64,000 nt of DNA from Streptomyces sp. 11x1 (GTDB taxonomy: Bacteria > Actinomycetota > Actinomycetes > Streptomycetales > Streptomycetaceae), in assembly GCF_032598905.1 (NCBI RefSeq), contig NZ_CP122458.1, positions 2,108,001 through 2,172,000 on the forward strand, given 5' to 3'. A program made the position numbers and the translations under genes. Positions 1 to 64,000 of the stretch are shown in pieces (the first letter of the stretch is position 1; every line of letters begins with the position of its first letter). Below the pieces are notes generated by a model. The model was given only the letters and a program-made list of their open reading frames with translations, had not been told where the DNA came from and did no database searches.

Positions 1-695
1 CCCCGCATGAACTTCGCGACCGCGAGGGCGCCCTCGAACGCCCTGGCGCGGGCCGGGACCTTTCCGCCGCCGTCGCCGACCGCGATGGCGTCCGAGGTCA
101 GCAGCGCCACCAGCGGTTCGGTCTTCCCGCTGGTGGCCGCCGCGAGGAACTCCTCGACGATCCGCCTGGCCGCCGCCTCGTCGATCTCCGTACGGGTCTT
201 GCCCGCCGCCACGTGCTTCTTCGCGCGGTGGAAGATCTGCTGGCTGGCCGCCTCGCTGACGTCGAGGATCTCGGCGATCTCCCGGTGCGGGTAGTCGAAG
301 GCCTCCTTCAGCACGTACACCGCCCGCTCGTTGGGGGTGAGGCGCTCCAGCAGGGTCAGGACTGCGTACGAGACGGACTCGCGCTGCTCGACGGTGTCGG
401 CGGGACCGAGCATCGGGTCGCCGGCGAGCAGCGGCTCGGGCAGCCACTGGCCCACGTAGGTCTCCCGGCGTGCGCGGGCCGAGGTGAGCTGGTTGAGGCA
501 CAGGTTGGTGAGCACCTTCGTCAGCCAGGCCTCGGGCACCTCGACCCGGTCGACGTCGGCCGCCTGCCAGCGCAGGAACGTCTCCTGCACGGCGTCCTCC
601 GCCTCGCCCGCCGAGCCGAGGAGGCGGTAGGCAATCGCCTCCAGACGGGGCCTCGTCGCCTCGAACCGATCCACGTCGTGCGTCGTCAGCGCCAT
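1..695 (-). CDS. sigJ: ECF41-type RNA polymerase sigma factor (SigJ family), 3' end outside window
   Basis: Extracytoplasmic-function sigma factor that directs RNA polymerase to a small regulon. About 231 residues are visible from ATG at 695; the gene runs off the left edge. Sigma region 2 lies near residues 10-75 (GEAEDAVQETFLRWQ) and region 4 near 110-165 (LTPNERAVYVLKEAFDYPHR). The C-terminal extension is a SnoaL-like domain. Two hallmarks of the ECF41 group are readable: WLPEP in the linker and DGGGK in the extension; in this group the extension tunes sigma activity in place of a separate anti-sigma factor (family knowledge). The usual partner gene, a carboxymuconolactone decarboxylase or oxidoreductase, would lie outside the window. 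A G-rich nonamer array begins 46 bp upstream of the start. Confidence 0.93.
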   Translation of the reverse strand, partial: MALTTHDVDRFEATRPRLEAIAYRLLGSAGEAEDAVQETFLRWQAADVDRVEVPEAWLTKVLTNLCLNQLTSARARRETYVGQWLPEPLLAGDPMLGPADTVEQRESVSYAVLTLLERLTPNERAVYVLKEAFDYPHREIAEILDVSEAASQQIFHRAKKHVAAGKTRTEIDEAAARRIVEEFLAAATSGKTEPLVALLTSDAIAVGDGGGKVPARARAFEGALAVAKFMR

Positions 696-741
696 GCTCC
701 GGATCCTAGAGGGTGCCACCGACGACCGTGATCGATTGGGA

Positions 742-813
742 GGGAAGGGAGGGACAGGAGGGACAGGAGGGACAGGAGGGACAGGAGGGATGGGAGGGAC
801 GGGAGGGTTCGGA
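742..813. repeat. 8-copy GGGACAGGA-type nonamer tandem array
   Basis: Eight consecutive 9-bp units occur here. Four are identical GGGACAGGA copies (751-786); the flanking units are variants (GGGAAGGGA, GGGATGGGA, GGGACGGGA, GGGTTCGGA). Every unit starts with GGG, so the plus strand could form G-quadruplexes. The array sits just upstream of the leftward sigma factor gene, where it would be in its promoter or 5' leader (inference). Confidence 0.85.
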
Positions 814-899
814 CGGGGTGGAGTGGCCGCATGGCCAACCGACGTGGCGGCCGGCCTGCCGACCGACTTGCGGGCTGATCGGCCGACTTACTGATCGTT

Positions 900-1515
900 T
901 CAGCGCACCTTGCCCAGTCCGGAACCGTGGGCGACCCCGCGTCGGGCGATCATGGGTTTGATGCCCCGCTTCCACAGCAGGCGGTGGTACCTGTCGAAGT
1001 CGTAGCCCCGGTCGGCGTACGGCGGATTCCAGGCGCCGGGGCTTGCAGCGGGGGTGTCCCCGAGCTCCCCGGATCGGCGGGATGGCGTTGCGCAGCGGCA
1101 GGAGTCGGGTGACGTCGTGCCGGTTGCCGCCGGTGAGGGTGACGGCGAGCGGGGTTCCGTGGCGGTCGACGATCAGGTGGTGCCTGGAGCTGGGACGGGC
1201 ACGGGCGAGGGGCCGACGTGATCCCCCCTTTGAGGGCCCGGACGTGCGACCCGTCCGCGGCGCAGTCGTCCAGGTCCAACGAGCCCGCGCGGCGCAGCTC
1301 GGTCAGCAGGGTCGCGTGCAGGCGCGGCCAGACCCCGGCCTCGGTCCAGTCCCGCAGCCGACGCCAGGCCGTCACCCCGGAGCACCCCACGATCTCCGCG
1401 GGAACGTCGCGCCAGGCGACACCGGTCCGCAGCACGTACAGGACGCCGGCGAGTACCACACGGTCCGGAACTCTCAGCCGCCCGGGATAGCGATGACATC
1501 GTTCGGGAACGGTTG
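900..1515 (-). pseudogene. IS5-family transposase relic (frameshifted, N-terminally incomplete)
   Basis: The minus strand encodes recognisable pieces of a Streptomyces IS5-like transposase in more than one frame. The N-terminal part includes TGVAWRDVPAE, VTAWRRLRDWTEAGVWPRLH, then DGSHVRALKGG (catalytic-Asp region). A different frame carries ADRGYDFDRYHRLLWKRGI followed by MIARRGVAHGSGLGKVR and a stop at 900. The extreme N-terminus is missing and at least one frameshift separates the halves, so this is a dead transposase. No terminal inverted repeats were found around it. Confidence 0.85.
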
Positions 1516-1576
1516 GCTCGGAAGGGGTGTGACGCAGGCCATGGAAACCCCGGCCGGGCTGCGGAGAGTACATGGT

Positions 1577-2209
1577 GTGAGAGACACAGATCGAGATGAT
1601 GAGCTACGTGCGCGCATAAGAGCCGGGGACCGCGATGCGTTCGGCACCCTGTACGACGCACACGCGCGTGCGGTGTACAACCATGGGCTGCGGCTGACCG
1701 GGGACTGGTCGCTGGCGGAGGACATCATGTCCGAGACGTTCCTCGCCGCGTGGCGGACCCGAGCTTCCCTGAACCTCGAGGGCGGGTCGCTCAGACCGTG
1801 GCTCCTGGGGATCGCCACTCATAAGACGCACAATGCCACACGCCGCCTGCGCCGACAGCGCCTGTTCCTCTCACGCCAACCGGCTCCACCTGCGGTGACG
1901 GACTTCGCCGAGGAGAGCGCGGGCCGGATCGACGACGCTCGCAGGCTGGCCGCGGTCCGCAGTGCCCTGAGCGGACTGCGCAGCCAGGACCGTGAAGTTC
2001 TCGTCCTGTGCGTGTGGTCCGGCCTCACCTACCAGGAATGCGCCGAGGCACTGGATATTCCCCTGGGCACCGTGCGCTCCCGGCTCGCGCGCGCCCGCCG
2101 CCGGCTCGATCGGCTCAGCGTACAGAACATGGAACTGCACGGCCCCCGCGGAGAGGTCAAGAAGCAGGCCGCATTCGCGGCCGCGCGCTCACAGGAGGAA
2201 TACCGATGA
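1577..2209 (+). CDS. ECF sigma factor (sigma-70 family), partner of CU044_5270 protein
   Basis: A 210-residue sigma-70 family protein. Region 2 is near residues 15-80 (DAFGTLYDAHARAVYNHGLR, then LAEDIMSETFLAAWR). Region 4 is near 135-190, with the helix-turn-helix LTYQECAEALDIPLGTVRSR. GTG 1577 was chosen because GGAGAG at 1563-1568 gives good spacing; ATG 1541 is the alternative and lacks a comparable site. The stop overlaps the next start by 4 bp (ATGA), so the two genes are translationally coupled. The partner membrane protein probably plays a regulatory role, as such pairs are common in Streptomyces (inference). The IS relic lies directly upstream. Confidence 0.92.
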   Translation: MRDTDRDDELRARIRAGDRDAFGTLYDAHARAVYNHGLRLTGDWSLAEDIMSETFLAAWRTRASLNLEGGSLRPWLLGIATHKTHNATRRLRRQRLFLSRQPAPPAVTDFAEESAGRIDDARRLAAVRSALSGLRSQDREVLVLCVWSGLTYQECAEALDIPLGTVRSRLARARRRLDRLSVQNMELHGPRGEVKKQAAFAAARSQEEYR

Positions 2210-3294
2210 CTGCCTCAAACCGCCATGCCGGTTCCGGCGACGACGCCGCACATCTGCGCGGGCTGTTGCCGGACGCACCCGAATGGGACCTCACGCCCAC
2301 CCGCCACCTCCACCACCGGAACGTGCTGCTGCGCGAGATCGACCGGGAGCAGATGGCCGCCCCCACCCCGGCGACGCCTGCGCTTCAGCGGCGGTGGCTG
2401 CGTCCGGTCTTCCTGCTGCCCGCCACTGCCATGGTCCTCGCCGGCGCTCTGATCCTCACGCTTCCCGGCACGGAGCAGGAACCTGGCGTCAAGGCAGAGG
2501 CGACCGACGCGAAGCACGCCGCAGCGAACGGCGTAGTGCTCACGCTCGACCGCATCGCCGCCGCGTCCATGGAAGTCGACGTCAAACCGGTCCGCGACGA
2601 CCAATTCGTCTACGTCCGAAGCCTGGTCCGCAGCAACGAAGGCACCTTCGACGGCCCAGTGAAGCTCGGCGCTCCACACCGCCGCGAAATCTGGGTGTCG
2701 CAGGACTCCGCACCGATCACTCGCACCGGGGTGATCCGTGAGTCCGGAAAGGGTGTTCCTATGTCTGGGCAGCGGATTCCCATCGAGATGGCCGCCCCTG
2801 ACGGCAGTGCCGAGCAGGGATTCCCAGCCGGAATCGACCGGCCCACCTACCAGTGGCTGGCCAAGCTGCCCACTGACACCGACGCTCTGCGCAAACTGCT
2901 CTACGCCCAGACTCGACCCCTCGAAAACGAATCGAAGGACCAGGCCGTCTTCAGGAAGATCGGCGATCTCCTGAACGAAACAGTCATGCCGCCGGCCAAT
3001 GCAGCGGCCCTGTACAAGACCGTCGCTACGATCCCAGGCGTGAGCGTGACTCCCGACGCCACCGACGCTGCCGGGCGCCACGGGATCGGAATCACCCGCG
3101 AGGAGACCGGCACCGCAACTCGAGACGAGTGGATCTTCGACCGAAACAGTTTCACACTTCTCGGCTCGCGCTCCTACCTCACGCACACAGCCGGGACCAA
3201 GCCCTCCACCCTCTACAGCAGCACCGCCATCATGGAATCCGGCGTCGTGGACCGGGACGACCGCGAACCCACGGACAAGCAGAAGACGGCCTGA
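2206..3294 (+). CDS. CU044_5270 family protein, single-pass membrane, sigma-factor partner
   Basis: A 362-residue protein with a cytoplasmic N-terminal segment of about 65 residues, one hydrophobic helix near 66-88 (VFLLPATAMVLAGALILTLP) and a long extracytoplasmic C-terminal domain. It starts with ATG 2206 behind AGGAGGA and overlaps the sigma gene by 4 bp. The topology (short inside, one helix, outside sensor) and the coupling fit the CU044_5270 family, which is routinely encoded beside ECF sigma factors. A role as anti-sigma factor or surface sensor is inference; no zinc-binding ZAS motif is present. The C-terminus is hydrophilic (EPTDKQKTA). Confidence 0.85.
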   Translation: MTASNRHAGSGDDAAHLRGLLPDAPEWDLTPTRHLHHRNVLLREIDREQMAAPTPATPALQRRWLRPVFLLPATAMVLAGALILTLPGTEQEPGVKAEATDAKHAAANGVVLTLDRIAAASMEVDVKPVRDDQFVYVRSLVRSNEGTFDGPVKLGAPHRREIWVSQDSAPITRTGVIRESGKGVPMSGQRIPIEMAAPDGSAEQGFPAGIDRPTYQWLAKLPTDTDALRKLLYAQTRPLENESKDQAVFRKIGDLLNETVMPPANAAALYKTVATIPGVSVTPDATDAAGRHGIGITREETGTATRDEWIFDRNSFTLLGSRSYLTHTAGTKPSTLYSSTAIMESGVVDRDDREPTDKQKTA

Positions 3295-3730
3295 ACAACG
3301 GGACAGTGCGCACCCTCGCCCCGACAGTGACCGAAGGCCCCTGCAAGGTGCGATCCCAACAAGTCGCCCCTCGTCGGTGATCGTCCCGCCCGATGGCCCC
3401 GCCGACCCGCGCACCATGGATTCGAACGGGTGCATCCATCGGCTTGAGGCGGGTAGACGGGTGACGGTCTCGGACTGTTCAAGTTCCTCCGGGGCCTGTC
3501 GGAGTTCCAGGCCGAGCTCAACGACAATTCGCCGCAGCGCAGAAGCAGAGATCCTGGTAAGGACGCTGCCACCAGCCGCTCCCGGTTGACGGTGTCGGCG
3601 TCCGTCTCGTCCGCCCGTGCGACGGCGAGCTCGGCCAGGACCTCCGAGAGGACCTACTGGAAAGGCTCCTGCCCGCCAGACTGAACAGCACCGGTCCGAA
3701 TGGAGTCTCCAGTCAAGCCGGTGCGATTCA
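3295..3730. other. Intergenic stretch, possibly with a decayed minus-strand ORF
   Basis: No intact gene. On the minus strand between about 3660 and 3420 two adjacent frames read like protein: one carries LAELAVARADETDADTVNR, the other continues with ISASALRRIVVELGLELRQA and ETVTRLPASSRWMHPF. One frameshift would join them. I do not recognise the family, and it may be chance coding potential in G+C-rich DNA. Confidence 0.3.
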
Positions 3731-3779
3731 GTCGCCTGTCGCCTGTCGCCTGTCGCCTGTCGCCTGTCGCCCGTCGCCT
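3731..3779. repeat. Seven-copy GTCGCCT heptamer tandem repeat
   Basis: Seven contiguous 7-bp units, six perfect GTCGCCT and one GTCGCCC, end 35 bp before the start of the zinc-finger gene at 3815. A perfect heptamer array is prone to slipped-strand length change. It lies in the likely promoter or leader of that gene. Confidence 0.9.
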
Positions 3780-3814
3780 GGGAATCGTGCACCGCGTATC
3801 GACGTTCTCGCAGC

Positions 3815-4228
3815 ATGGGCGACGCATCCCACCACCGTCCTGACGACCCCGGCCCGTCCACCTTCTCGGCCGCCCGCGCACGCCTCGCGGCCGCCCACGC
3901 CGAGACCCTCGCCCGCGCGGCAGCGCTGAGCCGCGACTTCGACGGGATCGTCGCGGCGAACGCCCTGATCGCGGTGGACGACGAGCACGACCCCGAGGGA
4001 GGCACCACCGCATTCGAGCGGGCCCACGTAGCCTCCCTGATGGCGCAGGCCCGCGAGCACCTGGCGGAGCTGGACCGGGCTCTGGAACGCCTCGAACGCG
4101 GCGAGTACGGGCAGTGCGAGAACTGCGGGACGACGATCCCGCCCGAGCGCCTGGAGATCCGCCCGGCGTCGACCACATGCGTCCGCTGCGCCGGTTCCGA
4201 CCCCCGTCGGCCACCGCGCACCGCGTGA
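3815..4228 (+). CDS. DksA/TraR-type C4 zinc-finger protein
   Basis: A 137-residue protein with a helical, partly coiled N-terminal region (about residues 15-95, Ala/Arg/Glu-rich) followed by a four-cysteine zinc finger, CENCGTTIPPERLEIRP then CVRC (about 105-130). DksA-family proteins insert a coiled coil into the RNA polymerase secondary channel, and this size matches the actinobacterial DksA/TraR group. The canonical DxxDxA coiled-coil tip is not evident, so a DksA-like activity is not assured. ATG 3815 is followed by MGDASHH; no strong Shine-Dalgarno precedes it. The heptamer repeat immediately upstream could affect its expression. Confidence 0.85.
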   Translation: MGDASHHRPDDPGPSTFSAARARLAAAHAETLARAAALSRDFDGIVAANALIAVDDEHDPEGGTTAFERAHVASLMAQAREHLAELDRALERLERGEYGQCENCGTTIPPERLEIRPASTTCVRCAGSDPRRPPRTA

Positions 4229-4328
4229 CGCCGGACATCGGACACCGGGCGGACGCAGGCTCGTGCCAGTCCCCCCGCAGGCCACCCCCGAGGGGCAGTT
4301 GAACGGCAAGTCGGGCGGGAAACCGCGG

Positions 4329-5612
4329 TCAGGGCCTACGACCTCTGTCCACGGCCACGGGAAGGACGTGGGCCGTGCCCGGGCGACGGGTTGTCCAGCA
4401 TGCAGCCGGCTCGGGTGCCGTCGGACGGAAGAAGCGCGCCGTGGCCACCAGCGCCACGGCGAGGGCAGCGGGTATCGCGTAGGCGATGCGGAAGTGGCCC
4501 GTAGCCCCCAGCGCCCCGCTCGCGCCGGCTCCGACGAGCACGCCGACGTAGTTGAAGACGTTGAGCCGGGCCAGCACCGTCTCGGGGCCACCGGGGCGCA
4601 GCCGGCCGGCCGCGGCGACGCACAACGGGATCAGGGCGGCGACTCCGAGGCCCGCACAGCATGCCGCGACGACCGCGTACGGCCAGCTCGGGGCCACCGC
4701 CAGACCGGCCAGGGCGACGGCCGTGAGCAGGGCCGCGGCGCGGACCACCGCCACCGGCCCGACCCGGCGCACCATGAGGTCGGCGCCCGCCCGACCGGTC
4801 ACCGTGCCCGCCTGGTAGGCCGCGTACGCGAGCGGCGCGGTGGCCAGGGACGCGGCGAGCGTCTGGTGAAGGTAGGCCGTCGACCAGGCCGAGACCGCGG
4901 AGTCGACGACGTAGGCGACGAGCAGAACGACACCGAACGGGACGAGCCGCGCCCACACCCGCCGCCCCGTGCCCTCCTCGTCCGGCGCCGGTCGGTCGCT
5001 GGACGAGGAGGGCACGGGCGCGAGGGCGTGGGGCCGGACGGTCAGCGCCAGGAGTGCCACGAGTACGGCGTGCGCGGTCAGGACGTACTGGACAGGCCAG
5101 CCCAGCCGGGAGGCGCCCGCCGTCAGCAGCGCGGCAGCCACGCCCGCGGCGCTCCATGCGGCGTAGAAGGAGGAGAGGATGCTGCGCCCGTAGTGGCGTT
5201 CGACGGTGGCCGCGCGGGTGTTGACGGACACGTCGATGGCGCCCAGCGCCAGCCCGAAGAGGACGTAGGCCGCCGAGGCGGCGGCCGGGCCGGGTGCCCA
5301 CGCCACGGACAGCAGGGCCGCGACCGCGGTCAGCACCGCCGCGCGCATGACGGCGACGGGACCCGAGCGACGTACGGCGGCCAGACCCGCGAAGCTGCCG
5401 GCGCCCGCAGCCAGGGTCAGGGCGATCGTGAGGGCGGTCATCGCCAGGGACGACAGCCCCAGACGGCTCGCCACGGCGGGCACGGTGGTGGACACGGCGG
5501 CCACTGCCACGCCCTGGGCGGCGAACACGGTGGTCGTGACCCGACGGGCCCCCGCGAGCGAGCCGCCGCTCGCGGACCGGGGCGGAGCCGTCGCTCCGAC
5601 GGATGCGTTCAC
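4329..5612 (-). CDS. MFS transporter
   Basis: A 427-residue polytopic protein with about a dozen hydrophobic segments, split by a charged loop near residue 215 (SSSSDRPAPDEEGTGRR) as in 12-helix major facilitator transporters. Signature-like stretches include GLALGAIDVSVNTRAATVER and YHSRIL-type loop residues after helix 4. The pattern of small residues and a DVSVN motif resembles the sugar/fucose-permease-like actinobacterial group. Substrate unknown. GTG 5612 was chosen because AGGAAGAGG precedes it and the family N-terminus begins there. The upstream DNA stays open in this frame to about 6107 but is low-complexity repeat, not protein. The gene converges on the zinc-finger gene. Confidence 0.85.
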   Translation of the reverse strand: MNASVGATAPPRSASGGSLAGARRVTTTVFAAQGVAVAAVSTTVPAVASRLGLSSLAMTALTIALTLAAGAGSFAGLAAVRRSGPVAVMRAAVLTAVAALLSVAWAPGPAAASAAYVLFGLALGAIDVSVNTRAATVERHYGRSILSSFYAAWSAAGVAAALLTAGASRLGWPVQYVLTAHAVLVALLALTVRPHALAPVPSSSSDRPAPDEEGTGRRVWARLVPFGVVLLVAYVVDSAVSAWSTAYLHQTLAASLATAPLAYAAYQAGTVTGRAGADLMVRRVGPVAVVRAAALLTAVALAGLAVAPSWPYAVVAACCAGLGVAALIPLCVAAAGRLRPGGPETVLARLNVFNYVGVLVGAGASGALGATGHFRIAYAIPAALAVALVATARFFRPTAPEPAACWTTRRPGTAHVLPVAVDRGRRP

Positions 5613-6244
5613 GGGGGACCCTCTTCCTGTCACGACCGTGGATGGGTCGGCGTGCGCGAATGGGAGCAACCGTAGAAATCCGGGCCGCCCCGCCGGAGGA
5701 CACCGGCGGCCACATGGGGGGCCCTGGCGGCCAGCAGCGGACGGCCCGGGGCCGGTAGCCGATGACTTCGGAGGCAAGAGCCCACGGCGGCTGGTGCCGA
5801 GGAGCCGACGGTTCGGGCGGCCGGGAGCCGATGGCTCGGGTGGCCGGAAGTCGACAGCCCAGGAGCCAGGAGCGAAGGGCCCGTGCAGAGGAACCGACGG
5901 CCCCGGGCAACCAGGAGCCAACAGCCCCATGGCCAAGAGCGAAAGGCCCAGGGTCAGGGACCGAGGGCGCGCGACCGGAAACGAACGGCCGGGGGCTGGG
6001 GGCCGGGAGCCGACAGCCCGACAGCCCGACAGCCCGGCGGTCATGAAGCGGACGGGCTGGGAGTGTCCCACGGGGCGGGTTCGCCGTCGGCTGGGCGGCA
6101 GGGGCATCGGTCTGTGGCGCGCCGGGGCGGTCAGTGGGCTGGCCGCTGCGGCCCCCTTTGTGGCCGCACGGGCCAGTCCGCCGGTGCTTGCGTGCTGCCT
6201 AAGTTCCTCCCACGCCGACAGTGGCGACGAGAGGAGGTGGACTC
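5613..6244. repeat. Non-coding spacer with degenerate GGGAGCCGA-type repeats
   Basis: A 632-bp gap between the leftward MFS gene and the rightward monooxygenase gene. About 5740-6040 is built of imperfect 20-30 bp units around GGGAGCCGA, GACAGCCC and GGCTCGGGTGGCC; the right end has GACAGCCC three times in tandem (6012-6035). No protein-like frame is recognisable. A strong ribosome site, GAGGAGGTGG, stands at 6231-6240 for the next gene. Confidence 0.6.
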
Positions 6245-7591
6245 GTGAAGGAGTCCGAATTCGACACGTGTGTCATCGGTGCCGGTCCCGCTGGGCTGGC
6301 AGTGGCACGGGCGCTCGGTGAGCGACGGCTTCCCTACACGCACATCGAGCGGCACACCGGTCCGGGTGGCCTGTGGGACATCGACAACCCGGGCAGCCCG
6401 ATGTACGAGTCGGCCCATTTCATCTCCAGCAAGACGCTCTCGGGCTTCGGCGGCTGGCCGATGCCCGACCACTTCGCCGACTACCCGCCGCAGCGGCAGA
6501 TCCTGTCGTATCTGACGTCGTTCGCCGACGCGTACGGGCTGTCGGAACGCATCGAGTTCGGCACCGCGGTGCGCGACGTGGCGAAGAACGCGGACGGCAC
6601 CTGGACGGTCACCCGTGCCGACGGGCGCCCCAGCCGACACGCGCAGGTGGTGGTCTGCACCGGCTCGCAGTGGCACCCCAACATTCCCGAGATCCCGGGT
6701 GACTTCAGCGGCGAGATCCGGCACTCGGTCGGTTACCGCAGCAGCGACGAACTGCGCGGCAAGCGGGTCCTGGTGGTCGGCGGGGGCAACTCCGGCTGCG
6801 ACATCGCCTGCGACGCGGCCCGTGCCGCCGACCATGCGGAGATCAGCATGCGCCGCGGTTACTGGTTCATCCCCAAGCACCTGTTCGGCAGGCCCGTGGA
6901 CACGCTCGAAGGCGTCGGTCCCCGGATGCCGAAGTGGCTGGAGCAGAGGCTGTTCGGCGCGCTCCTGCGGATCGTCAACGGCGACCCGACCCGCCTCGGT
7001 CTGCAGAAGCCGGACCACAAGCTCTTCGAGACCCACCCCACGGTCAACTCGATGCTCCTGCACCACCTGCAGCACGGCGACATCACCGCGCGGCCGGGCG
7101 TCCTCCGCGCCGAGGGCCGCACCGTCCACTTCACCGACGGCAGCAGCAACGACTTCGACCTGATCCTGCTGGCGACCGGCTATGTGCACAAGGTGCCCGT
7201 CGCGCAGGCCTACTTCGGCGACGAGCAGCACCCCGACCTGTACCTGTCGTCGTTCTCCCGCGAGCACGAGGGGCTGTTCGGCGTCGGCTTCATCGAGACC
7301 AACTCCGGCGCCTACCAGCTCTTCGACGCCCAGGCGCAGCTGATCGCCGGCTTCGTCCAGGACACCCGCCAGGGCCTGCCGAACGCCACCCGGTTCGCCC
7401 GCATGATTCGCAGCGACCGTCCGGACCTGACCGGCGGTCTGCGGTTCGTGGACTCCCCGCGCCACACCGGCTACGTCGACAGCGCCGCGTACGCCAAGTA
7501 CCTGACCAAGGTCGCCGCCGCCATGGGCTGGCCCACCGAGGGACGCGCTCCGGCGGTGCCGGTGGTCCGCAGCAAGGAGACGGTGGCATGA
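6245..7591 (+). CDS. Flavin-containing monooxygenase
   Basis: A 448-residue FAD/NADPH monooxygenase predicted to oxygenate a ketone, amine or similar substrate. The FAD Rossmann motif GAGPAGLAVA is at about residues 12-21, the NADPH motif VVGGGNSGCD at about 178-187, and the linker CTGSQWHPNIPEIPG (about 139-153) resembles the FMO/Baeyer-Villiger fingerprint. LLATGY near 310 is the usual C-terminal FMO motif. GTG 6245 follows a strong GAGGAGGTGG. It overlaps the SDR gene by 4 bp, so the three-gene unit monooxygenase-SDR-ALDH is one operon. Sequence alone does not choose between N-oxygenation and Baeyer-Villiger chemistry. Confidence 0.92.
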   Translation: MKESEFDTCVIGAGPAGLAVARALGERRLPYTHIERHTGPGGLWDIDNPGSPMYESAHFISSKTLSGFGGWPMPDHFADYPPQRQILSYLTSFADAYGLSERIEFGTAVRDVAKNADGTWTVTRADGRPSRHAQVVVCTGSQWHPNIPEIPGDFSGEIRHSVGYRSSDELRGKRVLVVGGGNSGCDIACDAARAADHAEISMRRGYWFIPKHLFGRPVDTLEGVGPRMPKWLEQRLFGALLRIVNGDPTRLGLQKPDHKLFETHPTVNSMLLHHLQHGDITARPGVLRAEGRTVHFTDGSSNDFDLILLATGYVHKVPVAQAYFGDEQHPDLYLSSFSREHEGLFGVGFIETNSGAYQLFDAQAQLIAGFVQDTRQGLPNATRFARMIRSDRPDLTGGLRFVDSPRHTGYVDSAAYAKYLTKVAAAMGWPTEGRAPAVPVVRSKETVA

Positions 7592-8466
7592 GCGGCTACG
7601 ACTACGCCGGCAAGGTGATGCTGGTGACCGGCGGCGCGGGTGGCATCGGCAGCGCGCTGTGCCGGCGGTTCGCGATCGGCGGCGCGGTGTGCGTCGTCGT
7701 CGACATCGACGGTGAGCGCGCGCGGCGGGTCGCGGACACCCTGCCCGGCGCCGGTCACCTGGGCCTCGGCTGCGACCTGCTGGACCGGGCCGGGGTCGCG
7801 GACCTCTTCGAACAGGTCGCCGCCGCCTTCGGCCGCCTCGATGTGCTGGTCAACAACGTCGGCATGACCAGCACCGAGCGGTTCGACGTGCGCCCGGTGG
7901 AGACCATCGAGCGGGAGATCGACCTCAACATGATCTCCCCGCTGGTGGCCACCCGGCTGGCCATTCCCCTGCTGAAGGCCTCCGCCGATCCCCGCGTCGT
8001 CACCACGGTGTCCCTCGCCGGCATCTTCCCCCAGGGGGAGACTCCGATCTACGCGGCGTCGAAGTTCGGGCTGCGCGGCGCGATGCTGTCCATCGCCCTC
8101 GACCTGGGCGCCAAGGGCATTCGCGTCGGCTCGGTGCTGCCGTCGGCCACCGACACCCCGATGCTGCGCCGGGAGGCCGTCGACGGCGGCAACTCCCTGC
8201 AGTTCCAGGACCCGCCGCAGCAGCCGTCCGACGTCGTCGCCGCGGTGGTGAGCCTGCTCGACCGGCCGCGGCTCGAGGCGTATCCACGCGTCGGCGAGGC
8301 GCTCCTGGTCCGCTTCTCCATGCTGGTGCCGAACCTTCTCCCCAGCCTTCTCCCGCTCTTCCGCAAGCGCGGCGAACGCGGCCTTGCCCGGTACCTGGAG
8401 GACCTGCGGCGCAGAGGACTGGCCCGGCAGGTCGACGGCCGCTGGGAACTGGTGCAGGAGGCATGA
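7588..8466 (+). CDS. Short-chain dehydrogenase/reductase
   Basis: A 292-residue classical SDR using NAD(P)H. The cofactor motif TGGAGGIG is near residues 14-21, NNVG near 91, and the catalytic Ser and YAASK near 142-160. Asp-Ile-Asp after beta-2 (VVVDIDGERA) suggests NAD preference. The C-terminal 45 residues after the SDR core (LLPSLLPLFRKRGERG) are longer than usual and amphipathic, suggesting membrane association, as in SDRs paired with FMO-type enzymes (inference). It is translationally coupled to both neighbours (ATGA overlaps at 7588 and 8463). A role in alcohol-ketone interconversion in the pathway served by the monooxygenase is likely. Confidence 0.92.
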   Translation: MSGYDYAGKVMLVTGGAGGIGSALCRRFAIGGAVCVVVDIDGERARRVADTLPGAGHLGLGCDLLDRAGVADLFEQVAAAFGRLDVLVNNVGMTSTERFDVRPVETIEREIDLNMISPLVATRLAIPLLKASADPRVVTTVSLAGIFPQGETPIYAASKFGLRGAMLSIALDLGAKGIRVGSVLPSATDTPMLRREAVDGGNSLQFQDPPQQPSDVVAAVVSLLDRPRLEAYPRVGEALLVRFSMLVPNLLPSLLPLFRKRGERGLARYLEDLRRRGLARQVDGRWELVQEA

Positions 8467-9926
8467 CCATGAACACCGACACGAACGCCGACATGAACAC
8501 CGACACGAACACCCGCCCGGACGACCGCCTGCTCACCGTCATCAACCCGGCCACCGGGGAGATCCTCGACACCCTGCCCGCCGCCACCGCGGGCGAGGTG
8601 GACACGGCCGTGGACCAGGCGCACCGCGTCTTCGACAGCGGGGTGTGGGCGGCTCGGCCGCCCCGGGAGCGGGCCGCGGTCCTGCTGCGCCTCGCCGAGC
8701 TGATGGAACGCGATGCCGAGATCCTGGCCCGCCTGGACTGCGAGGACGCGGGCAAACCCATCACGGAGTGCCGTACCGGCGATGTGCCGGGCGCGATCGA
8801 GTCGATCCGCTGGTTCGCGGAGGCGGCCGACAAGGTCTTCGGCCGCACCGCCCCCACCAGCCACGACCACCTGGGTCTGATGAGCCGGGAACCCGTCGGA
8901 GCGGTCGCCGCCGTCCTCCCCTGGAACTACCCGCTCGCCATGGCCGCCTGGAAGATCGGGCCCGCGCTCGCCGCGGGCAACAGCCTGCTGCTCAAGCCTG
9001 CCGAGGCGACCCCGCGTTCGGCCCTCCACGTGGCCCGGCTGGCGACGGAGGCGGGGCTGCCGGACGGCACCCTCGCCGTGCTGCCCGGCTACGGCGCGGA
9101 AGCCGGCCGGGCGCTCGCCCGCCACCCCGGGATCGGCACGCTCTCGTTCACCGGCTCGACGGCGACCGGACGGCGGATCCTGGCCGACGCCGCGGAGACC
9201 AACTTCAAGCGGGTCTCCCTGGAGATGGGCGGCAAGAGCCCCCAGGTGCTGATGCCGGACGCGCTCGATTTCGGCGTCGACCTCATCGACGACATGATCG
9301 AAGCCGCGTTCCTGACGATGGGACAGAACTGCACGGCCGGCTCCCGGATCCTGGTCCACGAGGACATCGCCTCCGAGGTCGTCGCACGGTTCACGGCCGC
9401 CGCCGGGGCCCTGGTCATCGGCGACCCGGCCAAGCCGGACACCCGCACGGGTCCGCTGATCAGCACTGCGGCGCGAGACCGGGTCGCCCGCGCCGTGGAC
9501 GAGGCGGTCGCCGCCGGAGCCGTGGCCCACACCGCCGGGTTGCCGGCGGGCCTGCACCCGCACGGGGCGTACTACCCACCCACCGTCGTCGTCGGCGCCC
9601 CCGACGGCAGCGGGGTCCTCACCGAGGAACTGTTCGGCCCCGTGGTCACCGTCCAGACCTTCGCCTCCGAGCGGGAGGCGATCCGGACGGCGAACGCCAC
9701 CCCCTACGGCCTTGCCGCCTCACTGTGGACCCACGACCTCGACACCGCCTTCCGCCTCGCCCGCGGCATCCAGGCCGGAGTGGTCTCCGTCAACTCCTAC
9801 AGCGAGGGCGACATCACCGCCCCCTTCGGTGGCTGGAAACAGTCCGGATTCGGCGGGGCGGAGCGGTCCACCGACGCCTTCGCGCAGTGGACAAGGGAGA
9901 AGACCGTCTGGATCCGTACCCGCTAG
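8463..9926 (+). CDS. NAD(P)-dependent aldehyde dehydrogenase
   Basis: A 487-residue aldehyde dehydrogenase oxidising an aldehyde to its acid. Visible motifs: the catalytic-glutamate region SLEMGGKSP (about 253-262), the catalytic cysteine in MGQNCTAGS (about 286-294), the cofactor motif FTGSTATGR, and PWNYP near 155. The C-terminus GGWKQSGFGG is the standard family ending. The first 17 residues are a low-complexity Asn-Thr-Asp repeat (NTDTNADMNTDTNT) that aldehyde dehydrogenases normally lack. ATG 8463 overlaps the SDR stop; ATG 8469 is an equally possible start. Last gene of the three-gene operon. Confidence 0.95.
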   Translation: MTMNTDTNADMNTDTNTRPDDRLLTVINPATGEILDTLPAATAGEVDTAVDQAHRVFDSGVWAARPPRERAAVLLRLAELMERDAEILARLDCEDAGKPITECRTGDVPGAIESIRWFAEAADKVFGRTAPTSHDHLGLMSREPVGAVAAVLPWNYPLAMAAWKIGPALAAGNSLLLKPAEATPRSALHVARLATEAGLPDGTLAVLPGYGAEAGRALARHPGIGTLSFTGSTATGRRILADAAETNFKRVSLEMGGKSPQVLMPDALDFGVDLIDDMIEAAFLTMGQNCTAGSRILVHEDIASEVVARFTAAAGALVIGDPAKPDTRTGPLISTAARDRVARAVDEAVAAGAVAHTAGLPAGLHPHGAYYPPTVVVGAPDGSGVLTEELFGPVVTVQTFASEREAIRTANATPYGLAASLWTHDLDTAFRLARGIQAGVVSVNSYSEGDITAPFGGWKQSGFGGAERSTDAFAQWTREKTVWIRTR

Positions 9927-9987
9927 CGCGGCCGAAACCGGACGCAGATGCCTAAGGTGGTCGCGAGTACGGCCCTGGAGAGAAGCC

Positions 9988-11094
9988 ATGACCGAGGCAA
10001 CCCGTCCGGAGAACGGCACCACCCGTAGCACGTCGGCGACGATCTCCCCGAACATTCTGCGCTATCTGGACCAGATCACCGAGGAGTACGGAGTCGACCT
10101 ACAGCCGGAACTGTCCCAGGTCGGTCTCACCGAGACCCTGATGCGCTCGGCGGCCCTGCGCGTCTCCTACCGCCAGGGCAGTGCCGTCATCCGGCGCGCT
10201 GTCGAACTCACCGGGGACGAGAACCTGGGCCTGCGGGTCGGAGCCGCGCAGCACCTCACCGCCTGGGGTCTGGTGGGCTTCGCCATGCTCGCCAGCGACA
10301 CCCTCCAGGTCGCGATCGAGGCGGGGGTCCGCTTCCAGAACGTGTCCGGGGCGATGACGGTCTGGTCGGCGGGCCGGGAGGGCTCCGACTACGTGATCCG
10401 GGCCGACCTCCCGGACCCGATGATCGACCCGAACGTCGCCGTCTTCCTCGTCGAGGAGGCGTTTTCGAGCGTCGTCACCCTCGGCCGCCTCGCCGCCGAC
10501 GCCGACCTCGCACCCCAGGAGGTCCACTTCGCCTTCGCCGCCCCGCGCGACGTCCAGCCCTTCCGCGACCTCTTCCGCTGCCCCCTGCACTTCGGCGCCT
10601 CCCACAACCGGCTGGTGGTACCGCAGGCATGGATCAACCGGCCGATGCCGGGCCGCGATCCGGTCACCTACGCCGCGACCCTCGAACTCCTCGAAGGGCA
10701 GATGGCCTCCCGCCGTCGTCAGCAGGACCTGCTGGAGATCCTGGAGATCTCCGTCGCGCAGAGCCTCCCGTTCGTCCCCTCCTTCTCCGAGCAGGCCCGC
10801 CGACACGCGTCGAGCGAGCGGACGCTGCGCCGCCGCCTGGCCGACTGCGGCACCTCCTACGAGGCGATCGTCGAGGGCGTCCGCCGGGAGCGCGTCGAAC
10901 TGCTCCTGCACCGCCCTCACCTCACCCTCCGCGAGGTGGCCCGCCAGGCGGGCTTCTCCGACGAACGCGCCCTGCGCCGGGCCGTCCGCCGCTGGCACGG
11001 CATGGCACCGTTGCAGCTGCGCGCGGGCCTCTCTTCGCAGACGGCGGGAACAACGCCGAGTCAGGGGCGCGGCGAACCACGCGACCAGCCGTAA
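9988..11094 (+). CDS. AraC-family transcriptional regulator (AraC-binding-like N domain)
   Basis: A 368-residue regulator. Residues about 25-215 match the arabinose-operon-regulator N-terminal domain (PF12625-like) found in regulators beside oxidative catabolic operons: ALRVSYRQGSAVIRRAVELTG, then LGLRVGAAQHLTAWGLVGFA. The C-terminal AraC DNA-binding domain (about 255-345) has two helix-turn-helices, including LTLREVARQAGFSDERALRR. It lies 61 bp behind the monooxygenase operon on the same strand and is the obvious candidate to control it. A decayed fragment of a paralogue lies at 31098-31266. Confidence 0.9.
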   Translation: MTEATRPENGTTRSTSATISPNILRYLDQITEEYGVDLQPELSQVGLTETLMRSAALRVSYRQGSAVIRRAVELTGDENLGLRVGAAQHLTAWGLVGFAMLASDTLQVAIEAGVRFQNVSGAMTVWSAGREGSDYVIRADLPDPMIDPNVAVFLVEEAFSSVVTLGRLAADADLAPQEVHFAFAAPRDVQPFRDLFRCPLHFGASHNRLVVPQAWINRPMPGRDPVTYAATLELLEGQMASRRRQQDLLEILEISVAQSLPFVPSFSEQARRHASSERTLRRRLADCGTSYEAIVEGVRRERVELLLHRPHLTLREVARQAGFSDERALRRAVRRWHGMAPLQLRAGLSSQTAGTTPSQGRGEPRDQP

Positions 11095-11229
11095 CCGGAC
11101 CCGTGGCCGCCCACGCCGGCGACACCACCGGCGGCGCGACACCACCGGCGGCGCGCTGCCGGATCGACAGGCGCTCTGCGGTCACCGGTGACGGACGTCT
11201 GGCGCGTGCGTCGGTCTCGTGGGGCCTGA

Positions 11230-11312
11230 TCAGTGCGTTTCGTCGGTGGCCCGGACGTGTCCCGTGCCCTTCTCCCCTGAGGCCGCCCCGGCATCGAGCA
11301 CAGAGAAGGTGA
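11230..11312 (-). pseudogene. Possible 3' tail of an unidentified deleted gene
   Basis: In a frame shifted from the aquaporin relic, the minus strand reads about 25 codons with strong G/C third positions, TFSVLDAGAASGEKGTGHV followed by RATDETH and a stop at 11230. It starts exactly where aquaporin similarity stops, so it looks like the tail of a gene joined to it by a deletion. Family not recognised. Confidence 0.35.
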
Positions 11313-11698
11313 CCGGCGGACCGGTCGTGGGTGGAGAACCTCACCAGCGGCTCGGCGAACATCGCGTCGGCCAGGACCGCCCCGCCGACCGCTCCCGTGA
11401 TCTGGGCGGCCACGTACGCCGCGACGTCCCGCAGAGCGAGACCGCCGGGGGTGCGACGACCGGTGAACCAGGCGGCCAGGGTCACAGCGGGGTTGAAGTG
11501 CGCGCCGGAGACCGGCCCCAGCAGCAGGATGAGCACGCCCAGACCGAAGACGGTGGCCAGGGAGTTGGCGAGCAGCTGCACGCCGACGTCGCGGGACAGC
11601 TCGGTGGCCTGGATGGCGGAGCCGACCACCACCGCCACCACCAGAAGCCCGGTCCCGATCGCCTCGGCGGCAACCCGGCGGCCGAGCGGCGCGCTCAC
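11305..11698 (-). pseudogene. Truncated aquaporin (MIP family), remnant of arsenic operon
   Basis: From GTG 11698 (overlapping the arsR stop by 4 bp) about 130 residues match the N-terminal half of a MIP channel: AAEAIGTGLLVVAVVVGSA, GVLILLLGP, the first NPA signature GAHFNPAVTLAAWF, and a third helix ending at MFAEPLVRFSTHDRS. The second half, with its second NPA loop, is absent. The frame stays open to 10922 but encodes unrelated Arg/Ala-rich sequence antisense to the AraC gene. Aquaporins in actinobacterial ars operons help arsenite leave the cell (family knowledge); half a channel is not expected to work. Confidence 0.82.
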
Positions 11699-12069
11699 GC
11701 GGCGGCCCCGGCGGGCCGCGTGGTGGTCAGGAACGCGGCGAGCCGGTCCAGGACGTTGGGCAGCACCCAGTAATACACCCAGGTCCCGCGGCGCTCGCAG
11801 TCGATCAGACCCGCCTGGCGCAGGAGCTTGAGGTGGTGGGAGATCGTCGGCTGGGACAGGTCGAAGGCCGGGGTCAGCTCGCACACGCAGACCTCCCCGC
11901 CCTCACCGCGCGAGGCGATCATCGACATCAGCCGCGGCCGCACCGGGTCGCCCAGCGCCTTGAAGATCTTCGCGAGGTCGGCCGCCTGGTCCTCGTCCAG
12001 CGGCGCGGCGGACAGCCCTGGGCAGCAGGCGGCGTCCTGGCCGATCACCGCAATCCCTTGTTTCGACAT
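11695..12069 (-). CDS. arsR: ArsR-family arsenite-responsive repressor
   Basis: A 124-residue winged-helix repressor of the ArsR/SmtB family. The DNA-recognition helix region is LSQPTISHHLKLLRQAGLI (about 71-89). Two candidate arsenite sites are readable: the classical CVC in EVCVCELTP (Cys61, Cys63) and a vicinal pair Cys15-Cys16 in DAACCPG. Vicinal N-terminal cysteines at these positions are known from the Corynebacterium ArsR type, which pairs them with one further cysteine. It is divergent from arsM across a 113-bp region with dyad symmetry and should repress both directions until As(III) binds. Confidence 0.93.
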   Translation of the reverse strand: MSKQGIAVIGQDAACCPGLSAAPLDEDQAADLAKIFKALGDPVRPRLMSMIASRGEGGEVCVCELTPAFDLSQPTISHHLKLLRQAGLIDCERRGTWVYYWVLPNVLDRLAAFLTTTRPAGAAA

Positions 12070-12078
12070 GCCTCTATG

Positions 12079-12130
12079 TTGACGTTTTTCGATTCAAGGC
12101 GCACGGTTGTATCAATGAACGTCAATACAA
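12079..12130. promoter_or_regulatory. Divergent arsR-arsM operator region
   Basis: Two nested symmetries lie in the arsR/arsM intergenic DNA. TTGACGTT at 12079-12086 is repeated in inverted form as AACGTCAA at 12118-12125. A 24-bp dyad with perfect 6-bp arms TTGTAT and ATACAA spans 12107-12130. The DNA is locally A/T-rich, unlike its surroundings. ArsR proteins bind such A/T-rich dyads in promoters; that this is the site is inference. Confidence 0.6.
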
Positions 12131-12182
12131 GCCGTTCAAGCCGTTCCGTGCACCGCCATGCCCGTCATCCAGGAGTGAAGTC

Positions 12183-13079
12183 ATGAGCGAGCAGACCACC
12201 ACCGACCTGCGCGAAGCCGTCCGCCGGCGGTACGCCGCCGCAGCCGTGCAGGTCACCGAAGGCGGCACCGCCTGCTGCGGACCCGAGCCCGTCGAGGTCG
12301 ACGAGAACTTCGGCTCCACCCTCTACGCCGCCGACGAGCGCGACGCCCTGCCCGCCGAGGCCGTGGCCGCCTCCCTCGGCTGCGGCAACCCCACCGCCGT
12401 CGCCGAACTCCGCGAAGGCGAACGCGTCCTGGACCTCGGTTCCGGCGGTGGCATCGACGTCCTGCTCTCCGCCCGCCGCGTCGGCCCCACCGGCAAGGCG
12501 TACGGGCTGGACATGACCGAGGAGATGCTCGCCCTGGCTCTCGCCAACGCGGCGAAGGCCGGCGCGACGAACGTCGAGTTCCTCAAGGGCACCATCGAGG
12601 CGATCCCGCTGCCCGCGCACACGATCGACGTCGTCATCTCCAACTGCGTGATCAACCTGTCCACCGACAAGCCCGCCGTCTTCGCCGAGACCTTCCGCAT
12701 CCTCAGGCCCGGCGGCCGGATCGGCGTCTCCGACGTCGTCGCCGACGACACCCTCACGCCCGACCAGCGGGCCGAGCGCGGCGACCACGTCGGCTGCATC
12801 GCCGGCGCCCTCTCGTTCGCCGAATACCGCGCCGGACTCGAAGCCGCCGGGTTCACCGACGTCGAGATCACCCCGACCCACCCGGTCGCCGACGGCATGC
12901 ACTCCGCGATCGTCCGCGCCACGAAGCCGGTGACCGCCGAAAGCGGCCGTCCGGCCGCCGAGTCGAGTGCCGCGTGCTGCGGCGTCGAGGCCTGCTGCAC
13001 GCCGGCCGAGACCGCCGTCGACCCCGGCCTCACCGTGATCGAGGCCAAGACCACCTCGGGATGCGGTTGCCAGAACTGA
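12183..13079 (+). CDS. arsM: Arsenite S-adenosylmethionine methyltransferase
   Basis: A 298-residue enzyme that methylates As(III) with SAM to methylated arsenicals. The SAM motif VLDLGSGGGIDVLLSA is at about 82-97. The three conserved ArsM cysteines are visible in SLGCGNP, ISNCVINLS and HVGCIAGALS. Extra thiols occur at both ends: ACCGPEP near residue 31, and a C-terminal tail with CCGVEACC and GCGCQN, which may capture arsenite. ATG 12183 follows AGGAGTGAAG. It is divergent from arsR and presumably induced by arsenite. No arsenite efflux pump or arsenate reductase gene is in the window. Confidence 0.95.
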   Translation: MSEQTTTDLREAVRRRYAAAAVQVTEGGTACCGPEPVEVDENFGSTLYAADERDALPAEAVAASLGCGNPTAVAELREGERVLDLGSGGGIDVLLSARRVGPTGKAYGLDMTEEMLALALANAAKAGATNVEFLKGTIEAIPLPAHTIDVVISNCVINLSTDKPAVFAETFRILRPGGRIGVSDVVADDTLTPDQRAERGDHVGCIAGALSFAEYRAGLEAAGFTDVEITPTHPVADGMHSAIVRATKPVTAESGRPAAESSAACCGVEACCTPAETAVDPGLTVIEAKTTSGCGCQN

Positions 13080-13095
13080 CGCCGGCACCGCCTTG

Positions 13096-13120
13096 AGGGC
13101 CCTTCGCACCGGAGGGCCCT
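13096..13120 (+). terminator. Hairpin after arsM
   Basis: AGGGCCCT occurs at 13096-13103 and again at 13113-13120; being self-complementary, the two copies form an 8-bp stem with a 9-nt loop, 17 bp after the arsM stop. Confidence 0.5.
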
Positions 13121-13276
13121 GGCCCATGCCCACGGTGGACAACGAGGGCACGGCGGTGACCGCGCGGGGGCGGCCCATGCCTGCTCCGGGCGTGACGGCG
13201 ACTCGCGTACGTGCGCAGACCCGGACGAGCCCCGCGCCTTCAGTAGGCTGGTGCGCCGAGCGAAGGAGCGCCGCGT

Positions 13277-14398
13277 ATGAGCCTGCGCCTGAAGGCGATC
13301 ACCCGTGAGGATCATCTGGACTTCGTCCGGGCCCGGCCCTCGGTCAGCCACATGCAGGTGCCCTCGTGGGGCGATGTGAAGCCGGACTGGCGGGCGCGGA
13401 GCCTCGGCTGGTTCGACGAGAGCGACCGGCTGGTCGGCGTGGGCCTGGTGCTGCTGCGGCCCTTGCCGAAGTTGCGACGGTACCTCGCCTACCTGCCCGA
13501 GGGGCCGGTCATCGACTGGACCGCGCCGGATCTTCAGCGCTGGCTGGAGCCGATGCTCGGGTATCTGAAGGAGCAGGGCGCGTTCTCGGTGAAGATGGGG
13601 CCGCCGGTGGTGACCCGTCGCTGGAGTGCCGAGGCGGTCAAGGCGGCGATCGCCGACCCGGGGGCGAGGCGGCTGGGGGACGTGGAGGCCACCGTGCACG
13701 AGCCGGGGGCCGCCGGCATCGCCGACCGGTTGCGCCGCATGGGCTGGCGGACGGCCGAGCCCGGAGGCGAGGACGGCTTCGCCGCCGGCCAGCCGCGCTA
13801 CGTCTTCCAAGTCCCGTTCGCGGGGCGGTCGTTGGCGGAGATCCAGCAGGGTCTCAACCAGCAGTGGCGCCGCAACATCAAGAAGGCGGAGAAGGCAGGC
13901 GTCACGGTCGTGCGGGGCACGTACGAGGATCTGCCCGCCTTCCACGAGATCTACGTGGAGACCGCCGGGCGGGACCGGTTCATTCCCCGTCCCCTGGCGT
14001 ACTTCCAGCGCATGTGGACCGCGTTGACCTCGGAGGACACCGACCGTATGCGCCTGTACCTCGCCCATCACGAGGGCGAGGTACTCGCGGCGGCCACGAT
14101 GCTGACCGTCGGCACACACACCTGGTACTCCTACGGCGCCTCCACCAGCCGCAAGCGCGAGGTGCAGCCCAACAACGCCGTCCAGTGGCGGATGATGACC
14201 GACGCCCACGCGCTCGGCGCCGGCGTCTACGACTTCCGCGGCATCACCGACACGCTGGAGGAGAGCAACCACCTGCTGGGACTCCTGCGGTTCAAGTCCG
14301 GCAGCGGCGGCGAGGCCGTCGAGTACCTCGGCGAGTGGGACTTCCCGCTCAACAAGGTCCTGCACAAGGCCTTCGACCTCTACATGTCCCGCCGCTGA
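13277..14398 (+). CDS. FemX/FemAB-family peptidyltransferase (peptidoglycan bridge formation)
   Basis: A 373-residue member of the FemABX family, which transfers an amino acid from aminoacyl-tRNA to the stem peptide of lipid II. Two GNAT-like halves are recognisable. The N-terminal half has SHMQVPSWGDVKPDWRARSL, the C-terminal half LAAATMLTVGTHTWYSYGAS and GVYDFRGITDTL with a LLGLLRFKSGSGGEAVEYLG ending, all typical of the family. A basic helical segment with RRNIKKAEKAGV (about 198-209) lies between them. ATG 13277 follows AAGGAG. In Streptomyces the bridge is a single glycine added by FemX, so this may be that enzyme or a paralogue. Confidence 0.92.
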   Translation: MSLRLKAITREDHLDFVRARPSVSHMQVPSWGDVKPDWRARSLGWFDESDRLVGVGLVLLRPLPKLRRYLAYLPEGPVIDWTAPDLQRWLEPMLGYLKEQGAFSVKMGPPVVTRRWSAEAVKAAIADPGARRLGDVEATVHEPGAAGIADRLRRMGWRTAEPGGEDGFAAGQPRYVFQVPFAGRSLAEIQQGLNQQWRRNIKKAEKAGVTVVRGTYEDLPAFHEIYVETAGRDRFIPRPLAYFQRMWTALTSEDTDRMRLYLAHHEGEVLAAATMLTVGTHTWYSYGASTSRKREVQPNNAVQWRMMTDAHALGAGVYDFRGITDTLEESNHLLGLLRFKSGSGGEAVEYLGEWDFPLNKVLHKAFDLYMSRR

Positions 14399-14623
14399 CC
14401 CCGTCGGCCGCCCAGCCCTCTCGTGCGAACGCACATGCCATGCCTAGCATCAGAAAGCCCGGCTCATGCGATGACACTGATGGCTTACACCTGGCACTTG
14501 CGGCATTATCATCTGCGCAGACCTGGCTACGGAATCGGGGACGGCGAGCGTCGACCAGTTGATCAGGGGCGTTGACCGTCGCCGAGTCCGTTCAGTCCGT
14601 GCAGGACCAGAGGGAGTGGACCC

Positions 14624-15451
14624 GTGACGACCCGTGCCGTACGCCGGACCCGTACGACCAGGCTGACCCTGCGGGCAGTCGGGGTCGGTGGCGCCGCCCT
14701 GCTGGCCCTGAGCGCCTGTGGTTCCTCCGACTCCGACTCCTCCGCGAAGCCGGACTCCTCCGGCTCGGACGAGCTGTCCGGGGAGGTGACCGTCTTCGCC
14801 GCCGCCTCGCTCAAGGAGAGCTTCACGACGCTGGGCGAGCAGTTCGAGAAGGAGCACCCCGGGACGAAGGTGACGTTCAACTTCGGCGGCAGCGACGCGC
14901 TCGCCGCCGGCATCACCGGCGGCGCCCCGGCGGACGTGTTCGCCTCCGCCAGCCCCAGGACGATGGCCGTCGTGACCGATGCCGGTGACGCCTCCGGCAC
15001 CCCCGAGACCTTCGCCCGCAACCAGCTGGAGATCGCCACCCTCCCCGGCAACCCCGACAGGATCTCCTCCCTCGAGGATCTGACCGGCTCCGATCTGAAG
15101 GTCGTGCTCTGCGACGAGGCCGTGCCCTGCGGCGCCGCGGCGCGGAAGGCCCTCGACGCGAGCAAGCTGAAGCTCACGCCGGTGTCGTACGAGGAGGACG
15201 TGAGGTCCGCGCTCAACAAGGTGGTGCTGAAGGAGGCCGACGCGGCGGTCGTCTACAAGACCGATGTGCGGGCGGCCGGTGAGAAGGTGCGGGGCGTGGA
15301 GTTCCCCGAGTCCGCCGACGCCATCAACGACTACCCCATCACCCTGCTCAAGGAGTCGGAGAACACCGACGCCGCCAAGGCGTTCATCGCGCTCGTGCGG
15401 TCCACCGAGGGCCAGAAGGTCCTGACCGAGGCCGGGTTCCTGGAGCCGTGA
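14624..15451 (+). CDS. modA: Molybdate ABC transporter substrate-binding lipoprotein
   Basis: A 275-residue exported lipoprotein that captures molybdate or tungstate outside the membrane. Signal peptide residues 1-31 end in the lipobox LSAC (Cys about 32), followed by a Ser/Asp-rich linker. The binding-fold motifs VFAAASLKESF, NFGGSDALAAGI and PADVFASAS are characteristic of ModA and include oxyanion-contacting residues. GTG 14624 follows AGGGAG. The stop overlaps modB (GTGA), so modABC is one operon. No ModE-type regulator lies alongside. Confidence 0.95.
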   Translation: MTTRAVRRTRTTRLTLRAVGVGGAALLALSACGSSDSDSSAKPDSSGSDELSGEVTVFAAASLKESFTTLGEQFEKEHPGTKVTFNFGGSDALAAGITGGAPADVFASASPRTMAVVTDAGDASGTPETFARNQLEIATLPGNPDRISSLEDLTGSDLKVVLCDEAVPCGAAARKALDASKLKLTPVSYEEDVRSALNKVVLKEADAAVVYKTDVRAAGEKVRGVEFPESADAINDYPITLLKESENTDAAKAFIALVRSTEGQKVLTEAGFLEP

Positions 15452-16362
15452 CGTCCCCTTCTCCTTCCGCCTCTTCCTCTCCGGAGGGGGCCGGCACCGC
15501 GGACACCCTGGGCGGGGGTCCGCGGCGCCGGCGTGTCCCCGGACGCGGGTGGCTTCCCGGACGCGGAGGGTTCCCCGGGCGCCACGGGGGTGTCCCGCTC
15601 CCCCTGCTCCTGCCCGCGCTGATCGGCCTCGTCCTCCTCGTCCTCCCGCTCGTCGCCCTCCTGATCCGGGCGCCCTGGCGCAGCATGCCCGACCTGCTCA
15701 CCAGCCCCGAGGTGTGGCAGGCGCTGCGGCTGTCGCTCGTGTGCGCCACGGCGGCCACGGCCGTGAGTCTGGTCCTCGGGGTGCCGCTGGCCTGGCTGCT
15801 GGCCCGGGTGGACTTCCCCGGACGCGGTCTCGTACGGGCCCTCGTCACCCTCCCCCTCGTCCTGCCGCCGGTGGTCGGCGGTGTGGCACTGCTGATGGCG
15901 CTCGGCCGCAACGGGGTCGTCGGGCAGTGGCTGGACGACTGGCTCGGGATCACCCTGCCGTTCACCACGGCCGGGGTCGTGGTGGCCGAGGCGTTCGTGG
16001 CGATGCCGTTCCTGGTCATCAGCGTGGAGGGCACGCTACGGGCCGCCGACCCCCGGTACGAGGAGGCCGCGGCCACGCTGGGGGCCTCCCGGTTCACGGC
16101 GTTCCGCCGGGTCACGCTGCCGCTGATCGCGCCCGGGGTCGCGGCGGGCGCCGTACTGGCGTGGGCCCGCGCGCTGGGCGAGTTCGGAGCGACCATCACC
16201 TTCGCCGGCAACTTCCCCGGCCGTACCCAGACCATGCCCCTCGCCGTCTACCTCGCCCTCCAGAACGATCCGGAGGCGGCGATCGCCCTCAGCCTGGTCC
16301 TGCTGGCCGTGTCGATCGCGGTGCTCGGGGGGCTGCGTGACCGATGGATGACCGCCTCATGA
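15448..16362 (+). CDS. modB: Molybdate ABC transporter permease
   Basis: A 304-residue inner-membrane permease with about six hydrophobic helices after an N-terminal Gly/Arg-rich extension of about 50 residues. The coupling-loop EAA motif is EEAAATLGASRFTAFRRVTLPL (about residues 208-229), the surface on which ModC docks. GTG 15448 overlaps the modA stop by 4 bp. The gene overlaps the start of modC. The unusually long cytoplasmic N-terminus (GGGPRRRRVPGRGWLPGRG) is low-complexity and not needed for the permease fold. Confidence 0.94.
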   Translation: MTSPSPSASSSPEGAGTADTLGGGPRRRRVPGRGWLPGRGGFPGRHGGVPLPLLLPALIGLVLLVLPLVALLIRAPWRSMPDLLTSPEVWQALRLSLVCATAATAVSLVLGVPLAWLLARVDFPGRGLVRALVTLPLVLPPVVGGVALLMALGRNGVVGQWLDDWLGITLPFTTAGVVVAEAFVAMPFLVISVEGTLRAADPRYEEAAATLGASRFTAFRRVTLPLIAPGVAAGAVLAWARALGEFGATITFAGNFPGRTQTMPLAVYLALQNDPEAAIALSLVLLAVSIAVLGGLRDRWMTAS

Positions 16363-17426
16363 CCGACGACGGGAAACCCGGCGAGGGTCTCGACGCCCGG
16401 CTGGTGGTCGTACGCGGCGCGTCGTTCCGTCTCGATGTGACACTGACCGCCGCGCCCGGTGACGTGGTGGCGCTGCTCGGCCCCAACGGCGCCGGCAAGA
16501 CGACGGCGCTACGGGCCCTCGCCGGGCTCGTGCCGCTGTCGGACGGTGGCCGGCTGCGACTGGACGGCGCCGAGCTGGACGGCCGACCACCGGAGTCGCG
16601 CCCGGTCGGCGTGGTCTTCCAGGACTATCTCCTCTTCCCGCACCTCACCGCCCTCGACAACGTGGCCTTCGGCCCCCGCTGCCACGGCGCGAGCAAGGCG
16701 GAGGCGCGGGCGCGGGCAGCGAAGTGGCTGGAGCGGATGGGCCTCGCCGCCCAGGCCGGAAACAAGCCCCGGCGGCTCTCCGGCGGCCAGGCGCAGCGCG
16801 TGGCCCTCGCCCGCGCCCTGGCCACCCACCCCCGGCTGCTCCTCCTCGACGAGCCCCTCGCCGCCCTCGACGCCCGCACCCGCCTCGACGTCCGCGCCCA
16901 ACTCCGGCGCCACCTGGCCGACTTCGAGGCCGTCGCCGTGCTCGTCACCCACGACCCGCTGGACGCCATGGTCCTGGCGGACCGTCTCGTCGTCATCGAG
17001 GACGGCCACGTCGTCCAGGAGGGCACCCCCTCCCACATCGCCCGCCATCCCCGTACGGACTACATCGCCCACCTCGTCGGCCTCAACCTCTACCGGGGTG
17101 AGGCGCGCGGCCACACCGTCCACCTCCCCGACGGACCGGCGATCACTACGACGGAGGACCTGACCGGCCCGGTCTTCGTCGCCTTTCCGCCCAGCGCCGT
17201 CACCCTCCACCGGGACCGGCCCACCGGCTCCAGCGCCCGCAACCTCTGGCACTGCGAGGTCACCGGCATGGACGCCCACGGCGACCAGATCCGGGCCTCC
17301 CTCGCCGGTGAACTCGCCCTGGCCGTCGATCTGACGACCGTCGCGGCGGCGGAGCTCGGCATCCACCCGGGCACGGAGATCTGGGCGACGGTCAAGGCGA
17401 GCCAGACGCACGCCTACCCCGCCTGA
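16344..17426 (+). CDS. modC: Molybdate ABC transporter ATP-binding protein
   Basis: A 360-residue ATPase that powers the ModB channel. Walker A is GPNGAGKTT (about 46-54), the signature LSGGQAQRVALARAL (about 145-159), Walker B LLLLDEP (about 167-173), and the switch His in VTHDP (about 201). Residues about 285-355 form a C-terminal TOBE domain, often a molybdate sensor. ATG 16344 is listed; ATG 16359, which overlaps the modB stop as ATGA, is an equally plausible start. A hairpin at 17446-17465 ends the operon. Confidence 0.95.
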   Translation: MDDRLMTDDGKPGEGLDARLVVVRGASFRLDVTLTAAPGDVVALLGPNGAGKTTALRALAGLVPLSDGGRLRLDGAELDGRPPESRPVGVVFQDYLLFPHLTALDNVAFGPRCHGASKAEARARAAKWLERMGLAAQAGNKPRRLSGGQAQRVALARALATHPRLLLLDEPLAALDARTRLDVRAQLRRHLADFEAVAVLVTHDPLDAMVLADRLVVIEDGHVVQEGTPSHIARHPRTDYIAHLVGLNLYRGEARGHTVHLPDGPAITTTEDLTGPVFVAFPPSAVTLHRDRPTGSSARNLWHCEVTGMDAHGDQIRASLAGELALAVDLTTVAAAELGIHPGTEIWATVKASQTHAYPA

Positions 17427-17445
17427 CGAGGGACGGCGCGGGTGT

Positions 17446-17465
17446 CGCCTCGCGGGCGCGAGGCG
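17446..17465 (+). terminator. Hairpin after modABC
   Basis: CGCCTCGC and GCGAGGCG form an 8-bp perfect stem around a GGGC loop, 19 bp past the modC stop. Confidence 0.55.
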
Positions 17466-17554
17466 CCTCCCGGGGCTACGGTGGGCCGCACGGCCGTCCA
17501 GAGGCCGGCCGTCCGCACCGGTCGGATCCGTCACCCGCTGCGAGGCGTTCCCTC

Positions 17555-17974
17555 ATGAGCCTGAGCATCCGCAATCAACTGCACGGCACCATCACCACCG
17601 TCACCCCGGGGGAGGCCATGGCGACCGTCAGGGTCCGCCTCGACGGCGGACAGGAGGTCACCGCCGCGATCACCCTCGACGCCGTGGAAGCCCTCGGCCT
17701 GACCGCGGGCACGGCCGTGCGCACCCTGGTCAAGGCCACGGAGGTGTCGCTGGCCACCGGCCCCGTGGACGGGCTGTCCATCCGCAACCGGCTCCCCGGC
17801 ACCGTGCGCGAGGTGACCGCGGGCTCCGCCATGGCGGCGGTGAGGGTCGCGGTCGAGGGCGGCGAACTGACCGCCGCGATCACGAAGGACGCGGTCACCG
17901 AACTCGGTCTGGCGGCGGGCTCCGCCGTCACCGCGCTGTTCAAGTCGACGGAGGTCTCCCTCGCGACCGTCTAG
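17555..17974 (+). CDS. Di-TOBE molybdate-binding protein (Mop-like)
   Basis: A 139-residue protein made of two tandem TOBE/Mop domains, residues about 3-68 and 72-139. Each begins LSIRN and ends with TEVSLAT after a VRTLVKA or VTALFKS segment. Proteins of this type store or shuttle molybdate in the cytoplasm (family knowledge). It follows modABC by 128 bp on the same strand, beyond a hairpin, so it may have its own promoter while serving the same metal pathway. Internal duplication is evident from the near-repeated start and end of each half. Confidence 0.9.
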   Translation: MSLSIRNQLHGTITTVTPGEAMATVRVRLDGGQEVTAAITLDAVEALGLTAGTAVRTLVKATEVSLATGPVDGLSIRNRLPGTVREVTAGSAMAAVRVAVEGGELTAAITKDAVTELGLAAGSAVTALFKSTEVSLATV

Positions 17975-17981
17975 GCGGCCG

Positions 17982-18737
17982 TCACCGCAGGGCCGCCAGG
18001 ACGTGGCTGGGGCCCACCTGCCAGACGGGCCCGACGTGTTCGAAGCCCGCGTCGCGCAGGAGGGCGACGTGACCGGAGAGGGTCAGGTCGTTGCCCTCGC
18101 AGTGGGGGCGTCCGGCGTCCGCGCGGTGTGAGAGGAGCCGGGCGAGTTCGGGGTCGGCGGCGGCGCCGGCCCACCAGGAGTCCCAGTCCTCGACGAGGGG
18201 CAGGGCGGAGCGTTCGCTCCGGCGGCGGCCGATGTCGAGGGCGAGCTCGGAGACCTTCGTGGAGTCGGGGCTGATGTGGTCGCCGTTGATGAGGATGCCG
18301 CCGGGCCGCAGCAGCCCGGCGAGTTCCCGGTAGACGCCCCGCAGGGTCCCCGTGCCGAGGTAGTGCAGGGCGGTGGTCGACACCACCGCGTCCACCGGGC
18401 GCTCCAGGGCGAGCGCGTCGAGCCAGCCGGGTTCACCGATCACGGCTCTGACGTAGCGCAGAGTGGGCCCGTAGTGGGCGCTGCCCAGTTCCAGGAGGAG
18501 CGGGTCCGCGTCGACGGCGAGCACGTCGGCGGTCGGCAGTCGGGCGGCGAGCCGCGCCGCCAGACACCCCGGGCCGCTGCCCAGATCGAGGACGAGCGGC
18601 ACGGCCCGGTCGCGGGTCACATGCTCGACCAGATCCGCGATGACCTCGAACCGTTCCTCACGGTCGACCGCGTACAACTGCTGCTGGCGTTCCCAGCGCT
18701 CCACCCAGCGCGCCGCCGTCGTCGTACTCAGACCCAT
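17982..18737 (-). CDS. Class I SAM-dependent methyltransferase
   Basis: A 251-residue methyltransferase. Motif I is VLDLGSGPGCLAARLA (about 48-63), the acidic end of beta-2 is VLAVDADP (about 74), and the motif after beta-4 is VDAVVSTTALHYL (about 117-129), followed by LLRPGGILINGDH. Substrate unknown; small-molecule methylation is suggested by the absence of RNA- or DNA-binding parts. It converges with the TOBE gene at an 8-bp spacing. ATG 18737 begins MGLSTTTAARWVERWERQQQ. Confidence 0.88.
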   Translation of the reverse strand: MGLSTTTAARWVERWERQQQLYAVDREERFEVIADLVEHVTRDRAVPLVLDLGSGPGCLAARLAARLPTADVLAVDADPLLLELGSAHYGPTLRYVRAVIGEPGWLDALALERPVDAVVSTTALHYLGTGTLRGVYRELAGLLRPGGILINGDHISPDSTKVSELALDIGRRRSERSALPLVEDWDSWWAGAAADPELARLLSHRADAGRPHCEGNDLTLSGHVALLRDAGFEHVGPVWQVGPSHVLAALR

Positions 18738-18785
18738 ACCTGTCGCACTGCCCCCGTCTCCGGAAACCGTTCCTGTTAATGGAAA

Positions 18786-19346
18786 TCATTGCAGACTGGC
18801 GAGGGTGGTGAGCAGTTCTTCCATCTCTTCAGGGGTGTTGTGCACATGCAGGCTCACCCGTACCGAACCGTCCTCCGGGTCGCGGCCCGCCTGCCAGTGG
18901 CCGTCGGAGCGCACCATGAACCCTCGGCTGGAGAGGATGAAGCCGAGGTCCTGCGAGCCGATCCCGCGATGCCGGAAGGTGACGAGGCTGCGGCGCCGCT
19001 GCACCTCGCTGTCGGCCCTGAGGCTCGTCCGGCAGCCGAGCACCTCGTAGGCGTCCATCCGGGCCAGGCGGTCGGTCAGCAGCGTGGTCAGCGCCACGGT
19101 CCAGCGTTCGATGCGGGCCGGGTCGGCGGCGGTCAGCCAGTCGAGCGCGGCCGCGAGTCCCGCCACTCCGACCGTGTTGGGGATGCCGTTCCAGCCGCCG
19201 GGCCGCAACGGCGGTCCGTGCCGGCCGCGCGCCCAGACCGCGCCGGAACCGGGCAGGGCCATCGTCTTGTGGCCGGAGAAGACCACGAAGTCCACGTCGA
19301 GTTCGGCCACCGAGACCGGCACGTGCCCGACGCTCTGCGCCGTCAT
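18786..19346 (-). pseudogene. Truncated class V aminotransferase / cysteine desulfurase-like gene
   Basis: About 186 residues match only the C-terminal half of a fold-type I class V PLP enzyme. It opens abruptly at AQSVGHVPVSVAELDVDF, contains the PLP-lysine motif VVFSGHKTMALPGSG, and ends VRVSLHVHNTPEEMEELLTT, a normal family C-terminus. The first 180-200 residues, with the pyridine-stacking and phosphate-binding segments, are missing; upstream DNA is unrelated. A product would not make an active site. It probably arose by deletion with the junction near 19346. Confidence 0.8.
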
Positions 19347-19427
19347 GCCCCTCAGCCTCCCAGAGCGGCGGGGCCTGCACACGTCCACGAGGGGCCGGCC
19401 CGCCGCTGTTCGGAGGGTCGTCGGGCT

Positions 19428-19910
19428 TCAGAGGGTCGTCGTGCCGGTCGGGGCTCCTGCGGAGGCCAGGGAGGGCGTGGGTGCCGGGGGCAGTTCGGCC
19501 CGGCCGAAGAGCAGGGCGTAGCCGGGTGGGAGTTGGGCGAGGATGCGGTCGAGGAGGTCGTCGCCCGCGAGCTGGGCGACGATCCGCAGGACGGTGCCGG
19601 TGTCCCAGCGGGTCGTGGCCGGCGTACCACCCGTGCGGGTCGCCAGGTCCTTGACGAAGCCCCAGCCGGTGACGGGTTCGGTGTCGGGGATCTCCGCCGT
19701 GAAGCAGCGAGCGGCCTCGTGCGGCAGCCTGGCCGCGAGTTCCACGCGCTCGTCGCCGGTGAGCCGTCGGCCGAAGGCGGCCAGGACGGTGCGCACGGCC
19801 TCCTCGGCCCGGGCGCGGGTGGGGTAGGCGCCTTCGTAGCGCACTCTTTCCAGCATCTGCTCGAACGTCATGCCCACGGTGTGCCGGCACGGCTCTTGCA
19901 GGGTGAACAT
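19428..19910 (-). CDS. DUF2267 domain protein
   Basis: A 160-residue protein with a DUF2267 repeat: MTFEQMLERVRYEGAYPTRA with AEEAVRTVLAAFGRRLTGDE (about 14-60) and a second, more diverged copy (TTRWDTGTVLRIVAQLAGDD, about 97-116). The domain is common in actinobacterial stress loci; function unknown. ATG 19910 (MFTLQEPCRH) is listed; ATG 19871 (MTFEQM) is the alternative. It lies downstream of hsp18 on the same strand, 124 bp away, and may be cotranscribed with it. Confidence 0.8.
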   Translation of the reverse strand: MFTLQEPCRHTVGMTFEQMLERVRYEGAYPTRARAEEAVRTVLAAFGRRLTGDERVELAARLPHEAARCFTAEIPDTEPVTGWGFVKDLATRTGGTPATTRWDTGTVLRIVAQLAGDDLLDRILAQLPPGYALLFGRAELPPAPTPSLASAGAPTGTTTL

Positions 19911-20034
19911 CGTGAAGCGGTCGCCTTTCTCGTCCGGGAGGGTCGAGGGGGGGGTCGCAGGAGGGTGAGCGTGGTGGGGGTCGCGGGCGAGGCGCGGCGG
20001 CCCGGGGCGCTCGTCCGGGCCGCCGACAGGGGAC

Positions 20035-20469
20035 TCAGCCGCTGATCTCCCGGTGCGTGGTGCCGCCGCCGATGGCAACCTTGCGGGGCTTGGCGCGCTC
20101 GGCGATCGGGATCCGCAGGGTCAGCACACCCGCGTCGTAGTCCGCCTTGATGTGCTCGGTGTCCAGGGTGTCGGCCAGCACGACCTGGCGGGAGAAGACA
20201 CCCAGGGGTCGCTCGGAGAGCTCCATCTGCACGTCGTCCGCCTTGGTGACGGGGCGCCGCTCGGCCTTGACGGTCAGCATGTTCCGCTCGACGTCGACAT
20301 CGATCGCGTCCGGGGAGACACCGGGCAGATCGAGGGCGATCACATACTCCTCGCCCTCGCGGTAGGCGTCCATCGGCATCGCCGACGGGCGTGACCAGGT
20401 GCCGGTCGTGTTCAGGAGCTGCTGGGTGAGGCGGTCCAGCTCACGGAACGGATCGGTGCGCATCAACAT
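20035..20469 (-). CDS. hsp18: Small heat-shock protein Hsp20/Hsp18 family
   Basis: A 144-residue alpha-crystallin-domain chaperone that holds unfolding proteins. The domain spans about 32-128, with [21 protein letters not shown] and [24 protein letters not shown] split here as typical small-Hsp motifs (GVLTL is the signature). ATG 20469 was chosen because GGAGGTG sits 6 bp upstream; ATG 20463 is a weaker alternative. Its promoter region contains an exact RheA-type operator (20539-20557) and rheA is divergent, the same arrangement described for hsp18/rheA in Streptomyces albus. Regulation by heat-sensitive RheA repression is therefore strongly implied. Confidence 0.95.
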
Positions 20470-20538
20470 CGCAAACACCTCCAGTGTTCGGGTCAGGCAC
20501 GTTCCTGCCAATGCGTTTCACCTGCCTTCGTTGTAACA

Positions 20539-20557
20539 TGTCATCCAAGTGATGACA
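20539..20557. promoter_or_regulatory. RheA operator, TGTCATC-N5-GATGACA
   Basis: A perfect inverted repeat, TGTCATC CAAGT GATGACA, between hsp18 and rheA. This is the inverted-repeat consensus reported for RheA at the S. albus hsp18 and rheA promoters, so both the sequence and the context match. Confidence 0.9.
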
Positions 20558-20565
20558 AGTAGAAA

Positions 20566-20582
20566 GTCGTCGAGGCGACGAC
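20566..20582. promoter_or_regulatory. Second, diverged RheA-like site, GTCGTC-N5-GACGAC
   Basis: A second dyad with the same 6-5-6 geometry as the core of the RheA operator, but G:C in place of the central A:T of each half. Its centre lies 26 bp from the first centre, toward rheA. A lower-affinity autoregulatory site is an inference. Confidence 0.5.
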
Positions 20583-20636
20583 ATAACCCACCATCACCTC
20601 AGCCGACACCTCGGAAGACACCGCACCGGAGGGCCC

Positions 20637-21326
20637 ATGAACAGCGCCGATCAGCCCGCCTCCGACCACGGCAGCCCCGGCGGTCTCACACCCACGTCCT
20701 TCCTCGCGGCCGCCGCGGCCCTGGACACGATCCACGAGGCCCTGCACTCGGCCCGGACACCCCAGGACGGGGACCGGCCCGAACCCGACCCGGCCAGCTC
20801 GCAGCAGGCCCTCGCGGCGCTTCTGATGCTCCGCGAGGCCCGGGATCAACTCGCCGAGTGGGAAGCGGGTCTGATCGAGGCGGCCCGGGAGGCGGGCGCC
20901 AGCTGGGCCGACCTCGCCCACCCCCTCGGCGTCTCCAGCCGTCAGGCGGCCGAGCGCCGCTACCTTCGGGTACGGCCCGGACGTCCCGGTTCCACCGGGG
21001 AACAGCGCGTACAGGCCACCCGCGACCGCCGCGCCGCCGACCGCACCGTCACCACCTGGGCCCGCGCCAACGCCGCGGACCTGCGCGGGCTCGCTGGGCG
21101 GATCACCGCGCTGACCGACCTCCCCGCCGCCGCCCGCACCCCCCTCGTCGAACTCACCGCCGCCCTCGCCGCCGACGACGCCGCCGCCCTCATCGCCCCC
21201 CTGGCTGACACGCACACCTATCTGACGCCGGGCCACCCCGACATCGCAGCCCGCGTCGACGACGTCACCCGCCACACCGACCGGCTCCGCCGCGCCAGCA
21301 GCGACCAGCGCCAGAACAGGACGTGA
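20637..21326 (+). CDS. rheA: HSP18 transcriptional regulator RheA
   Basis: A 229-residue protein of the size and arrangement of RheA, the thermosensing repressor of hsp18. The helical N-terminal half contains a helix-turn-helix-like segment, ASWADLAHPLGVSSRQAAER (about 83-102). The C-terminal half is Ala/Arg-rich and helical (ADLRGLAGRITALTDLPAAA). In S. albus RheA changes conformation reversibly with temperature and releases DNA at high temperature (family knowledge). ATG 20637 follows GGAGGG. A 13-bp-stem hairpin begins right after the stop. Confidence 0.9.
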   Translation: MNSADQPASDHGSPGGLTPTSFLAAAAALDTIHEALHSARTPQDGDRPEPDPASSQQALAALLMLREARDQLAEWEAGLIEAAREAGASWADLAHPLGVSSRQAAERRYLRVRPGRPGSTGEQRVQATRDRRAADRTVTTWARANAADLRGLAGRITALTDLPAAARTPLVELTAALAADDAAALIAPLADTHTYLTPGHPDIAARVDDVTRHTDRLRRASSDQRQNRT

Positions 21327-21356
21327 CCGGCTCCCGTCGTACGCGACGGGAGCCGG
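21327..21356 (+). terminator. Strong hairpin terminator after rheA
   Basis: CCGGCTCCCGTCG and CGACGGGAGCCGG form a perfect 13-bp stem with a TACG loop, starting at the base after the rheA stop codon. Confidence 0.85.
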
Positions 21357-21420
21357 GGAGCGAAGAAGAGGTCAAGGGCCGAGGGGATGCCGATGGGCGC
21401 CGAAGGCGCGTACAGGCCGC

Positions 21421-21496
21421 CAGGGGCGTACCGCACGGCCAGGGGCGTACTGCTCGGTCAGGGGCGTACTGCTCGGTCAGGGGCGTTCCGCACGGA
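21421..21496. repeat. Four-copy 19-bp tandem repeat spanning the 3' end of a methyltransferase gene
   Basis: Units begin at 21421, 21440, 21459 and 21478, each starting CAGGGGCGT. Units 2 and 3 are identical; units 1 and 4 share the ending CCGCACGG. Unit 4 encodes the last codons of the leftward methyltransferase gene, whose stop (21477-21479) lies at the unit 3/4 junction, so the array looks like reiteration of the gene end. Confidence 0.85.
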
Positions 21497-22157
21497 TGAC
21501 CACCAGTTCCTCCTGGTCGTCGCCCTCGCCGATCAGACCCTGGCGGACGAGCCAGGGGCGGCGGGAACGCAGTACCGGGCCGTAGGGCACCTCGGCGCGG
21601 TCGACGACCGAGGCACGCAGCCCGCCGCCCTCCAGGCTTCGCAGCGTGGCGTCGCTGCCGCACAGGCCTGAGTGGACGACCAGCAGAGCCCCACCCGGGC
21701 GGAGCATCCCGGGTGCCGCCGCGCAGAGGCGGTCGACGAAGACACGGCCGTCCCGGCCGGCCTCCCATGCCCGGGCCCGGCCTCCGCGCGGTATCCGGTC
21801 GGCGGGCGAGGGCACATAGGGCGGATTGCTGATCACCAGGTCGTACGTGCGCCCCGTGGCCGCCGTGGTGAGGTCACCGTGCCGGACGCGCACGCGCCGC
21901 CGGGCGAGCAGCGCGTTGACGCGTGCCGTGAACACGGAGAGCCAGGAGATGTCGACGGCGGTCACCCGGGCACCCAGACGCGCGGCCTGTACGGCGACGG
22001 CGCCACTGCCGGTCCCCAGGTCGAGCACGTCGGTGGACGAGTCGACACTCTCTCGGCACAGGGCGCGTGTGAGCAACTCCGTGTCCCACTGCGGTGCGTA
22101 CACACCCGGCGGGGTGAGGAACAGCGTCGACGTCGACACCAGCGTGAGCGCCGCCAT
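21477..22157 (-). CDS. HemK2/PrmC-like NPPY-motif methyltransferase
   Basis: A 226-residue SAM methyltransferase. Motif I is VLDLGTGSGAVAVQAARLG (about 44-62). The NPPY motif, in LVISNPPYVPSPADR (about 108-122), is the signature of enzymes that methylate an amide or exocyclic nitrogen, such as glutamine of release factors. There is no N-terminal PrmC helical domain, so it resembles the short HemK2/Mtq2-type. The substrate may be a protein glutamine or a small molecule. The 3' end lies inside a 19-bp tandem repeat. Confidence 0.85.
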   Translation of the reverse strand: MAALTLVSTSTLFLTPPGVYAPQWDTELLTRALCRESVDSSTDVLDLGTGSGAVAVQAARLGARVTAVDISWLSVFTARVNALLARRRVRVRHGDLTTAATGRTYDLVISNPPYVPSPADRIPRGGRARAWEAGRDGRVFVDRLCAAAPGMLRPGGALLVVHSGLCGSDATLRSLEGGGLRASVVDRAEVPYGPVLRSRRPWLVRQGLIGEGDDQEELVVIRAERP

Positions 22158-22262
22158 CGGTCACCTCCGTCTCGCTCGCATCTCGGGTATCACCTGCACC
22201 ACCCGCATCACCCGTACACGGGCCTCACCCGAGTGCCCAGGGATCCGAGGAGCACACAGCGA

Positions 22263-22454
22263 CTACGGGTGATCGGGCTGCTGACCCGGCGGCACTCCCC
22301 CTCCCTTGCCTCCGCCCTTGTCGCCCTTGTCCGTGCCGTGGGCATGGCCGCCGCGCTTCGCGTCCGACTGCCGCGCCTTCAGCTCGGCGCTGTCCTGCGG
22401 TGTGGCACCGCCCTTGTCACTGCGCCGCTGTTCCGGCTGCTGCGGATTGGACAT
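22263..22454 (-). CDS. Small hydrophilic Lys/Gly-rich protein, unknown
   Basis: A 63-residue very hydrophilic protein, MSNPQQPEQRRSDKGG followed by a Lys/Asp/Gly-rich tail (GTDKGDKGGGKGGG). ATG 22454 has GAGGTG seven bases upstream, which decides the start over the ATG 18 bp further out. No domain is recognised. Such short charged proteins are common and unnamed in Streptomyces and are probably disordered. Confidence 0.55.
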   Translation of the reverse strand: MSNPQQPEQRRSDKGGATPQDSAELKARQSDAKRGGHAHGTDKGDKGGGKGGGVPPGQQPDHP

Positions 22455-22629
22455 CTCTGACACCTCGCTCACTTCCGGGTGGTCGAGCTCACTTCAGGGG
22501 TGTTCGAGACGGATGGGTGCCCATGGGGAGGCATCCGAAGCAACCGCGTGGGGTTTTGTCGGTTACGGGTACTCGCGAGACCGAGCGGCGGTAAAGGTGC
22601 CGTCCCACTCCACGGTGGGATGGGTTCCC

Positions 22630-23052
22630 ATGACTCCGCATGTCAGCGACCTGATGACAAGCGCCCCGGTGACCGTCGAGCCGCGGACGCCGGTGGCGAC
22701 CGTGGCCCGGATGATGCGGGACGAGGACATCGGCGCCGTCCTGGTCACCGAGGGCGATCGGCTGCGAGGGCTGGTCAGCGACCGCGACCTGGTGGTCCGC
22801 ACGGTGGCCGAGGGCGGCGACCCGAACCGGACGACCGTGGCGGACGCGTGCAGCGACGACCTCGTCACGGTCGGCCCGGACGACGACGTGCGCCGCGCGG
22901 TGGAACTGATGCGTGAGCACTCGGTCCGCCGGATGCCGGTCGTCGACGAGGAGCAGCACGCGGTGGGCATCGTCTCCCTCGGGGACCTGGCCATCGAGCG
23001 CGACCCCGAGTCGGCCCTCGGCGACATCAGCTCCACGAAGCCCAACAAGTAG
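22630..23052 (+). CDS. CBS-domain-pair protein
   Basis: A 140-residue protein consisting of two CBS domains: residues about 5-60 (VSDLMTSAPVTVEP, then GAVLVTEGDRLRGLVSDRDL) and about 70-128 (SVRRMPVVDEEQHAVGIVSL). CBS pairs bind adenine nucleotides and act as energy or redox sensors. Stand-alone pairs occur widely in actinobacterial dormancy and stress regulons. It lies near other stress genes (hsp18, anti-sigma-like kinase), which fits but does not prove such a role. Confidence 0.92.
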   Translation: MTPHVSDLMTSAPVTVEPRTPVATVARMMRDEDIGAVLVTEGDRLRGLVSDRDLVVRTVAEGGDPNRTTVADACSDDLVTVGPDDDVRRAVELMREHSVRRMPVVDEEQHAVGIVSLGDLAIERDPESALGDISSTKPNK

Positions 23053-23074
23053 TGCCACCGAAGGAGCGTGTGCC

Positions 23075-23298
23075 ATGACGACCCCTGATCCCGGTGCCCC
23101 CGACGGATGCCGGGAGCCGACGCCCCCCGTGGTGTGCCGCCCGGTGAGACTCCGCCGGGCGAAGGGGGGACCTACGGCATCTCCCACCCGGAGCCGCCCG
23201 AACCGCGCAGGGGGTGGGGTTCGATGTCCCTCGTCCTGATCCTGGTGCTGGCAGCGCTGATGGTGATCGGACTCGTCGGTATGGCCGTGGTCCTCTGA
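23075..23298 (+). pseudogene. DUF6480-like small membrane protein, apparently frameshifted
   Basis: ATG 23075 has a good ribosome site (AAGGAG) and the family-like opening MTTPDPGAPDG, but that frame then diverges. One base over, from about 23107, the expected family sequence appears: GVPPGETPPGEGGTYGISHP, PEPPEPRRGWG and a C-terminal hydrophobic helix LVLILVLAALMVIGLVGMAV. A single-base frameshift near 23105 would restore a protein of about 75 residues. It may be real decay or a sequencing error. If translation starts at ATG 23107 a 63-residue product is possible, but without a ribosome site. Confidence 0.55.
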
Positions 23299-23350
23299 CG
23301 TCCGCCGAGCCCCTCCGGCGTCCGCCCCGCGAACCACCGCGGCCCGTGCG

Positions 23351-23827
23351 CTACCGGCCGCCACCGGACGGATCGGCCAGGGCTATACGTGCCGTGATGC
23401 GCTTGCCGACCGGCTCCCGCTCGACGAAGAGGTCCTCGGTGACGGCCTTGACGATCTCCAGCCCGTGCTGTCCGATCCGGTCGGGGTCGGCGGCCTGCGC
23501 GGCGGGCACCGTGGGATCGCTGTCCCACACGACGATGTCCACGCTGTCGGCGGTGACCCGCAGCTCCAGGAGCACCGGCCCGGGGGCGTACTTGCGGGCG
23601 TTGGTGACCAGTTCGCTGACCACCAGCTGCGTGAGGTCCCGTACCCGTGCTGAGACGGGCAGGTGGTGTTGGGCGTGGGCACGGTCGAGGAAGGCGAGGG
23701 CGTGGTGGCGGGCATCGGCGATGCAGCCGTCCTCGCCGCCCAAGGCGTATCCGGCGCGCATCAGATAGGTGTCCGGCCCGCTACAGCCGTCGCCGTCGGC
23801 ATTCGATCCCACGTGTCCCGCCCTCAT
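23351..23827 (-). CDS. HATPase-domain protein (anti-sigma-factor kinase-like, RsbW/SpoIIAB type)
   Basis: A 158-residue GHKL ATP-binding protein. The N-box is LTQLVVSELVTNARKYAPG (about 86-104) and the G1-like box DSDPTVPAAQ with RIGQHGLEIVKAV (about 125-155). Streptomyces has dozens of these small kinases, which phosphorylate anti-anti-sigma factors and bind sigma factors of the SigB type. No partner STAS or sigma gene lies next to it. ATG 23827 is listed with GAGGGGGGA just before it; GTG 23812 is possible. Confidence 0.85.
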   Translation of the reverse strand: MRAGHVGSNADGDGCSGPDTYLMRAGYALGGEDGCIADARHHALAFLDRAHAQHHLPVSARVRDLTQLVVSELVTNARKYAPGPVLLELRVTADSVDIVVWDSDPTVPAAQAADPDRIGQHGLEIVKAVTEDLFVEREPVGKRITARIALADPSGGGR

Positions 23828-23919
23828 TCCCCCCTCACATACGCGCCCGTACCCGCGATGGTCCCATGCATGCCTCCCGAGTCGGCCGCCGGAGGGCCTG
23901 CCGGGTCCCGAGCCGGGCA

Positions 23920-24885
23920 TCACAGCCCCGGCCCGGGATCCGGTCGTACGGCTTCGGTGATGCCGGCGCGGGCCGCTTCGAGCTGGGCGGCGAACGCGAT
24001 GCCCAGGAAGAGCGCCACGCCCGTCAGGTTGGCCCACAGCAACAGGGCGACGAACGCCGTCAGCGGCCCGTACACGGCGCCGAAGGACCCGCTCTTCGCG
24101 ACGTAGAGCGCCAGCAGCCAGGTGGCCGTGACCCACAGGACCAGGTGGACCGCCGAGCCGAACGCGAGCCAGGTGTAGCCCGGCTGGTCCCTGCGCGGGG
24201 CCCAGCGGAAGATCACCGCCGACGCGGCCCAGGCGAGCAGGACGCCCAGCGGCACTTCGAGCGGGCCCCACCGGCCGAGCCACGCCCGCGACCAGCCGAG
24301 GGCCTCCACCACCGCGTTCCCCACGGCGTCCCCGGCCACGAGCACGAGGAAGCCCAGGATCATCGGCATGCCCGCGGCGAGCGCGAGGAGCAGGGCCCGC
24401 CCGTACTTGGCGAGGAAGGGCCGGTCGCGTTCGATGCCGTAGATGCGGTTGGCGCCCCGCTCCACCTGCCCCATCGCCGAGGCGAGGTTGAGCAGGGCGA
24501 AGGCGAGCCCCAGCCACATGGCGACGGCGTTCCAGACACCCGAACCGGCGCTGCGGGCGGTGGTGTCCAGCGCGTCCTCGACCAGGCTCGCGCTGGCGCC
24601 CGGCACGATCCGGCCCACGGTGAGTTCGATGATCCGCCCCACGCTCTCCGTGTGCACGGTGGTGGCCACACCGACCAGCGCGATGGTGAACGGCACCAGG
24701 CCCAGCACCACCTGGAACGCGAGCGAACGGGAGTGGCTGAAACCGTCCGCGTAGCGGAACCGGGCGAATGCGTCGAGGAGCAGCCGGCGGCCCCCGTAGC
24801 GCCTGAGCGCGGTCAGCGCCTCGTCGCCGGAGAGCTCCTCCCCGATCATGTCCCGCGTCTGCGGGACATGGACCACGGTTCCCAT
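23920..24885 (-). CDS. YihY/BrkB-family inner membrane protein
   Basis: A 321-residue polytopic protein of the YihY (formerly ribonuclease BN) family. Six hydrophobic helices are apparent; the family-typical N-terminal part reads SRSLAFQVVLGLVPFTIALV (about 52-71), and the late helices carry FGAVYGPLTAFVALLLWANL (about 275-294). The function of this family is unclear; transport or envelope roles have been proposed. ATG 24885 starts MGTVVHVPQTRDMIGEE. The next gene upstream on the same strand ends 9 bp away, so the two are probably cotranscribed. Confidence 0.9.
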   Translation of the reverse strand: MGTVVHVPQTRDMIGEELSGDEALTALRRYGGRRLLLDAFARFRYADGFSHSRSLAFQVVLGLVPFTIALVGVATTVHTESVGRIIELTVGRIVPGASASLVEDALDTTARSAGSGVWNAVAMWLGLAFALLNLASAMGQVERGANRIYGIERDRPFLAKYGRALLLALAAGMPMILGFLVLVAGDAVGNAVVEALGWSRAWLGRWGPLEVPLGVLLAWAASAVIFRWAPRRDQPGYTWLAFGSAVHLVLWVTATWLLALYVAKSGSFGAVYGPLTAFVALLLWANLTGVALFLGIAFAAQLEAARAGITEAVRPDPGPGL

Positions 24886-24894
24886 CGCGGCAGC

Positions 24895-25320
24895 TCAGCC
24901 GTTCGCCGCGGCCGTCACCGTGGCGGGGTCCATCCCCGTCAGCTCGGCGATGCGGTGCGGCGGCACTCCCGCGGCCAGGGCGCGGCCGATCAGGCCGTCC
25001 CGGCCGTCCGCGCAGTCGCGGTAGGCGAGCAGTTCCTCCTCGATCCGGGCCAGCGGCTCCGGCGCCAACCGGTGGCGGACCCGGCTCAGTTCCTCGTCGC
25101 TCAGCGGGACGGGCACCCGCTCCGCCCCCTCGGGGATGGCGGCCGTCTCCTCCGGCGGCAGCAGGCGCAGGCGCGCGGAGGTCGGCGTGGTCCCGTGGGC
25201 GTCCAGCCACGCGCGGACCGCGGGCGTCTCCATGCACGCGAGGTCCTGGACGGCGGCGGGGGCCACGCCGAGCGGTACGGACTCGTCGTCGAGCAGGAAC
25301 AGATAGGCGTCGTCGGTCAT
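24895..25320 (-). CDS. Conserved hypothetical protein with C-terminal HTH-like segment
   Basis: A 141-residue protein starting MTDDAYLFLLDDESVPLGVA. The acidic N-terminal half is followed by a helical region (ELSRVRHRLAPEPLARIEEE) and an end resembling a helix-turn-helix, LAAGVPPHRIAELTGMDPAT (about 118-137). I do not recognise a named family. ATG 25320 was chosen over ATG 25338 because of AAAGGATCGAGG directly upstream. It lies 9 bp ahead of the yihY-like gene and is probably in one transcript with it. Confidence 0.65.
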   Translation of the reverse strand: MTDDAYLFLLDDESVPLGVAPAAVQDLACMETPAVRAWLDAHGTTPTSARLRLLPPEETAAIPEGAERVPVPLSDEELSRVRHRLAPEPLARIEEELLAYRDCADGRDGLIGRALAAGVPPHRIAELTGMDPATVTAAANG

Positions 25321-25506
25321 CCTCGATCCTTTCCCCACGGCTGTTGACCGACATCCGCATACCCCCTCCCGGCCGATTCACCGTCCGGCGCCGCGGGCGT
25401 CCGCGGCCGGTCGCGGCCACGGCCCGCTCCGGGAAGGGGCTCGCCCGCGGACGGGGATCCCCCGAGGCCGGGCTCGTCCCGGAGCCAGGCTCGCGTGGGT
25501 CCGCGA

Positions 25507-26250
25507 TCAGGCGGTTCCGCCGCGGCGGCCGCGCAGCCACCACACTCCGCCGCCGACCGCGACGAGGACGGCCGCGCCGATGCCCAGCGGCACGGCCGGG
25601 GAGAGACCGTCGTCGCCGTCCGTGCCGGCCGCCGCGGGCTCCGCCGACGGCTTCTCGGCGTCCGGCTCCTTCGTGGCCTCCTTCGTGGGGGCCGCCGTCG
25701 TGGGCTCCTCGGAGGGGGTGGGCGTGGGGCTGACGGGCTTCGCGCCGGGCGCGGCGGCCTTCAGGTCCAGCCGGGGTGCCGGGTGGCCGTGGTGGCCGTC
25801 TCCGGACTCCTCCTCCAGTTCGATCCAGCGGTCCACCTTGCCGTCGCTGTAGGACTGCAGGGTCTTGAAGACCAGTGACTTCGCGTCGGGCAACTGCCGT
25901 ACGGTGACGACGTATTCGACGTCCTCCCCCACCGCCTGCTTCTCGCCCGAGACGGTGTAGCCCCGGCTGGTGGGGCTGAGCTTCCAGCCGTCGGGGCCCT
26001 TCTCGTAGGTGATGCCGGCGGGGGCGATGCCCTCGGGCAGGATCACCTCCAGCTTGGTGATGCCGGCCGTGGTGGACTCCGACGCGGCGGAGAAGGTCAG
26101 TTCGACGTTCTGGTCGAGGGCGCGGGCACCCTTCGCCTCGACGTCCGCATGGGCCGCGGCGGGCCCCGCGACGGCGACGACGGCCGCGAGGGCGACCGCG
26201 GTGAGCGCGCCGGATCGACGCAGGGTACGCAGCAGGGTGGAGCGGTGCAC
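25507..26250 (-). CDS. YcnI-type copper-binding membrane protein (DUF1775)
   Basis: A 247-residue exported protein. A signal peptide ends AGPAAA with cleavage before HADVEAKG, leaving an N-terminal histidine on the mature protein; in YcnI-type proteins that histidine binds copper (family knowledge). The DUF1775 domain fills about 34-165, followed by a Pro/Thr/Glu-rich stalk (PTPTPSEEPTTAAPTKEATK) and a C-terminal transmembrane helix near 222-240 with an Arg-rich tail (LRGRRGG). GTG 26250 follows GGGAG. A membrane protein gene upstream on the same strand is a likely partner. Confidence 0.9.
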   Translation of the reverse strand: MHRSTLLRTLRRSGALTAVALAAVVAVAGPAAAHADVEAKGARALDQNVELTFSAASESTTAGITKLEVILPEGIAPAGITYEKGPDGWKLSPTSRGYTVSGEKQAVGEDVEYVVTVRQLPDAKSLVFKTLQSYSDGKVDRWIELEEESGDGHHGHPAPRLDLKAAAPGAKPVSPTPTPSEEPTTAAPTKEATKEPDAEKPSAEPAAAGTDGDDGLSPAVPLGIGAAVLVAVGGGVWWLRGRRGGTA

Positions 26251-26418
26251 GGGGAACTCCCTTGAATGGGTGAGCTGTTGGCGTGGTGGGACACGGGGCA
26301 GCCCCGGCGCGCGCGGATCGGCCGGTGCCGATCGGCGCGCTCGGGGGTGCGGCCTGTGTCCGGGGCGTGGAGCCGACAGCGCGTCGTGCTCGCGGACGCC
26401 CCGGGAAACCGGCTGTCG

Positions 26419-27132
26419 TCAGACGGCGACAGCGGCCCCGGCCGGTGGCCCCCGGGAGGTGATCGCGTGGATGAGGAGATGGCGGCGCGGCGCACCGTCC
26501 GTACGGGCGCGGCGGGCGCGGGTCGGCGGACGGTACGCCGGCGCGGACGGTCCGAGGAGCGGGCGGAGGGGCGCGGTCAGCCATCCGGCGAGCGCCCGCA
26601 GGATACGGAAGGCGGCACGCTCACCGTGGGCGAGCCAGAGGCCACACAGCAGCGCGGCCAGCAGATGGGCGGCGAGCATGCCCGTCGAGGGCAGGCCGCC
26701 CATGATGTGCTCCAGCCCGTGCGTGACCGCCGCGACCAGGTGCTCCGTCGAAGGTGAGACGGGCGGGGTTCCCGTCGTGTGGTCCATCGTCGCCATGGCG
26801 GACCGGACGGGCGGGGCACCCGTCGCGTGGCCGAACGCGTCCGTGGCCGGGCCCGTGGCGCCCCGGGGATACCGCACCACCGTGTGGGCGAGCGAGAACA
26901 TCGCGTGGAGGAACGCCTGCGCGGCGACCGTGGCGGAGCCGACCAGGAGCGGGCCGCGCTCCCGGGCGCCCGACCACCAGGCCGCGCCGCCGGTCACCGC
27001 CGTCCCCGCGACCATGGCCCACCAGGGCACCGCGGCCCCCGACATCAGGACGTGCCCGAGGGAGGTGAGCAACACGCAGACGGCCGCGAACACGGCGGCC
27101 CTGAGCATGCGGGAACACCCCCCAGCGGTCAT
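26419..27132 (-). CDS. Polytopic membrane protein, possibly linked to the YcnI-like gene
   Basis: A 237-residue integral membrane protein with about five hydrophobic helices (FAAVCVLLTSLGHVLMSGAA near 10-30, then VPWWAMVAGTAVTGGAAWW) and an Arg/Pro-rich cytoplasmic tail. Several His residues lie in or near the helices and loops (HVLM, HAMFSLAHTV, HATG, HGLEHIMGG), which may bind metal. It ends 168 bp upstream of ycnI on the same strand. No named family is recognised. ATG 27132 is preferred over ATG 27162 because of GAGGATGGGG upstream. Confidence 0.7.
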   Translation of the reverse strand: MTAGGCSRMLRAAVFAAVCVLLTSLGHVLMSGAAVPWWAMVAGTAVTGGAAWWSGARERGPLLVGSATVAAQAFLHAMFSLAHTVVRYPRGATGPATDAFGHATGAPPVRSAMATMDHTTGTPPVSPSTEHLVAAVTHGLEHIMGGLPSTGMLAAHLLAALLCGLWLAHGERAAFRILRALAGWLTAPLRPLLGPSAPAYRPPTRARRARTDGAPRRHLLIHAITSRGPPAGAAVAV

Positions 27133-27394
27133 CGCGCCCCATCCTCGCAGTCCTGGTCCCACGCGTCACGGGAGGGTACGTGCACGCCCCTGGCCTGCCA
27201 CTCAATCCGGCCGCGGTGACGCACACCACACCGGCCGCGTAGGGGGTGGCGGGGCAGGGGCCGGCGAGGGACGGCTGCGGTGGCCTGACGCGGCATCAAG
27301 CCAAAGTGACGCCGGCGGTGTCGGTCGTCTTTCGGGATCGCTGTGGCGCTCCTATCTTCGTACGCCAATGGTTACCGACGGTAAGGGGTGGGCG

Positions 27395-29179
27395 ATGGAC
27401 ACGCTGGGCGGCACCACACGCAGAGGTTTCCTGGGTACGGCGACGGCCGCCGGTGGTGCCGTCGCCCTCGGCACCGCGCCGCGGGCGGAGGCACGGGATG
27501 AGGCGCGGCAAGAGGCCGCTCCACACACCGTGGCGGTCCTGGGCGGGGGCGTCGCCGGTCTCACGGCGGCGCACGAACTCGCCGAGCGCGGCTTCCGGGT
27601 GACGGTGTACGAACGCAAGGCGCTCGGCGGCAAGGCCCGCAGCATGGACGTACCGGGCAGCGGTACGGGCGGCCGTGCCCCGTTGCCCGGGGAGCACGGC
27701 TTCCGCTTCATCCCGGGGATCTATCACAACCTGCCCGACACCATGCGCCGCATCCCCTTCCCGGGCAACGCCCATGGCGTGCACGACAACCTCGTCGCCC
27801 CCAAGGAGATGCTGTTCGCCCGGTCCAGCGGCCGCGAGGACATCAGGATCCCGCTCCCCTGGCCGGACAACAGCCCCGCCGACCTCACCCCCGACGAGAT
27901 CCGCCGAGCCGTCACCGCGTTGCTGGACACCGCCTTCAAACTTCCCCTGCACGAGGCCCTCTACTTCGCCAACCGCTTCCTGGTCTTCCTCACCAGCTGC
28001 GACGAACGCCGCGACGAGACCTGGGAGCGGACACCGTGGTGGGAGTTCGTCCGCGCCGGGCAGATGTCGTACGACTACCAGCGGATCCTCGCGGTCGGCA
28101 TCACCCGCAACATCGTGGCCACCAAGGCGGAGGAGGCCAGCACCCGTACCGTCGCCACCCTGCTGGAGGCCTTCGCCTTCAACCTGCTGGGGCGGGGCGC
28201 GGACGGCCCGCTGGACCGGATCCTCGACGCGCCCACCAACGAGGCCTGGATCGACCCGTGGGTGACCCATCTGCGGTCCCTCGGGGTCGAGTTCCGGATC
28301 GGCTGGACCGTACGTGACCTGACCCCGGACGGTGGCCGGATCGGCTCGGCCGTCATCGAGGATCCGACGGGCACCCGGCGGACCATCACCGCCGACCACT
28401 ACATCTCGGCCATGCCGGTCGAGCACGCCCGGCGCACCTGGAACCCGGCCGTGCGCGCCGCCGACCCCCAACTCGCCGCGTGCGACCGGCTGCAGACCGA
28501 CTGGATGACCGGCATCCAGTTCTATCTGACCGAACGCACGCCGATCCTGCACGGCCATCTCGACCTCATCGACTCCCCCTGGTCGCTGACGGCGATCGCG
28601 CAGGCGCAGCACTGGCCGGGCCACGACTTCCCCGCCGACTTCGGGGACGGCACGGTCGCGGACTGCCTCTCCGTGGACGTCTCCGAGTGGGACCGGCCCG
28701 GCATCCTGTACGGGAAGACGGCCAAGCAGTGCACCCGCGCCGAGGTCGCCCGCGAGGTGTGGGCGCAGCTGAAGGCCGCGCTCAACGACACCGGCCGTAC
28801 GGTCCTGAAGGACTCCGTGCTCCACTCCTGGTTCCTCGACCCGGCCGTGGACGGACTCGGCACCCCGAACCCGGTCAACGAGGAGCAGTTGCTGATCCAT
28901 CCGACGGGGACCTTCCACCACCGCCCGCGCTCGGCCACGAGGATCCCCAACCTCTTCCTGTCCGGCGACTACGTGGCCGTACCCATCGACCTGGCGACCA
29001 TGGAGGGCGCCAACACCTCCGCCCGGCAGGCCGTCAACGCCCTGCTGGACCGGATCGGTTCGTCCGCCGAGCGGTGCACCGTCACCCCGCTGTACCGGGC
29101 ACCCGAGTTCGAGGCGCTCAAGCGCCACGACCGGACCCGGTACCTCCTGCGGCTGCCGAACCTCTTCGACCTCGGCTGA
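27395..29179 (+). CDS. Tat-exported FAD-dependent amine oxidase/desaturase-like oxidoreductase
   Basis: A 594-residue flavoprotein of the phytoene-desaturase/hydroxysqualene-dehydroxylase-like superfamily. A twin-arginine signal, [15 protein letters not shown], is at residues about 6-20 with probable cleavage after APRAEA. The FAD dinucleotide motif is [20 protein letters not shown] (about 45-64), and [20 protein letters not shown] near 525 is the C-terminal FAD contact. ATG 27395 was chosen over ATG 27368 because AAGGGG precedes it. There are no hopanoid or carotenoid genes nearby, so the substrate is open. Export of a folded flavoprotein is unusual for a desaturase. Confidence 0.85.
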
Positions 29180-29281
29180 CGTCGCCGTCCGGCAGGCCGA
29201 CACCTCACCGTCCGCGCCGGGGTCCCGGCCGTTCGCGTGCCACGCTGTGCGCGGTGCCGGGACGGAAGGACGGGGCGGTCT

Positions 29282-31030
29282 GTGACAACGCAGCGCGAGA
29301 GTCGAGGGCTGCTCGCCCGGGTACGGGCGGTCCCCGGGGTCGAAGCGGTGGCGTCCTACCGGCGCGAGTGGCTGGTCAAGGACCTGGTCGCGGGGGTCGT
29401 CCTGACCACACTGCTGGTCCCCCAGGGGATGGCGTACGCCGAGCTGGCGGGCCTGCCGCCGATCACCGGCCTCTACACGACGGTGCTCTGCCTGCTCGGG
29501 TACGCGGTGTGCGGGCCGTCCCGGATCCTGGTGCTGGGCCCGGACTCCTCACTCGGGCCGATGATCGCCGCCACCGTGCTGCCCCTGGTGGCGGCGGACG
29601 GGGATCCGGACCGAGCCGTCGCGCTGGCGTCGATGCTCGCGCTCATGGTGGCGGCCGTCATGATCCTGGCGTCGGTGGCGAAGCTCGGTTTCATCGCCGA
29701 CCTGATCTCCAAGCCGACGATGATCGGCTATATGAACGGCCTGGCGCTGACCATCCTGATCGGTCAGCTGCCCAAGCTGCTCGGCTTCAAGGTGGAGGCG
29801 GACGGTCTGATCGGCGAGGGCGCCGGCTTCGTCCGGGAACTCGCCGACGGGGCGGTGGTGCCGGCCGCCGCCGCGGTCGGCTGCGGCGGGATCGCCGTCA
29901 TCCTGGTGCTCCAGCGCTTCCTGCCGAAGGTCCCCGCGGTGCTCGTGATGGTGGTCCTGGCGATCGCCGCGGCCACGGCCTTCGACCTCGGCGCCCGCGA
30001 CGTCAGCCTGGTCGGCGAACTGCCCGAGGGTTTCCCGCCGTTCACGATCCCCGAGATCCGGCTCTCCGACCTCGTACCGCTCCTCGGCGGAGCACTGGGC
30101 ATCGCCCTGGTGTCCCTGGCCGACACGATCTCCAACGCGTCGGCCTTCGCGGCCCGCACGGGGCAGGAGGTCCGCGGCAACCTGGAGATGACCGGGGTCG
30201 GGGTCGCGAATCTGGCGGCCGGCCTCTTCCAGGGCTTCCCGGTCAGCACGAGCGGGTCCCGGACGGCCGTGGCGGAGCGCGCGGGGGCCAGGAGCCAGCT
30301 CACCGGGGTCGTCGGCGCGGCGCTGATCGTCCTCATGCTGGTGCTGGTCCCGGGGCTGTTCCGCGATCTGCCGCAGCCGGCGCTGGCGGCCGTGGTCATC
30401 ACCGCGTCGCTCTCCCTGGCCGACCTGCCGGGGGCGGTACGGCTGTGGCGCCAGCGCCCGGCGGAGTTCCTGCTCTGCCTCGCGGCCTTCGTGGGCGTGG
30501 CGCTGCTGGGTGTACTGCCCGGGATCGCCGTCGCCGTGGCGCTGTCCGTCCTCAACGTCTTCCGCCGCGCCTGGTGGCCGTACAACACCGTACTGGGGCG
30601 GGTGCCCGACCTGGAGGGCTACCACGACGTCCGCTCCTACCCGCGGGCCCGGCAGCTGCCGGGGCTGGTGATCTACCGGTTCGACGCGCCGCTCTTCTTC
30701 GCCAACGCCAAGGCCTTCCGCGACGAGGTCAGACGCCTGGCCGCCGCCGAGCCGCGGCCGAGCTGGATCGTGATCGCGGCGGAGCCCATGACCGACGTGG
30801 ACACCACCGCCGCCGACGTGCTGGAGGAACTCGACGAGGAGCTCAACGCCCGGCATGTGCACCTGGTGTTCGCCGAGCTCAAGGACCCCGTACGCCGCAA
30901 GATCGAACGCTACGGCCTGACCCGCACCATCGACCCCCGGCACTTCTACCCCACCGTGGAGTCCGCCGTGGCCGCGTACCGCCTGCGCACCGGGGCGGCC
31001 TGGGGCCCGCCGCCCGCCGACGAGGGATGA
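29282..31030 (+). CDS. SulP-family anion transporter with STAS domain
   Basis: A 582-residue permease with about 10-12 hydrophobic helices over residues 30-420, followed by a cytoplasmic STAS domain (about 445-560, [20 protein letters not shown]). The SulP signature [20 protein letters not shown] (about 56-75) is clear. Likely substrates are sulfate, bicarbonate or another anion; sequence does not decide. GTG 29282 is listed; its spacing to GGAAGGA is somewhat long. A strong hairpin at 31059-31082 follows. No carbonic anhydrase is attached or adjacent. Confidence 0.93.
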
Positions 31031-31058
31031 GGCCGGGGGCTGGTGAGGGCCGGGGAGG

Positions 31059-31082
31059 CCGTCGCGGCCGCTGCCGCGACGG
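31059..31082 (+). terminator. Hairpin after sulP-like gene
   Basis: CCGTCGCGGC and GCCGCGACGG form a perfect 10-bp stem around a CGCT loop, 29 bp past the stop. Confidence 0.65.
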
Positions 31083-31097
31083 GCGGGGGCGCCGGTC

Positions 31098-31266
31098 GCG
31101 CCGAACGTCCTGCGCCACCTCGTCCTGGTCGTCGACGCGTACGGCGTGGACCCGCGGCCGCTGCCGGCCCGGGTCGGCTGGACCCGGCGATGCCGCGCTC
31201 CGCCGCGCTGCGGGTCCCCTACCGGCAGGGCAGCGATGTCGTCTGCCGGGCCGTCAACGGCCAGGG
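31098..31266 (+). pseudogene. Fragment of an AraC-type regulator gene (paralogue of 9988-11094)
   Basis: Two frames together match residues about 13-67 of the AraC-family protein encoded at 9988. The first reads [19 protein letters not shown] with LPARVGWT, corresponding to SPNILRYLDQITEEYGVDL. After a frameshift near 31188, [20 protein letters not shown] corresponds to MRSAALRVSYRQGSAVIRR. The rest of the gene is gone. This accounts for most of the 31031-31392 gap. Confidence 0.75.
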
Positions 31267-31392
31267 GACTCGCCGTACGCAGGCCCGGACGCGGCCCGTA
31301 CGCTGTCGCCGGGCCTCCCCCGGAGGCCGTGGAGCGAGCCGCGCCCCGCGCGCATGCTCGCCTCTCCCCGACACCCCGAAGGCGGTACGGCC

Positions 31393-32178
31393 GTGAAGGT
31401 GCACCACCTCAACTGCGGGACGATGCTCCCGCTCACCGGCGCGCTGGTGTGCCACGTCCTGCTGGTCGAGGCACCGGGCGGACTGGTGCTGGTGGACTCC
31501 GGGTTCGGGCTGAGCGACATCGCCGAGCCCGGCCGTCGGCTGGGGCCCTCCCGGCGTCTGATCAGGCCCGTACTCAGGGCCGAGGAGACGGCGGCGCGTC
31601 AGGTCGAGGCCCTCGGGTTCCGGCGGGAGGACGTACGGCACATCGTGGTCACCCACTTCGACCACGACCACATCGGCGGCATCTCCGACTTCCCCGGTGC
31701 CCAGGTCCACACGACCGCGGCCGAGGCCCTGGGGGCGATGGTCTCCCCGTCCCGGCGGGAGCGGTCCCGGTACCGGTCGGCGCAGTGGGCCCACGGGCCG
31801 AAGATCGTCGAGCACACGCCGGACGGCGAGGCGTGGCGCGGCTTCGCCGCCGCCAAGGAGCTCGACGCCGTCGCCCCGGGCGTCGTCCTGGTGTCCCTTC
31901 CGGGGCACACCCGCGGCCACGCCTGCGTCGCGGTCGACACCGGAAGCCGCTGGATCCTGCACGCCGGCGACGCGTTCTTCCACCGGGGGACGATCGACGG
32001 ACGCGCCCCCGTCCCCCGTGCCCTGCGCGCCGTGGAGAACCTGCTGGCGCATGACCTGAAGCAGGTGCGCGCCAACCACGCCCGCCTCGTCGAACTGCAC
32101 CGCCGCCGTGACGCCGATCTGACCGTCGTCAACGCGCACGACCCCGTCCTGTACGAGCGCGCCCGCACCGCTCCCTAG
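31393..32178 (+). CDS. Metallo-beta-lactamase-fold hydrolase (AHL-lactonase-like)
   Basis: A 261-residue metallohydrolase. The metal motif HxHxDH-type reads [10 protein letters not shown] (about 78-87), with further ligands in [11 protein letters not shown] (His about 175), AGDAFF (Asp about 196) and a late His near 245. The overall layout resembles N-acyl-homoserine lactonases and related lactonases. GTG 31393 begins [13 protein letters not shown], a family-typical opening. The actual substrate could be any lactone or ester. It stands alone between an AraC relic and a MITE-like element. Confidence 0.88.
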
Positions 32179-32294
32179 GAGACCGCTGAAGATCTTGCTC
32201 TGGCCGCCCGACTCACCCTGGATTTCCGGTAAATGCCAATCGCCATCAAGTAGGGCAAGCCGGGCGCATTTTCAAGATCTTCAGGACGCTTCTG

Positions 32295-32504
32295 GGCCCT
32301 GTCGTCACATTCCCGTCGTCGCCCGGAGGGCGGCCTGGCGGCGTCGTGGGGGTACCTCCCGGTCGAGCGCAGCCGAGACCGGGGGAGCGTGCTCTCGGCG
32401 TGCCGGGCACTGACCGGCGTACCGGACGTACTCGGGTCAGTGCCCGGTGCGTCGAGAGCGCGTGCATGGCGTCGCGGGGCAGGCGGGAATGTGACGACAG
32501 GGCC
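32295..32504. mobile_element. MITE-like element with 21-bp perfect terminal inverted repeats
   Basis: Identical 21-bp ends (32295-32315 and the inverse at 32484-32504, beginning GGCCCTGTCGTCACATT) bound a 210-bp non-coding segment. The interior is itself folded: GTGCTCTCGGCGTGCCGGGC is nearly complementary to the stretch near 32440-32460, and a GGGGGTACCTCCCGGTCGAG hairpin precedes it. No transposase is encoded. This is the structure of a miniature inverted-repeat element moved in trans. A clear target duplication is not visible. Confidence 0.7.
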
Positions 32505-32561
32505 TGGCCACGGCACTGCAGAGGCCGCCCCGGTGGCCGCAGTGGAGAGGGCGCGCGACCG

Positions 32562-33257
32562 TCAGATCCAGCCGTCGAGGGACGTCATGAAGCCGTCGAA
32601 GTCGTCCCGGTGGATGGTGTGGCCCGCTCCGGGGACCGTCCGGACCGCGAAGCCGTCGGACCTGAGCCGCTCGGCGTCCTCGGGGCCGACCAGGTAGCTG
32701 GGGTCGGCGAGTTGGAGGAGGGAGGGGACGACGAGGCGGTCGGGTACGAAGCCGCTGAGCGGGCGGCCGCCGAGGAAGTGGGCGGAGCCGGCGTCCCAGG
32801 CGGCCAGGGTGGCCATCTCGATGTCGACGTCCTCGGGGTCCCAGCGCGGGTTGAGCGCGGCCGTCTGTGCGCGGGTGGCTCGTTTGAAGGAGGCGAACAC
32901 CTCGGGGCCGACGCGGCGGTCGGGGTCGGCGGACGACCAGGCGGGGTCCGAGTAGACCGCCCGCCGGGGCCGCAGCCGTTCGACGGCGAGGGAGAGGGCG
33001 AGCCCGCCCAGGGAGTGCCCGAGGGCCAGGTCGGCCTGTCGGGGCAGGGTGTCGACGAGGTCGTCGGCGAAGAGCCGCGGACTGTACTCGCCGCGCGCTG
33101 ACAGCCCGTGGCCGCGCAGGTCCACGGCGATCACCCGGTAGCCGAGGTCCGCGAGCGCCGGGGCGACCCGGCGCCAGGTGCGGGAGTCGGACATGATGCC
33201 GTGAACAAGCAGGGCGATCCGCTCACCGGCGCCCCATTCCCGGGTGTGCAGCCGCAC
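32562..33257 (-). CDS. Alpha/beta hydrolase
   Basis: A 231-residue hydrolase. The oxyanion region is LLVHGIMSDSRTW (about 16-28), the nucleophile elbow LGHSLGG (about 83-89, Ser about 85), the acid probably Asp in the late strand region (VLQLADPSYLVG near 180), and the His in GAGHTIHRDDFDGF (about 211). GTG 33257 was chosen because GAAAGG precedes it and the protein fold begins directly with VRLHTREWG; upstream in-frame sequence is not protein-like. Substrate unknown. Confidence 0.87.
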   Translation of the reverse strand: MRLHTREWGAGERIALLVHGIMSDSRTWRRVAPALADLGYRVIAVDLRGHGLSARGEYSPRLFADDLVDTLPRQADLALGHSLGGLALSLAVERLRPRRAVYSDPAWSSADPDRRVGPEVFASFKRATRAQTAALNPRWDPEDVDIEMATLAAWDAGSAHFLGGRPLSGFVPDRLVVPSLLQLADPSYLVGPEDAERLRSDGFAVRTVPGAGHTIHRDDFDGFMTSLDGWI

Positions 33258-33463
33258 ATCATGCCTTTCGTCGATTCGGCGTCGGTTCGGCCGGTCCCAG
33301 ATGGACGCCGTCGTTCGGGCCGGGTCGCCGACGGGCCCGGTTCCGCGTGGTGATCGCTTCCCCGCCCATGGGGCGCGCAGTCGAGCGTATTCGCTCCCGA
33401 GGACGCGCGGCCCTCGGAAGCGGCCGCCGTCCGGCGCGAGCCGTCGCCGCATGCGAACCGTCG

Positions 33464-34375
33464 TCAGGCCGCGTCGGGGACCGTCGCGTCGAGGGCAGTG
33501 CGCAGGGTCGTGGCCATCAGGTCGATCGCTGCCTTGCCCGCCGGCACCGGGCCGGTGTGGGTGAAGTAGTGGTCGACGCCCTCGAAGACACGGTGGGTGA
33601 CCGGGACCCCGGCGGCTGTCAGGGCCTCGGCGTAGGCGTCGCCCTCGTCGCGCAGGCGGTCGTTCTCGGCGGTGATGACCAGGGCGGGCGGCAGTCCGGC
33701 GAGGTCGTCGGCGAGTCCGGGCGAGGCCAGCGGGTCGGCGAGATCCGCCGGATCCGGGACGTAGGCGGCGGTGAAGATCCGCATCAGCTGCGGGCTGAGC
33801 AGCGGTTTGGCGATGCGGGACCGCTTGGTGGCCGGGTCGGCGACCATGTCGAGCGGCGCGGAGTCGATGATCTGGAGGCGGGGTGTGAAGGTGCCCCGGG
33901 CGCGGGCCGTCCGGCAGACCCCGGCGGTCAGGTTGGCCCCCGCGCTGTGTCCGCCGACGGCGATCCGCGAGCCGTCCCAGTCATGAGCCTCGCCGTTCTC
34001 CGCGATCCACTCGACGACGTCGTAGGCCTGGGTGACGGCGGTGGGGAAGACGCGCTGCGGGGCGACGGCGTAGTCCACGTTGACGACGACACAGCCGGCC
34101 GTGGCGGCGATGTAACGGCAGATGTGGTCGTCCTGTTCGGGGCGGGCCACGATGAAGCCGCCGCCGTGGAAGTTGACGTACACGGGAGCGGGCGCGGGGG
34201 CGGTCGTCGGCGGGCGGTAGACGGTGCAGTCGACCGGCCCGGCGCCTGTCTCCACCCGGAGGGCTTCCGTCCGCTTCGGGACGTCGGTGAAGCGCAGGTC
34301 CTGGTGGACACGGGTCATGACGCCACTGAGCAGCAGCTGCACCCCTCTGGCCTGGATTCTGGCACCGAACGACAT
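33464..34375 (-). CDS. Alpha/beta hydrolase, hormone-sensitive-lipase-type esterase
   Basis: A 303-residue esterase/lipase of the HSL family. The oxyanion motif VNFHGGGFIV (HGGG about 71-74) and the nucleophile elbow GGHSAGAN (Ser about 142) are typical. The acid is in TAENDRLRDEGDAYAEAL (about 241) and the His in EGVDHYFTHTGP (about 270). ATG 34375 (MSFGARIQAR) is listed; ATG 34402 is an alternative that would place the start inside the palindrome-proximal leader. A perfect 21-bp palindrome lies 31 bp upstream, so a repressor probably controls the gene. Confidence 0.9.
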   Translation of the reverse strand: MSFGARIQARGVQLLLSGVMTRVHQDLRFTDVPKRTEALRVETGAGPVDCTVYRPPTTAPAPAPVYVNFHGGGFIVARPEQDDHICRYIAATAGCVVVNVDYAVAPQRVFPTAVTQAYDVVEWIAENGEAHDWDGSRIAVGGHSAGANLTAGVCRTARARGTFTPRLQIIDSAPLDMVADPATKRSRIAKPLLSPQLMRIFTAAYVPDPADLADPLASPGLADDLAGLPPALVITAENDRLRDEGDAYAEALTAAGVPVTHRVFEGVDHYFTHTGPVPAGKAAIDLMATTLRTALDATVPDAA

Positions 34376-34405
34376 GATCGCACCCACCCATCGCTCCAAC
34401 ATTGA

Positions 34406-34426
34406 ATCAACAGGATTCCTGTTGAT
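34406..34426. promoter_or_regulatory. 21-bp perfect palindrome upstream of the esterase gene
   Basis: ATCAACAGGA-T-TCCTGTTGAT is perfectly symmetric and A/T-rich against its surroundings. It sits 31-51 bp before the listed esterase start, where an operator is expected. No regulator gene is next to it, so its repressor would act in trans; TetR- or MarR-type repressors use sites of this length. Confidence 0.65.
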
Positions 34427-34519
34427 GGGATGATGGATGCCGATCGCGATTTCCGCAACGGTGAGCACGCCACCGCCTTGAGGACGGTGGCGCGGGAGGC
34501 GCAGAAGGGCCGCGAGGAG

Positions 34520-35326
34520 TCAGCTCTCGGCGGCGAGGAGGACGAAGTCCGCGTTCGACGGGTCGAGGCAGACGGCGAGCCGGCCGACGCCCGGCATGTC
34601 CTCGGGGCCCATCTGCACGCTGCCGCCGTGCCCGGTGACCGCCGCCACGGCCGTGTCGCAGTCGGCGACGGCGAAGACGGGGTGCCAGTACGGCCGTCCG
34701 TCGTTCAGGGCGAGGTCCTCGGCCCGCAGCTGCATGAGGCCGCCCTGCATCCGCTCCTCGGGAAGCCCGGCGGGCGTGATGAGCGTGTACGCGCCCGCGT
34801 CGCCCGGCATGGGCATCTCGCCGAACTGCCAGCCGAGGACACCGCCGTAGAACTCCTTGGCCGCCGAGGCGTCGGTCGTGTAAAGCTCCGTCCAGGTCAG
34901 CGAGCCCGGCTCGTCCGCGAGTTCGAAGCCCGCGTTCGTGCCCGGCTGCCAGACGGCGAACTGGCCGCCGAGCGGGTCGCTGTACTGGGCCATCCGCCCC
35001 CAGTCGCCGAGGTCCCTCGACGGCACCCGCACCGTGCCGCCGGCGCTCTCCACGGCCCGCGTCGTGGCGTCCGCGTCGGTGACCGTGTAGTAGATCATCC
35101 AGGCCGAACGCGCGCCCTGCTCGGTGAGTTCACCGAGCCCGCCGACCACCTTGCCGTCCTTGCGGAAGACTCCGCCCGCGCCCTCCGTCTCCTCCCCCTC
35201 ACCCCCGCCCATGGGCTCGTACTCCCAGCCAAGCACCGCCCGGTAGAAGGCCGCCGCGGCCGGCAGGTCGCGGACGCCGAGGTCCAGCCAGCAGGGGGAG
35301 CCGGGCGTCAGGTCAGTGGTGATCAC
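34520..35326 (-). CDS. VOC-family protein with two glyoxalase-like domains
   Basis: A 268-residue protein with two vicinal-oxygen-chelate modules, about 10-130 (CWLDLGVRDLPAAAAFYRAV) and 140-262 (TWTELYTTDASAAKEFYGGV, ending HPVFAVADCDTAVAA). The arrangement matches actinobacterial two-domain glyoxalase/bleomycin-resistance-like proteins; enzyme activity is undetermined. ATG 35326 opens MITTDLTPGSPCWLDLG. It follows the SDR gene on the same strand, 72 bp behind it. Confidence 0.9.
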   Translation of the reverse strand: MITTDLTPGSPCWLDLGVRDLPAAAAFYRAVLGWEYEPMGGGEGEETEGAGGVFRKDGKVVGGLGELTEQGARSAWMIYYTVTDADATTRAVESAGGTVRVPSRDLGDWGRMAQYSDPLGGQFAVWQPGTNAGFELADEPGSLTWTELYTTDASAAKEFYGGVLGWQFGEMPMPGDAGAYTLITPAGLPEERMQGGLMQLRAEDLALNDGRPYWHPVFAVADCDTAVAAVTGHGGSVQMGPEDMPGVGRLAVCLDPSNADFVLLAAES

Positions 35327-35398
35327 AAGATTCCCCTTCGCGTTCTCGATGCTGTGCCTTCAGCCTGACACCGCCCCCGGGCGTCCGCGCGCCGACCG

Positions 35399-36064
35399 TC
35401 AGGCGTCGAGGTCGTCGGCGAAGTGCCGGAAGCCGTGGCGGTCGCGGTGGATGCCCCAGAGGGTGTCGGCGAGGACGGCCGGGTCCTTGCGGTGGTGCCC
35501 GGGAACGATCGCGCCGGGCACCACCAGCTGCGCGACATGGATGCCCTCGGCCCCGAGGGTGTCGTGCAGCAGGTGGCCGTACGCGCTCTCGGCAGCGAAC
35601 GCGACGGACGTCCCCGCCCGGTCGGGGTGCGGGACCACGGCCGTACCGCCGTTGACGAACAGGATCGTGCCCCGGCCGAGGGCGCGCATACCGGGCAGCA
35701 CCTGCCGTACGGCGGCGACCGCGCCGTAGACGGAGAACTCGATCGGGCCGACCAGGTCGGTGTGGCTCGTCTCCAGCACCGGCAGCATGAAGTCCGGGTG
35801 CGGCAGGGGGCTGTACTGGAGGACCTCGATCGGCCCCAGCGCCGAGTGCGCCGCGTCGAGTGCGGCGGTCAGGGCCTCCGGGTCGCGCACGTCGGCGGCG
35901 AACCCCTGCGCGGTGACACCCTCGTCGGCGAGGCCGGCGGCGAGCGCCTTCGTGCGCTCCGGATCGCGGGCGACGAGCGCCACGGCGAACCCCTCACGGC
36001 CGAAGCGACGGGCGACGGCCGCGCCGAGACCCGGCCCGGCTCCGATGACGGCGATGACGGTCAT
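35399..36064 (-). CDS. SDR-family oxidoreductase (divergent)
   Basis: A 221-residue Rossmann protein of the SDR superfamily. The cofactor motif is VIGAGPGLGAAVARRFGREG (about 5-24), with Arg/Asp after beta-2 (VARDPERTKA) suggesting NADP. The classical catalytic Tyr-x-x-x-Lys is not obvious: the expected region reads AFAAESAYGHLLHDTLG, so the lysine is replaced. This may be a binding protein or an atypical reductase. ATG 36064 was chosen because GGGAGG precedes it. It is divergent from the MHS transporter. Confidence 0.85.
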   Translation of the reverse strand: MTVIAVIGAGPGLGAAVARRFGREGFAVALVARDPERTKALAAGLADEGVTAQGFAADVRDPEALTAALDAAHSALGPIEVLQYSPLPHPDFMLPVLETSHTDLVGPIEFSVYGAVAAVRQVLPGMRALGRGTILFVNGGTAVVPHPDRAGTSVAFAAESAYGHLLHDTLGAEGIHVAQLVVPGAIVPGHHRKDPAVLADTLWGIHRDRHGFRHFADDLDA

Positions 36065-36147
36065 GACGTGTGTGCCTCCCTGGCGTGACGGACTGACGGC
36101 CCCCACTGTCCCGGAGCCGCCCCCGCCGCTCAATGTTGTGCACTTTA

Positions 36148-36176
36148 TTGACGACAGTCAGGCATGCACCTAAGTT
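36148..36176 (+). promoter_or_regulatory. Candidate sigma-70 promoter for the MHS transporter gene
   Basis: TTGACG (36148-36153) and TAAGTT (36171-36176) are separated by exactly 17 bp, 36 bp before the start codon. The fit is good for a vegetative Streptomyces promoter. Confidence 0.5.
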
Positions 36177-36211
36177 CACGGTGTCCTTCCCCCCGCTCTA
36201 GGGAGACCGCG

Positions 36212-37579
36212 ATGCCTTCGTCCCCCGTCGCTCCACCGCCCCCGAACCCCGAGCAGACCGAACAGGCGGAGCGCACGCGGCAGTTGCGCCGTGTGGCGTT
36301 GTCCGGGCTGCTGGGTACCGCTGTGGAGTTCTACGACTTCCTCGTCTACGGCACGGTCGCCGCGCTGGTGTTCGGCGAGTTGTTCTTTCCCGGCGCGGAT
36401 CCGGCGGTGGGCACGATCGCCGCGTTCGGCACGTTCGCGGCGGGGTACGTGGCCCGGCCGCTGGGCGGGATCGTGTTCGGGCACTTCGGTGACCGGCTGG
36501 GCCGCAAGTCGATGCTGCTGCTGACGATGGGGCTGATGGGCGGTGCGAGTTTCCTGATCGGTCTGCTGCCCACCTACGACACCATCGGGGTGTGGGCGCC
36601 TGTGTTGCTGATCGCGCTGCGGGTGCTGCAGGGCATCGCGATCGGCGGCGAGTGGGGCGGTGCGACGCTGATGGTCGTCGAGCACGCCGGGGAGAAGCGG
36701 CGCGGGTTGTGGTCGAGCTTCACCCAGATGGGTGCGCCCCTGGGTTCGCTGCTGTCGTCGCTGGTGGTCACGCTGGTGGTGGCGATGCCGCGGGACGAGT
36801 TCGCGGCGTGGGGGTGGCGGGTGCCGTTCCTGCTGAGTGTGGTGCTGCTGGGGGTCGGGCTGTTCGTGCGGCTCAAGGTCGTGGAGAGTCCGCTGTTCAC
36901 CCAGGTGAAGAAGGACCGGGCGCGGTTGCCGTTGCTGGATGTGATGCGCCGGCCGCGGGCGCTGGTGCTGGCGGCGTGCGTGGGGATCGGCGCGTTCACG
37001 GCACAGTCGCTGCTCACGAGCTATCTGATCGCGTACGCGACGGGGATCGGATATCCGCGGCCGGAGGTGCTCAGGGCGCTGACGGTGTCGGCGGCGGTGG
37101 CGCTGGTGGTGCTGCCGTGCGCGTCGGCGCTGTCGGACCGGGTGGGGCGCCGCCCGGTGGTCCTGGCGGGTGCGCTGGCCTCGGCGGCACTGGCGTTTCC
37201 GGTGCTGGCGCTGGTGGACTCACGCTCACCCGGACTGCTGATCATGGCGGTGGTGCTGGGGCACGGCATCGCGCAGTCGGTGATGTACGGACCGCTGGGG
37301 GCGTTGCTGACGGAGATGTTCGGGACGCGGGTCCGCTACACGGGAGCGTCGCTCGGCTATCAGCTCGCGACGCTGATCGGGGCGGGGTTCTCGCCGATGA
37401 TCGCGGGGAGCCTGGTGGCCGCGAACGGGGGTTCCAGCACGCCGGTGTCGCTGTTGATCTGCGGAGGCGCGGCGATCACGGCGGTGACGGTGTGGTTCGT
37501 GCGCGAGACGCACCGGGAGTCGCTGGGCGAGGCCGAGGCCGCGCCCAGGGGCGCCGCGAAGGAAGAGGTGGCCTCCTGA
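36212..37579 (+). CDS. MHS-family (MFS) metabolite:proton symporter
   Basis: A 455-residue 12-helix transporter. Family signatures are readable: GTAVEFYDFLVYGTVAALVF (about 36-55), GHFGDRLGRKSMLLLTMG (loop 2-3, about 103-120) and RVLQGIAIGGEWGGATLMVV (about 137-156). These mark the metabolite:H+ symporter group (shikimate, proline/betaine, alpha-ketoglutarate and similar). The substrate is not determined. ATG 36212 follows AGGGAGA; a good promoter lies upstream. PaaX-family regulator gene follows downstream on the same strand. Confidence 0.93.
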   Translation: MPSSPVAPPPPNPEQTEQAERTRQLRRVALSGLLGTAVEFYDFLVYGTVAALVFGELFFPGADPAVGTIAAFGTFAAGYVARPLGGIVFGHFGDRLGRKSMLLLTMGLMGGASFLIGLLPTYDTIGVWAPVLLIALRVLQGIAIGGEWGGATLMVVEHAGEKRRGLWSSFTQMGAPLGSLLSSLVVTLVVAMPRDEFAAWGWRVPFLLSVVLLGVGLFVRLKVVESPLFTQVKKDRARLPLLDVMRRPRALVLAACVGIGAFTAQSLLTSYLIAYATGIGYPRPEVLRALTVSAAVALVVLPCASALSDRVGRRPVVLAGALASAALAFPVLALVDSRSPGLLIMAVVLGHGIAQSVMYGPLGALLTEMFGTRVRYTGASLGYQLATLIGAGFSPMIAGSLVAANGGSSTPVSLLICGGAAITAVTVWFVRETHRESLGEAEAAPRGAAKEEVAS

Positions 37580-37629
37580 ACGACGCATGGCGGGGGCCAG
37601 GGACCGGGCGGGGCGGACCGCACCCCGTC

Positions 37630-37671
37630 AGGGGCCCGGGGAACTGCGCGAGAAGCCCCACAGGCCCGCGC
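37630..37671. repeat. Streptomyces-type interspersed intergenic motif
   Basis: The stretch around GGGGCCCGGGGAACTGCGCG, followed by AGAAGCCCCAC, resembles a short motif that recurs in intergenic regions of many Streptomyces genomes near gene ends. Recognised from memory; only one copy was noticed in this window. Confidence 0.4.
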
Positions 37672-37723
37672 CCGACCAGCGCGCGCACGGCTCCCGCATC
37701 CCTCACGGGGCGCCCGTGACCTG

Positions 37724-37761
37724 GTACGGCCGCCCGCCGGAGCTCCGGCGGGCGGCCGTAC
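37724..37761. terminator. 38-bp perfect palindrome between MHS transporter and paaX-like genes
   Basis: Bases 37724-37742 are the exact reverse complement of 37743-37761, starting GTACGGCCGCCCGCCGG and centred on GAG/CTC. As RNA it forms a very stable bidirectional hairpin, so it probably terminates the transporter transcript. It ends only 10 bp before the next start codon, so it must also shape that gene's leader. Confidence 0.65.
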
Positions 37762-37771
37762 GCTTGCCCCC

Positions 37772-38743
37772 GTGGAGGACTACGACATCCTGGACACCCC
37801 GGACAGCGACGGCCCGGACAGCGCCACCTCGGCCGGTCCGCAGCCTCGCCCCCAGTCGCTCATGCTCGCCTTCTTCGGCAACCACGTGCTGGAGGAGGGC
37901 GACGGCGATCTGTGCGTGTACTCGGGCAGCATCATCGACGTGCTCGGCCGGGTCGGCGTCGGTGAACAGGCCGTACGGTCCACCCTGACCCGGATGGTCA
38001 ACCGCGGACTGCTGCGGCGCCAACGCGAGGGCCGCAAGATGTACTTCGGCCTCACCCCTCAGGCGACGCGCGTCCTGCGGGACGGCCGCGTCCGCATCTG
38101 GCAGCAGGGCGCGGTCAACGACGACTGGGACGGCACCTGGACCCTCCTCGGCTTCTCCCTCCCCGACTCGTGGAAACGCCAGCGGCACGACCTGCGTTCC
38201 CGGCTGACCTGGTCCGGGTTCGGCGCCCTCTACAGCGGGCTCTGGATCGCCCCCGGGCAGGTCGACATCGCCGGGGAGGTCACCGAGCTCGGGCTCGCCG
38301 AGCACCTCAAGATCTTCCACGCACAGGCCAACGTGGCCACCGACATCGAGCTGATGATCCGCGACACCTGGGACCTGGAGCGCATCGCCGCCCGCTACGT
38401 CACCTTCGACAAACGCTGGACGGCCCTCCTGGGCTCGGGGGGCGGCTCGGGCGACGACCCCATCGGCACCCGGTTGCGGCTGGTCAGCGAGTGGCTGTGG
38501 ACCATCCGCACCGACCCCCGGCTCCCCGCCCGGCACCTGCCCCCCGAGTGGCCCGCCCGCCCGGCCGAGGAGACCTTCCGCCGCCTCGCCGAGCTGACGG
38601 CGGCACCGGCACGGCGAGCGGCCGGCGACCTGCTCGACACGGTGCGACCGCGCCACCCCGTTTGGGGCGGCACCCTGGAGTCGGGCCCGACTGCCGACGG
38701 CGGCCACGAGGTGGAGCTGCGCCTCCCGACCCGCTCGGAGTGA
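37772..38743 (+). CDS. PaaX-family transcriptional regulator
   Basis: A 323-residue regulator of the PaaX (phenylacetyl-CoA-responsive repressor) family. The winged-helix N-terminal domain covers about 30-105 (GVGEQAVRSTLTRMVNRGLL) and the central PaaX domain reads WDGTWTLLGFSLPDSWKRQR (about 122-141), then LTWSGFGALYSGLWIAPGQV. A C-terminal PaaX_C-like region follows. GTG 37772 is the only good start after the palindrome. No phenylacetate genes are in the window; by position the transporter upstream is its possible target. Confidence 0.9.
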   Translation: MEDYDILDTPDSDGPDSATSAGPQPRPQSLMLAFFGNHVLEEGDGDLCVYSGSIIDVLGRVGVGEQAVRSTLTRMVNRGLLRRQREGRKMYFGLTPQATRVLRDGRVRIWQQGAVNDDWDGTWTLLGFSLPDSWKRQRHDLRSRLTWSGFGALYSGLWIAPGQVDIAGEVTELGLAEHLKIFHAQANVATDIELMIRDTWDLERIAARYVTFDKRWTALLGSGGGSGDDPIGTRLRLVSEWLWTIRTDPRLPARHLPPEWPARPAEETFRRLAELTAAPARRAAGDLLDTVRPRHPVWGGTLESGPTADGGHEVELRLPTRSE

Positions 38744-38774
38744 CACCCCGGGCGCCGGACGACGCGAAGGCCGC

Positions 38775-38996
38775 GCCCTGCTCAACACGCTCTCCACCAG
38801 TGCCGCCGCGGACTATCTGGTCGGCCGGAACCCGAAGGACCCCGCCGTCGCCGCCCAGGCCGGTCTGGAGGCCTACTCGACCGCGTGCTGGTGGTCCGCC
38901 GTCTTCTTCGTGGCCGGTGTCGCCGTCAGCTTCCTGCTCTACCGGCGCGGCGCCCCCGTGCACGACCCCGAGGCCGTCCCCGCGGTGCACATGTGA
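38775..38996 (+). pseudogene. C-terminal fragment of a DHA2-type MFS drug exporter
   Basis: An open frame of 73 codons with no start reads ALLNTLSTSAAADYLVGRNP, then a last transmembrane helix WWSAVFFVAGVAVSFLLYRR, and ends RRGAPVHDPEAVPAVHM. This is the characteristic C-terminus of the EmrB/QacA-type 14-helix exporters of Streptomyces. Everything upstream has been lost; the PaaX gene abuts it. Confidence 0.8.
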
Positions 38997-39052
38997 GCCG
39001 ACGGCTCCGCGGGCCCGGTCGGGGCGACTTCCCCCCGCGCCCCGACCTCCGC

Positions 39053-39086
39053 GAAGCGGCCCGCCGGACGACCGGCGGGCCGCTTC
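39053..39086. terminator. Strong hairpin at the 3' end of the phosphatase gene
   Basis: GAAGCGGCCCGCCGG and CCGGCGGGCCGCTTC form a perfect 15-bp stem around an ACGA loop, just beyond and overlapping the stop of the leftward gene. Confidence 0.8.
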
Positions 39087-41571
39087 ATGCGGGGTGGCCG
39101 TCGGCCCTGTCCTGGAGGGCGGCCGGCTCCGGGAAGGCGAGGACGGCGGAGTCGTTCAGTTCGGCCCAGACCGTCTTGCCCCGGCGGGCGCGGCGGGTGC
39201 CCCAGTGCTCGGCCAGCTGGGCGACCAGGAGGAGGCCCCGGCCGCCCTCGTCGAAGACCCGGGCGCGGCGCAGGTGCGGGGTGGTACCACCGGAGTCGGA
39301 GACCTCGCAGATGAGGGTGCGGTCGTGGATGAGCCGCAGCCGGACGGGGGGCCGGCCGTAGCGGATGGCATTGGTGACCAGTTCGCTGACCACCAGCTCG
39401 GCGGTGAACTCCAGCTCCTCCAGGCCCCACTCGCCCAGCTGCCGGGTGACGTGCGCCCTGGCGCGGGCGACGGCCGCGGGCTCGGCGTCCAGGTCCCAGG
39501 TGGCGACCTGGCCCGCGCCGAGGGCGTGGGTCCGGGCCAGGAGCAGGGCGACGTCGTCGGGCGGTCTGGCCGGGAGCAGCGCTTCGAGCACGGCGTCGCA
39601 GGTGGCCTCCAGGGAGGGGGCCGGCCGGGCGAGGGCGTCACGGAGCCGGGTGAGGCCCGCGTCGATGTCGTGGTCCCGTGCCTCGATCAGACCGTCGGTG
39701 TAGAGCGCGAGCAGACTGCCCTCCGGCAGCTCGAACTCCGCCGCCTCGAACGGCAGCCCGCCCAAACCGAGCGGCGGGCCCGGTGGCAGCTCCAGGATGT
39801 CGACGGTGCCGTCCCGGCCGACCACGGCGGGCAGCACGTGCCCCGCACGAGCGGCGGTGCAGCGGCGCGATACGGGGTCGTACACGGCGTACAGGCAGGT
39901 GGCCCCGATGTCCCCGCCTCCCGCGACGGCACCCGTCGCAGCGGGGGCTGCGGGCGCGGTCCGACCGGGCGCGGTCCGACCGGGGGACATGGGCCCGGCG
40001 GAGGTGCCCCGGACAGTCCCGCCCTCGCCGCCCTCGCCGTCCGCGCTGTTCTCGCCCTTCTCGCCCTTCTCGTCCTTCTCGCTCTTCTCGCTCTTCTCGT
40101 CGTTCTCGTCGTTCTCGTCGTTCTCGTCCACCTCGGCGGCGAGGCGGAGCACGACGTCGTCCAGGTGGGTGAGGAGTTCGTCGGGTGGCAGATCGATGTC
40201 GGCCAGGGTGCGTACGGCGGTCCTGAGGCGCCCCATGGTGGCGGCGGCGTGGATGCCGTGCCCCACCACGTCGCCGACGACGAGCGCGACCCTGGCCCCG
40301 GAGAGGGGGATGACGTCGTACCAGTCCCCGCCCACGCCGCCCTGCGCGTCGGCGGGGAGGTAGCGGAAGGCGACATCGACGGCGGACTGCTTCGGCGTGC
40401 GGCGCGGGAGCAGGCTGCGTTGCAGGGTGAGGGCGGTGGCGCGGGCATGGGTGTACCGGCGGGCGTTGTCGACGGCGATCGTCGCCCTCGCCGCGATCTC
40501 CTGCGCGAGGAGCAGGTCCTCGTCGTCGAAGGCGTCCCGGTTGCGGTCCCGGCAGAACTGCGCGACCCCGAGCGTGACACCGCGCGCCCGCAACGGCACC
40601 ACCAGCGTGGAGTGGACCCGTCCACGCCGGCCATCCCCGCCGTCGCCGTCGCCGCCCCCGTCGCCGTCGGTCTCCACCGCGCCCTCACCGTCCACCGCCC
40701 CGCAGCCACCCTCAGCGCCGTCCTCGCCCGCGAACCCGGCGGCCCCGTACGGCGCCCGGTTGCCGCCGTCGAGGCGGTGCCTGGACGGCTGGCCCGTGGC
40801 CAGGGCGCGGGACGGCGGGGACCCGGGCGGGAAGGTGTGGGGCGGTCCGGGAGCGGACGTGGGCGCCGGGCCGGGGTGCGCCACGGACCGCTGGGCGACC
40901 CGGTGGAGCACGGGTGACGCGGGCGGGTCGTCCGGCGAGGCGCCGTGGGCACCGAGAGCGGAGTCGAGCAGGTCGACGGTGGCGAGGTCGGCGAAGTGCT
41001 CGGTGGCGAAGTCCGCCAGCTCCTGCGTGGTGCGGGCGATGTCCAGCGTGGTGCCGATGCGGACGCTCGACTCGTTCACCATGGACAGCCGCCAGCGCAG
41101 CCGCCGGTCCCGCTCCTGCTCGTAGGCGACGACGCCCTGCTCGGAGGTACGGTCCACGTACCCGGTCGCCGCCACGACCAGGCGGCGCGCGGCCTCGCTG
41201 ACCAGGGCCGCGTCGTCGGTGCACCGGGGCATCTCCGCCAGCAGGTGGTCGAGGATGATTCCCTCGCCGAGCCGGAAGGCCCGCAGGACCGCGCTCACGG
41301 GGACACCGTGCCGGGCGACACGGCGTACGCGCTCCAGTTCGTCGGACGACACCTCGATGCCGCCCGGGCCGAGGCCGTACTGCAGGGCGGACAGCACCGC
41401 GACGACGTGGTCGGCGACATTGTCCGACGCCATGGCGTCGGGGTGCGCCCATAGTTCGGGCATCTCGCGGCGCAGGCACTGCTCCACCTCGGCGGTCAGC
41501 TCCTCCGCTCTGGGGAGGAGCTCACGCGCGACACAGGCCACGAGACCGTCAGCCGTGGAGTCCACAGTCAC
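39085..41571 (-). CDS. SpoIIE-family serine phosphatase with GAF-like and HATPase domains
   Basis: An 828-residue multidomain regulator. Residues 1-160 are a helical RsbU/PucR-like N-terminal region. A GAF domain spans about 170-375, interrupted by a Gly/Asp/Pro-rich insertion (near 240-320). The PP2C-like SpoIIE domain follows (about 390-660: GGVGGDWYDVIPL, VGDVVGHGIHAAA). The C-terminal GHKL kinase has VVSELVTNAIRYGRPPVRLR (about 735-754). Such proteins dephosphorylate anti-anti-sigma factors and also bind sigma factors. The phosphatase domain is split by a repetitive stretch, VDENDENDENDEKSEKSEKD, unusual for the family. Confidence 0.9.
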   Translation of the reverse strand: MTVDSTADGLVACVARELLPRAEELTAEVEQCLRREMPELWAHPDAMASDNVADHVVAVLSALQYGLGPGGIEVSSDELERVRRVARHGVPVSAVLRAFRLGEGIILDHLLAEMPRCTDDAALVSEAARRLVVAATGYVDRTSEQGVVAYEQERDRRLRWRLSMVNESSVRIGTTLDIARTTQELADFATEHFADLATVDLLDSALGAHGASPDDPPASPVLHRVAQRSVAHPGPAPTSAPGPPHTFPPGSPPSRALATGQPSRHRLDGGNRAPYGAAGFAGEDGAEGGCGAVDGEGAVETDGDGGGDGDGGDGRRGRVHSTLVVPLRARGVTLGVAQFCRDRNRDAFDDEDLLLAQEIAARATIAVDNARRYTHARATALTLQRSLLPRRTPKQSAVDVAFRYLPADAQGGVGGDWYDVIPLSGARVALVVGDVVGHGIHAAATMGRLRTAVRTLADIDLPPDELLTHLDDVVLRLAAEVDENDENDENDEKSEKSEKDEKGEKGENSADGEGGEGGTVRGTSAGPMSPGRTAPGRTAPAAPAATGAVAGGGDIGATCLYAVYDPVSRRCTAARAGHVLPAVVGRDGTVDILELPPGPPLGLGGLPFEAAEFELPEGSLLALYTDGLIEARDHDIDAGLTRLRDALARPAPSLEATCDAVLEALLPARPPDDVALLLARTHALGAGQVATWDLDAEPAAVARARAHVTRQLGEWGLEELEFTAELVVSELVTNAIRYGRPPVRLRLIHDRTLICEVSDSGGTTPHLRRARVFDEGGRGLLLVAQLAEHWGTRRARRGKTVWAELNDSAVLAFPEPAALQDRADGHPA

Positions 41572-41726
41572 GACGGTACGCCGAACAACCGCTCACGCCC
41601 CACCGCGCGCCCTCCCACCCCGCGTGCGCCCCGGCCGCTCCGGAGCGGTCCTCCTCCCTGCTCCTTACCCGGGTCCGGATATTGTGACGTCGCGAATCGA
41701 ACGTACGCAGGGCTGGCGGAGGGCAC

Positions 41727-43460
41727 GTGGTGTCGGACGTAGGGCGGCTCGTCGCCGGGCGCTACCGGCTCACGGAGCAGATAGGCCGTGGCGGCATGGG
41801 CACGGTGTGGCGGGCCGGGGACGAGGTCCTCGACCGTCAGGTCGTGCTGAAGCGGCTGCACGTGCAGCCGCATCTGTCGCCGGACGACCTCCTCACCCTG
41901 TACGAGCGCACGCGCCGCGAGGCCCGCAGCGCGGCCCGGATCGCGCACCCGAACGTGATCGTCGTCCATGACGTGGTGGACGACCACCTGGACATGAACG
42001 CTGACGGCCGGCCCTGCATCGTCATGGAGTACGTCCCGGCGCCCACCCTCGCCGATCTCCTCGCCGACGGCCGGACCCTCCTGCCCGAGGAGGCGGCCCG
42101 TATCGGTCTGGGCATGGTCGCCGCGCTGCGCGCCGCGCACGCCGCGGGTGTGCTGCACCGCGACGTCAAACCCGGCAACGTCCTGCTCGGGGCCGAGGGC
42201 CGGGTCGTCCTCACCGACTTCGGCATCGCGATGACGGCGGACGCCTCGACCCTCACCAAGACCGGCGAGATGGTCGGCTCCATCCACTACATGGCCCCGG
42301 AGCGCATCCGCGGCCAGAAGCCCGGCCCGGCCTCGGACCTGTGGGCCCTCGGGGCCACGCTCTACCAGGCGGTCGAGGGCCGGCCGCCGTTCCGCCGCCT
42401 CACCGCGATGGAGGCCGCGTACGCCATCGCCGTGGACCCCCTGGAGCCCCTGAAGCGGGGCGGCGCCCTGGGTCCCCTCATCGAGGCACTCCTGGCCAAG
42501 GAACCCGCCGACCGGCCCACCACCGAACAGACCGAACGAGCCCTCCGCGCCGTGGTCTCCGGCCAGCCGACCGTCGCGCTGCCGTTGCCGACGCCGGGGG
42601 CCGGAGCCCTGGCCGGAGGAGGCACGTCCACCGGCGGCTCGCCCACCGGACCCTCGTACGGGCTCGCGCACGACGGAGGCGGGCACGACGGGTTCGGGAC
42701 CGGCGCTGCCGAGGCCGGGGTCCGCGCGACCCGTGTGCACGACACCGGCGGTGACCGGGCCGGGGGTCGGCACACCGGCCCAGGGAGCCTCGCCACTGGT
42801 GACGGAAGCGCCGCGGACGGTGGGCGGCCCGTCGGCGCGGGTCGGAAGAAGCGCCGACTGCTCGTCACGGTCGCCGTCGCGGTGACCGTGGCCGCGACGG
42901 TCGTCGGCCCCGCGCTCTACGTGACCGGGGACCCGGCCCGGCAGTCCGCGCCCCCGAGCGGCCGCAACTCCGCCACCCCTTCCCCCTCCGCCTCGCCCGT
43001 ACCCGACGGCTTCCACCTGGTCACGGACGAGACCCTCGGCATCTCCTTCCCCGTCCCGGACGGCTGGAAGGCCGGCAAGCGGACGTCCGAGTCGCTCACG
43101 TACACCGACGAGACCGGACTCGCCGAACTCACGGTCGGCATCGTGGACCCCGCCGGCTCGCACCCCATGGCCCACTTCGAGGACATCGAGGCCAACACCA
43201 AGGTCAACTACCCGGGCTCGTACCGGCGGCTGCGGATGCAGCGGACCTCCTTCCGCGGGGAGCCGGCGGCCATCTGGGAGTTCACCTTCCAGGGCCGGGC
43301 CCGAGCCTTCCGCGCCATCGACCTCGGATACGGCCGCGAGGGCGAACGCGAGTACGACATCTACCTCTCGGCCCCGGCCCTGGACTGGGACACCTACCGC
43401 CCCGTCTTCGACACGGCCAAGGGCGGCTTCGTCACGGGCGCCGCGGTCAGGGCCCCGTGA
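41727..43460 (+). CDS. Receptor-like Ser/Thr protein kinase (PknB type)
   Basis: A 577-residue transmembrane kinase. Kinase domain about 13-275: glycine loop GRGGMGTVWRAGD (about 20-32), VAIK-like VVLKRLH, HRDVKPGNVLL (about 146), DFG (about 165) and MAPE (about 190). A Gly/Thr-rich linker leads to one transmembrane helix near 375-395 (LLVTVAVAVTVAATVVGPAL). The outside sensor domain of about 180 residues has no PASTA repeats and is of unknown ligand. GTG 41727 is listed (GGAGG upstream). The gene is divergent from the SpoIIE phosphatase gene and its 3' end overlaps the next gene by 14 bp, tail to tail. Confidence 0.93.
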   Translation: MVSDVGRLVAGRYRLTEQIGRGGMGTVWRAGDEVLDRQVVLKRLHVQPHLSPDDLLTLYERTRREARSAARIAHPNVIVVHDVVDDHLDMNADGRPCIVMEYVPAPTLADLLADGRTLLPEEAARIGLGMVAALRAAHAAGVLHRDVKPGNVLLGAEGRVVLTDFGIAMTADASTLTKTGEMVGSIHYMAPERIRGQKPGPASDLWALGATLYQAVEGRPPFRRLTAMEAAYAIAVDPLEPLKRGGALGPLIEALLAKEPADRPTTEQTERALRAVVSGQPTVALPLPTPGAGALAGGGTSTGGSPTGPSYGLAHDGGGHDGFGTGAAEAGVRATRVHDTGGDRAGGRHTGPGSLATGDGSAADGGRPVGAGRKKRRLLVTVAVAVTVAATVVGPALYVTGDPARQSAPPSGRNSATPSPSASPVPDGFHLVTDETLGISFPVPDGWKAGKRTSESLTYTDETGLAELTVGIVDPAGSHPMAHFEDIEANTKVNYPGSYRRLRMQRTSFRGEPAAIWEFTFQGRARAFRAIDLGYGREGEREYDIYLSAPALDWDTYRPVFDTAKGGFVTGAAVRAP

Positions 43461-44937
43461 GCACCCGGCCTCCCGGCGGCGCCACATGCAGCCGGAACCC
43501 CGCGACCTCGCGCGCCGGCCACCCCCGCGCGTACTCCGGTGGTCCGCCGCCCGCTGCGACGAGCGCCGCCACGGGCATACGGTCGGCGGTGCGCAGGATG
43601 CCGTCGCGGGTGATGTTGGCGTTGTTGCCGCTGGTGTGGCCTGAGGAGCAGCCCGCGTAGTAGGCGATGGGGATGGCGTAGTCGCCGGTCAGCAGACAAG
43701 GGGGCCGTACACCGAGGCGCCGCAGTTCGGCGGCGACACGGTCCCAGTCGCGGTGGAAGGCCGTGGTGCGGGTGACCGTGCGCTCCAGCACCGCGTACTG
43801 CACCGCCAGATGCCCGACGAGCCCGAGCGCCACCACGGCCCCCACAACCGGCCGCCAGGCCCCGCCCGGCCCTCTGACGAGGTCCCACAGCGCGTCGGCG
43901 ACCGGGATCGCCAGCAGGGCGTACGCGGGCAGCAGGAAGCGGGGGGCGGCGTACCCGATCAGGAACAGGTACGGAACGGCGGCCGTGGCGGCGCAGACCA
44001 GCGGGATCACCGTGGGCGTCGCCCGTCCGGCCCGGACCGCGACGGCCAGGCCGAGAGCGGCCAGCACCGGCAGGACGAACCACCAGGCGATGACCGCGGG
44101 GTGCGGCAGCTCGCCGGTGCACGGCCGGCACAGCGTACGGCCCACCAGGCTGCGCACCTGGTCGTCGACCGCGATGTTCCAGCCCAGCCCGCCCTGGATC
44201 CGTGACGCGTCGGCCAGCCGCCGGGCGGGCCCGCCGAACTGGGCGTACGCCTCCACGACCCACGCGAGCGCGCCGGTGGCGAGGCCGGCCGCCATCACCC
44301 CCAGGAGCCGCGGCCGGCGCCACCGCCGTACGAGGACCAGCAGCGTGAACAGCGGGAGGGTCACCCATACGGTGTCGGTGGGCCGCATCCACGCCATCAG
44401 GGCCGTGGCCGCGCCCGCGCCCCACAACGCCGCCCGGTCCTCCGGATCGTTCCGCGCCCGCAGGAAGCACCCCACACAGCCGAGCGCGCCGAGCGCGACC
44501 CAGTGGTTGGGCATGGCCTGCGGTCCGTAGAAGAGGGTCACCCACAGAGAGGCGAACAGCGCCCCGGCGAGCGCCAGCGCACGCGCCGGGAAGAGTCCTC
44601 GCCAGGCGCGCAGGGCGAGGTAGAGCCCCACCCCCGACAGCACCGCCAGATACACCCTCAGCACCACGGTGGAGGACGTCCAGACGACCACCGGCGCCAC
44701 CAGCAACGGCACGCCCCGCGTGCGCGGGGCGCTGAAGAACGCCGCCGGCGCGTGCGGGCTGACCTGGCTGACGTACACCGTCTCGTCCCACCCGAGCCCC
44801 ATCCCCGGTGGCACGAGCAGGAGTTGGGCCAGCGTGAAGGCTCCGGCGACCACGGCGACGGGGCCGGGCCTCGACGGCGCGGCCGCCCGGACGGCGACGG
44901 GCGCGACGACCGGAGCGGCATTCGAACTCATGCGCAT
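43447..44937 (-). CDS. Polytopic membrane protein, glycosyltransferase-39-like
   Basis: A 496-residue membrane protein with roughly 10-12 hydrophobic helices. The first extracytoplasmic loop carries GMGLGWDETVYVSQVSPHAP, a Asp-Glu pair in the position of the catalytic acidic residue of GT-C/GT39-type sugar transferases that use polyprenyl-phosphate donors. A soluble C-terminal part of about 110 residues follows the last helix. Sugar and acceptor are unknown. Start uncertain: ATG 44937 is listed, with ATG 44931 and 44958 in frame. The stop codon lies within the kinase gene tail, so the two transcripts are convergent and overlapping. Confidence 0.75.
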   Translation of the reverse strand: MRMSSNAAPVVAPVAVRAAAPSRPGPVAVVAGAFTLAQLLLVPPGMGLGWDETVYVSQVSPHAPAAFFSAPRTRGVPLLVAPVVVWTSSTVVLRVYLAVLSGVGLYLALRAWRGLFPARALALAGALFASLWVTLFYGPQAMPNHWVALGALGCVGCFLRARNDPEDRAALWGAGAATALMAWMRPTDTVWVTLPLFTLLVLVRRWRRPRLLGVMAAGLATGALAWVVEAYAQFGGPARRLADASRIQGGLGWNIAVDDQVRSLVGRTLCRPCTGELPHPAVIAWWFVLPVLAALGLAVAVRAGRATPTVIPLVCAATAAVPYLFLIGYAAPRFLLPAYALLAIPVADALWDLVRGPGGAWRPVVGAVVALGLVGHLAVQYAVLERTVTRTTAFHRDWDRVAAELRRLGVRPPCLLTGDYAIPIAYYAGCSSGHTSGNNANITRDGILRTADRMPVAALVAAGGGPPEYARGWPAREVAGFRLHVAPPGGRVLTGP

Positions 44938-45498
44938 GGACCCATCCCGGGGCGACACCGACAGATTCCTGACCCGACAAATACATTCATCTAACGTGAT
45001 ACATGCATTTAAAGGGATAAACGGATGAGCCGCCCGTCACGGGGCGGCGCCCCGGCGGACGTCCCGTGCCCCGCCCTCACCCGCCCGGCGCAACAGGCCC
45101 GCCCCGGGGCACCGCAGCGCGAGCGCTGGTCCGGTCCCCCAACCGGTGTACGCAATAGGCGATATGACGACTATTCAACTCGCAACGGCTACTACCGGCT
45201 CACCCGGGGTTCCTTAACACCGTTCGGGGTACTCGCCCATATCGGGAACGGCGGACGTCGCCCATCCCTTGTGGCCGTGCGCACGGCAGTCGAGGGGCAG
45301 GGGCGGTGGTGACGGCGGGGGTCGGGGCCCGGAGCCAGAGCTGCAGGGGACCGAGATGGCCGCCGGGGCGTGAGTCGCACCACTTCCCGGAACGTCAGCG
45401 TCCGTACTGCTCCTTACGGGTGGTCGCTCCTTCACCCGGGTGCGGGCAGCGCTCGGGGGCGGAAAGGACCTCGGGAGCACGGTGAGGAGGCATACCCC
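44938..45498. other. A/T-richer intergenic region
   Basis: A 560-bp gap. Bases 44980-45020 (with TACATTCATCTAACG, ATACATGCATTTAAAG) and 45150-45250 are distinctly A/T-rich for this genome, suggesting promoters or recently acquired DNA. AAATACAT and ATGCATTT form a loose dyad near 44982-45013. I find no recognisable gene; a 95-codon open frame from 45025 has poor third-position bias in its second half. Confidence 0.4.
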
Positions 45499-45639
45499 AT
45501 GACTCGCTCGGTCACCACGAATTCCCCCCTCGTCCGGCGACCCGTGTTCCTGTGCACTACCTTGGGCCGTGAACAGCCGAGCGGCCCACGTTTACCCAAT
45601 TCTTGCCACATGAAGCCAGAACGGCTGAGCAGCTACTAG
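45499..45639 (+). CDS. Possible small protein or leader peptide, 46 residues
   Basis: A strong GAGGAGG lies 9 bp before ATG 45499, followed by MTRSVTTNSPLVRRPVFLCT and a stop at 45639. No family is recognised, and the codon bias is weaker than in neighbouring genes. It ends 75 bp before the hydrolase gene on the same strand and could be a leader ORF. The ribosome site is the main evidence. Confidence 0.3.
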   Translation: MTRSVTTNSPLVRRPVFLCTTLGREQPSGPRLPNSCHMKPERLSSY

Positions 45640-45714
45640 GAGCGGGGCTTCCCATGCGTAATGCTGGGAGGTCCCGCGCTTCACTCCACAGCCGCTGGCA
45701 CGGGAGGGCATCGG

Positions 45715-46680
45715 GTGGTCAAGACAGTGAAGTCGCTGTTCGGCGAACGGACGATCGCCTTCGAGACCTGGGGCGATCCGGACGCACACCCGGTGTTTCT
45801 GCTGCACGGAACTCCCGGAAGCCGACTCGGGCCCCGACTGCGCACCTTCGACCTGCACAAGCTCGGGGTGCGCCTCATCGCGTACGACCGACCGGGGTAC
45901 GGCGGTTCCGACCGTCATGAGCATCGCAGAGTGGTCCACGCCGCCGAGGACGTCGCGGCGATCGCCGAGAAACTGGATCTCAAGAAGTACTCGGTGGTGG
46001 GTAGATCGGGCGGCGCTCCCCACGCCCTGGCCTGCGCGGCCCGGAACATCGGCAGCCAGGTGGCGAGTGTCGCCGCGTTGGTCTCGCTCGCTCCGCCGAA
46101 GCCCGACAACGAGGACGACAGCCCGGGTGACGCTGCCACCGACGGACTCGACTGGCCCGAGTGGCACAGGGACATGTCCGAGTCCAATGTGTCGACCTAC
46201 GAGCTGCTGCGGCGCCACGCACCCGATGTGACCGAGCTGGGTGCACTGCTGGCCCGCAACGCCGAGACCATCCGGCGCGACCCCACCGTGTTCCTCGCCT
46301 CCCTCCGCGGCGAGATGCCGAGCGTGGACCGGGTGATCGTCGAGGACGCCGGGATCCGCCAGGCCCTCCTCAGGAACTACCTGTCGGCGGTGGGCGAGGG
46401 GGAGGCTGTCGACCCCCGCGCGCCGATGGGCTGGGTGGACGACCTGGTCGCGTTCCAGCGGCCCTGGGGCTTCGATCTCAAGGACATCGACCGTTCCGTG
46501 CCCGTGATGCTGTGGCACGGCGAACACGACGTCTTCGCCCCCGTCGCCCATTTCCACTGGCTGGCCAAGAAGATCCCCTCGGCCACGCCCAAGTTGCAGC
46601 CCTCCGCGGCGCACTTCGCGGCGCTGCCCGCCCTGCCCCAGGTGCTGGCCTGGGCCCGGGACGAGGCCGGGCCCTCCTAG
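45715..46680 (+). CDS. Alpha/beta hydrolase
   Basis: A 321-residue hydrolase. The oxyanion region is VFLLHGTPGSRLGPRL (about 26-41), YDRPGYGGSD follows (about 59), the nucleophile elbow is VVGRSGGAPHALACA (Ser about 97), the acid lies in LWHGEHDVFAPVAHF (Asp about 283) and the catalytic His near PSAAHFAALP (about 308). GTG 45715 was chosen because GGGAGGG precedes it; ATG 45661 lacks a ribosome site. It converges with the fxs operon, whose last gene ends 24 bp away. Confidence 0.9.
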   Translation: MVKTVKSLFGERTIAFETWGDPDAHPVFLLHGTPGSRLGPRLRTFDLHKLGVRLIAYDRPGYGGSDRHEHRRVVHAAEDVAAIAEKLDLKKYSVVGRSGGAPHALACAARNIGSQVASVAALVSLAPPKPDNEDDSPGDAATDGLDWPEWHRDMSESNVSTYELLRRHAPDVTELGALLARNAETIRRDPTVFLASLRGEMPSVDRVIVEDAGIRQALLRNYLSAVGEGEAVDPRAPMGWVDDLVAFQRPWGFDLKDIDRSVPVMLWHGEHDVFAPVAHFHWLAKKIPSATPKLQPSAAHFAALPALPQVLAWARDEAGPS

Positions 46681-46704
46681 GGCCTGTCGCGCCCGCCCCG
46701 CGGG

Positions 46705-49700
46705 TCAGATCGGGTGCGGCTCCAGGTCGAGACAGCTGAGTTTCCAGTCCTTCAGGGCCACCACCCGGGGGTGATCCCTGCCGATGCGCTTGCTGAGCGC
46801 GGCCAGCGCGTCGTGATGGGTGGTGCGGGCCTTCTCCGCCTGGCCCAGATGGCTGAGGACGACGGCGAGGTTCCCGGCACAGGTCAAGGTCGACGGGTGC
46901 AGCGGGTCGAGAACCTCCTTGAGCATCTCGAACGACGCGACGCTGATCCCGCGGGCCTCGTCCCAGCGGCCGAGCGCCGCCTCGGCGACGGCCAGGTTCG
47001 CGTGGCAGATGAGCGCGAACGGGTGGTCCGCGCCGTTGAGTTCGGTGAACCTGGACTGGGCCGCGCGGAGCAACTCCCGTGCCTCGGTGGCGGCTTCCGG
47101 GTGGATGGACCCGATGTCGTGGAGGAGCAGCACCGCGTGGTTGACCGAGCAGGCCACCGTGTGGGAATGGCCTTCCCCCAGCTTGTCCCTCAGGTTCTCC
47201 TGGACCCTGCGGATCAGGTCGAGTCCTTCGTCGACCCGGCCCTGGGCGGCCATGTCACCGGCCAGGCTCATCTCCAGCAGCAGTTCCTCCGAGGTCGACT
47301 TCTCACCGTCCGGCGTGCTTCTGAGCACGTGCCGTACGAGCTCCTCGGCCTCCGCCGCCCGGCCCGCCCTGCGCAGGGAACCGGCCAGCCCCTTGGCCGT
47401 GTTCAGCACGGTCGGAGAGCCCTGGGTGAGACGGGGATTGCGCAGACAGCGCTCGTAGGCGCGCCTGAGCAGCGCGACGGACTCGTCGTAGTCACCGCAG
47501 TCACGCAGGTCACGGCCGAGGTTCACCGCCGACTCGATGGTCAGAGGGTGGTCGTGGAGCTGGATCGCCTCGCGGAGTTCCAGTGTTCTGCGGTCGAGAT
47601 CGCGGGCCCGGTAGTAGTTGCCGGAGAGCCGCAGGGCGACGGCGAGGTTGTTGGCCGCGCTGAGCGTGCGCGCGTTGTCCTCGCCGTAGTTCTGGTCGTA
47701 TCTGCGGTAGGTCTCCTCGTCGTACTGCAGGGCCTCGGTCAGGCGGCCCAGGCCGCGCAGGTCGGCGGCGATGCTGCTGGTGGTCATCAGGATGTGCTGG
47801 TCGTCGATGTCGTCCAGCACCTCCAGCTGCCGCTCCAGCACCTCCTGGTCCAGGGCGAGGGACTCCTCGTACTTGCCCTGGGCGCGCAGGATGTTGGCGA
47901 CCTGGAAGCGCATGTGCAGCGTCCAGCGTTCGTCGGGCGACTCCTCCGCCGACCAGGCGGCCACCCGCCGCAGGCTGTAGTCCATGGCCTGACTCAGCTC
48001 GCCCCGGCGGCGCAGCTGACGGACCCGGTCCACATAGAGTTCCTTGATGCCCTCGTCGGGGGCCATCTCGGCCCAGGGGGTGCCGAGGTGGGGCCAGATG
48101 ATGCGGTACTTCTCCCAGGTGTTGGGGTTCTCCGGGTCGTCCCCGCTCGGCCGGGCGGCGATCAGTGAGCGGTAGACGACCTCCTGTGCCGCGTCGCGCT
48201 CCTCGGCGGTCATCGCCTCCCGCATCGCGCTCTGCATCATCCGGTGCACCGTCACGCTCCGGGCCTTGCGGTCCAGCGTGACCAGGGAGAACTTGCTGAG
48301 TTCCTTGTAGGCGCGGGAGACCGTGCGCACCCCGCCCAGGGCGCGGGAGACCTCGTAGCCCTCCAGGAGATCCATGGAGATCTCCTCGGGGCTGTAGTAC
48401 GAGCAGATCTGCAGCAGCTTCACCGCCGGCGGGAAGCTCTCCCGCAGCTGCCTCAGGCCGAACTCCCAGGTGTTGGTACCGGACTTGACGACCGCGCCCA
48501 CCGAGTTGTCGTCGGGGGCTCCGGTGGCCTGCGGCTGGAGCTTCTTGATGTAGTCGCGTACGTCGGCCCGGGTCTGCTCGATGAAGGCCGCGGCCCGTTC
48601 GATCGCGATCGGCAGGTCGCCCAGGGCCTCCGCGATCTGGTCGGCCTCCGTCCAGCCGCAGTCGGGCAGCCGGCTGTGCAGGTGGGCGATGCTCTCGTTC
48701 CGCTCGAACACCGGGATGTCCACGGTTTCCACGAACCGTCCCCAGCCCTCGGCGCGCTGACTGGTGACCAGGATGTGGCCTCTGCGGCCGTCCATCATGT
48801 ACTCGGGCAGGTGGTCCGCCTCCGGGACGTTGTCCAGGATCAGCAGCCAACTGTCGTACCGGTCACCGTGGTTGAGGGCCTCGTACACCATCTTGGCCGT
48901 GTCGGTGGGGTTGGTACGCGCGGGCAGGCCCAGCGCCTCGGCCATGCCCGCGTACTGCTCGACGGCCAGGATCTTCTGCTCGGCCTGGATGTGCCAGACC
49001 ACGTCGTAGTCGCTCTTGTAGCGCTTGGCGAACTCCTCGGCCAGCAGGGTCTTCCCCACCCCGCCCATGCCCTTCAGCACCAGCGCCCGGGTGTCGCCCT
49101 TCCAGAGCTTCTCCCGGATGCTCTCCAGGATTTCCGTACGACCCGTGAAGGACGACGTGCGCAGCGGGACGCCGAAGACCGAGGGCTCGGTCTTCGGGAA
49201 GCGGGGCAGTTTCGGCTCGTCGCCGGTGAAGTGGCTGCGTGACAGGGAATCGGCGCTCCGGCCGAACCAGGTCAGCAGAGCGTCACGACCCTCCTCACCG
49301 TCCTCGCAGCCCGTCATGTCGGCGAGCTGCTCCGTGAAGGGGGCCTCCAGGGACACCTGGTCGTCGACCTGCATCGAGACCAGCTGGTGCGCCCGCCGGT
49401 CGCTCTCCGCGTAGACCGCCTCCCAGGTGGTGCGGAAACGGGACGACCTGAGATAGGCCTCGGAGAAGATGACCAGGGTGTGCGAGGCCGACTCGACGCC
49501 CCGTTCGATCTCCTCCCGCACCTGTGAGCTCTCCGTGGTGCCTTCCTGCGCCAGGTGGACCTTGAAGCCCGCCTGCTCCAGCACGGCACCCGCCCAGTTG
49601 GCCCAACTGCGGTCCTGCGGGACGAAGCTGACGTACACGTCGGAGATCCGCGGCGGGCGGTGGCGGGTGTACCGGTCGAGGGTCTTGTGGCGCAGCGACT

Positions 49701-50694
49701 CGTCGATGCGGGGCATCGACTCGACCTGGCCGTCGGTGATGACCTCGGTGAGTCTCTCGTAGGCCGCGAGCAGGCTCTTGGGGTCCCCAGGCTTCTCCCT
49801 GAACGGGGCGAGGGTCTCCTCGTAGGAGTAGATGGGCCGGTAGGGGATCTCCACGCTCCCCCAGTAGCTCTCCGGGTCCCGGTCGGGGATGTGCTTGCGC
49901 ACGATGCGGTCGAAGCGGTACTGGATCTGTCCCCGGGCGGCGTCGAGCCGGTCGGCCTCGGCGTTCTCCACCCGCATGGGGACGGGCAGGATGCGGATGT
50001 CCCGGTTGCCGTACAGCATTCCGTCGATGCGCTCGGCGACCCCGGCGGCGCCCTCGATGCTCTGGCTGCTCGGGGTGAAGCAGGTGACCACGGTGTGCGG
50101 CAGATTGACCGTGCAGATGTCGGAGATGTCGTTGAGTCCGGTGCGGCTGTCGATCAGGACGTAGTCGAAGTTCTCGACGAACTCGCGCTTGAGCCCCTCC
50201 AGGAACCTGGTGGCCAGGGGCCCGTCCATGAAGTCCTTCCAGTCGAACTGGGAGAACGCCGAGAGATAGCCCTTGTTCTTGGTGCCCGCCGGCATGTAGT
50301 AGAGCTGACCGCCCGAGGGGAAGTTCCAGTCGACCTGGATGAGGCAGCTGTTGAGGGTGATCCCGTCGGCCGTCTCCAGGTCGGACGCGCTCGCGTAGTC
50401 GGAACCCAGCTCGAACTGCGGGAAGGTCTCGCCCCTGCTCTGCATCGAGCGCGCGAACTGGGTGGATCTGCTGACCAGTTCGAGCACACCCGGCGTGGTC
50501 CGCAGCTGACTGTCGCTCAGGAAGGGGTGCAGGAAACGGTCCAGACCGGGGGCGTCGAGGTCCCAGTCGACCACCAGGACGCGATTGCCCGCCGAGGAGA
50601 GGATCCAGGCCGTGTTGGCGAGCGCCATCGTCCGCCCCGTACCGCCCTTGTACGAGTAGAACGTGATGATCCTGCGCGCGTCCTCGCCGGTCAT
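46705..50694 (-). CDS. fxsT: FxSxx-COOH system ParA-like/TIR/NB-ARC/TPR protein
   Basis: A 1329-residue multidomain protein. Residues 1-230 are a MinD/ParA-like ATPase with the deviant Walker A YKGGTGRTMALANTAWIL (about 15-32). A TIR domain spans about 348-480 (ISDVYVSFVPQDRSWANWAG). An NB-ARC/STAND module follows (P-loop GMGGVGKTLLAEEF near 540-553, Walker B SWLLILDNVPEAD near 615). The last 400 residues are tetratricopeptide repeats. This architecture is the tetratricopeptide component of the FxSxx-COOH system. The TIR loop corresponding to the catalytic WCxxE motif reads RFRTTWEA, so the glutamate is missing and it is probably a scaffold. It overlaps the fxsC stop by 4 bp. Confidence 0.9.
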   Translation of the reverse strand: MTGEDARRIITFYSYKGGTGRTMALANTAWILSSAGNRVLVVDWDLDAPGLDRFLHPFLSDSQLRTTPGVLELVSRSTQFARSMQSRGETFPQFELGSDYASASDLETADGITLNSCLIQVDWNFPSGGQLYYMPAGTKNKGYLSAFSQFDWKDFMDGPLATRFLEGLKREFVENFDYVLIDSRTGLNDISDICTVNLPHTVVTCFTPSSQSIEGAAGVAERIDGMLYGNRDIRILPVPMRVENAEADRLDAARGQIQYRFDRIVRKHIPDRDPESYWGSVEIPYRPIYSYEETLAPFREKPGDPKSLLAAYERLTEVITDGQVESMPRIDESLRHKTLDRYTRHRPPRISDVYVSFVPQDRSWANWAGAVLEQAGFKVHLAQEGTTESSQVREEIERGVESASHTLVIFSEAYLRSSRFRTTWEAVYAESDRRAHQLVSMQVDDQVSLEAPFTEQLADMTGCEDGEEGRDALLTWFGRSADSLSRSHFTGDEPKLPRFPKTEPSVFGVPLRTSSFTGRTEILESIREKLWKGDTRALVLKGMGGVGKTLLAEEFAKRYKSDYDVVWHIQAEQKILAVEQYAGMAEALGLPARTNPTDTAKMVYEALNHGDRYDSWLLILDNVPEADHLPEYMMDGRRGHILVTSQRAEGWGRFVETVDIPVFERNESIAHLHSRLPDCGWTEADQIAEALGDLPIAIERAAAFIEQTRADVRDYIKKLQPQATGAPDDNSVGAVVKSGTNTWEFGLRQLRESFPPAVKLLQICSYYSPEEISMDLLEGYEVSRALGGVRTVSRAYKELSKFSLVTLDRKARSVTVHRMMQSAMREAMTAEERDAAQEVVYRSLIAARPSGDDPENPNTWEKYRIIWPHLGTPWAEMAPDEGIKELYVDRVRQLRRRGELSQAMDYSLRRVAAWSAEESPDERWTLHMRFQVANILRAQGKYEESLALDQEVLERQLEVLDDIDDQHILMTTSSIAADLRGLGRLTEALQYDEETYRRYDQNYGEDNARTLSAANNLAVALRLSGNYYRARDLDRRTLELREAIQLHDHPLTIESAVNLGRDLRDCGDYDESVALLRRAYERCLRNPRLTQGSPTVLNTAKGLAGSLRRAGRAAEAEELVRHVLRSTPDGEKSTSEELLLEMSLAGDMAAQGRVDEGLDLIRRVQENLRDKLGEGHSHTVACSVNHAVLLLHDIGSIHPEAATEARELLRAAQSRFTELNGADHPFALICHANLAVAEAALGRWDEARGISVASFEMLKEVLDPLHPSTLTCAGNLAVVLSHLGQAEKARTTHHDALAALSKRIGRDHPRVVALKDWKLSCLDLEPHPI

Positions 50695-51944
50695 GGCCTG
50701 CCCTCCACGCGACTGTCACCCCGGGGTAATTGTGAGTGAATGTACCGCAAGTACCGGATCTTGGTTGCCTCGGCCAGTTCGCCGAACCACCGGGTGAAGA
50801 CATCCGCCCCGGCCAGCCCCCGTACGGCTTCCTGCTCCCCCACCCGGCCCTCGCTGATGAACCGGGGGAAGTTGGCCGCCAGCAGCCCACGCAGCCGGTC
50901 GGACTGCTCCTTCGTCTGGAGGTCGTCCCCCGCCAGAGTACTCAGCACCGCTGTCCACGGACGCCGGGCCCGGTCGAACTCCCTTGCCTCGCGAGCCATT
51001 TGGGAGTTCTCCAACGCCCAGGGGTCCACCACCAGGATCCATGGGGCGGTGGGGAGTTCGGTGTCCTGAAGCTCCGTCTGGAACTTGTCGAAGGGCTTCA
51101 CGGTGGGCTCGAAGCCCAGGTTGCGGGCCAGCGCCTCCAGCAGTTCGACCAGAGGTCCCACGGCCGGGCCGTAGGGGCGCCAGTCGTCCACCCGCGGACC
51201 GTAGCGCGTGCTGTCGCGGCCGACCGGTAGTCCCTCCTCGGCCGGGGCGAGCACGGTGATGTGCAGCGGAGAGGCGAAGGGCGGATCGGCGAACGCGTCG
51301 TCCAGGCCCGCCAGCGTCTCCGGCTGCGGCGCCCTCCCCGCGCCGCCCGCCGGCCGCGGCCGGGTGGGCCCCGTGGCCGCCAGGTCGACGATGCGCTGGG
51401 CCAGCCAGTCGGTCACCTGGGCGACCTGGGCGGAGACCCGGTCCGCCGCGCCCTCGTCCTCCGGGTCCGGCCGCTCGGACAGCTCGAGCACCTGGTGGAG
51501 CAGCTGGTGCAGCCCCATGGACTCGTAGTTCTCGGCTGCCTCGCCGATGCCGTCCGGCACCTGCGGGTACTGCTCCTTGACCTTCTTCGGCAGCGACGTG
51601 GGCGAGTACGGCGTCCACAGCACCGGCACGATGCTCGGCCGGCCCTCCGGGGTGGCCCCCTGGGTGACGGCGGTCCACTGCCGGCCGCACTGGGGATTGC
51701 TGAAGTACCTCTTGGAGTACAGCGGAACGAAGACCTGGCAGTCGAGAAGCGCCTGGACCGACTTCTCCCCCGGCGTCCCCGGCCGTTCTACGAAACCGGC
51801 CTCCTCCCGCGTCACTCTCGCGCGCCGCGCCACTTTGCCGCACAGTTCGTCGAAGAACTGGAAGACCAGACGATTCGGATCCTGTGAGGCGTCCCGGTGT
51901 CGGGGAACAGGAACCCGCGCATAGCTCATGAAGAACATCGGCAT
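50691..51944 (-). CDS. fxsC: TIR-like protein FxsC
   Basis: A 417-residue protein: an N-terminal TIR-like domain (about 1-180, FFMSYARVPVPRHRDASQDP, then VFVPLYSKRYFSNPQCGRQW) and a C-terminal FxsC-specific domain (about 220-410, HITVLAPAEEGLPVGRDSTR and PWILVVDPWALEN). Where NAD-cleaving TIRs have WCxxE, this has QCGRQ: the glutamate is Gln, so enzymatic NADase activity is unlikely. ATG 51944 is followed by in-frame ATGs at codons 3 and 6. It lies 4 bp behind the small TIR gene and overlaps fxsT, so translation is coupled. Confidence 0.92.
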   Translation of the reverse strand: MPMFFMSYARVPVPRHRDASQDPNRLVFQFFDELCGKVARRARVTREEAGFVERPGTPGEKSVQALLDCQVFVPLYSKRYFSNPQCGRQWTAVTQGATPEGRPSIVPVLWTPYSPTSLPKKVKEQYPQVPDGIGEAAENYESMGLHQLLHQVLELSERPDPEDEGAADRVSAQVAQVTDWLAQRIVDLAATGPTRPRPAGGAGRAPQPETLAGLDDAFADPPFASPLHITVLAPAEEGLPVGRDSTRYGPRVDDWRPYGPAVGPLVELLEALARNLGFEPTVKPFDKFQTELQDTELPTAPWILVVDPWALENSQMAREAREFDRARRPWTAVLSTLAGDDLQTKEQSDRLRGLLAANFPRFISEGRVGEQEAVRGLAGADVFTRWFGELAEATKIRYLRYIHSQLPRGDSRVEGRP

Positions 51945-51948
51945 CCTG

Positions 51949-52605
51949 CTACTCCCCCTCGAAGACGTTCCGGAGGTCTTTGAACAGCTCCGTGTCGCAC
52001 GGTTCCAGGCTGGTCTGCTGGGCCACCTTGACGATCATCTGGGCGAGCGCCCACACAGAACTGCGGTACTTGGCGTGGCGGCCCGCCTGCTTCAGTCCGT
52101 AGAGGCCCGACTGCAGGTAGTCCTTACCCAGAACGGGGTGGGCGTACTGCACCTTCGCCGCGACCGGCGGCAGTGTCAGATGCTGCTGTCCCACCCAGAG
52201 GACGGGAATGATCGCGTTGCCCGTGTACGGCCGGGTCCGAAGCTGTTCCTCCTGACGCCGGGCGAAGGCGTCCCATTCCTTTCCGCACCATTCCCTCTTG
52301 AAGTACCGACTGGTGTAGATGGGCACGAAGACCCGGCAGGTGGCCAGGGCGTGTTTGAGTCTGCTCTGCCAGTCCTCGCCGAGATCGATGCTCTGGTCGA
52401 GGAATCCCGGCGATTCCTCGCCATCGTGATCCGTCAGCTGCATGATGTCGCTGCATAAGTGGGCGTGAAACTGCTCCAGAGCCATGTCCGACGGGTCTTT
52501 CTTCGCCCTCGTGCCCGTTATCGGCAACCGTGCGTAACTCATGAAGAACACGTACGGATCGGAGGAATCCGACGCCGGTGTCACCTGAGAAGCCGGATGA
52601 ATCAT
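51949..52605 (-). CDS. Stand-alone TIR-domain protein of the fxs operon
   Basis: A 218-residue protein that is mostly one TIR domain (about 18-175): YVFFMSYARLPITGTRAKKD, QSRLKHALATCRVFVPIYTS, and RYFKREWCGKEWDAFARRQE. It closely parallels the N-terminal part of FxsC and probably arose by duplication, but here the canonical WCxxE motif (WCGKE) is intact, so NADase activity is conceivable (inference). ATG 52605 lies 181 bp downstream of the fxsB stop; the next gene starts 4 bp past its stop. The C-terminal 40 residues (SLEPCDTELFKDLRNVFEGE) are not TIR. Confidence 0.9.
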   Translation of the reverse strand: MIHPASQVTPASDSSDPYVFFMSYARLPITGTRAKKDPSDMALEQFHAHLCSDIMQLTDHDGEESPGFLDQSIDLGEDWQSRLKHALATCRVFVPIYTSRYFKREWCGKEWDAFARRQEEQLRTRPYTGNAIIPVLWVGQQHLTLPPVAAKVQYAHPVLGKDYLQSGLYGLKQAGRHAKYRSSVWALAQMIVKVAQQTSLEPCDTELFKDLRNVFEGE

Positions 52606-52786
52606 GGACTCGCCTTTCCCCTCCCCCGTCGCCCACCTCGGGTCTCCCCGCCCCGAGCATCACAGCTGAATCTCCTCCAGGATCCATTGGAACGCGAAAC
52701 CCGCTGTGGGTGCCAGGGGTCGGCCCGAGCAAGTTGTACCGGACACCCGTGCCAAACCCGTGCCGAAAAGGGGAGTTGACCGGAGG
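52606..52786. other. Gap within the fxs operon
   Basis: A 181-bp spacer, the only real gap in the operon. It contains a direct repeat GGCACGGGT (minus strand, twice, 2 bp apart) and may hold a promoter for the three TIR/STAND genes. No second precursor peptide with a C-terminal FxSxx is encoded in either strand. Confidence 0.4.
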
Positions 52787-55315
52787 TCAGACGGCGATCG
52801 GGCCGGATTCGGCCACTCCGCCCAAGCTCTCGGCCTCGCCCCGGAGCCCACGCACGAACCGGTGTCCCAGGGCGGTCAGGGAGCCGGTTCCGGCCACCGT
52901 GTCGAGGGCGTCCAGTACCGCCGTGCGCCACTTGTCCGCCTCGACGCGGGAGCGTTCGTACAGGGCCGGGCCGACCCCGGCCACACCGCGGCGGACCCTG
53001 AGCCGCCAGATGTCGGCGACCGCGAGGTGGGCATACGCGCCCTGCACGATGGCGTCGAGGGGCCGGGCGTCGGGACGCCACAGCACGCGGTAGCGGCGGT
53101 CGTCGAGACCGTCGAGCAGGTCGAACATGTCGAGCATCGCGCCCAGTTTGACGTGCTGGTACTCGTGGACGATCAGCATGGCCAGATCCTCGGCCGAACG
53201 GGGCAGCGCGATGCCGACCGCCCCGAAGGCGTGCCGGGAGGTGGCGCTGACGTCGTCACCGGACGCGGCCGGCACGAGCGGGGTCACCGTGGTCAGCCCG
53301 GCGGCTATCCCCTGCGCGTACTCGGGGTACTCGGTCCTGATCAACTGCCAGGCCTCCCCGAACATCGTCTCCCACCGTCGGAATTCGGCCTCGGACAGCC
53401 GGGGCAGGGGCTTGTAGCCGTAGCAGTCACGGGAGGGGTCGAGGTCGTCGAGGGCCACTTCCAGTCCGTCGGCGGACAGATGGCGCAGGGGCTGCCAGCG
53501 CATCCCGTCGGGGGGCAGTTCCTGGCCCAGGGTCCGTCCTTCGACGGTGAGCGCGGTGTCGGCGGCCGTCACGGTGAGCGTTCCGGAGGGGCGACGACGA
53601 CTGTCGGCACCCAGCGACAGCCGCCCCAGCCCCGGGAGATGGATCGCCGACCCCTCGGGCTCGTGCCGCAGCGGGACGGACAGGGTCAGCCGACCGCCGG
53701 CGCGCGCGACGGCCGACAGCGCGGCCTCCGCCGGCCGCCCCTCGGCCCGCCGACGCACCGGCTGCCCGCACGCGAGGGCCCACACGCGCAGGTACGGGTC
53801 GGCCAGCAGGACGTCCAGCGCGGCTGCGGGCAGGGCCAGGATCGCCTCCCAGCCGGGTCCCGAGTCGACCGGATCGCCGATTCCCGGGCCCGCACCCGCA
53901 CCCGCAGCCATGCCTGCGGTCCCGTCCACACCCGCAACCACGCCCGCATCCGCCGGAGTCGGCCCGGCGGTCAGTCCCGGGCGGGAGCGGGTGCCGGGGG
54001 CCGGCCCTCGGCCGGGAGCCATGGCCCGGCCCGGATCCGGACCCTGGGTGTCCGCGCGGCGGGCCGCCGCCAGCAGTGCCCTGCGCTGGCTGTTCTGGGC
54101 CGCCGCCAGGGAGCGGACGGCCGCCGCGCCGCCGTATCCGGCGGCCAGTTCGTCGAAGTGGGTCCAGGACAGGCCGTGCCAGCCGTGGCGGACGTCGGCG
54201 TCGTTGCGCTCCGTGGCCTGGACGTACTCGATGATCTTCAGCAGGTCGGCGCAGTAGACGGAGGGGTTGTCGAACCCGTTGGAGGCGCGGTGGCGGTGTC
54301 CGTAGAGGCCGCCGCCGCAGACCGAGACGACGGGGCAGGCGCGGCACTGTGCGCTCAGTCCGTCCAGCCCGGCGCGGCGGGCCTGGATGCCCCGGTGCTC
54401 GGCGGCCTCCTCCAAGCGGTGGGTGGCGAGGTGCATGCCGGTCGCCGGGGCTCCCGGGTAGGCCGTCTTCAGCCAGTCCGCCTGTTCGAGGGCACCGTCG
54501 GTCTCGATCACGAGCAGGTCCGAACTGCCCAGTCCCAGTGCCTCGGTGAGGCTGCCACGGCCCCGGGTCAGCCGGCCGATGGACTCGAACATGCGGATGC
54601 GCATCGGCATGCCGTCGGCGATCCACCGCTTGTGCACGGCGATCAGCCAGTCCGCGTAGTCGGTCTCGCCGCCGGGGCGGGGTGGCGGGAACTCCCAGGT
54701 GGCGTGCGGCAGCAGGAAGTCCACAGCCGGCGGGCGGAGTTCGGCCAGCGCCCGGTACACCTCCACCGGGTCGTTCTCGACGTCGATGGTGCAGAGCAGT
54801 CCGCCGAAGGCTGCTCGGTGGGGCGGTGTGCCGAGGAGACGTACGGCGCGGACCGCATCACGGTAGGAGCCGGAGCCGTCCCGTCTGATCCGGTGGCGGT
54901 CGTTGGACGCCTCGTCGCCGTCGAGCGAGATGCTGGTGACGATGGACTCGTCGACGAGCATCGCGCAGAACTCGTCGTCCAGGCGGAGGCCGTTGGTCTG
55001 CATGCGCAGGTCGAGTTCGGCCACGCCGTGCAGCGCCGAGCGGAGCGAGCGGGCGAAGCCGCGCAGTCGTTCCCGGCCGGCGAGCAGGGGCTCACCGCCG
55101 TGCAGGACGACGTGCACCCGGGTGAGCCGGTGCGCGGCCGCGTGCTCGGCGATCCGCCCGGCCACATGACGGAACGTTTCGTCGGACATCGTCACCGGAC
55201 GCCCGCGCCAGCTCTGGTCGGCGTGCTGGTAGACGTAGCAGTGGTCACAGGCCAGATCGCAACGGCTGTGCACCTTGATCACAAACTGGCGGAAGGGCCG
55301 CGCCGCCACCGTCAC
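52787..55315 (-). CDS. fxsB: FxsB: radical SAM/SPASM enzyme fused to HExxH domain
   Basis: An 842-residue fusion. Residues about 10-230 are a radical SAM core with the iron-sulfur motif CDLACDHC (Cys19, 23, 26) and HGGEPLL. A SPASM-type cysteine region follows (QCRACPVVSVCGGGLYGHR, about 335). After a Pro/Gly/Ala-rich linker (about 440-500) comes an HExxH domain with HEYQH at 717-721 and the family signature LWRPDARPLDAIVQGAYAHL. Stand-alone HExxH-motif proteins in peptide clusters have been linked to iron/2-oxoglutarate-dependent beta-hydroxylation. So one polypeptide may install two modifications on the FxsA peptide. GTG 55315 lies 33 bp past fxsA. Confidence 0.93.
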   Translation of the reverse strand: MTVAARPFRQFVIKVHSRCDLACDHCYVYQHADQSWRGRPVTMSDETFRHVAGRIAEHAAAHRLTRVHVVLHGGEPLLAGRERLRGFARSLRSALHGVAELDLRMQTNGLRLDDEFCAMLVDESIVTSISLDGDEASNDRHRIRRDGSGSYRDAVRAVRLLGTPPHRAAFGGLLCTIDVENDPVEVYRALAELRPPAVDFLLPHATWEFPPPRPGGETDYADWLIAVHKRWIADGMPMRIRMFESIGRLTRGRGSLTEALGLGSSDLLVIETDGALEQADWLKTAYPGAPATGMHLATHRLEEAAEHRGIQARRAGLDGLSAQCRACPVVSVCGGGLYGHRHRASNGFDNPSVYCADLLKIIEYVQATERNDADVRHGWHGLSWTHFDELAAGYGGAAAVRSLAAAQNSQRRALLAAARRADTQGPDPGRAMAPGRGPAPGTRSRPGLTAGPTPADAGVVAGVDGTAGMAAGAGAGPGIGDPVDSGPGWEAILALPAAALDVLLADPYLRVWALACGQPVRRRAEGRPAEAALSAVARAGGRLTLSVPLRHEPEGSAIHLPGLGRLSLGADSRRRPSGTLTVTAADTALTVEGRTLGQELPPDGMRWQPLRHLSADGLEVALDDLDPSRDCYGYKPLPRLSEAEFRRWETMFGEAWQLIRTEYPEYAQGIAAGLTTVTPLVPAASGDDVSATSRHAFGAVGIALPRSAEDLAMLIVHEYQHVKLGAMLDMFDLLDGLDDRRYRVLWRPDARPLDAIVQGAYAHLAVADIWRLRVRRGVAGVGPALYERSRVEADKWRTAVLDALDTVAGTGSLTALGHRFVRGLRGEAESLGGVAESGPIAV

Positions 55316-55348
55316 CGGTACGATCCCTCGTCGTTCCGGCCAGGCCGG

Positions 55349-55504
55349 TCAGAGCGACGACTGGAAGGCGGCCACCGGCTCTCCGCCACCTGCGAGCATC
55401 CTTGCCATGGCGGACTCCTGCGCGGACTCGGGCACCTCGTCCAGTGAGGTGTCGTGCAGGTCCCTGACCACGCTCGTGGCGAAGGGCTGCTCGTACCTGT
55501 CCAT
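55349..55504 (-). CDS. fxsA: FxSxx-COOH precursor peptide
   Basis: A 51-residue peptide, MDRYEQPFATSVVRDLHDTS followed by LDEVPESAQESAMARMLAGG and ending GEPVAAFQSSL. The last five residues, FQSSL, fit the F-x-S-x-x-COOH rule that names the family, and the position immediately ahead of fxsB is diagnostic. ATG 55504 has GAGGAG upstream. The N-terminal 40 residues would act as leader, the C-terminal FxSxx segment as core (inference). The DNA upstream contains no second copy. Confidence 0.9.
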   Translation of the reverse strand: MDRYEQPFATSVVRDLHDTSLDEVPESAQESAMARMLAGGGEPVAAFQSSL

Positions 55505-55625
55505 AGGCGTCGTCTCCTCGGGCGTACGGCTCCGGGCGGCACACCTCATAGTGACGGCCCGGTAACCGAACAGCAAGGCGATCGCAAGCCAAGTCCGCTG
55601 ACCGGCGGGAAGTCGTTCGCCGACC

Positions 55626-55661
55626 GGCGAGGGGGCCTTCGTGATGAGAGGCGCCCTCGCC
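55626..55661 (-). terminator. Hairpin between the ABC operon and fxsA
   Basis: GGCGAGGGGGCCT and AGGCGCCCTCGCC pair over 12 of 13 positions with a 10-nt loop. It lies 41 bp past the stop of the upstream ATPase gene, so it probably separates the sugar-importer transcript from the fxs operon. Confidence 0.55.
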
Positions 55662-55702
55662 ATGTCGTCGGCCGCGTGGCCGCTCACGAGGAGCGGCCGG
55701 GG

Positions 55703-56602
55703 TCAGGCAGCCCCGTCCTTCGAGGAGCCCGCGGGTGCGGTGAGATCGTCCTCCTCGGGAAGCTCTTCGACGTCGACGCCGCGGACTTGGGCCAACTCGT
55801 GCTTGAGCGCGGCCAGTTCGGTGCCGCCCGCCATGTGGTTGGTGAGTTCCTCCAGGCTGACCCGGTCGCGGGGGGCGCTCAGTTCGAGGGTGCCCAGGCG
55901 CAGGACGCTGAAGTGGTCGCCGACCATGTAGGCGTGGTGGGGGTTGTGGGTGATGAAGATGACGCCGAGGCCGCGGTCGCGGGCGGCGGCGATGTACTTC
56001 AGCACCACACCGGACTGCTTGACCCCGAGCGCGGCGGTGGGCTCGTCCAGGATGAGGACGCGGGCACCGAAGTAGACGGCGCGGGCGATGGCCACGCACT
56101 GGCGCTGACCGCCGGAGAGGGTGCCGATGGGCTGGTCGAGGTCGTCCAGGACTATGCCCATGTTCCGCAGTTCCTCGTCCGCGGTCTTCTTCATCTTCTC
56201 GATGTCGAGGCGGCGGATCGGCCAGGGGCCCTTGGTGAACTCGGAGCCGAGGAAGAAGTTGCGCCAGACCGGCATCAGGGGCACGGTCGCCAGGTCCTGG
56301 TAGACGGTGGCGATGCCGGCGTCCAGGGCCTCGCGCGGGGTGGTGAACCGCACCGGGTTCCCGTCGACGAGGACCTCGCCCTCGGTGTGCTGGTGCAGAC
56401 CGGAGATGATCTTGATCAGGGTGGACTTGCCGGCACCGTTGTCGCCCAGGACGCAGGTGACGCGGCCGGGGTGGACGGCGAGGTTCACCCCGTGCAGGGC
56501 GCGGACGTTGCCGTAGGCCTTGCCGGTGTCGCGCAGTTCGACCACGGGCGACTGGTCGTCGGCCGCCGCTTCGGGGGTGCTGGTGGTGTTGCTGGTGGTC
56601 AT
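55703..56602 (-). CDS. Sugar ABC transporter ATP-binding protein (single-ATPase FrcA type)
   Basis: A 299-residue ATPase. Walker A is [16 protein letters not shown] (about 53-68), the signature [19 protein letters not shown] (about 165-183), Walker [13 protein letters not shown] (about 185-196) and the switch His ITHN. Only one nucleotide-binding domain is present, whereas RbsA/XylG-type proteins have two; the fructose/inositol importer ATPases (FrcA-like) are single. ATG 56602 follows GGAGGTG. Last gene of a three-gene importer operon reading leftward from the divergent region near 58.9 kb. Confidence 0.92.
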
Positions 56603-56610
56603 GGGGTGGT

Positions 56611-57687
56611 TCACCTCCGGGTGGCCTGGGCGCGGACCCACAAGTTGACGAGGGCGGCGATCAGGAGCATCACGCCGAGGAAGGCCTTGAACCAGTCGGG
56701 GTTCCAGTTGGCGTAGACGATGCCCTGGTTGACCATGCCGAAGATGAAGGCGCCGATGACCGGGCCGATCGCGGAGCCGTAGCCGCCGGTCAGCAGGCAG
56801 CCGCCGATCACCGCGGCGATGATGTAGAGGAACTCGTTGCCCACGCCCTCGTTGGACTGCACCGTGTTGAACGAGAACAGCAGGTGCATGCCGACGAACC
56901 AGGCGCCCGCGCCCACGCCCATGAACAGGGCGACCTTGGTGAAGTTCACGGGCACGCCGACGGCCCGCGCACTGTCCTTGTTGCCGCCGACGGCGAAGAT
57001 CCAGTTGCCGAACTTGGTGCGCAGCAGCAGCCAGGTCGCGATCGCGGCGAAGACCAGCCAGTAGAAGATCGTGATCTTGAAGTCGACGCCGCCGATGGAG
57101 ATCTCGGAGGCGAAGACGCTCTTGGCCTGGTCGAAGCCGTCCATGTCGGCGATCGAGTCGGAGGCCACGTTGCCGGTGAAGATCTTCGTCACCGCGAGGT
57201 TGGAGCCCTGGAGGATCAGGAACGAGCCCAGGGTGACCAGGAAGCTCGGCAGGCCCGTCCTGATCAGCAGCCAGCCGTTGAACGCGCCGACTGCCAGGGA
57301 GACGACCAGGGCGACGAGCACGCCGGTCCACACGTTCACCGTCAGCTGGAAGCTCAGGATCGCCGCCGTCAGCGCGGAGGTCGTCACCGCGACACCGGCG
57401 GACAGGTCGAACTCGCCGCCGATCATCAGCAGCGCCACCGGCAGGGCCATGATGCCCATCACCGAGGCCTGGTACAGCACCGTCGCCAGCGAGCTCGCCT
57501 CACGGAAGGAGGGGGCGACGGCGAAGAAGAAGACGTAGACACCGATCGCGGCGATCAGCGCGCCGACCTCGGGGCGGGCCAGCAGACGCCGGCCCAGGGA
57601 ACGCTGTGCGGTACGGCCGTCCTTCTGGGCGGCCGGCGGAGCCGGCGACGAGGAGGAACCCGTCGCCGGTGCCGTTGCTTGGGTCAT
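56611..57687 (-). CDS. Sugar ABC transporter permease
   Basis: A 358-residue permease of the ribose/xylose/inositol type (RbsC/FrcC family) with about 8-10 hydrophobic helices after a 35-residue Ala/Pro-rich N-terminal extension. Typical stretches are [20 protein letters not shown] (about 92-111), [20 protein letters not shown] (about 138-157) and [20 protein letters not shown] (near 300). It lies 7 bp downstream of the binding-protein gene and 8 bp ahead of the ATPase gene, all on one transcript. Substrate inferred from the adjacent inositol genes. Confidence 0.92.
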
Positions 57688-57694
57688 GATCGGA

Positions 57695-58711
57695 TCACCG
57701 GGTGCCCTTCGCGGCGAACTTGGCGATCTGGTCCACGTTGTCCTTGTCCACGAACGCCGGACCGGTCAGCACGGGAGCCTCGCCACCGCCGCTGTAGTTG
57801 CCGTTGTTCTTGTAGAGCCACAGCGAGTCCACGGCCAGGTAGCCCTGGAGGTAGGGCTGCTGGTCCACGGCGAACTCGATGTCACCCGCCTTGATCGCGT
57901 CCGTCAGCTCCTTGTTCAGGTCGAACGTCGCCACCTTTGCCTTGCTGCCCGCGTCGTCCACGGACTGCACGGAGGTCAGGGCGATCGGGGCGCCGAGCGT
58001 GACGACCTCGTCGATGGAGGTGTCCTGCTTGAGCTTCGCCGTGACGGTCGACTTCACCGACGGCATGTCCGTGCCGTTGACGTAGAGGTTCTCGGTCTTG
58101 CCCTTGAACGTCTTCTTCACGCCGGCGCAGCGCGCCTCCAGGGAGACATTGCCCTGCTCGTGGATGACGCAGACCGCGTGCTTCGCGCCGGTCTCGTTGA
58201 GCTTCTTGCCGAAGGCCTCGCCCGAGACCTGCTCGTCCTGACCGAAGAAGGAGAGCAGCCCCTGCTCCTGCCACACCTCCATACCGGAGTTGAGACCCAC
58301 GACGGGGATTCCGGCCTTCTCCGCCTTGGCGATGACGTCCTTCATCGCATCCGGCTTGGCGAGGGTGACGGCGATGCCGTCGACCTTCTGGTCGATCGCG
58401 TTCTGCACGAGGTTGGCTTGGTTGGCCGCGTTCGGGTCGTTCGAGTAGACGAGCTTGACGTTGTCCTTGTCGGCGGCCGTCTGGGCACCCTTGCGGACGA
58501 TGTCCCAGAAGGTGTCGCCCTGACCCGCGTGGGTCACCATCGCGACCGTCATCTGCGGAGTGTCGGCCTTGCCCGCGGCGGCGTTCGACCCGCCCTCCTC
58601 GGCCTCCTTGCCGCCGGAGTCGCTGGAGCAGCCGGCTATCAGCAGCGCGGAGGCCGCTGCCATGGCGAAGAAGGGGGCCACTCTGCGCGAGCGGGAGTAC
58701 GTGCGGTCCAT
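57695..58711 (-). CDS. Sugar ABC transporter substrate-binding lipoprotein
   Basis: A 338-residue periplasmic-binding-protein-like lipoprotein (type I fold, RbsB/IatA group). The signal peptide ends in lipobox LIAGC (Cys about 28), followed by a Gly/Ser-rich linker. The mature protein has the hinge-type motifs VAMVTHAGQGDTFWDIVRKG (about 56-75), IDQKVDGIAVTLAKPDAM and the conserved late segment VDQQPYLQGYLAVDSLWLY. Its operon is divergent from iolD and shares its control region, so myo-inositol or a related cyclitol is the probable ligand (inference). Confidence 0.93.
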   Translation of the reverse strand: MDRTYSRSRRVAPFFAMAAASALLIAGCSSDSGGKEAEEGGSNAAAGKADTPQMTVAMVTHAGQGDTFWDIVRKGAQTAADKDNVKLVYSNDPNAANQANLVQNAIDQKVDGIAVTLAKPDAMKDVIAKAEKAGIPVVGLNSGMEVWQEQGLLSFFGQDEQVSGEAFGKKLNETGAKHAVCVIHEQGNVSLEARCAGVKKTFKGKTENLYVNGTDMPSVKSTVTAKLKQDTSIDEVVTLGAPIALTSVQSVDDAGSKAKVATFDLNKELTDAIKAGDIEFAVDQQPYLQGYLAVDSLWLYKNNGNYSGGGEAPVLTGPAFVDKDNVDQIAKFAAKGTR

Positions 58712-58864
58712 CTTTCCTGCACCTCACTGTGCGACAGGGGGAAAGGGAACGGGACAGCGTCGGGCGGATGCCCGCGCAGGCCCGGACGTTCGAAGTCCGG
58801 ATCATTGTGCCGGTAGGCCGACTGCGCTGTTTCGTTGGGACGGGATACAAACCCCTGCCGGACC

Positions 58865-58936
58865 CCCCTGTCAAGACTTTGTTAAGACATCATTTCACGA
58901 GCAGGTCAGGATGTCAGTACAAAGCCTTGACAGGGG
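58865..58936. promoter_or_regulatory. 72-bp dyad with divergent TTGACA promoters between importer and iolD
   Basis: The two 27-bp ends (58865-58891 and 58910-58936) match in 23 of 27 positions as inverted repeats, with a common centre at 58900.5. Each arm contains TTGACA: on the plus strand at 58927-58932, with TAAACC 18 bp further, and on the minus strand at 58874-58869, with TTGTAT about 18 bp further. So the dyad carries the -35 boxes of both divergent promoters and is the likely operator. Confidence 0.75.
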
Positions 58937-59042
58937 GTCGGTTCGGGTCCTAAACCTGGGATACATCCGGACCCGGGCGTGCGCACCCCCACGCGCGGCG
59001 GGTCTCCGCCGGCCCGCATCCCCCACCTGAGGAGCGACGCGC

Positions 59043-59141
59043 ATGCCCGAGCCCGCCGAATCCCTCGATCCGATCACGACGGCCGTATCGGAATCGATCT
59101 CCATCCGTTGCAGACCGGCGTCCCCGTCGCGCGTGTCGAGC
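59043..59141 (+). pseudogene. iolC: 5' relic of iolC (5-dehydro-2-deoxygluconokinase), frameshifted
   Basis: Behind a good ribosome site (GAGGAGCG) ATG 59043 reads MPEPAESLDPITT, then after a one-base shift RIGIDLHPLQTGVPVARVE, which is the N-terminus of IolC (family form: ITxGRIGVDLYPLQTGVP). Similarity stops after about 33 codons; the remaining roughly 290 codons are gone. In the translated frame a stop occurs at 59142-59144. It stands where iolC normally precedes iolD, and could survive as a leader ORF for iolD. Confidence 0.8.
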
Positions 59142-59192
59142 TGAGCCCACCCGTACGAAACCCCCACCACCACCCCAACCCGTGAGGTCCCG

Positions 59193-61070
59193 ATGTCCCA
59201 GTCCCCCACCCGCCGGCTGACCGTCGCCCAGGCGCTGGTGCGGTTCCTGTCCGCGCAGTACACCGAGCGCGACGGTGTGCGCCACCGGCTGATCGCCGGA
59301 ACCTGGGGCATCTTCGGCCACGGCAACGTCGCGGGCCTGGGTCAGGCGCTGCTCGAGGCCGGTGAGGAGACGATGCCGTTCCACCAGGGCCGCAACGAGC
59401 AGTCCATGGTGCACGCCGCCGTCGGGTACGCCCGCCAGCTGAACCGGCTCTCCGCGCAGGCGGTCACCACCTCCATCGGCCCCGGCGCCACCAACCTGGT
59501 CACCGGCGCCGCCCTCGCCACCATCAACCGGCTGCCCGTACTGCTGCTGCCCGGCGACTACTTCGCGACCCGCACCGCCGACCCGCTGCTCCAGCAGTTG
59601 GAGCACCCCACGGAGGCCGATGTCTCGGTCAACGACACCCTGCGCCCGGTCTCCCGGTACTTCGACCGGATCACCCGCCCCGAGGCGCTGATCCCGGCCG
59701 CCCTGAACGCCATGCGGGTGCTCGCCGACCCCGTCGACACCGGCGCCGTCACGCTCGCGCTGCCGCAGGACGTCCAGGCCGAGGCGTACGACTGGCCGGA
59801 GGAGTTCTTCGCCGACCGCGTGTGGAACGTACGCCGTCCCCTGCCCGACCCGGTCGAGCTGGCGGAGGCGGTGCGGGCGATCCGTGCCGCGCGACGGCCG
59901 CTGATCGTCGCGGGCGGCGGCGTCCACCACAGCGAGGCCGAGGAGGCGTTGAAGGCACTGGTCGACGCCACGGGCATCCCGGTCGCCTCCACCCAGGCGG
60001 GCAAGGGCTCGCTGCGCCACGACCACCCGGCCGATCTCGGCGGCATCGGCCACACCGGCACGGCGGTCTGCGACGACCTGGCCCGGACGGCCGACCTGAT
60101 CGTCGGTGTCGGCACCCGGTACACGGACTTCACCACCGCCTCCCACACACTCTTCCAGGACCCGGACGTCCGTTTCGTCAACCTCAACATCGCCGCGTTC
60201 GACGCCCACAAGCTGGCCGCCCGGACGGTGGTCTGCGATGCGCGGGCGGGGCTCGCAGCGCTCACGGACGCGCTCGCCGGCCACCGGGTGGACGAGGCGT
60301 ACGAGGCCGAGTACCGGGCCGGCAAGGAGCACTGGGAGCGGGTCGTCGAGGCCGCCTGCACCGCCGCCGACGAGCACGCCGTGCCCACCCAGACCCAGGT
60401 GCTCGGCGCCCTGGACTCGGTCGTCGGCGACGAGGACGTGGTCATCAACGCGGCCGGCTCGCTCCCCGGCGACCTGCACAAGCTGTGGCGGGCCCGGGGC
60501 CCCCGCCAGTACCACCTGGAGTACGGCTACTCCTGCATGGGCTACGAGATCCCCGCCGGGATCGGCGTCCAGCAGGCGGCACCCGGCACGGCCGTCTGGT
60601 CGCTGGTCGGGGACGGCACCTATCTGATGATGCCCACGGAGATCGTCACGGCCGTCCAGGAGGGCCTGCCGGTCAATCTGGTCCTCGTCCAGAACCACGG
60701 CTACGCCTCCATCGGCGGCCTCTCCGAGTCGGTCGGCGGCGAGCGCTTCGGCACCGCCTACCGCTACCGCGCCGCCGACGGCACATTCTCCGGCCCCCCG
60801 CTCCCGGTGGACCTCGCCGCCAACGCGGCCAGCCTCGGCATGGACGTCATCCGCGCCAAGACCGTCAAGGAGCTGCGCGACGCGCTGGCGGCGGCCCGCG
60901 CCTCGGACCGGCCCACCTGTGTGTACGTCGAGACCGACCCGACGCCCACGGCTCCCCCGGCCGAGGCCTGGTGGGACGTCCCGGTCGCGGAGACCGCCTC
61001 GCGGCCCGCGGCCGTGGAGGCGCGCACCACCTACGACCGCGAGGTGGCCCAGCGGCGCCGCCACCTCTGA
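59193..61070 (+). CDS. iolD: 3D-(3,5/4)-trihydroxycyclohexane-1,2-dione hydrolase
   Basis: A 625-residue thiamine-diphosphate-dependent ring-opening enzyme of inositol catabolism, converting trihydroxycyclohexane-dione to 5-deoxyglucuronate. The cofactor-Glu region is GHGNVAGLGQALLEAGEETM (about 34-53), with GRNEQSMVHAAVGYARQ. The ThDP/metal motif GDGTYLMMPTEIVTAVQEGL (about 472-491) and QNHGYASIGGLSESVGGERF are IolD-specific. ATG 59193 is preceded by GTGAGGTCCCG. A short iolC relic lies 51 bp upstream. A hairpin follows the stop. Confidence 0.96.
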   Translation: MSQSPTRRLTVAQALVRFLSAQYTERDGVRHRLIAGTWGIFGHGNVAGLGQALLEAGEETMPFHQGRNEQSMVHAAVGYARQLNRLSAQAVTTSIGPGATNLVTGAALATINRLPVLLLPGDYFATRTADPLLQQLEHPTEADVSVNDTLRPVSRYFDRITRPEALIPAALNAMRVLADPVDTGAVTLALPQDVQAEAYDWPEEFFADRVWNVRRPLPDPVELAEAVRAIRAARRPLIVAGGGVHHSEAEEALKALVDATGIPVASTQAGKGSLRHDHPADLGGIGHTGTAVCDDLARTADLIVGVGTRYTDFTTASHTLFQDPDVRFVNLNIAAFDAHKLAARTVVCDARAGLAALTDALAGHRVDEAYEAEYRAGKEHWERVVEAACTAADEHAVPTQTQVLGALDSVVGDEDVVINAAGSLPGDLHKLWRARGPRQYHLEYGYSCMGYEIPAGIGVQQAAPGTAVWSLVGDGTYLMMPTEIVTAVQEGLPVNLVLVQNHGYASIGGLSESVGGERFGTAYRYRAADGTFSGPPLPVDLAANAASLGMDVIRAKTVKELRDALAAARASDRPTCVYVETDPTPTAPPAEAWWDVPVAETASRPAAVEARTTYDREVAQRRRHL

Positions 61071-61076
61071 CGGAGC

Positions 61077-61094
61077 GCCGCCCTCCGGGGCGGC
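61077..61094 (+). terminator. Hairpin after iolD
   Basis: GCCGCCC and GGGCGGC form a 7-bp stem around TCCG, followed by TTCTCC, 6 bp past the iolD stop. Confidence 0.5.
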
Positions 61095-61135
61095 TTCTCC
61101 CCAGCCGCATCCGCGGGTCATGTAAGGACAATGCG

Positions 61136-61154
61136 TTGACAGGGGTTCCTGTCA
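61136..61154. promoter_or_regulatory. Operator-like dyad TGACAGG-GGTT-CCTGTCA upstream of the GntR gene
   Basis: A perfect 7-4-7 dyad (61137-61154) whose first half begins TTGACAGGGG, the same ten bases found in both arms of the importer/iolD dyad. It ends 21 bp before the GntR start, where autoregulation would act. Confidence 0.7.
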
Positions 61155-61175
61155 TCCGGACGGACGGATACCCTC

Positions 61176-61946
61176 ATGGGCGTGACCAGCGCGACTACGG
61201 GGAGTACAGGGAGTCTCGGCCTCAGCGTCGACCGGAGCAGCCCGGTGCCGCTGTACTACCAGCTGGCCCGCCAGCTGGAGTCGGCGATCGAGCGCGGTGC
61301 GCTCGGCCCGGGCAGCCTCCTGGGCAACGAGATCGAGCTCGCCGGCCGTCTCGGCCTGTCCCGGCCGACGGTACGGCAGGCCATCCAGTCGCTCGTCGAC
61401 AAGGGCCTGCTCGTACGCCGCCGGGGCGTCGGCACGCAGGTGGTGCACAGCCAGGTCAAACGGCCGCTGGAACTGAGCAGCCTGTACGACGACCTGGAGG
61501 CGGCCGGCCAGCAGCCCACGACCAAGGTGTCGCTGAGCGAGATCCGGCCGGCCTCCGCCGAGGTCGCGGCCGCCCTGGGCATCGCCGAAGGCGCCGATGT
61601 GCACCTCTTCGAGCGGCTGCGCCTCACCCACGGTCAGCCGGTGGCGTTCCTCTCCAACTTCGTCCCGGCCGGGCTGCTGGAGCTGGACACCGAACGCCTG
61701 GAGTCGACGGGCCTGTACAGGATGATGCGCAACGCCGGTATCACCCTGCACAGCGCCCACCAGAGCGTCGGCGCCCGTATCGCCACGGCCGAGGAGGCCG
61801 ACCGCCTCGGCGAGCCGGAGGGCGCCGCACTGCTGACCATGCAGCGCACGGCGTACGACGACACCGGGCGCGCCGTCGAGTACGGCGCCCATGTCTACCG
61901 GGCCTCCCGCTACTCCTTCGACTTCCAGCTGCTCGTCCGCAACTGA
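61176..61946 (+). CDS. GntR-family (HutC subfamily) transcriptional regulator, inositol locus
   Basis: A 256-residue regulator. The GntR winged helix spans about 22-90 (VPLYYQLARQLESAIERGAL, then LGLSRPTVRQAIQSLVDKGL). The ligand-binding UTRA domain spans about 105-245 (LRLTHGQPVAFLSNFVPAGL). Its HutC/UTRA layout and neighbours suggest it senses an inositol catabolite and controls iolD and the importer. ATG 61176 has no ribosome site and may be nearly leaderless; GTG 61182 is an alternative. It converges with the oxidoreductase gene. Confidence 0.92.
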   Translation: MGVTSATTGSTGSLGLSVDRSSPVPLYYQLARQLESAIERGALGPGSLLGNEIELAGRLGLSRPTVRQAIQSLVDKGLLVRRRGVGTQVVHSQVKRPLELSSLYDDLEAAGQQPTTKVSLSEIRPASAEVAAALGIAEGADVHLFERLRLTHGQPVAFLSNFVPAGLLELDTERLESTGLYRMMRNAGITLHSAHQSVGARIATAEEADRLGEPEGAALLTMQRTAYDDTGRAVEYGAHVYRASRYSFDFQLLVRN

Positions 61947-61974
61947 CGTCGAGACCGGGGCGGTTCAACCGTTC

Positions 61975-63126
61975 TCAGAGGTTCACCCAGGCCCCCGACT
62001 CGGCGGAGCGGCTCATCGCGTCCAGCGCGGTGGCGCTGTGCACGGCGTCGGCGAGGGTGGTGCCGTGCGGGGTGCCGTCGGCGATGGAGCTCAGGAAGTT
62101 GTACGCCTCGATCACCTTGAGGTCGTCGTAGCCCATGGCGTTGGCGGAGCCCGGCTGGAACGCGGCGTACGTGCCGTGGCCGGGACCGACGTAGAGGGTG
62201 TGGACGGACTGGTCCTGGTAGGCGTCGCCCTTGCTGACGCCCAGCTCGCCCATGCGGCGGAAGTCCCAGAAGAGGGCGCCCTCGGTGCCGTGGATCTCGA
62301 AACCGTAGTTGTTCTGCTCGCCGACGGAGACCCGGCAGGCCTCCAGCACCCCCCGGGCGCCGGAGGTGAAACGGAGCAGGCAGTTGACGTAGTCCTCGTT
62401 CTCGACGGGGCCGAGTTCGCCGCCCGAGGCACGGGTGTGGCCGGCGGTGGCACCGGCGGGCCGGGCCCGCTCGGGGACGAAGATCGCCGTGTCGGCGGTC
62501 AGCGAGGCGATGTCGCCGAGCAGGAAGCGCGCCAGGTCCACCCCGTGCGAGGCGAGGTCGCCGAGGACCCCGCTGCCCCCGCGCTGCCGCTCGTACCGCC
62601 AGGTCAGGGCCCCCTCCGGGTGGGCCGCGTAGTCGCTGAAGAGGCGGACGCGGACATGGGTGACGGTGCCGATCTCCCCGGCGACGATCAGTTCGCGGGC
62701 GGCTTCCACGGCGGGCGCGTTGCGGTAGTTGAAGCCGACGGTGCCCTGGACGCCGGCCTTCGCGACCGCGTCGGCGACGGCGCGGGCGTCGGCGGCGGTG
62801 AGCCCGACCGGCTTCTCGATCCAGATGTGCTTGCCCGCCTCGGCCATGGCGACGCCGATCTCGCGGTGCAGGAAGTTCGGCGCGGTGATGCTGACCGCCT
62901 GGATCCGCGGGTCGTCGAGCACCTCCCGCCAGTCCCGGGCAGTGCCGGCGAACCCGAACTGCCGGGCCGCCTCCTCGGCGCGCCCGGGGACCTCCTCGAC
63001 GACGGTGACCAGCTCGGGCCGCAGGTCCAGCTGTGGGAAGTGGTGGGCCACCCGTGCGTAGGCCTGGGTGTGCACCCGTCCCATCCAGCCGAACCCCACG
63101 ACGGCGACACCGAGCCCACGCACCAT
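61975..63126 (-). CDS. Gfo/Idh/MocA-family oxidoreductase, inositol-dehydrogenase-like
   Basis: A 383-residue NAD(P)-dependent dehydrogenase. The Rossmann motif is VAVVGFGWMGRVHTQAYARV (about 7-26), the catalytic-Lys motif IWIEKPVG (about 104-111), and the second catalytic region GVLGDLASHGVDLARFLLGD with Asp and His near 190-195. It resembles inositol 2-dehydrogenases and related cyclitol or sugar dehydrogenases. ATG 63126 is preceded by an operator-like TGGACCGTTCCA 14 bp upstream. It is divergent from the lacI-type gene and converges with gntR. Confidence 0.92.
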   Translation of the reverse strand: MVRGLGVAVVGFGWMGRVHTQAYARVAHHFPQLDLRPELVTVVEEVPGRAEEAARQFGFAGTARDWREVLDDPRIQAVSITAPNFLHREIGVAMAEAGKHIWIEKPVGLTAADARAVADAVAKAGVQGTVGFNYRNAPAVEAARELIVAGEIGTVTHVRVRLFSDYAAHPEGALTWRYERQRGGSGVLGDLASHGVDLARFLLGDIASLTADTAIFVPERARPAGATAGHTRASGGELGPVENEDYVNCLLRFTSGARGVLEACRVSVGEQNNYGFEIHGTEGALFWDFRRMGELGVSKGDAYQDQSVHTLYVGPGHGTYAAFQPGSANAMGYDDLKVIEAYNFLSSIADGTPHGTTLADAVHSATALDAMSRSAESGAWVNL

Positions 63127-63139
63127 GACTGCCCTTCTT

Positions 63140-63151
63140 TGGACCGTTCCA
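63140..63151. promoter_or_regulatory. LacI-type operator near the oxidoreductase start
   Basis: TGGACCGTTCCA, extended by A/T on both sides (TTT and AAAA), is a near-palindrome of the LacI/CcpA class. The same 12 bases occur inverted at 63222-63233. Confidence 0.65.
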
Positions 63152-63190
63152 AAAGCGTACGCCGCTCACACTGCGGGCATGCTCGGGCAC

Positions 63191-63207
63191 TGTCAAGCCC
63201 TTTGACA
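63191..63207. promoter_or_regulatory. Divergent TTGACA dyad, TGTCAA-N5-TTGACA
   Basis: A perfect 6-5-6 inverted repeat in the centre of the intergenic region provides TTGACA on both strands, so it can act as back-to-back -35 boxes. It lacks the GGGG extension of the iolD-region sites. Confidence 0.5.
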
Positions 63208-63221
63208 CGGACACCCCGCTG

Positions 63222-63233
63222 TGGAACGGTCCA
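63222..63233. promoter_or_regulatory. LacI-type operator just ahead of the lacI-like start
   Basis: TGGAACGGTCCA, the exact inverse of the site at 63140-63151, ends 4 bp before ATG 63238. Its position suggests autorepression. Confidence 0.65.
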
Positions 63234-63237
63234 GGCC

Positions 63238-64000
63238 ATGAGACCTGGACCCGCGAGCCCGACGATCCGCGACGTCGCCGAGCGGGCCGGCGTGTCCAAG
63301 TCGCTGGTCTCGCTGGTGCTGCGCGGCTCGCAGCAGGTGCGCGAGGAGAAGCGGCAGGCGGTGCTGGCCGCCGTGGACGAGCTGGGGTACCGGCCGAACG
63401 CCGCCGCGCGCAGCCTGAGCGAGCGCCGGACCCGCACGGTCGGCGTCCTCCTCAACGACATGCGCAACCCCTGGTTCGTGGAGCTGCTCGACGGCCTCAA
63501 CTCCCGGCTGCACGACAACGGTCTGCGCATGCTGCTGGCCGACGGCCATCTCAACCGGCGGCTCGGGGAGGACCTCACCCGCACCTTCACCGAGCTGCGG
63601 GTCGACGGGCTGATCGCGGTCGGCACCCTGCCGCCCTCCGAGGCGCTGCGCACGGCGGCCGGGCTCGTCCCGACGGTGGTGGCGGGTGCCCGCGAGCCGG
63701 CGCTCCCCCAGGTGGATGTCGTCGCGGGCGACGACCAGCAAGGCGCCCGTCTCGCCACCGAGCACCTCATCGGCCTCGGCCACCGGCGCATCGCGCACAT
63801 CGCGGGGGACGGTGTGGTCGGGGCGCTGCGCCGTCGCAGTTTCGAGACGGTGATGCGCGAGCACGGGCTGGGCGATCTGGCGGCCGTCGAACGGGGCGAC
63901 CTGACCGAGGAGGGCGGCTACCGCGCCACGGTCCGGCTGCTGAACCGCCCCGAACGCCCCACCGCCGTCGTGGCGTTCAACGACATGGCCTGTGTGGGCG
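63238..64000 (+). CDS. LacI-family transcriptional regulator, 3' end outside window
   Basis: At least 254 residues, cut by the right edge. The LacI helix-turn-helix is TIRDVAERAGVSKSLVSLVL (about 9-28) with hinge region GYRPNAAARSLSERRTRTVG. A periplasmic-binding-like sensor domain begins VGVLLNDMRNPWFVELLDGL (about 69-88). It is divergent from the inositol-dehydrogenase-like gene; paired operators flank the intergenic region. ATG 63238 follows no obvious ribosome site beyond GGAACGGTCC, which coincides with the operator. Inducer probably a cyclitol or sugar (inference). Confidence 0.93.
   Translation, partial: MRPGPASPTIRDVAERAGVSKSLVSLVLRGSQQVREEKRQAVLAAVDELGYRPNAAARSLSERRTRTVGVLLNDMRNPWFVELLDGLNSRLHDNGLRMLLADGHLNRRLGEDLTRTFTELRVDGLIAVGTLPPSEALRTAAGLVPTVVAGAREPALPQVDVVAGDDQQGARLATEHLIGLGHRRIAHIAGDGVVGALRRRSFETVMREHGLGDLAAVERGDLTEEGGYRATVRLLNRPERPTAVVAFNDMACVG

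What the first reader, a model, noticed from the sequence alone, without database searches (positions are those of the whole stretch)
46705..55504. Complete five-gene FxSxx-COOH system joining peptide modification to TIR/STAND modules
In order of transcription: a 51-aa precursor ending FQSSL, a radical SAM/SPASM-HExxH fusion, a stand-alone TIR protein, FxsC and a giant ParA-like/TIR/NB-ARC/TPR protein. The last three genes are spaced by 4 bp or overlap by 4 bp. Components of the family were defined by comparative genomics, but its function is not established to my knowledge. The combination suggests a modified C-terminal peptide sensed by, or controlling, a TIR/STAND complex, for example in phage defence, self-recognition or development. 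That role is inference.
Basis: partly seen in the sequence, partly recalled or inferred. Interest (0 to 1): 0.92.

Follow-up and report, generated by a model that had tools for sequence, protein, structure and literature searches.

The report
Peptide-linked TIR/STAND operon, six genes
This soil-bacterium operon, which probably makes a chemically cross-linked peptide next to immune-like TIR and STAND proteins, belongs to a known but unexplained system; comparing many genomes adds an overlooked sixth gene and points to one TIR protein as the likely active enzyme.

Summary
A related enzyme, MscB, joins Phe C4 to Ser Cbeta. New here: (1) a sixth gene, a convergent alpha/beta-hydrolase (45661-46680 +), follows the STAND gene in 60 of 63 fused-FxsB loci with room and 0 of 20 unfused ones; in 246 Streptomyces genomes 88 of 90 strong hits lie within 9 kb of an FxsC locus, and 83 of 83 genomes holding it have one. 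(2) In FxsB-bearing loci with a stand-alone TIR, that TIR keeps the Cys..Glu motif in 37 of 37 and FxsC in 0 of 37; without it FxsC keeps the motif in 43 of 47. Here Glu110 (TIR) faces Gln89 (FxsC). (3) One locus at the same site lacks fxsA, fxsB, the hydrolase and most of fxsC, yet keeps TIR and STAND open. Best reading: a self-made cyclophane peptide licenses an NLR-like executor with one NADase. Function is inferred, not shown.

The parts
55349..55504 (-). fxsA, 51-aa precursor; C-terminal FQSSL encoded at 55352-55366
   Evidence: TIGR04268 43.3 bits, cut-off 28; alignment with 11 related loci
52787..55315 (-). fxsB, 842 aa: radical SAM/SPASM (residues 8-366) fused to an aKG-HExxH beta-hydroxylase domain (residues 653-824, HEYQH intact)
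   Evidence: TIGR04269 572.9 and TIGR04267 158.6 bits; PDB ChlB 9gm3 244 bits and 22nu 219.5 bits (alignment of the HExxH half); CX3CX2C and HEYQH present
51949..52605 (-). stand-alone TIR protein, 218 aa; putative catalytic Glu110 (codon 52276-52278)
50691..51944 (-). fxsC, 417 aa: TIR-like N-domain with Gln89 (codon 51678-51680) at the Glu position, plus a C-terminal domain with a receiver-like predicted fold
46705..50694 (-). STAND protein, 1329 aa: KGGVGR ParA-like (KGGTGRT), degenerate TIR (Thr at the Glu position by a weak alignment), NB-ARC (GMGGVGKT), TPR
   Evidence: NF040586 804.1, NF047398 138.1 bits; Pfam TIR_2, NB-ARC, TPR_12
45661..46680 (+). sixth component: convergent alpha/beta-hydrolase, 339 aa, 24 bp tail-to-tail from the STAND gene; Ser116, Asp290, His318
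   Evidence: PF00561 61.5 bits; no NCBIfam model reaches its cut-off; linkage; triad
52606..52786 (-). fxsB-TIR intergenic stretch with a conserved DNA element; possible internal promoter or operator, role unknown
   Evidence: alignment of 12 loci
55505..55584 (-). conserved non-coding stretch upstream of fxsA, probable promoter region (inference)
   Evidence: alignment of 12 loci, L071 the least alike; no sigma-70-like consensus match

Best explanation
A six-gene intracellular system coupling a self-made RiPP to an NLR-like executor. FxsB's radical SAM domain links Phe to Ser in the C-terminal FQSSL of FxsA, and its aKG-HExxH domain beta-hydroxylates the product. Because the HExxH domain is not the protease it was once taken for, the dedicated alpha/beta-hydrolase is the best candidate to release, trim or destroy the modified peptide. 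The modified peptide is a ligand or licence read by the TPR/NB-ARC protein. On triggering, that protein assembles the TIR proteins: the stand-alone TIR (Glu110) is the NAD+-consuming enzyme, while FxsC (Gln89) and the TIR inside the STAND protein (Thr) are scaffold-like pseudo-TIRs. The likely outcome is NAD+ loss and arrest or death of the cell. Shown: gene content, motifs, conservation and linkage. Inferred: every functional step in this organism.
For: All family models met. FxsB chemistry known from a relative, MscB (passage; that IPR026335 equals TIGR04269 is recalled); the HExxH half aligns along 343 residues with a solved relative. In FxsB-bearing tandem loci the stand-alone TIR keeps Cys..Glu in 37 of 37 and FxsC in 0 of 37; in FxsB-bearing non-tandem loci FxsC keeps it in 43 of 47. 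Independent protein sample: Glu in 58 of 58 homologues of the stand-alone TIR, two of them of FxsC length. TIR inside the STAND protein: Glu in 2 of 46, gap in 24. Hydrolase linkage: 60 of 63 against 0 of 20; 88 of 90 strong hits near FxsC; the gene beyond it is not conserved (largest family 8 of 56, against 61 of 61 hydrolases in one family). A hydrolase of the weaker group sits beside an FxsB without FxsC or STAND in the stretch (L131). TIR and STAND persist where fxsA, fxsB, hydrolase and most of fxsC are gone (L109). No peptide exporter among the six neighbouring frames scanned: upstream lies an ABC importer.
Against: FxsC keeps Glu in two close Streptomyces homologues, P0083 and P0089, and in a Sphaerisporangium whose stand-alone TIR and FxsC appear to share a contig (judged by organism name and contig length). 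Five tandem loci without FxsB in the stretch (L099-L103, another architecture) keep the motif in both proteins. Micromonosporaceae-type tandem FxsC keep Glu and lose only the flanking Cys and Trp (20 of 37), so they cannot be called dead. L034 has only such a non-canonical TIR, and L049 and L051 have Asp and no canonical TIR. The Gln/His FxsC form one clade, so loss of Glu is essentially one event. L109 kept TIR and STAND without its own fxsA/fxsB, but that genome has other FxsC loci and hydrolases. No sensing, NADase or cleavage was measured. PADLOC gives only weak matches or candidate models (best PDC-M28B, 71.6 bits, on the ParA part).
Confidence: 0.4

Rival explanations
1. The modified peptide is an inhibitor (antidote-like): it holds the STAND/TIR complex silent, and interference with FxsB or the hydrolase releases it.
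For: Close coupling of all genes in one cluster; guard-type logic is common in STAND systems (recalled).
Against: L109 keeps open TIR and STAND frames without local fxsA, fxsB or hydrolase, though peptide from the other loci of that genome could act in trans.
Confidence: 0.2
2. The product is a secreted signal or natural product for development or competition; the TIR/STAND proteins are its receptor or self-immunity.
For: FxSxx peptides were proposed to be a toxin or an amplifying signal (section read); the system is widespread in Streptomyces (FxsC_Nterm model: 98 of 246 genomes at E up to 1e-20; 38 of 296 in the class sample at E up to 1e-12).
Against: No exporter among the six neighbouring frames scanned; patchy presence argues against a core developmental role.
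Confidence: 0.2
3. All TIR-like domains act as assembly modules without enzymatic activity; the output is another one, for example through the ParA-like or NB-ARC domains.
For: Two of the three TIR-like domains of the window lack the Glu; some single loci lack any canonical TIR (L049, L051, L034).
Against: Glu, Cys and Trp are invariant in 31 stand-alone TIRs of 27-100% identity to the window's, and Glu in 58 of 58 homologues; the FxsC motif is kept in 43 of 47 FxsB-bearing loci where it is the only FxsC-type TIR.
Confidence: 0.15
4. The alpha/beta-hydrolase is a mere neighbour kept by synteny.
For: It is on the opposite strand; its distance correlations with the other components (r 0.86 to 0.93) also reflect shared species history.
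Against: On the operon's own strand, yet still linked, in 12 of 88 cases (the three of these fetched lie within about 0.8 kb upstream of fxsA); absent from all 20 unfused-type loci; further flanks not conserved.
Confidence: 0.05

Closest known systems
FxSxx-COOH system (NCBIfam TIGR04268, TIGR04269, TIGR04276, NF040588, NF040586); stand-alone peptide-processing systems of Kaur et al. 2020, PMC7159879 (section 24 read, passages elsewhere; figures and supplements not seen)
   Same: Precursor, FxsB, FxsC and the AP-ATPase/TPR protein with a variant MinD/ParA domain
   Different: Extra stand-alone TIR; the convergent alpha/beta-hydrolase has no NCBIfam model over cut-off, and the paper's text passages tie alpha/beta-hydrolases to caspase-type and GAP1 systems, not to FxSxx; the paper took the HExxH domain for a peptidase
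Triceptides / three-residue cyclophane RiPPs, enzyme MscB (PMC11002830, passage) and ChlBH (PMC12636437, passages)
   Same: SPASM radical SAM enzyme, F-x-S motif; fused aKG-HExxH hydroxylase; PDB 9gm3 and 22nu match the two halves
   Different: Product of this operon not measured; here the enzyme sits with TIR/STAND genes
Plant TIR immune receptors (L6/L7, RUN1, RPS4/RRS1)
   Same: TIR fold; SxWCxxE motif with aligned Glu; paired TIRs with unequal roles (RPS4/RRS1 roles recalled)
   Different: Bacterial, TIRs on separate proteins, linked to a RiPP
Thoeris (ThsB/ThsA) and SPARTA (TIR-APAZ)
   Different: Thoeris ThcB4 model far below cut-off; no ThsA match for the five proteins scanned; no Argonaute-type match for them either

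Membership tests
FxSxx-COOH system | Short precursor ending F-x-S-x-x | tested here: met
   43.3 bits, cut-off 28; ends FQSSL
FxSxx-COOH system | FxsB radical SAM/SPASM over cut-off | tested here: met
   572.9 bits, cut-off 370
FxSxx-COOH system | FxsC with both domains | tested here: met
   178.1/130 and 212.1/55 bits
FxSxx-COOH system | FxSxx_TPR protein | tested here: met
   804.1 bits, cut-off 300
Triceptide RiPP | Cyclophane formed on the precursor | not testable with these tools
   Sequence-level match to ChlB (9gm3), 244 bits only
aKG-HExxH beta-hydroxylase | HExxH domain over cut-off with intact motif | tested here: met
   158.6 bits, cut-off 40; HEYQH; activity not testable
TIR NADase (stand-alone TIR) | TIR fold with catalytic Glu | tested here: met
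TIR NADase (stand-alone TIR) | NAD+ cleavage | not testable with these tools
   no assay
TIR NADase (FxsC of this window) | Catalytic Glu | tested here: not met
   Gln89
Thoeris | ThsB-type TIR with ThsA partner | tested here: not met
   ThcB4 28.5 bits against cut-off 220; ThsB 14 bits, no ThsA among five proteins
Validated anti-phage system | Protection against phage | not testable with these tools
   No phage data; PADLOC matches weak or to candidate models only

The most novel reading that the evidence does not exclude
A bacterial NLR-like system whose ligand is a self-made cross-linked peptide: made and hydroxylated by FxsB, processed by the dedicated alpha/beta-hydrolase (the missing protease or eraser), and read by a STAND protein that switches on a single live TIR NADase held among pseudo-TIRs.
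Probability: 0.3. Interest if true: 0.85.

Novelty: new variant of a known kind. Interest (0 to 1): 0.6.

Why it matters
FxSxx-COOH systems are common in Streptomyces (FxsC_Nterm over cut-off in 91 of 246 genomes) and I found no established purpose for them (paper searches listed under Tried and rejected). A sixth gene with a conserved catalytic triad gives a concrete candidate for the missing peptide-processing step, and one TIR as the probable enzyme gives a single-residue test. A self-made RiPP as input to an NLR-like machine would be a new signalling logic.

Tried and rejected
Thoeris or another catalogued defence system: weak matches or candidate models only. Phage-borne module: the stand-alone TIR finds no match at E up to 1e-5 in 50,697 phage records. 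Plasmid-borne: 10 records of the plasmid collection match FxsB at E up to 1e-60, in the radical SAM part, all under 60% identity, none covering 80% of the query, four of them annotated or placed as Rhizobium. Promoter: no sigma-70-like match in 46400-55800. A conserved small ORF in the fxsB-TIR gap: its frame is not kept in L071, so read as DNA-level conservation (by eye). Complementarity of the AAC(3)-like gene and HExxH loss: rejected, all four combinations occur. hhalign of the TIR inside the STAND protein to the stand-alone TIR gave low probability (1.9-9.3%); the Thr at the Glu position rests on that weak alignment and on the Pfam TIR_2 match. The fold of the FxsC C-domain was searched only as part of the whole model. 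Four chemistry papers are not held and are known only through other papers; [quoted passage not shown]

Literature on FxSxx, FxsB, FxsC, triceptides, cyclophanes and RiPP-TIR links. Beyond Kaur et al., I saw titles and abstract starts only, or passages where stated, and none of these named a biological function of the system or the hydrolase; two fungal papers that contain the word FxSxx were not opened. PMC10885120 (passages) shows a serine-esterase-type hydrolase acting as a RiPP protease (crocagin CgnD), of another fold superfamily (SGNH/GDSL): a loose precedent for the role proposed here.

Sampling limits: the 44 named loci come from patterns of the window's own FxsB. From the class and genus samples I fetched 40 and 20 stretches, chosen for tandem pairs and spread, not at random; 16 further stretches served the hydrolase question, one of them already held. 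Dropped before the 63 and 20: loci without a STAND gene carrying TPRs, and L024 and L055 for lack of room; L012, whose fxsB frame is broken, counts there as unfused. In one search I entered only FxsC_Nterm rows over cut-off (138) and hydrolase rows of 241 bits or more; weaker rows were left out. In one search only the 7997 candidates sharing most words were scored.
Full report
What is there. Five genes on the - strand between 46705 and 55504 encode, in order of transcription, FxsA, FxsB, a stand-alone TIR protein, FxsC and a ParA-like/TIR/NB-ARC/TPR protein. Each exceeds the curated NCBIfam cut-off of its family. Spacing is 33, 181 and 4 bp, then a 4-bp overlap. The window lies in a 10.67-Mb genome with four FxsB matches and five FxSxx_TPR matches over cut-off. 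The ten genome contigs matches above 80% identity in the best FxsB segment are all Streptomyces, led by Streptomyces sp. MNU76 (98%) and S. caniscabiei (95%).

Known status. Kaur et al. (PMC7159879, section 24 read) describe FxSxx peptide-processing systems, including stand-alone ones with an AP-ATPase carrying an inactive MinD/ParA-like domain, and propose a peptide toxin or signal. They take the HExxH domain for a peptidase. NCBIfam now calls it an aKG-HExxH beta-hydroxylase; a preprint passage (PMC12636437) reports such a domain, fused to a radical SAM enzyme, hydroxylating Asp and His once the cyclophane is in place. A review passage (PMC11002830) gives Phe C4-Ser Cbeta bond formation for MscB (IPR026335; its equivalence to TIGR04269 is recalled). 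In the window the HExxH half aligns with PDB 22nu over 343 residues, HExxH included, and the radical SAM half with ChlB, 9gm3, at 244 bits.

Loci compared. Two main architectures occur: tandem (stand-alone TIR plus FxsC) and single (FxsC alone). Of 67 fused FxsB entries, 61 have an upstream small ORF fitting the pattern I searched ([FWYL]-x-[STA]-x-x at the end); 60 of the 61 have F and 61 have S, so partly by selection.

One live TIR. The profile of 31 stand-alone TIRs places Glu110 on the Glu of the SKWCLME motif of L6/L7; the match to RUN1 reaches that position in the wild type (6o0w) but stops three short in the E100A chain (7s2z). Both models have TIRs as their best VIA matches; Foldseek support is modest. 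In 37 FxsB-bearing tandem loci the stand-alone TIR keeps Cys..Glu in 37 and FxsC in 0: 17 have Gln or His, 20 keep Glu but lose Cys and Trp. In 47 FxsB-bearing non-tandem loci FxsC keeps Cys..Glu in 43. In an independent protein sample the homologues of the stand-alone TIR have Glu in 58 of 58; FxsC homologues have Gln 58, His 3, Glu 35, gap 3 of 99. Against a clean rule: two close Streptomyces homologues (P0083, P0089) have Glu in FxsC; five tandem loci without FxsB in the stretch (L099-L103) keep the motif in both; L034, L049 and L051 lack any canonical TIR; and the tree, built without the catalytic column, puts all 18 Gln/His FxsC in one clade (support 0.977), so this is mainly one ancestral loss, largely kept since. 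The TIR inside the STAND protein has Glu in 2 of 46 loci and a gap in 24, on a weak alignment.

A sixth gene. The alpha/beta-hydrolase at 45661-46680 + ends 24 bp from the STAND stop codon. In loci with fused FxsB and room behind the STAND gene, a convergent homologue (within 3 kb) follows in 27 of 28 single and 33 of 35 tandem loci; it is absent from 20 of 20 unfused-type loci and from 6 of 7 loci without FxsB in the stretch; 55 of the 61 found end within 190 bp of the STAND gene's end. Of the three fused-type misses, L064 carries it elsewhere in the stretch and L035 and L037 have a second STAND gene there. Ser is kept in 60 of 61 (one gap), Asp and His in 61 of 61. In 246 Streptomyces genomes, 110 have a hit at E up to 1e-35; 90 hits exceed 411.15 bits, a threshold I set after seeing the scores. 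Of these, 88 lie within 9 kb of an FxsC_Nterm locus; of the other two, one lies on a short contig beside a STAND gene and one just beyond 9 kb. Of 83 genomes with it, 83 have an over-cut-off FxsC locus, which 91 of 246 have (expected overlap 30.7; hypergeometric 8e-57, ignoring relatedness). The converse is looser: 89 of 131 FxsC_Nterm loci have it within 9 kb (80 of 99 at 215 bits or more, 9 of 32 below). Sixteen hits of 363-411 bits lie near no FxsC locus; of eight of these fetched, seven show no system gene in the stretch and one (L131) is divergent to an FxsB without FxsC or STAND there. In 12 cases the gene is on the operon's own strand. The next gene beyond it is not conserved. This ties the hydrolase to the system, and, on the strength of L131 and L109 only, more to the FxsB half than to the TIR half.

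A natural partial locus. L109 has the same ABC importer beside it (92-95% identity) and keeps STAND (80%) and stand-alone TIR (71%, Glu kept), but tblastn shows no fxsA match and no fxsB or hydrolase match above 60 bits there, and a 54-aa frame resembling the start of FxsC (by eye) lies in the place of fxsC. The genome is a draft of about 1,010 contigs with other FxsC loci and hydrolases, so trans-acting peptide or an assembly fault cannot be excluded.

Mechanism. I favour a licensing-ligand model: a modified FxsA peptide, processed by the hydrolase, is read by the STAND protein, which assembles the TIRs around one NADase. Every functional step is inference. Antidote, secreted-signal and non-enzymatic readings remain open.

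Verdict. A genuine, conserved member of a known family in a tandem-TIR variant; the new content is the hydrolase, the unequal TIR pair and the partial locus.

Noticed in passing
L010, L029, L036, L050, L061, L064, L107 and others, between fxsB and the first TIR: A gene related to AAC(3) acetyltransferases (113-166 bits to AAC_3, all under the 270-bit cut-off in the seven scanned) lies between fxsB and the TIR/FxsC gene; such a gene is found in the stretch of 40 of 67 fused-FxsB entries. None was found for the window.
   Followed up: partly
L012 (G000:C1:5390000-5409900), 8244-10693: Own-genome paralogue with an FxsA ending AAFQSSL like the window's; its fxsB is split over two overlapping frames. 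Real break or sequence error not resolved; left as is.
   Followed up: no
L109 6076-11248: Natural partial locus: TIR and STAND without local fxsA, fxsB, hydrolase and most of fxsC.
   Followed up: partly
L072, L086, L091, L110, L113, L114: FxsC-type proteins in open frames of about 800 to 1570 aa, without a separate STAND gene or FxsB in the stretch.
   Followed up: no
L093, L097, L122: FxsC next to a ParA-like protein without NB-ARC/TPR or FxsB, suggesting that FxsC partners the ParA-like domain.
   Followed up: no
L099-L103: Another architecture without FxsB: three TIR-bearing genes, one fused to an NB-ARC-like part, beside a ParA-bearing gene (NB-ARC/TPR too where not cut off).
   Followed up: no
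L124-L130: Orphan homologues of the hydrolase (365-411 bits) with no FxsB, FxsC or STAND hit in the stretch.
   Followed up: partly
L010, L029, L043, L061, L064-L069 and others: HExxH motif absent in 21 of 67 fused FxsB entries; the one such FxsB scanned (L131) passes the NCBIfam 'lost HExxH' model.
   Followed up: partly
window 52606-52786 and about 55505-55584: Two conserved non-coding elements, in the fxsB-TIR gap and upstream of fxsA, in an alignment of 12 loci.
   Followed up: partly
window 51949-52605: Databases name close homologues of the stand-alone TIR 'TIR-like protein FxsC', presumably because the FxsC_Nterm model matches both proteins.
   Followed up: yes
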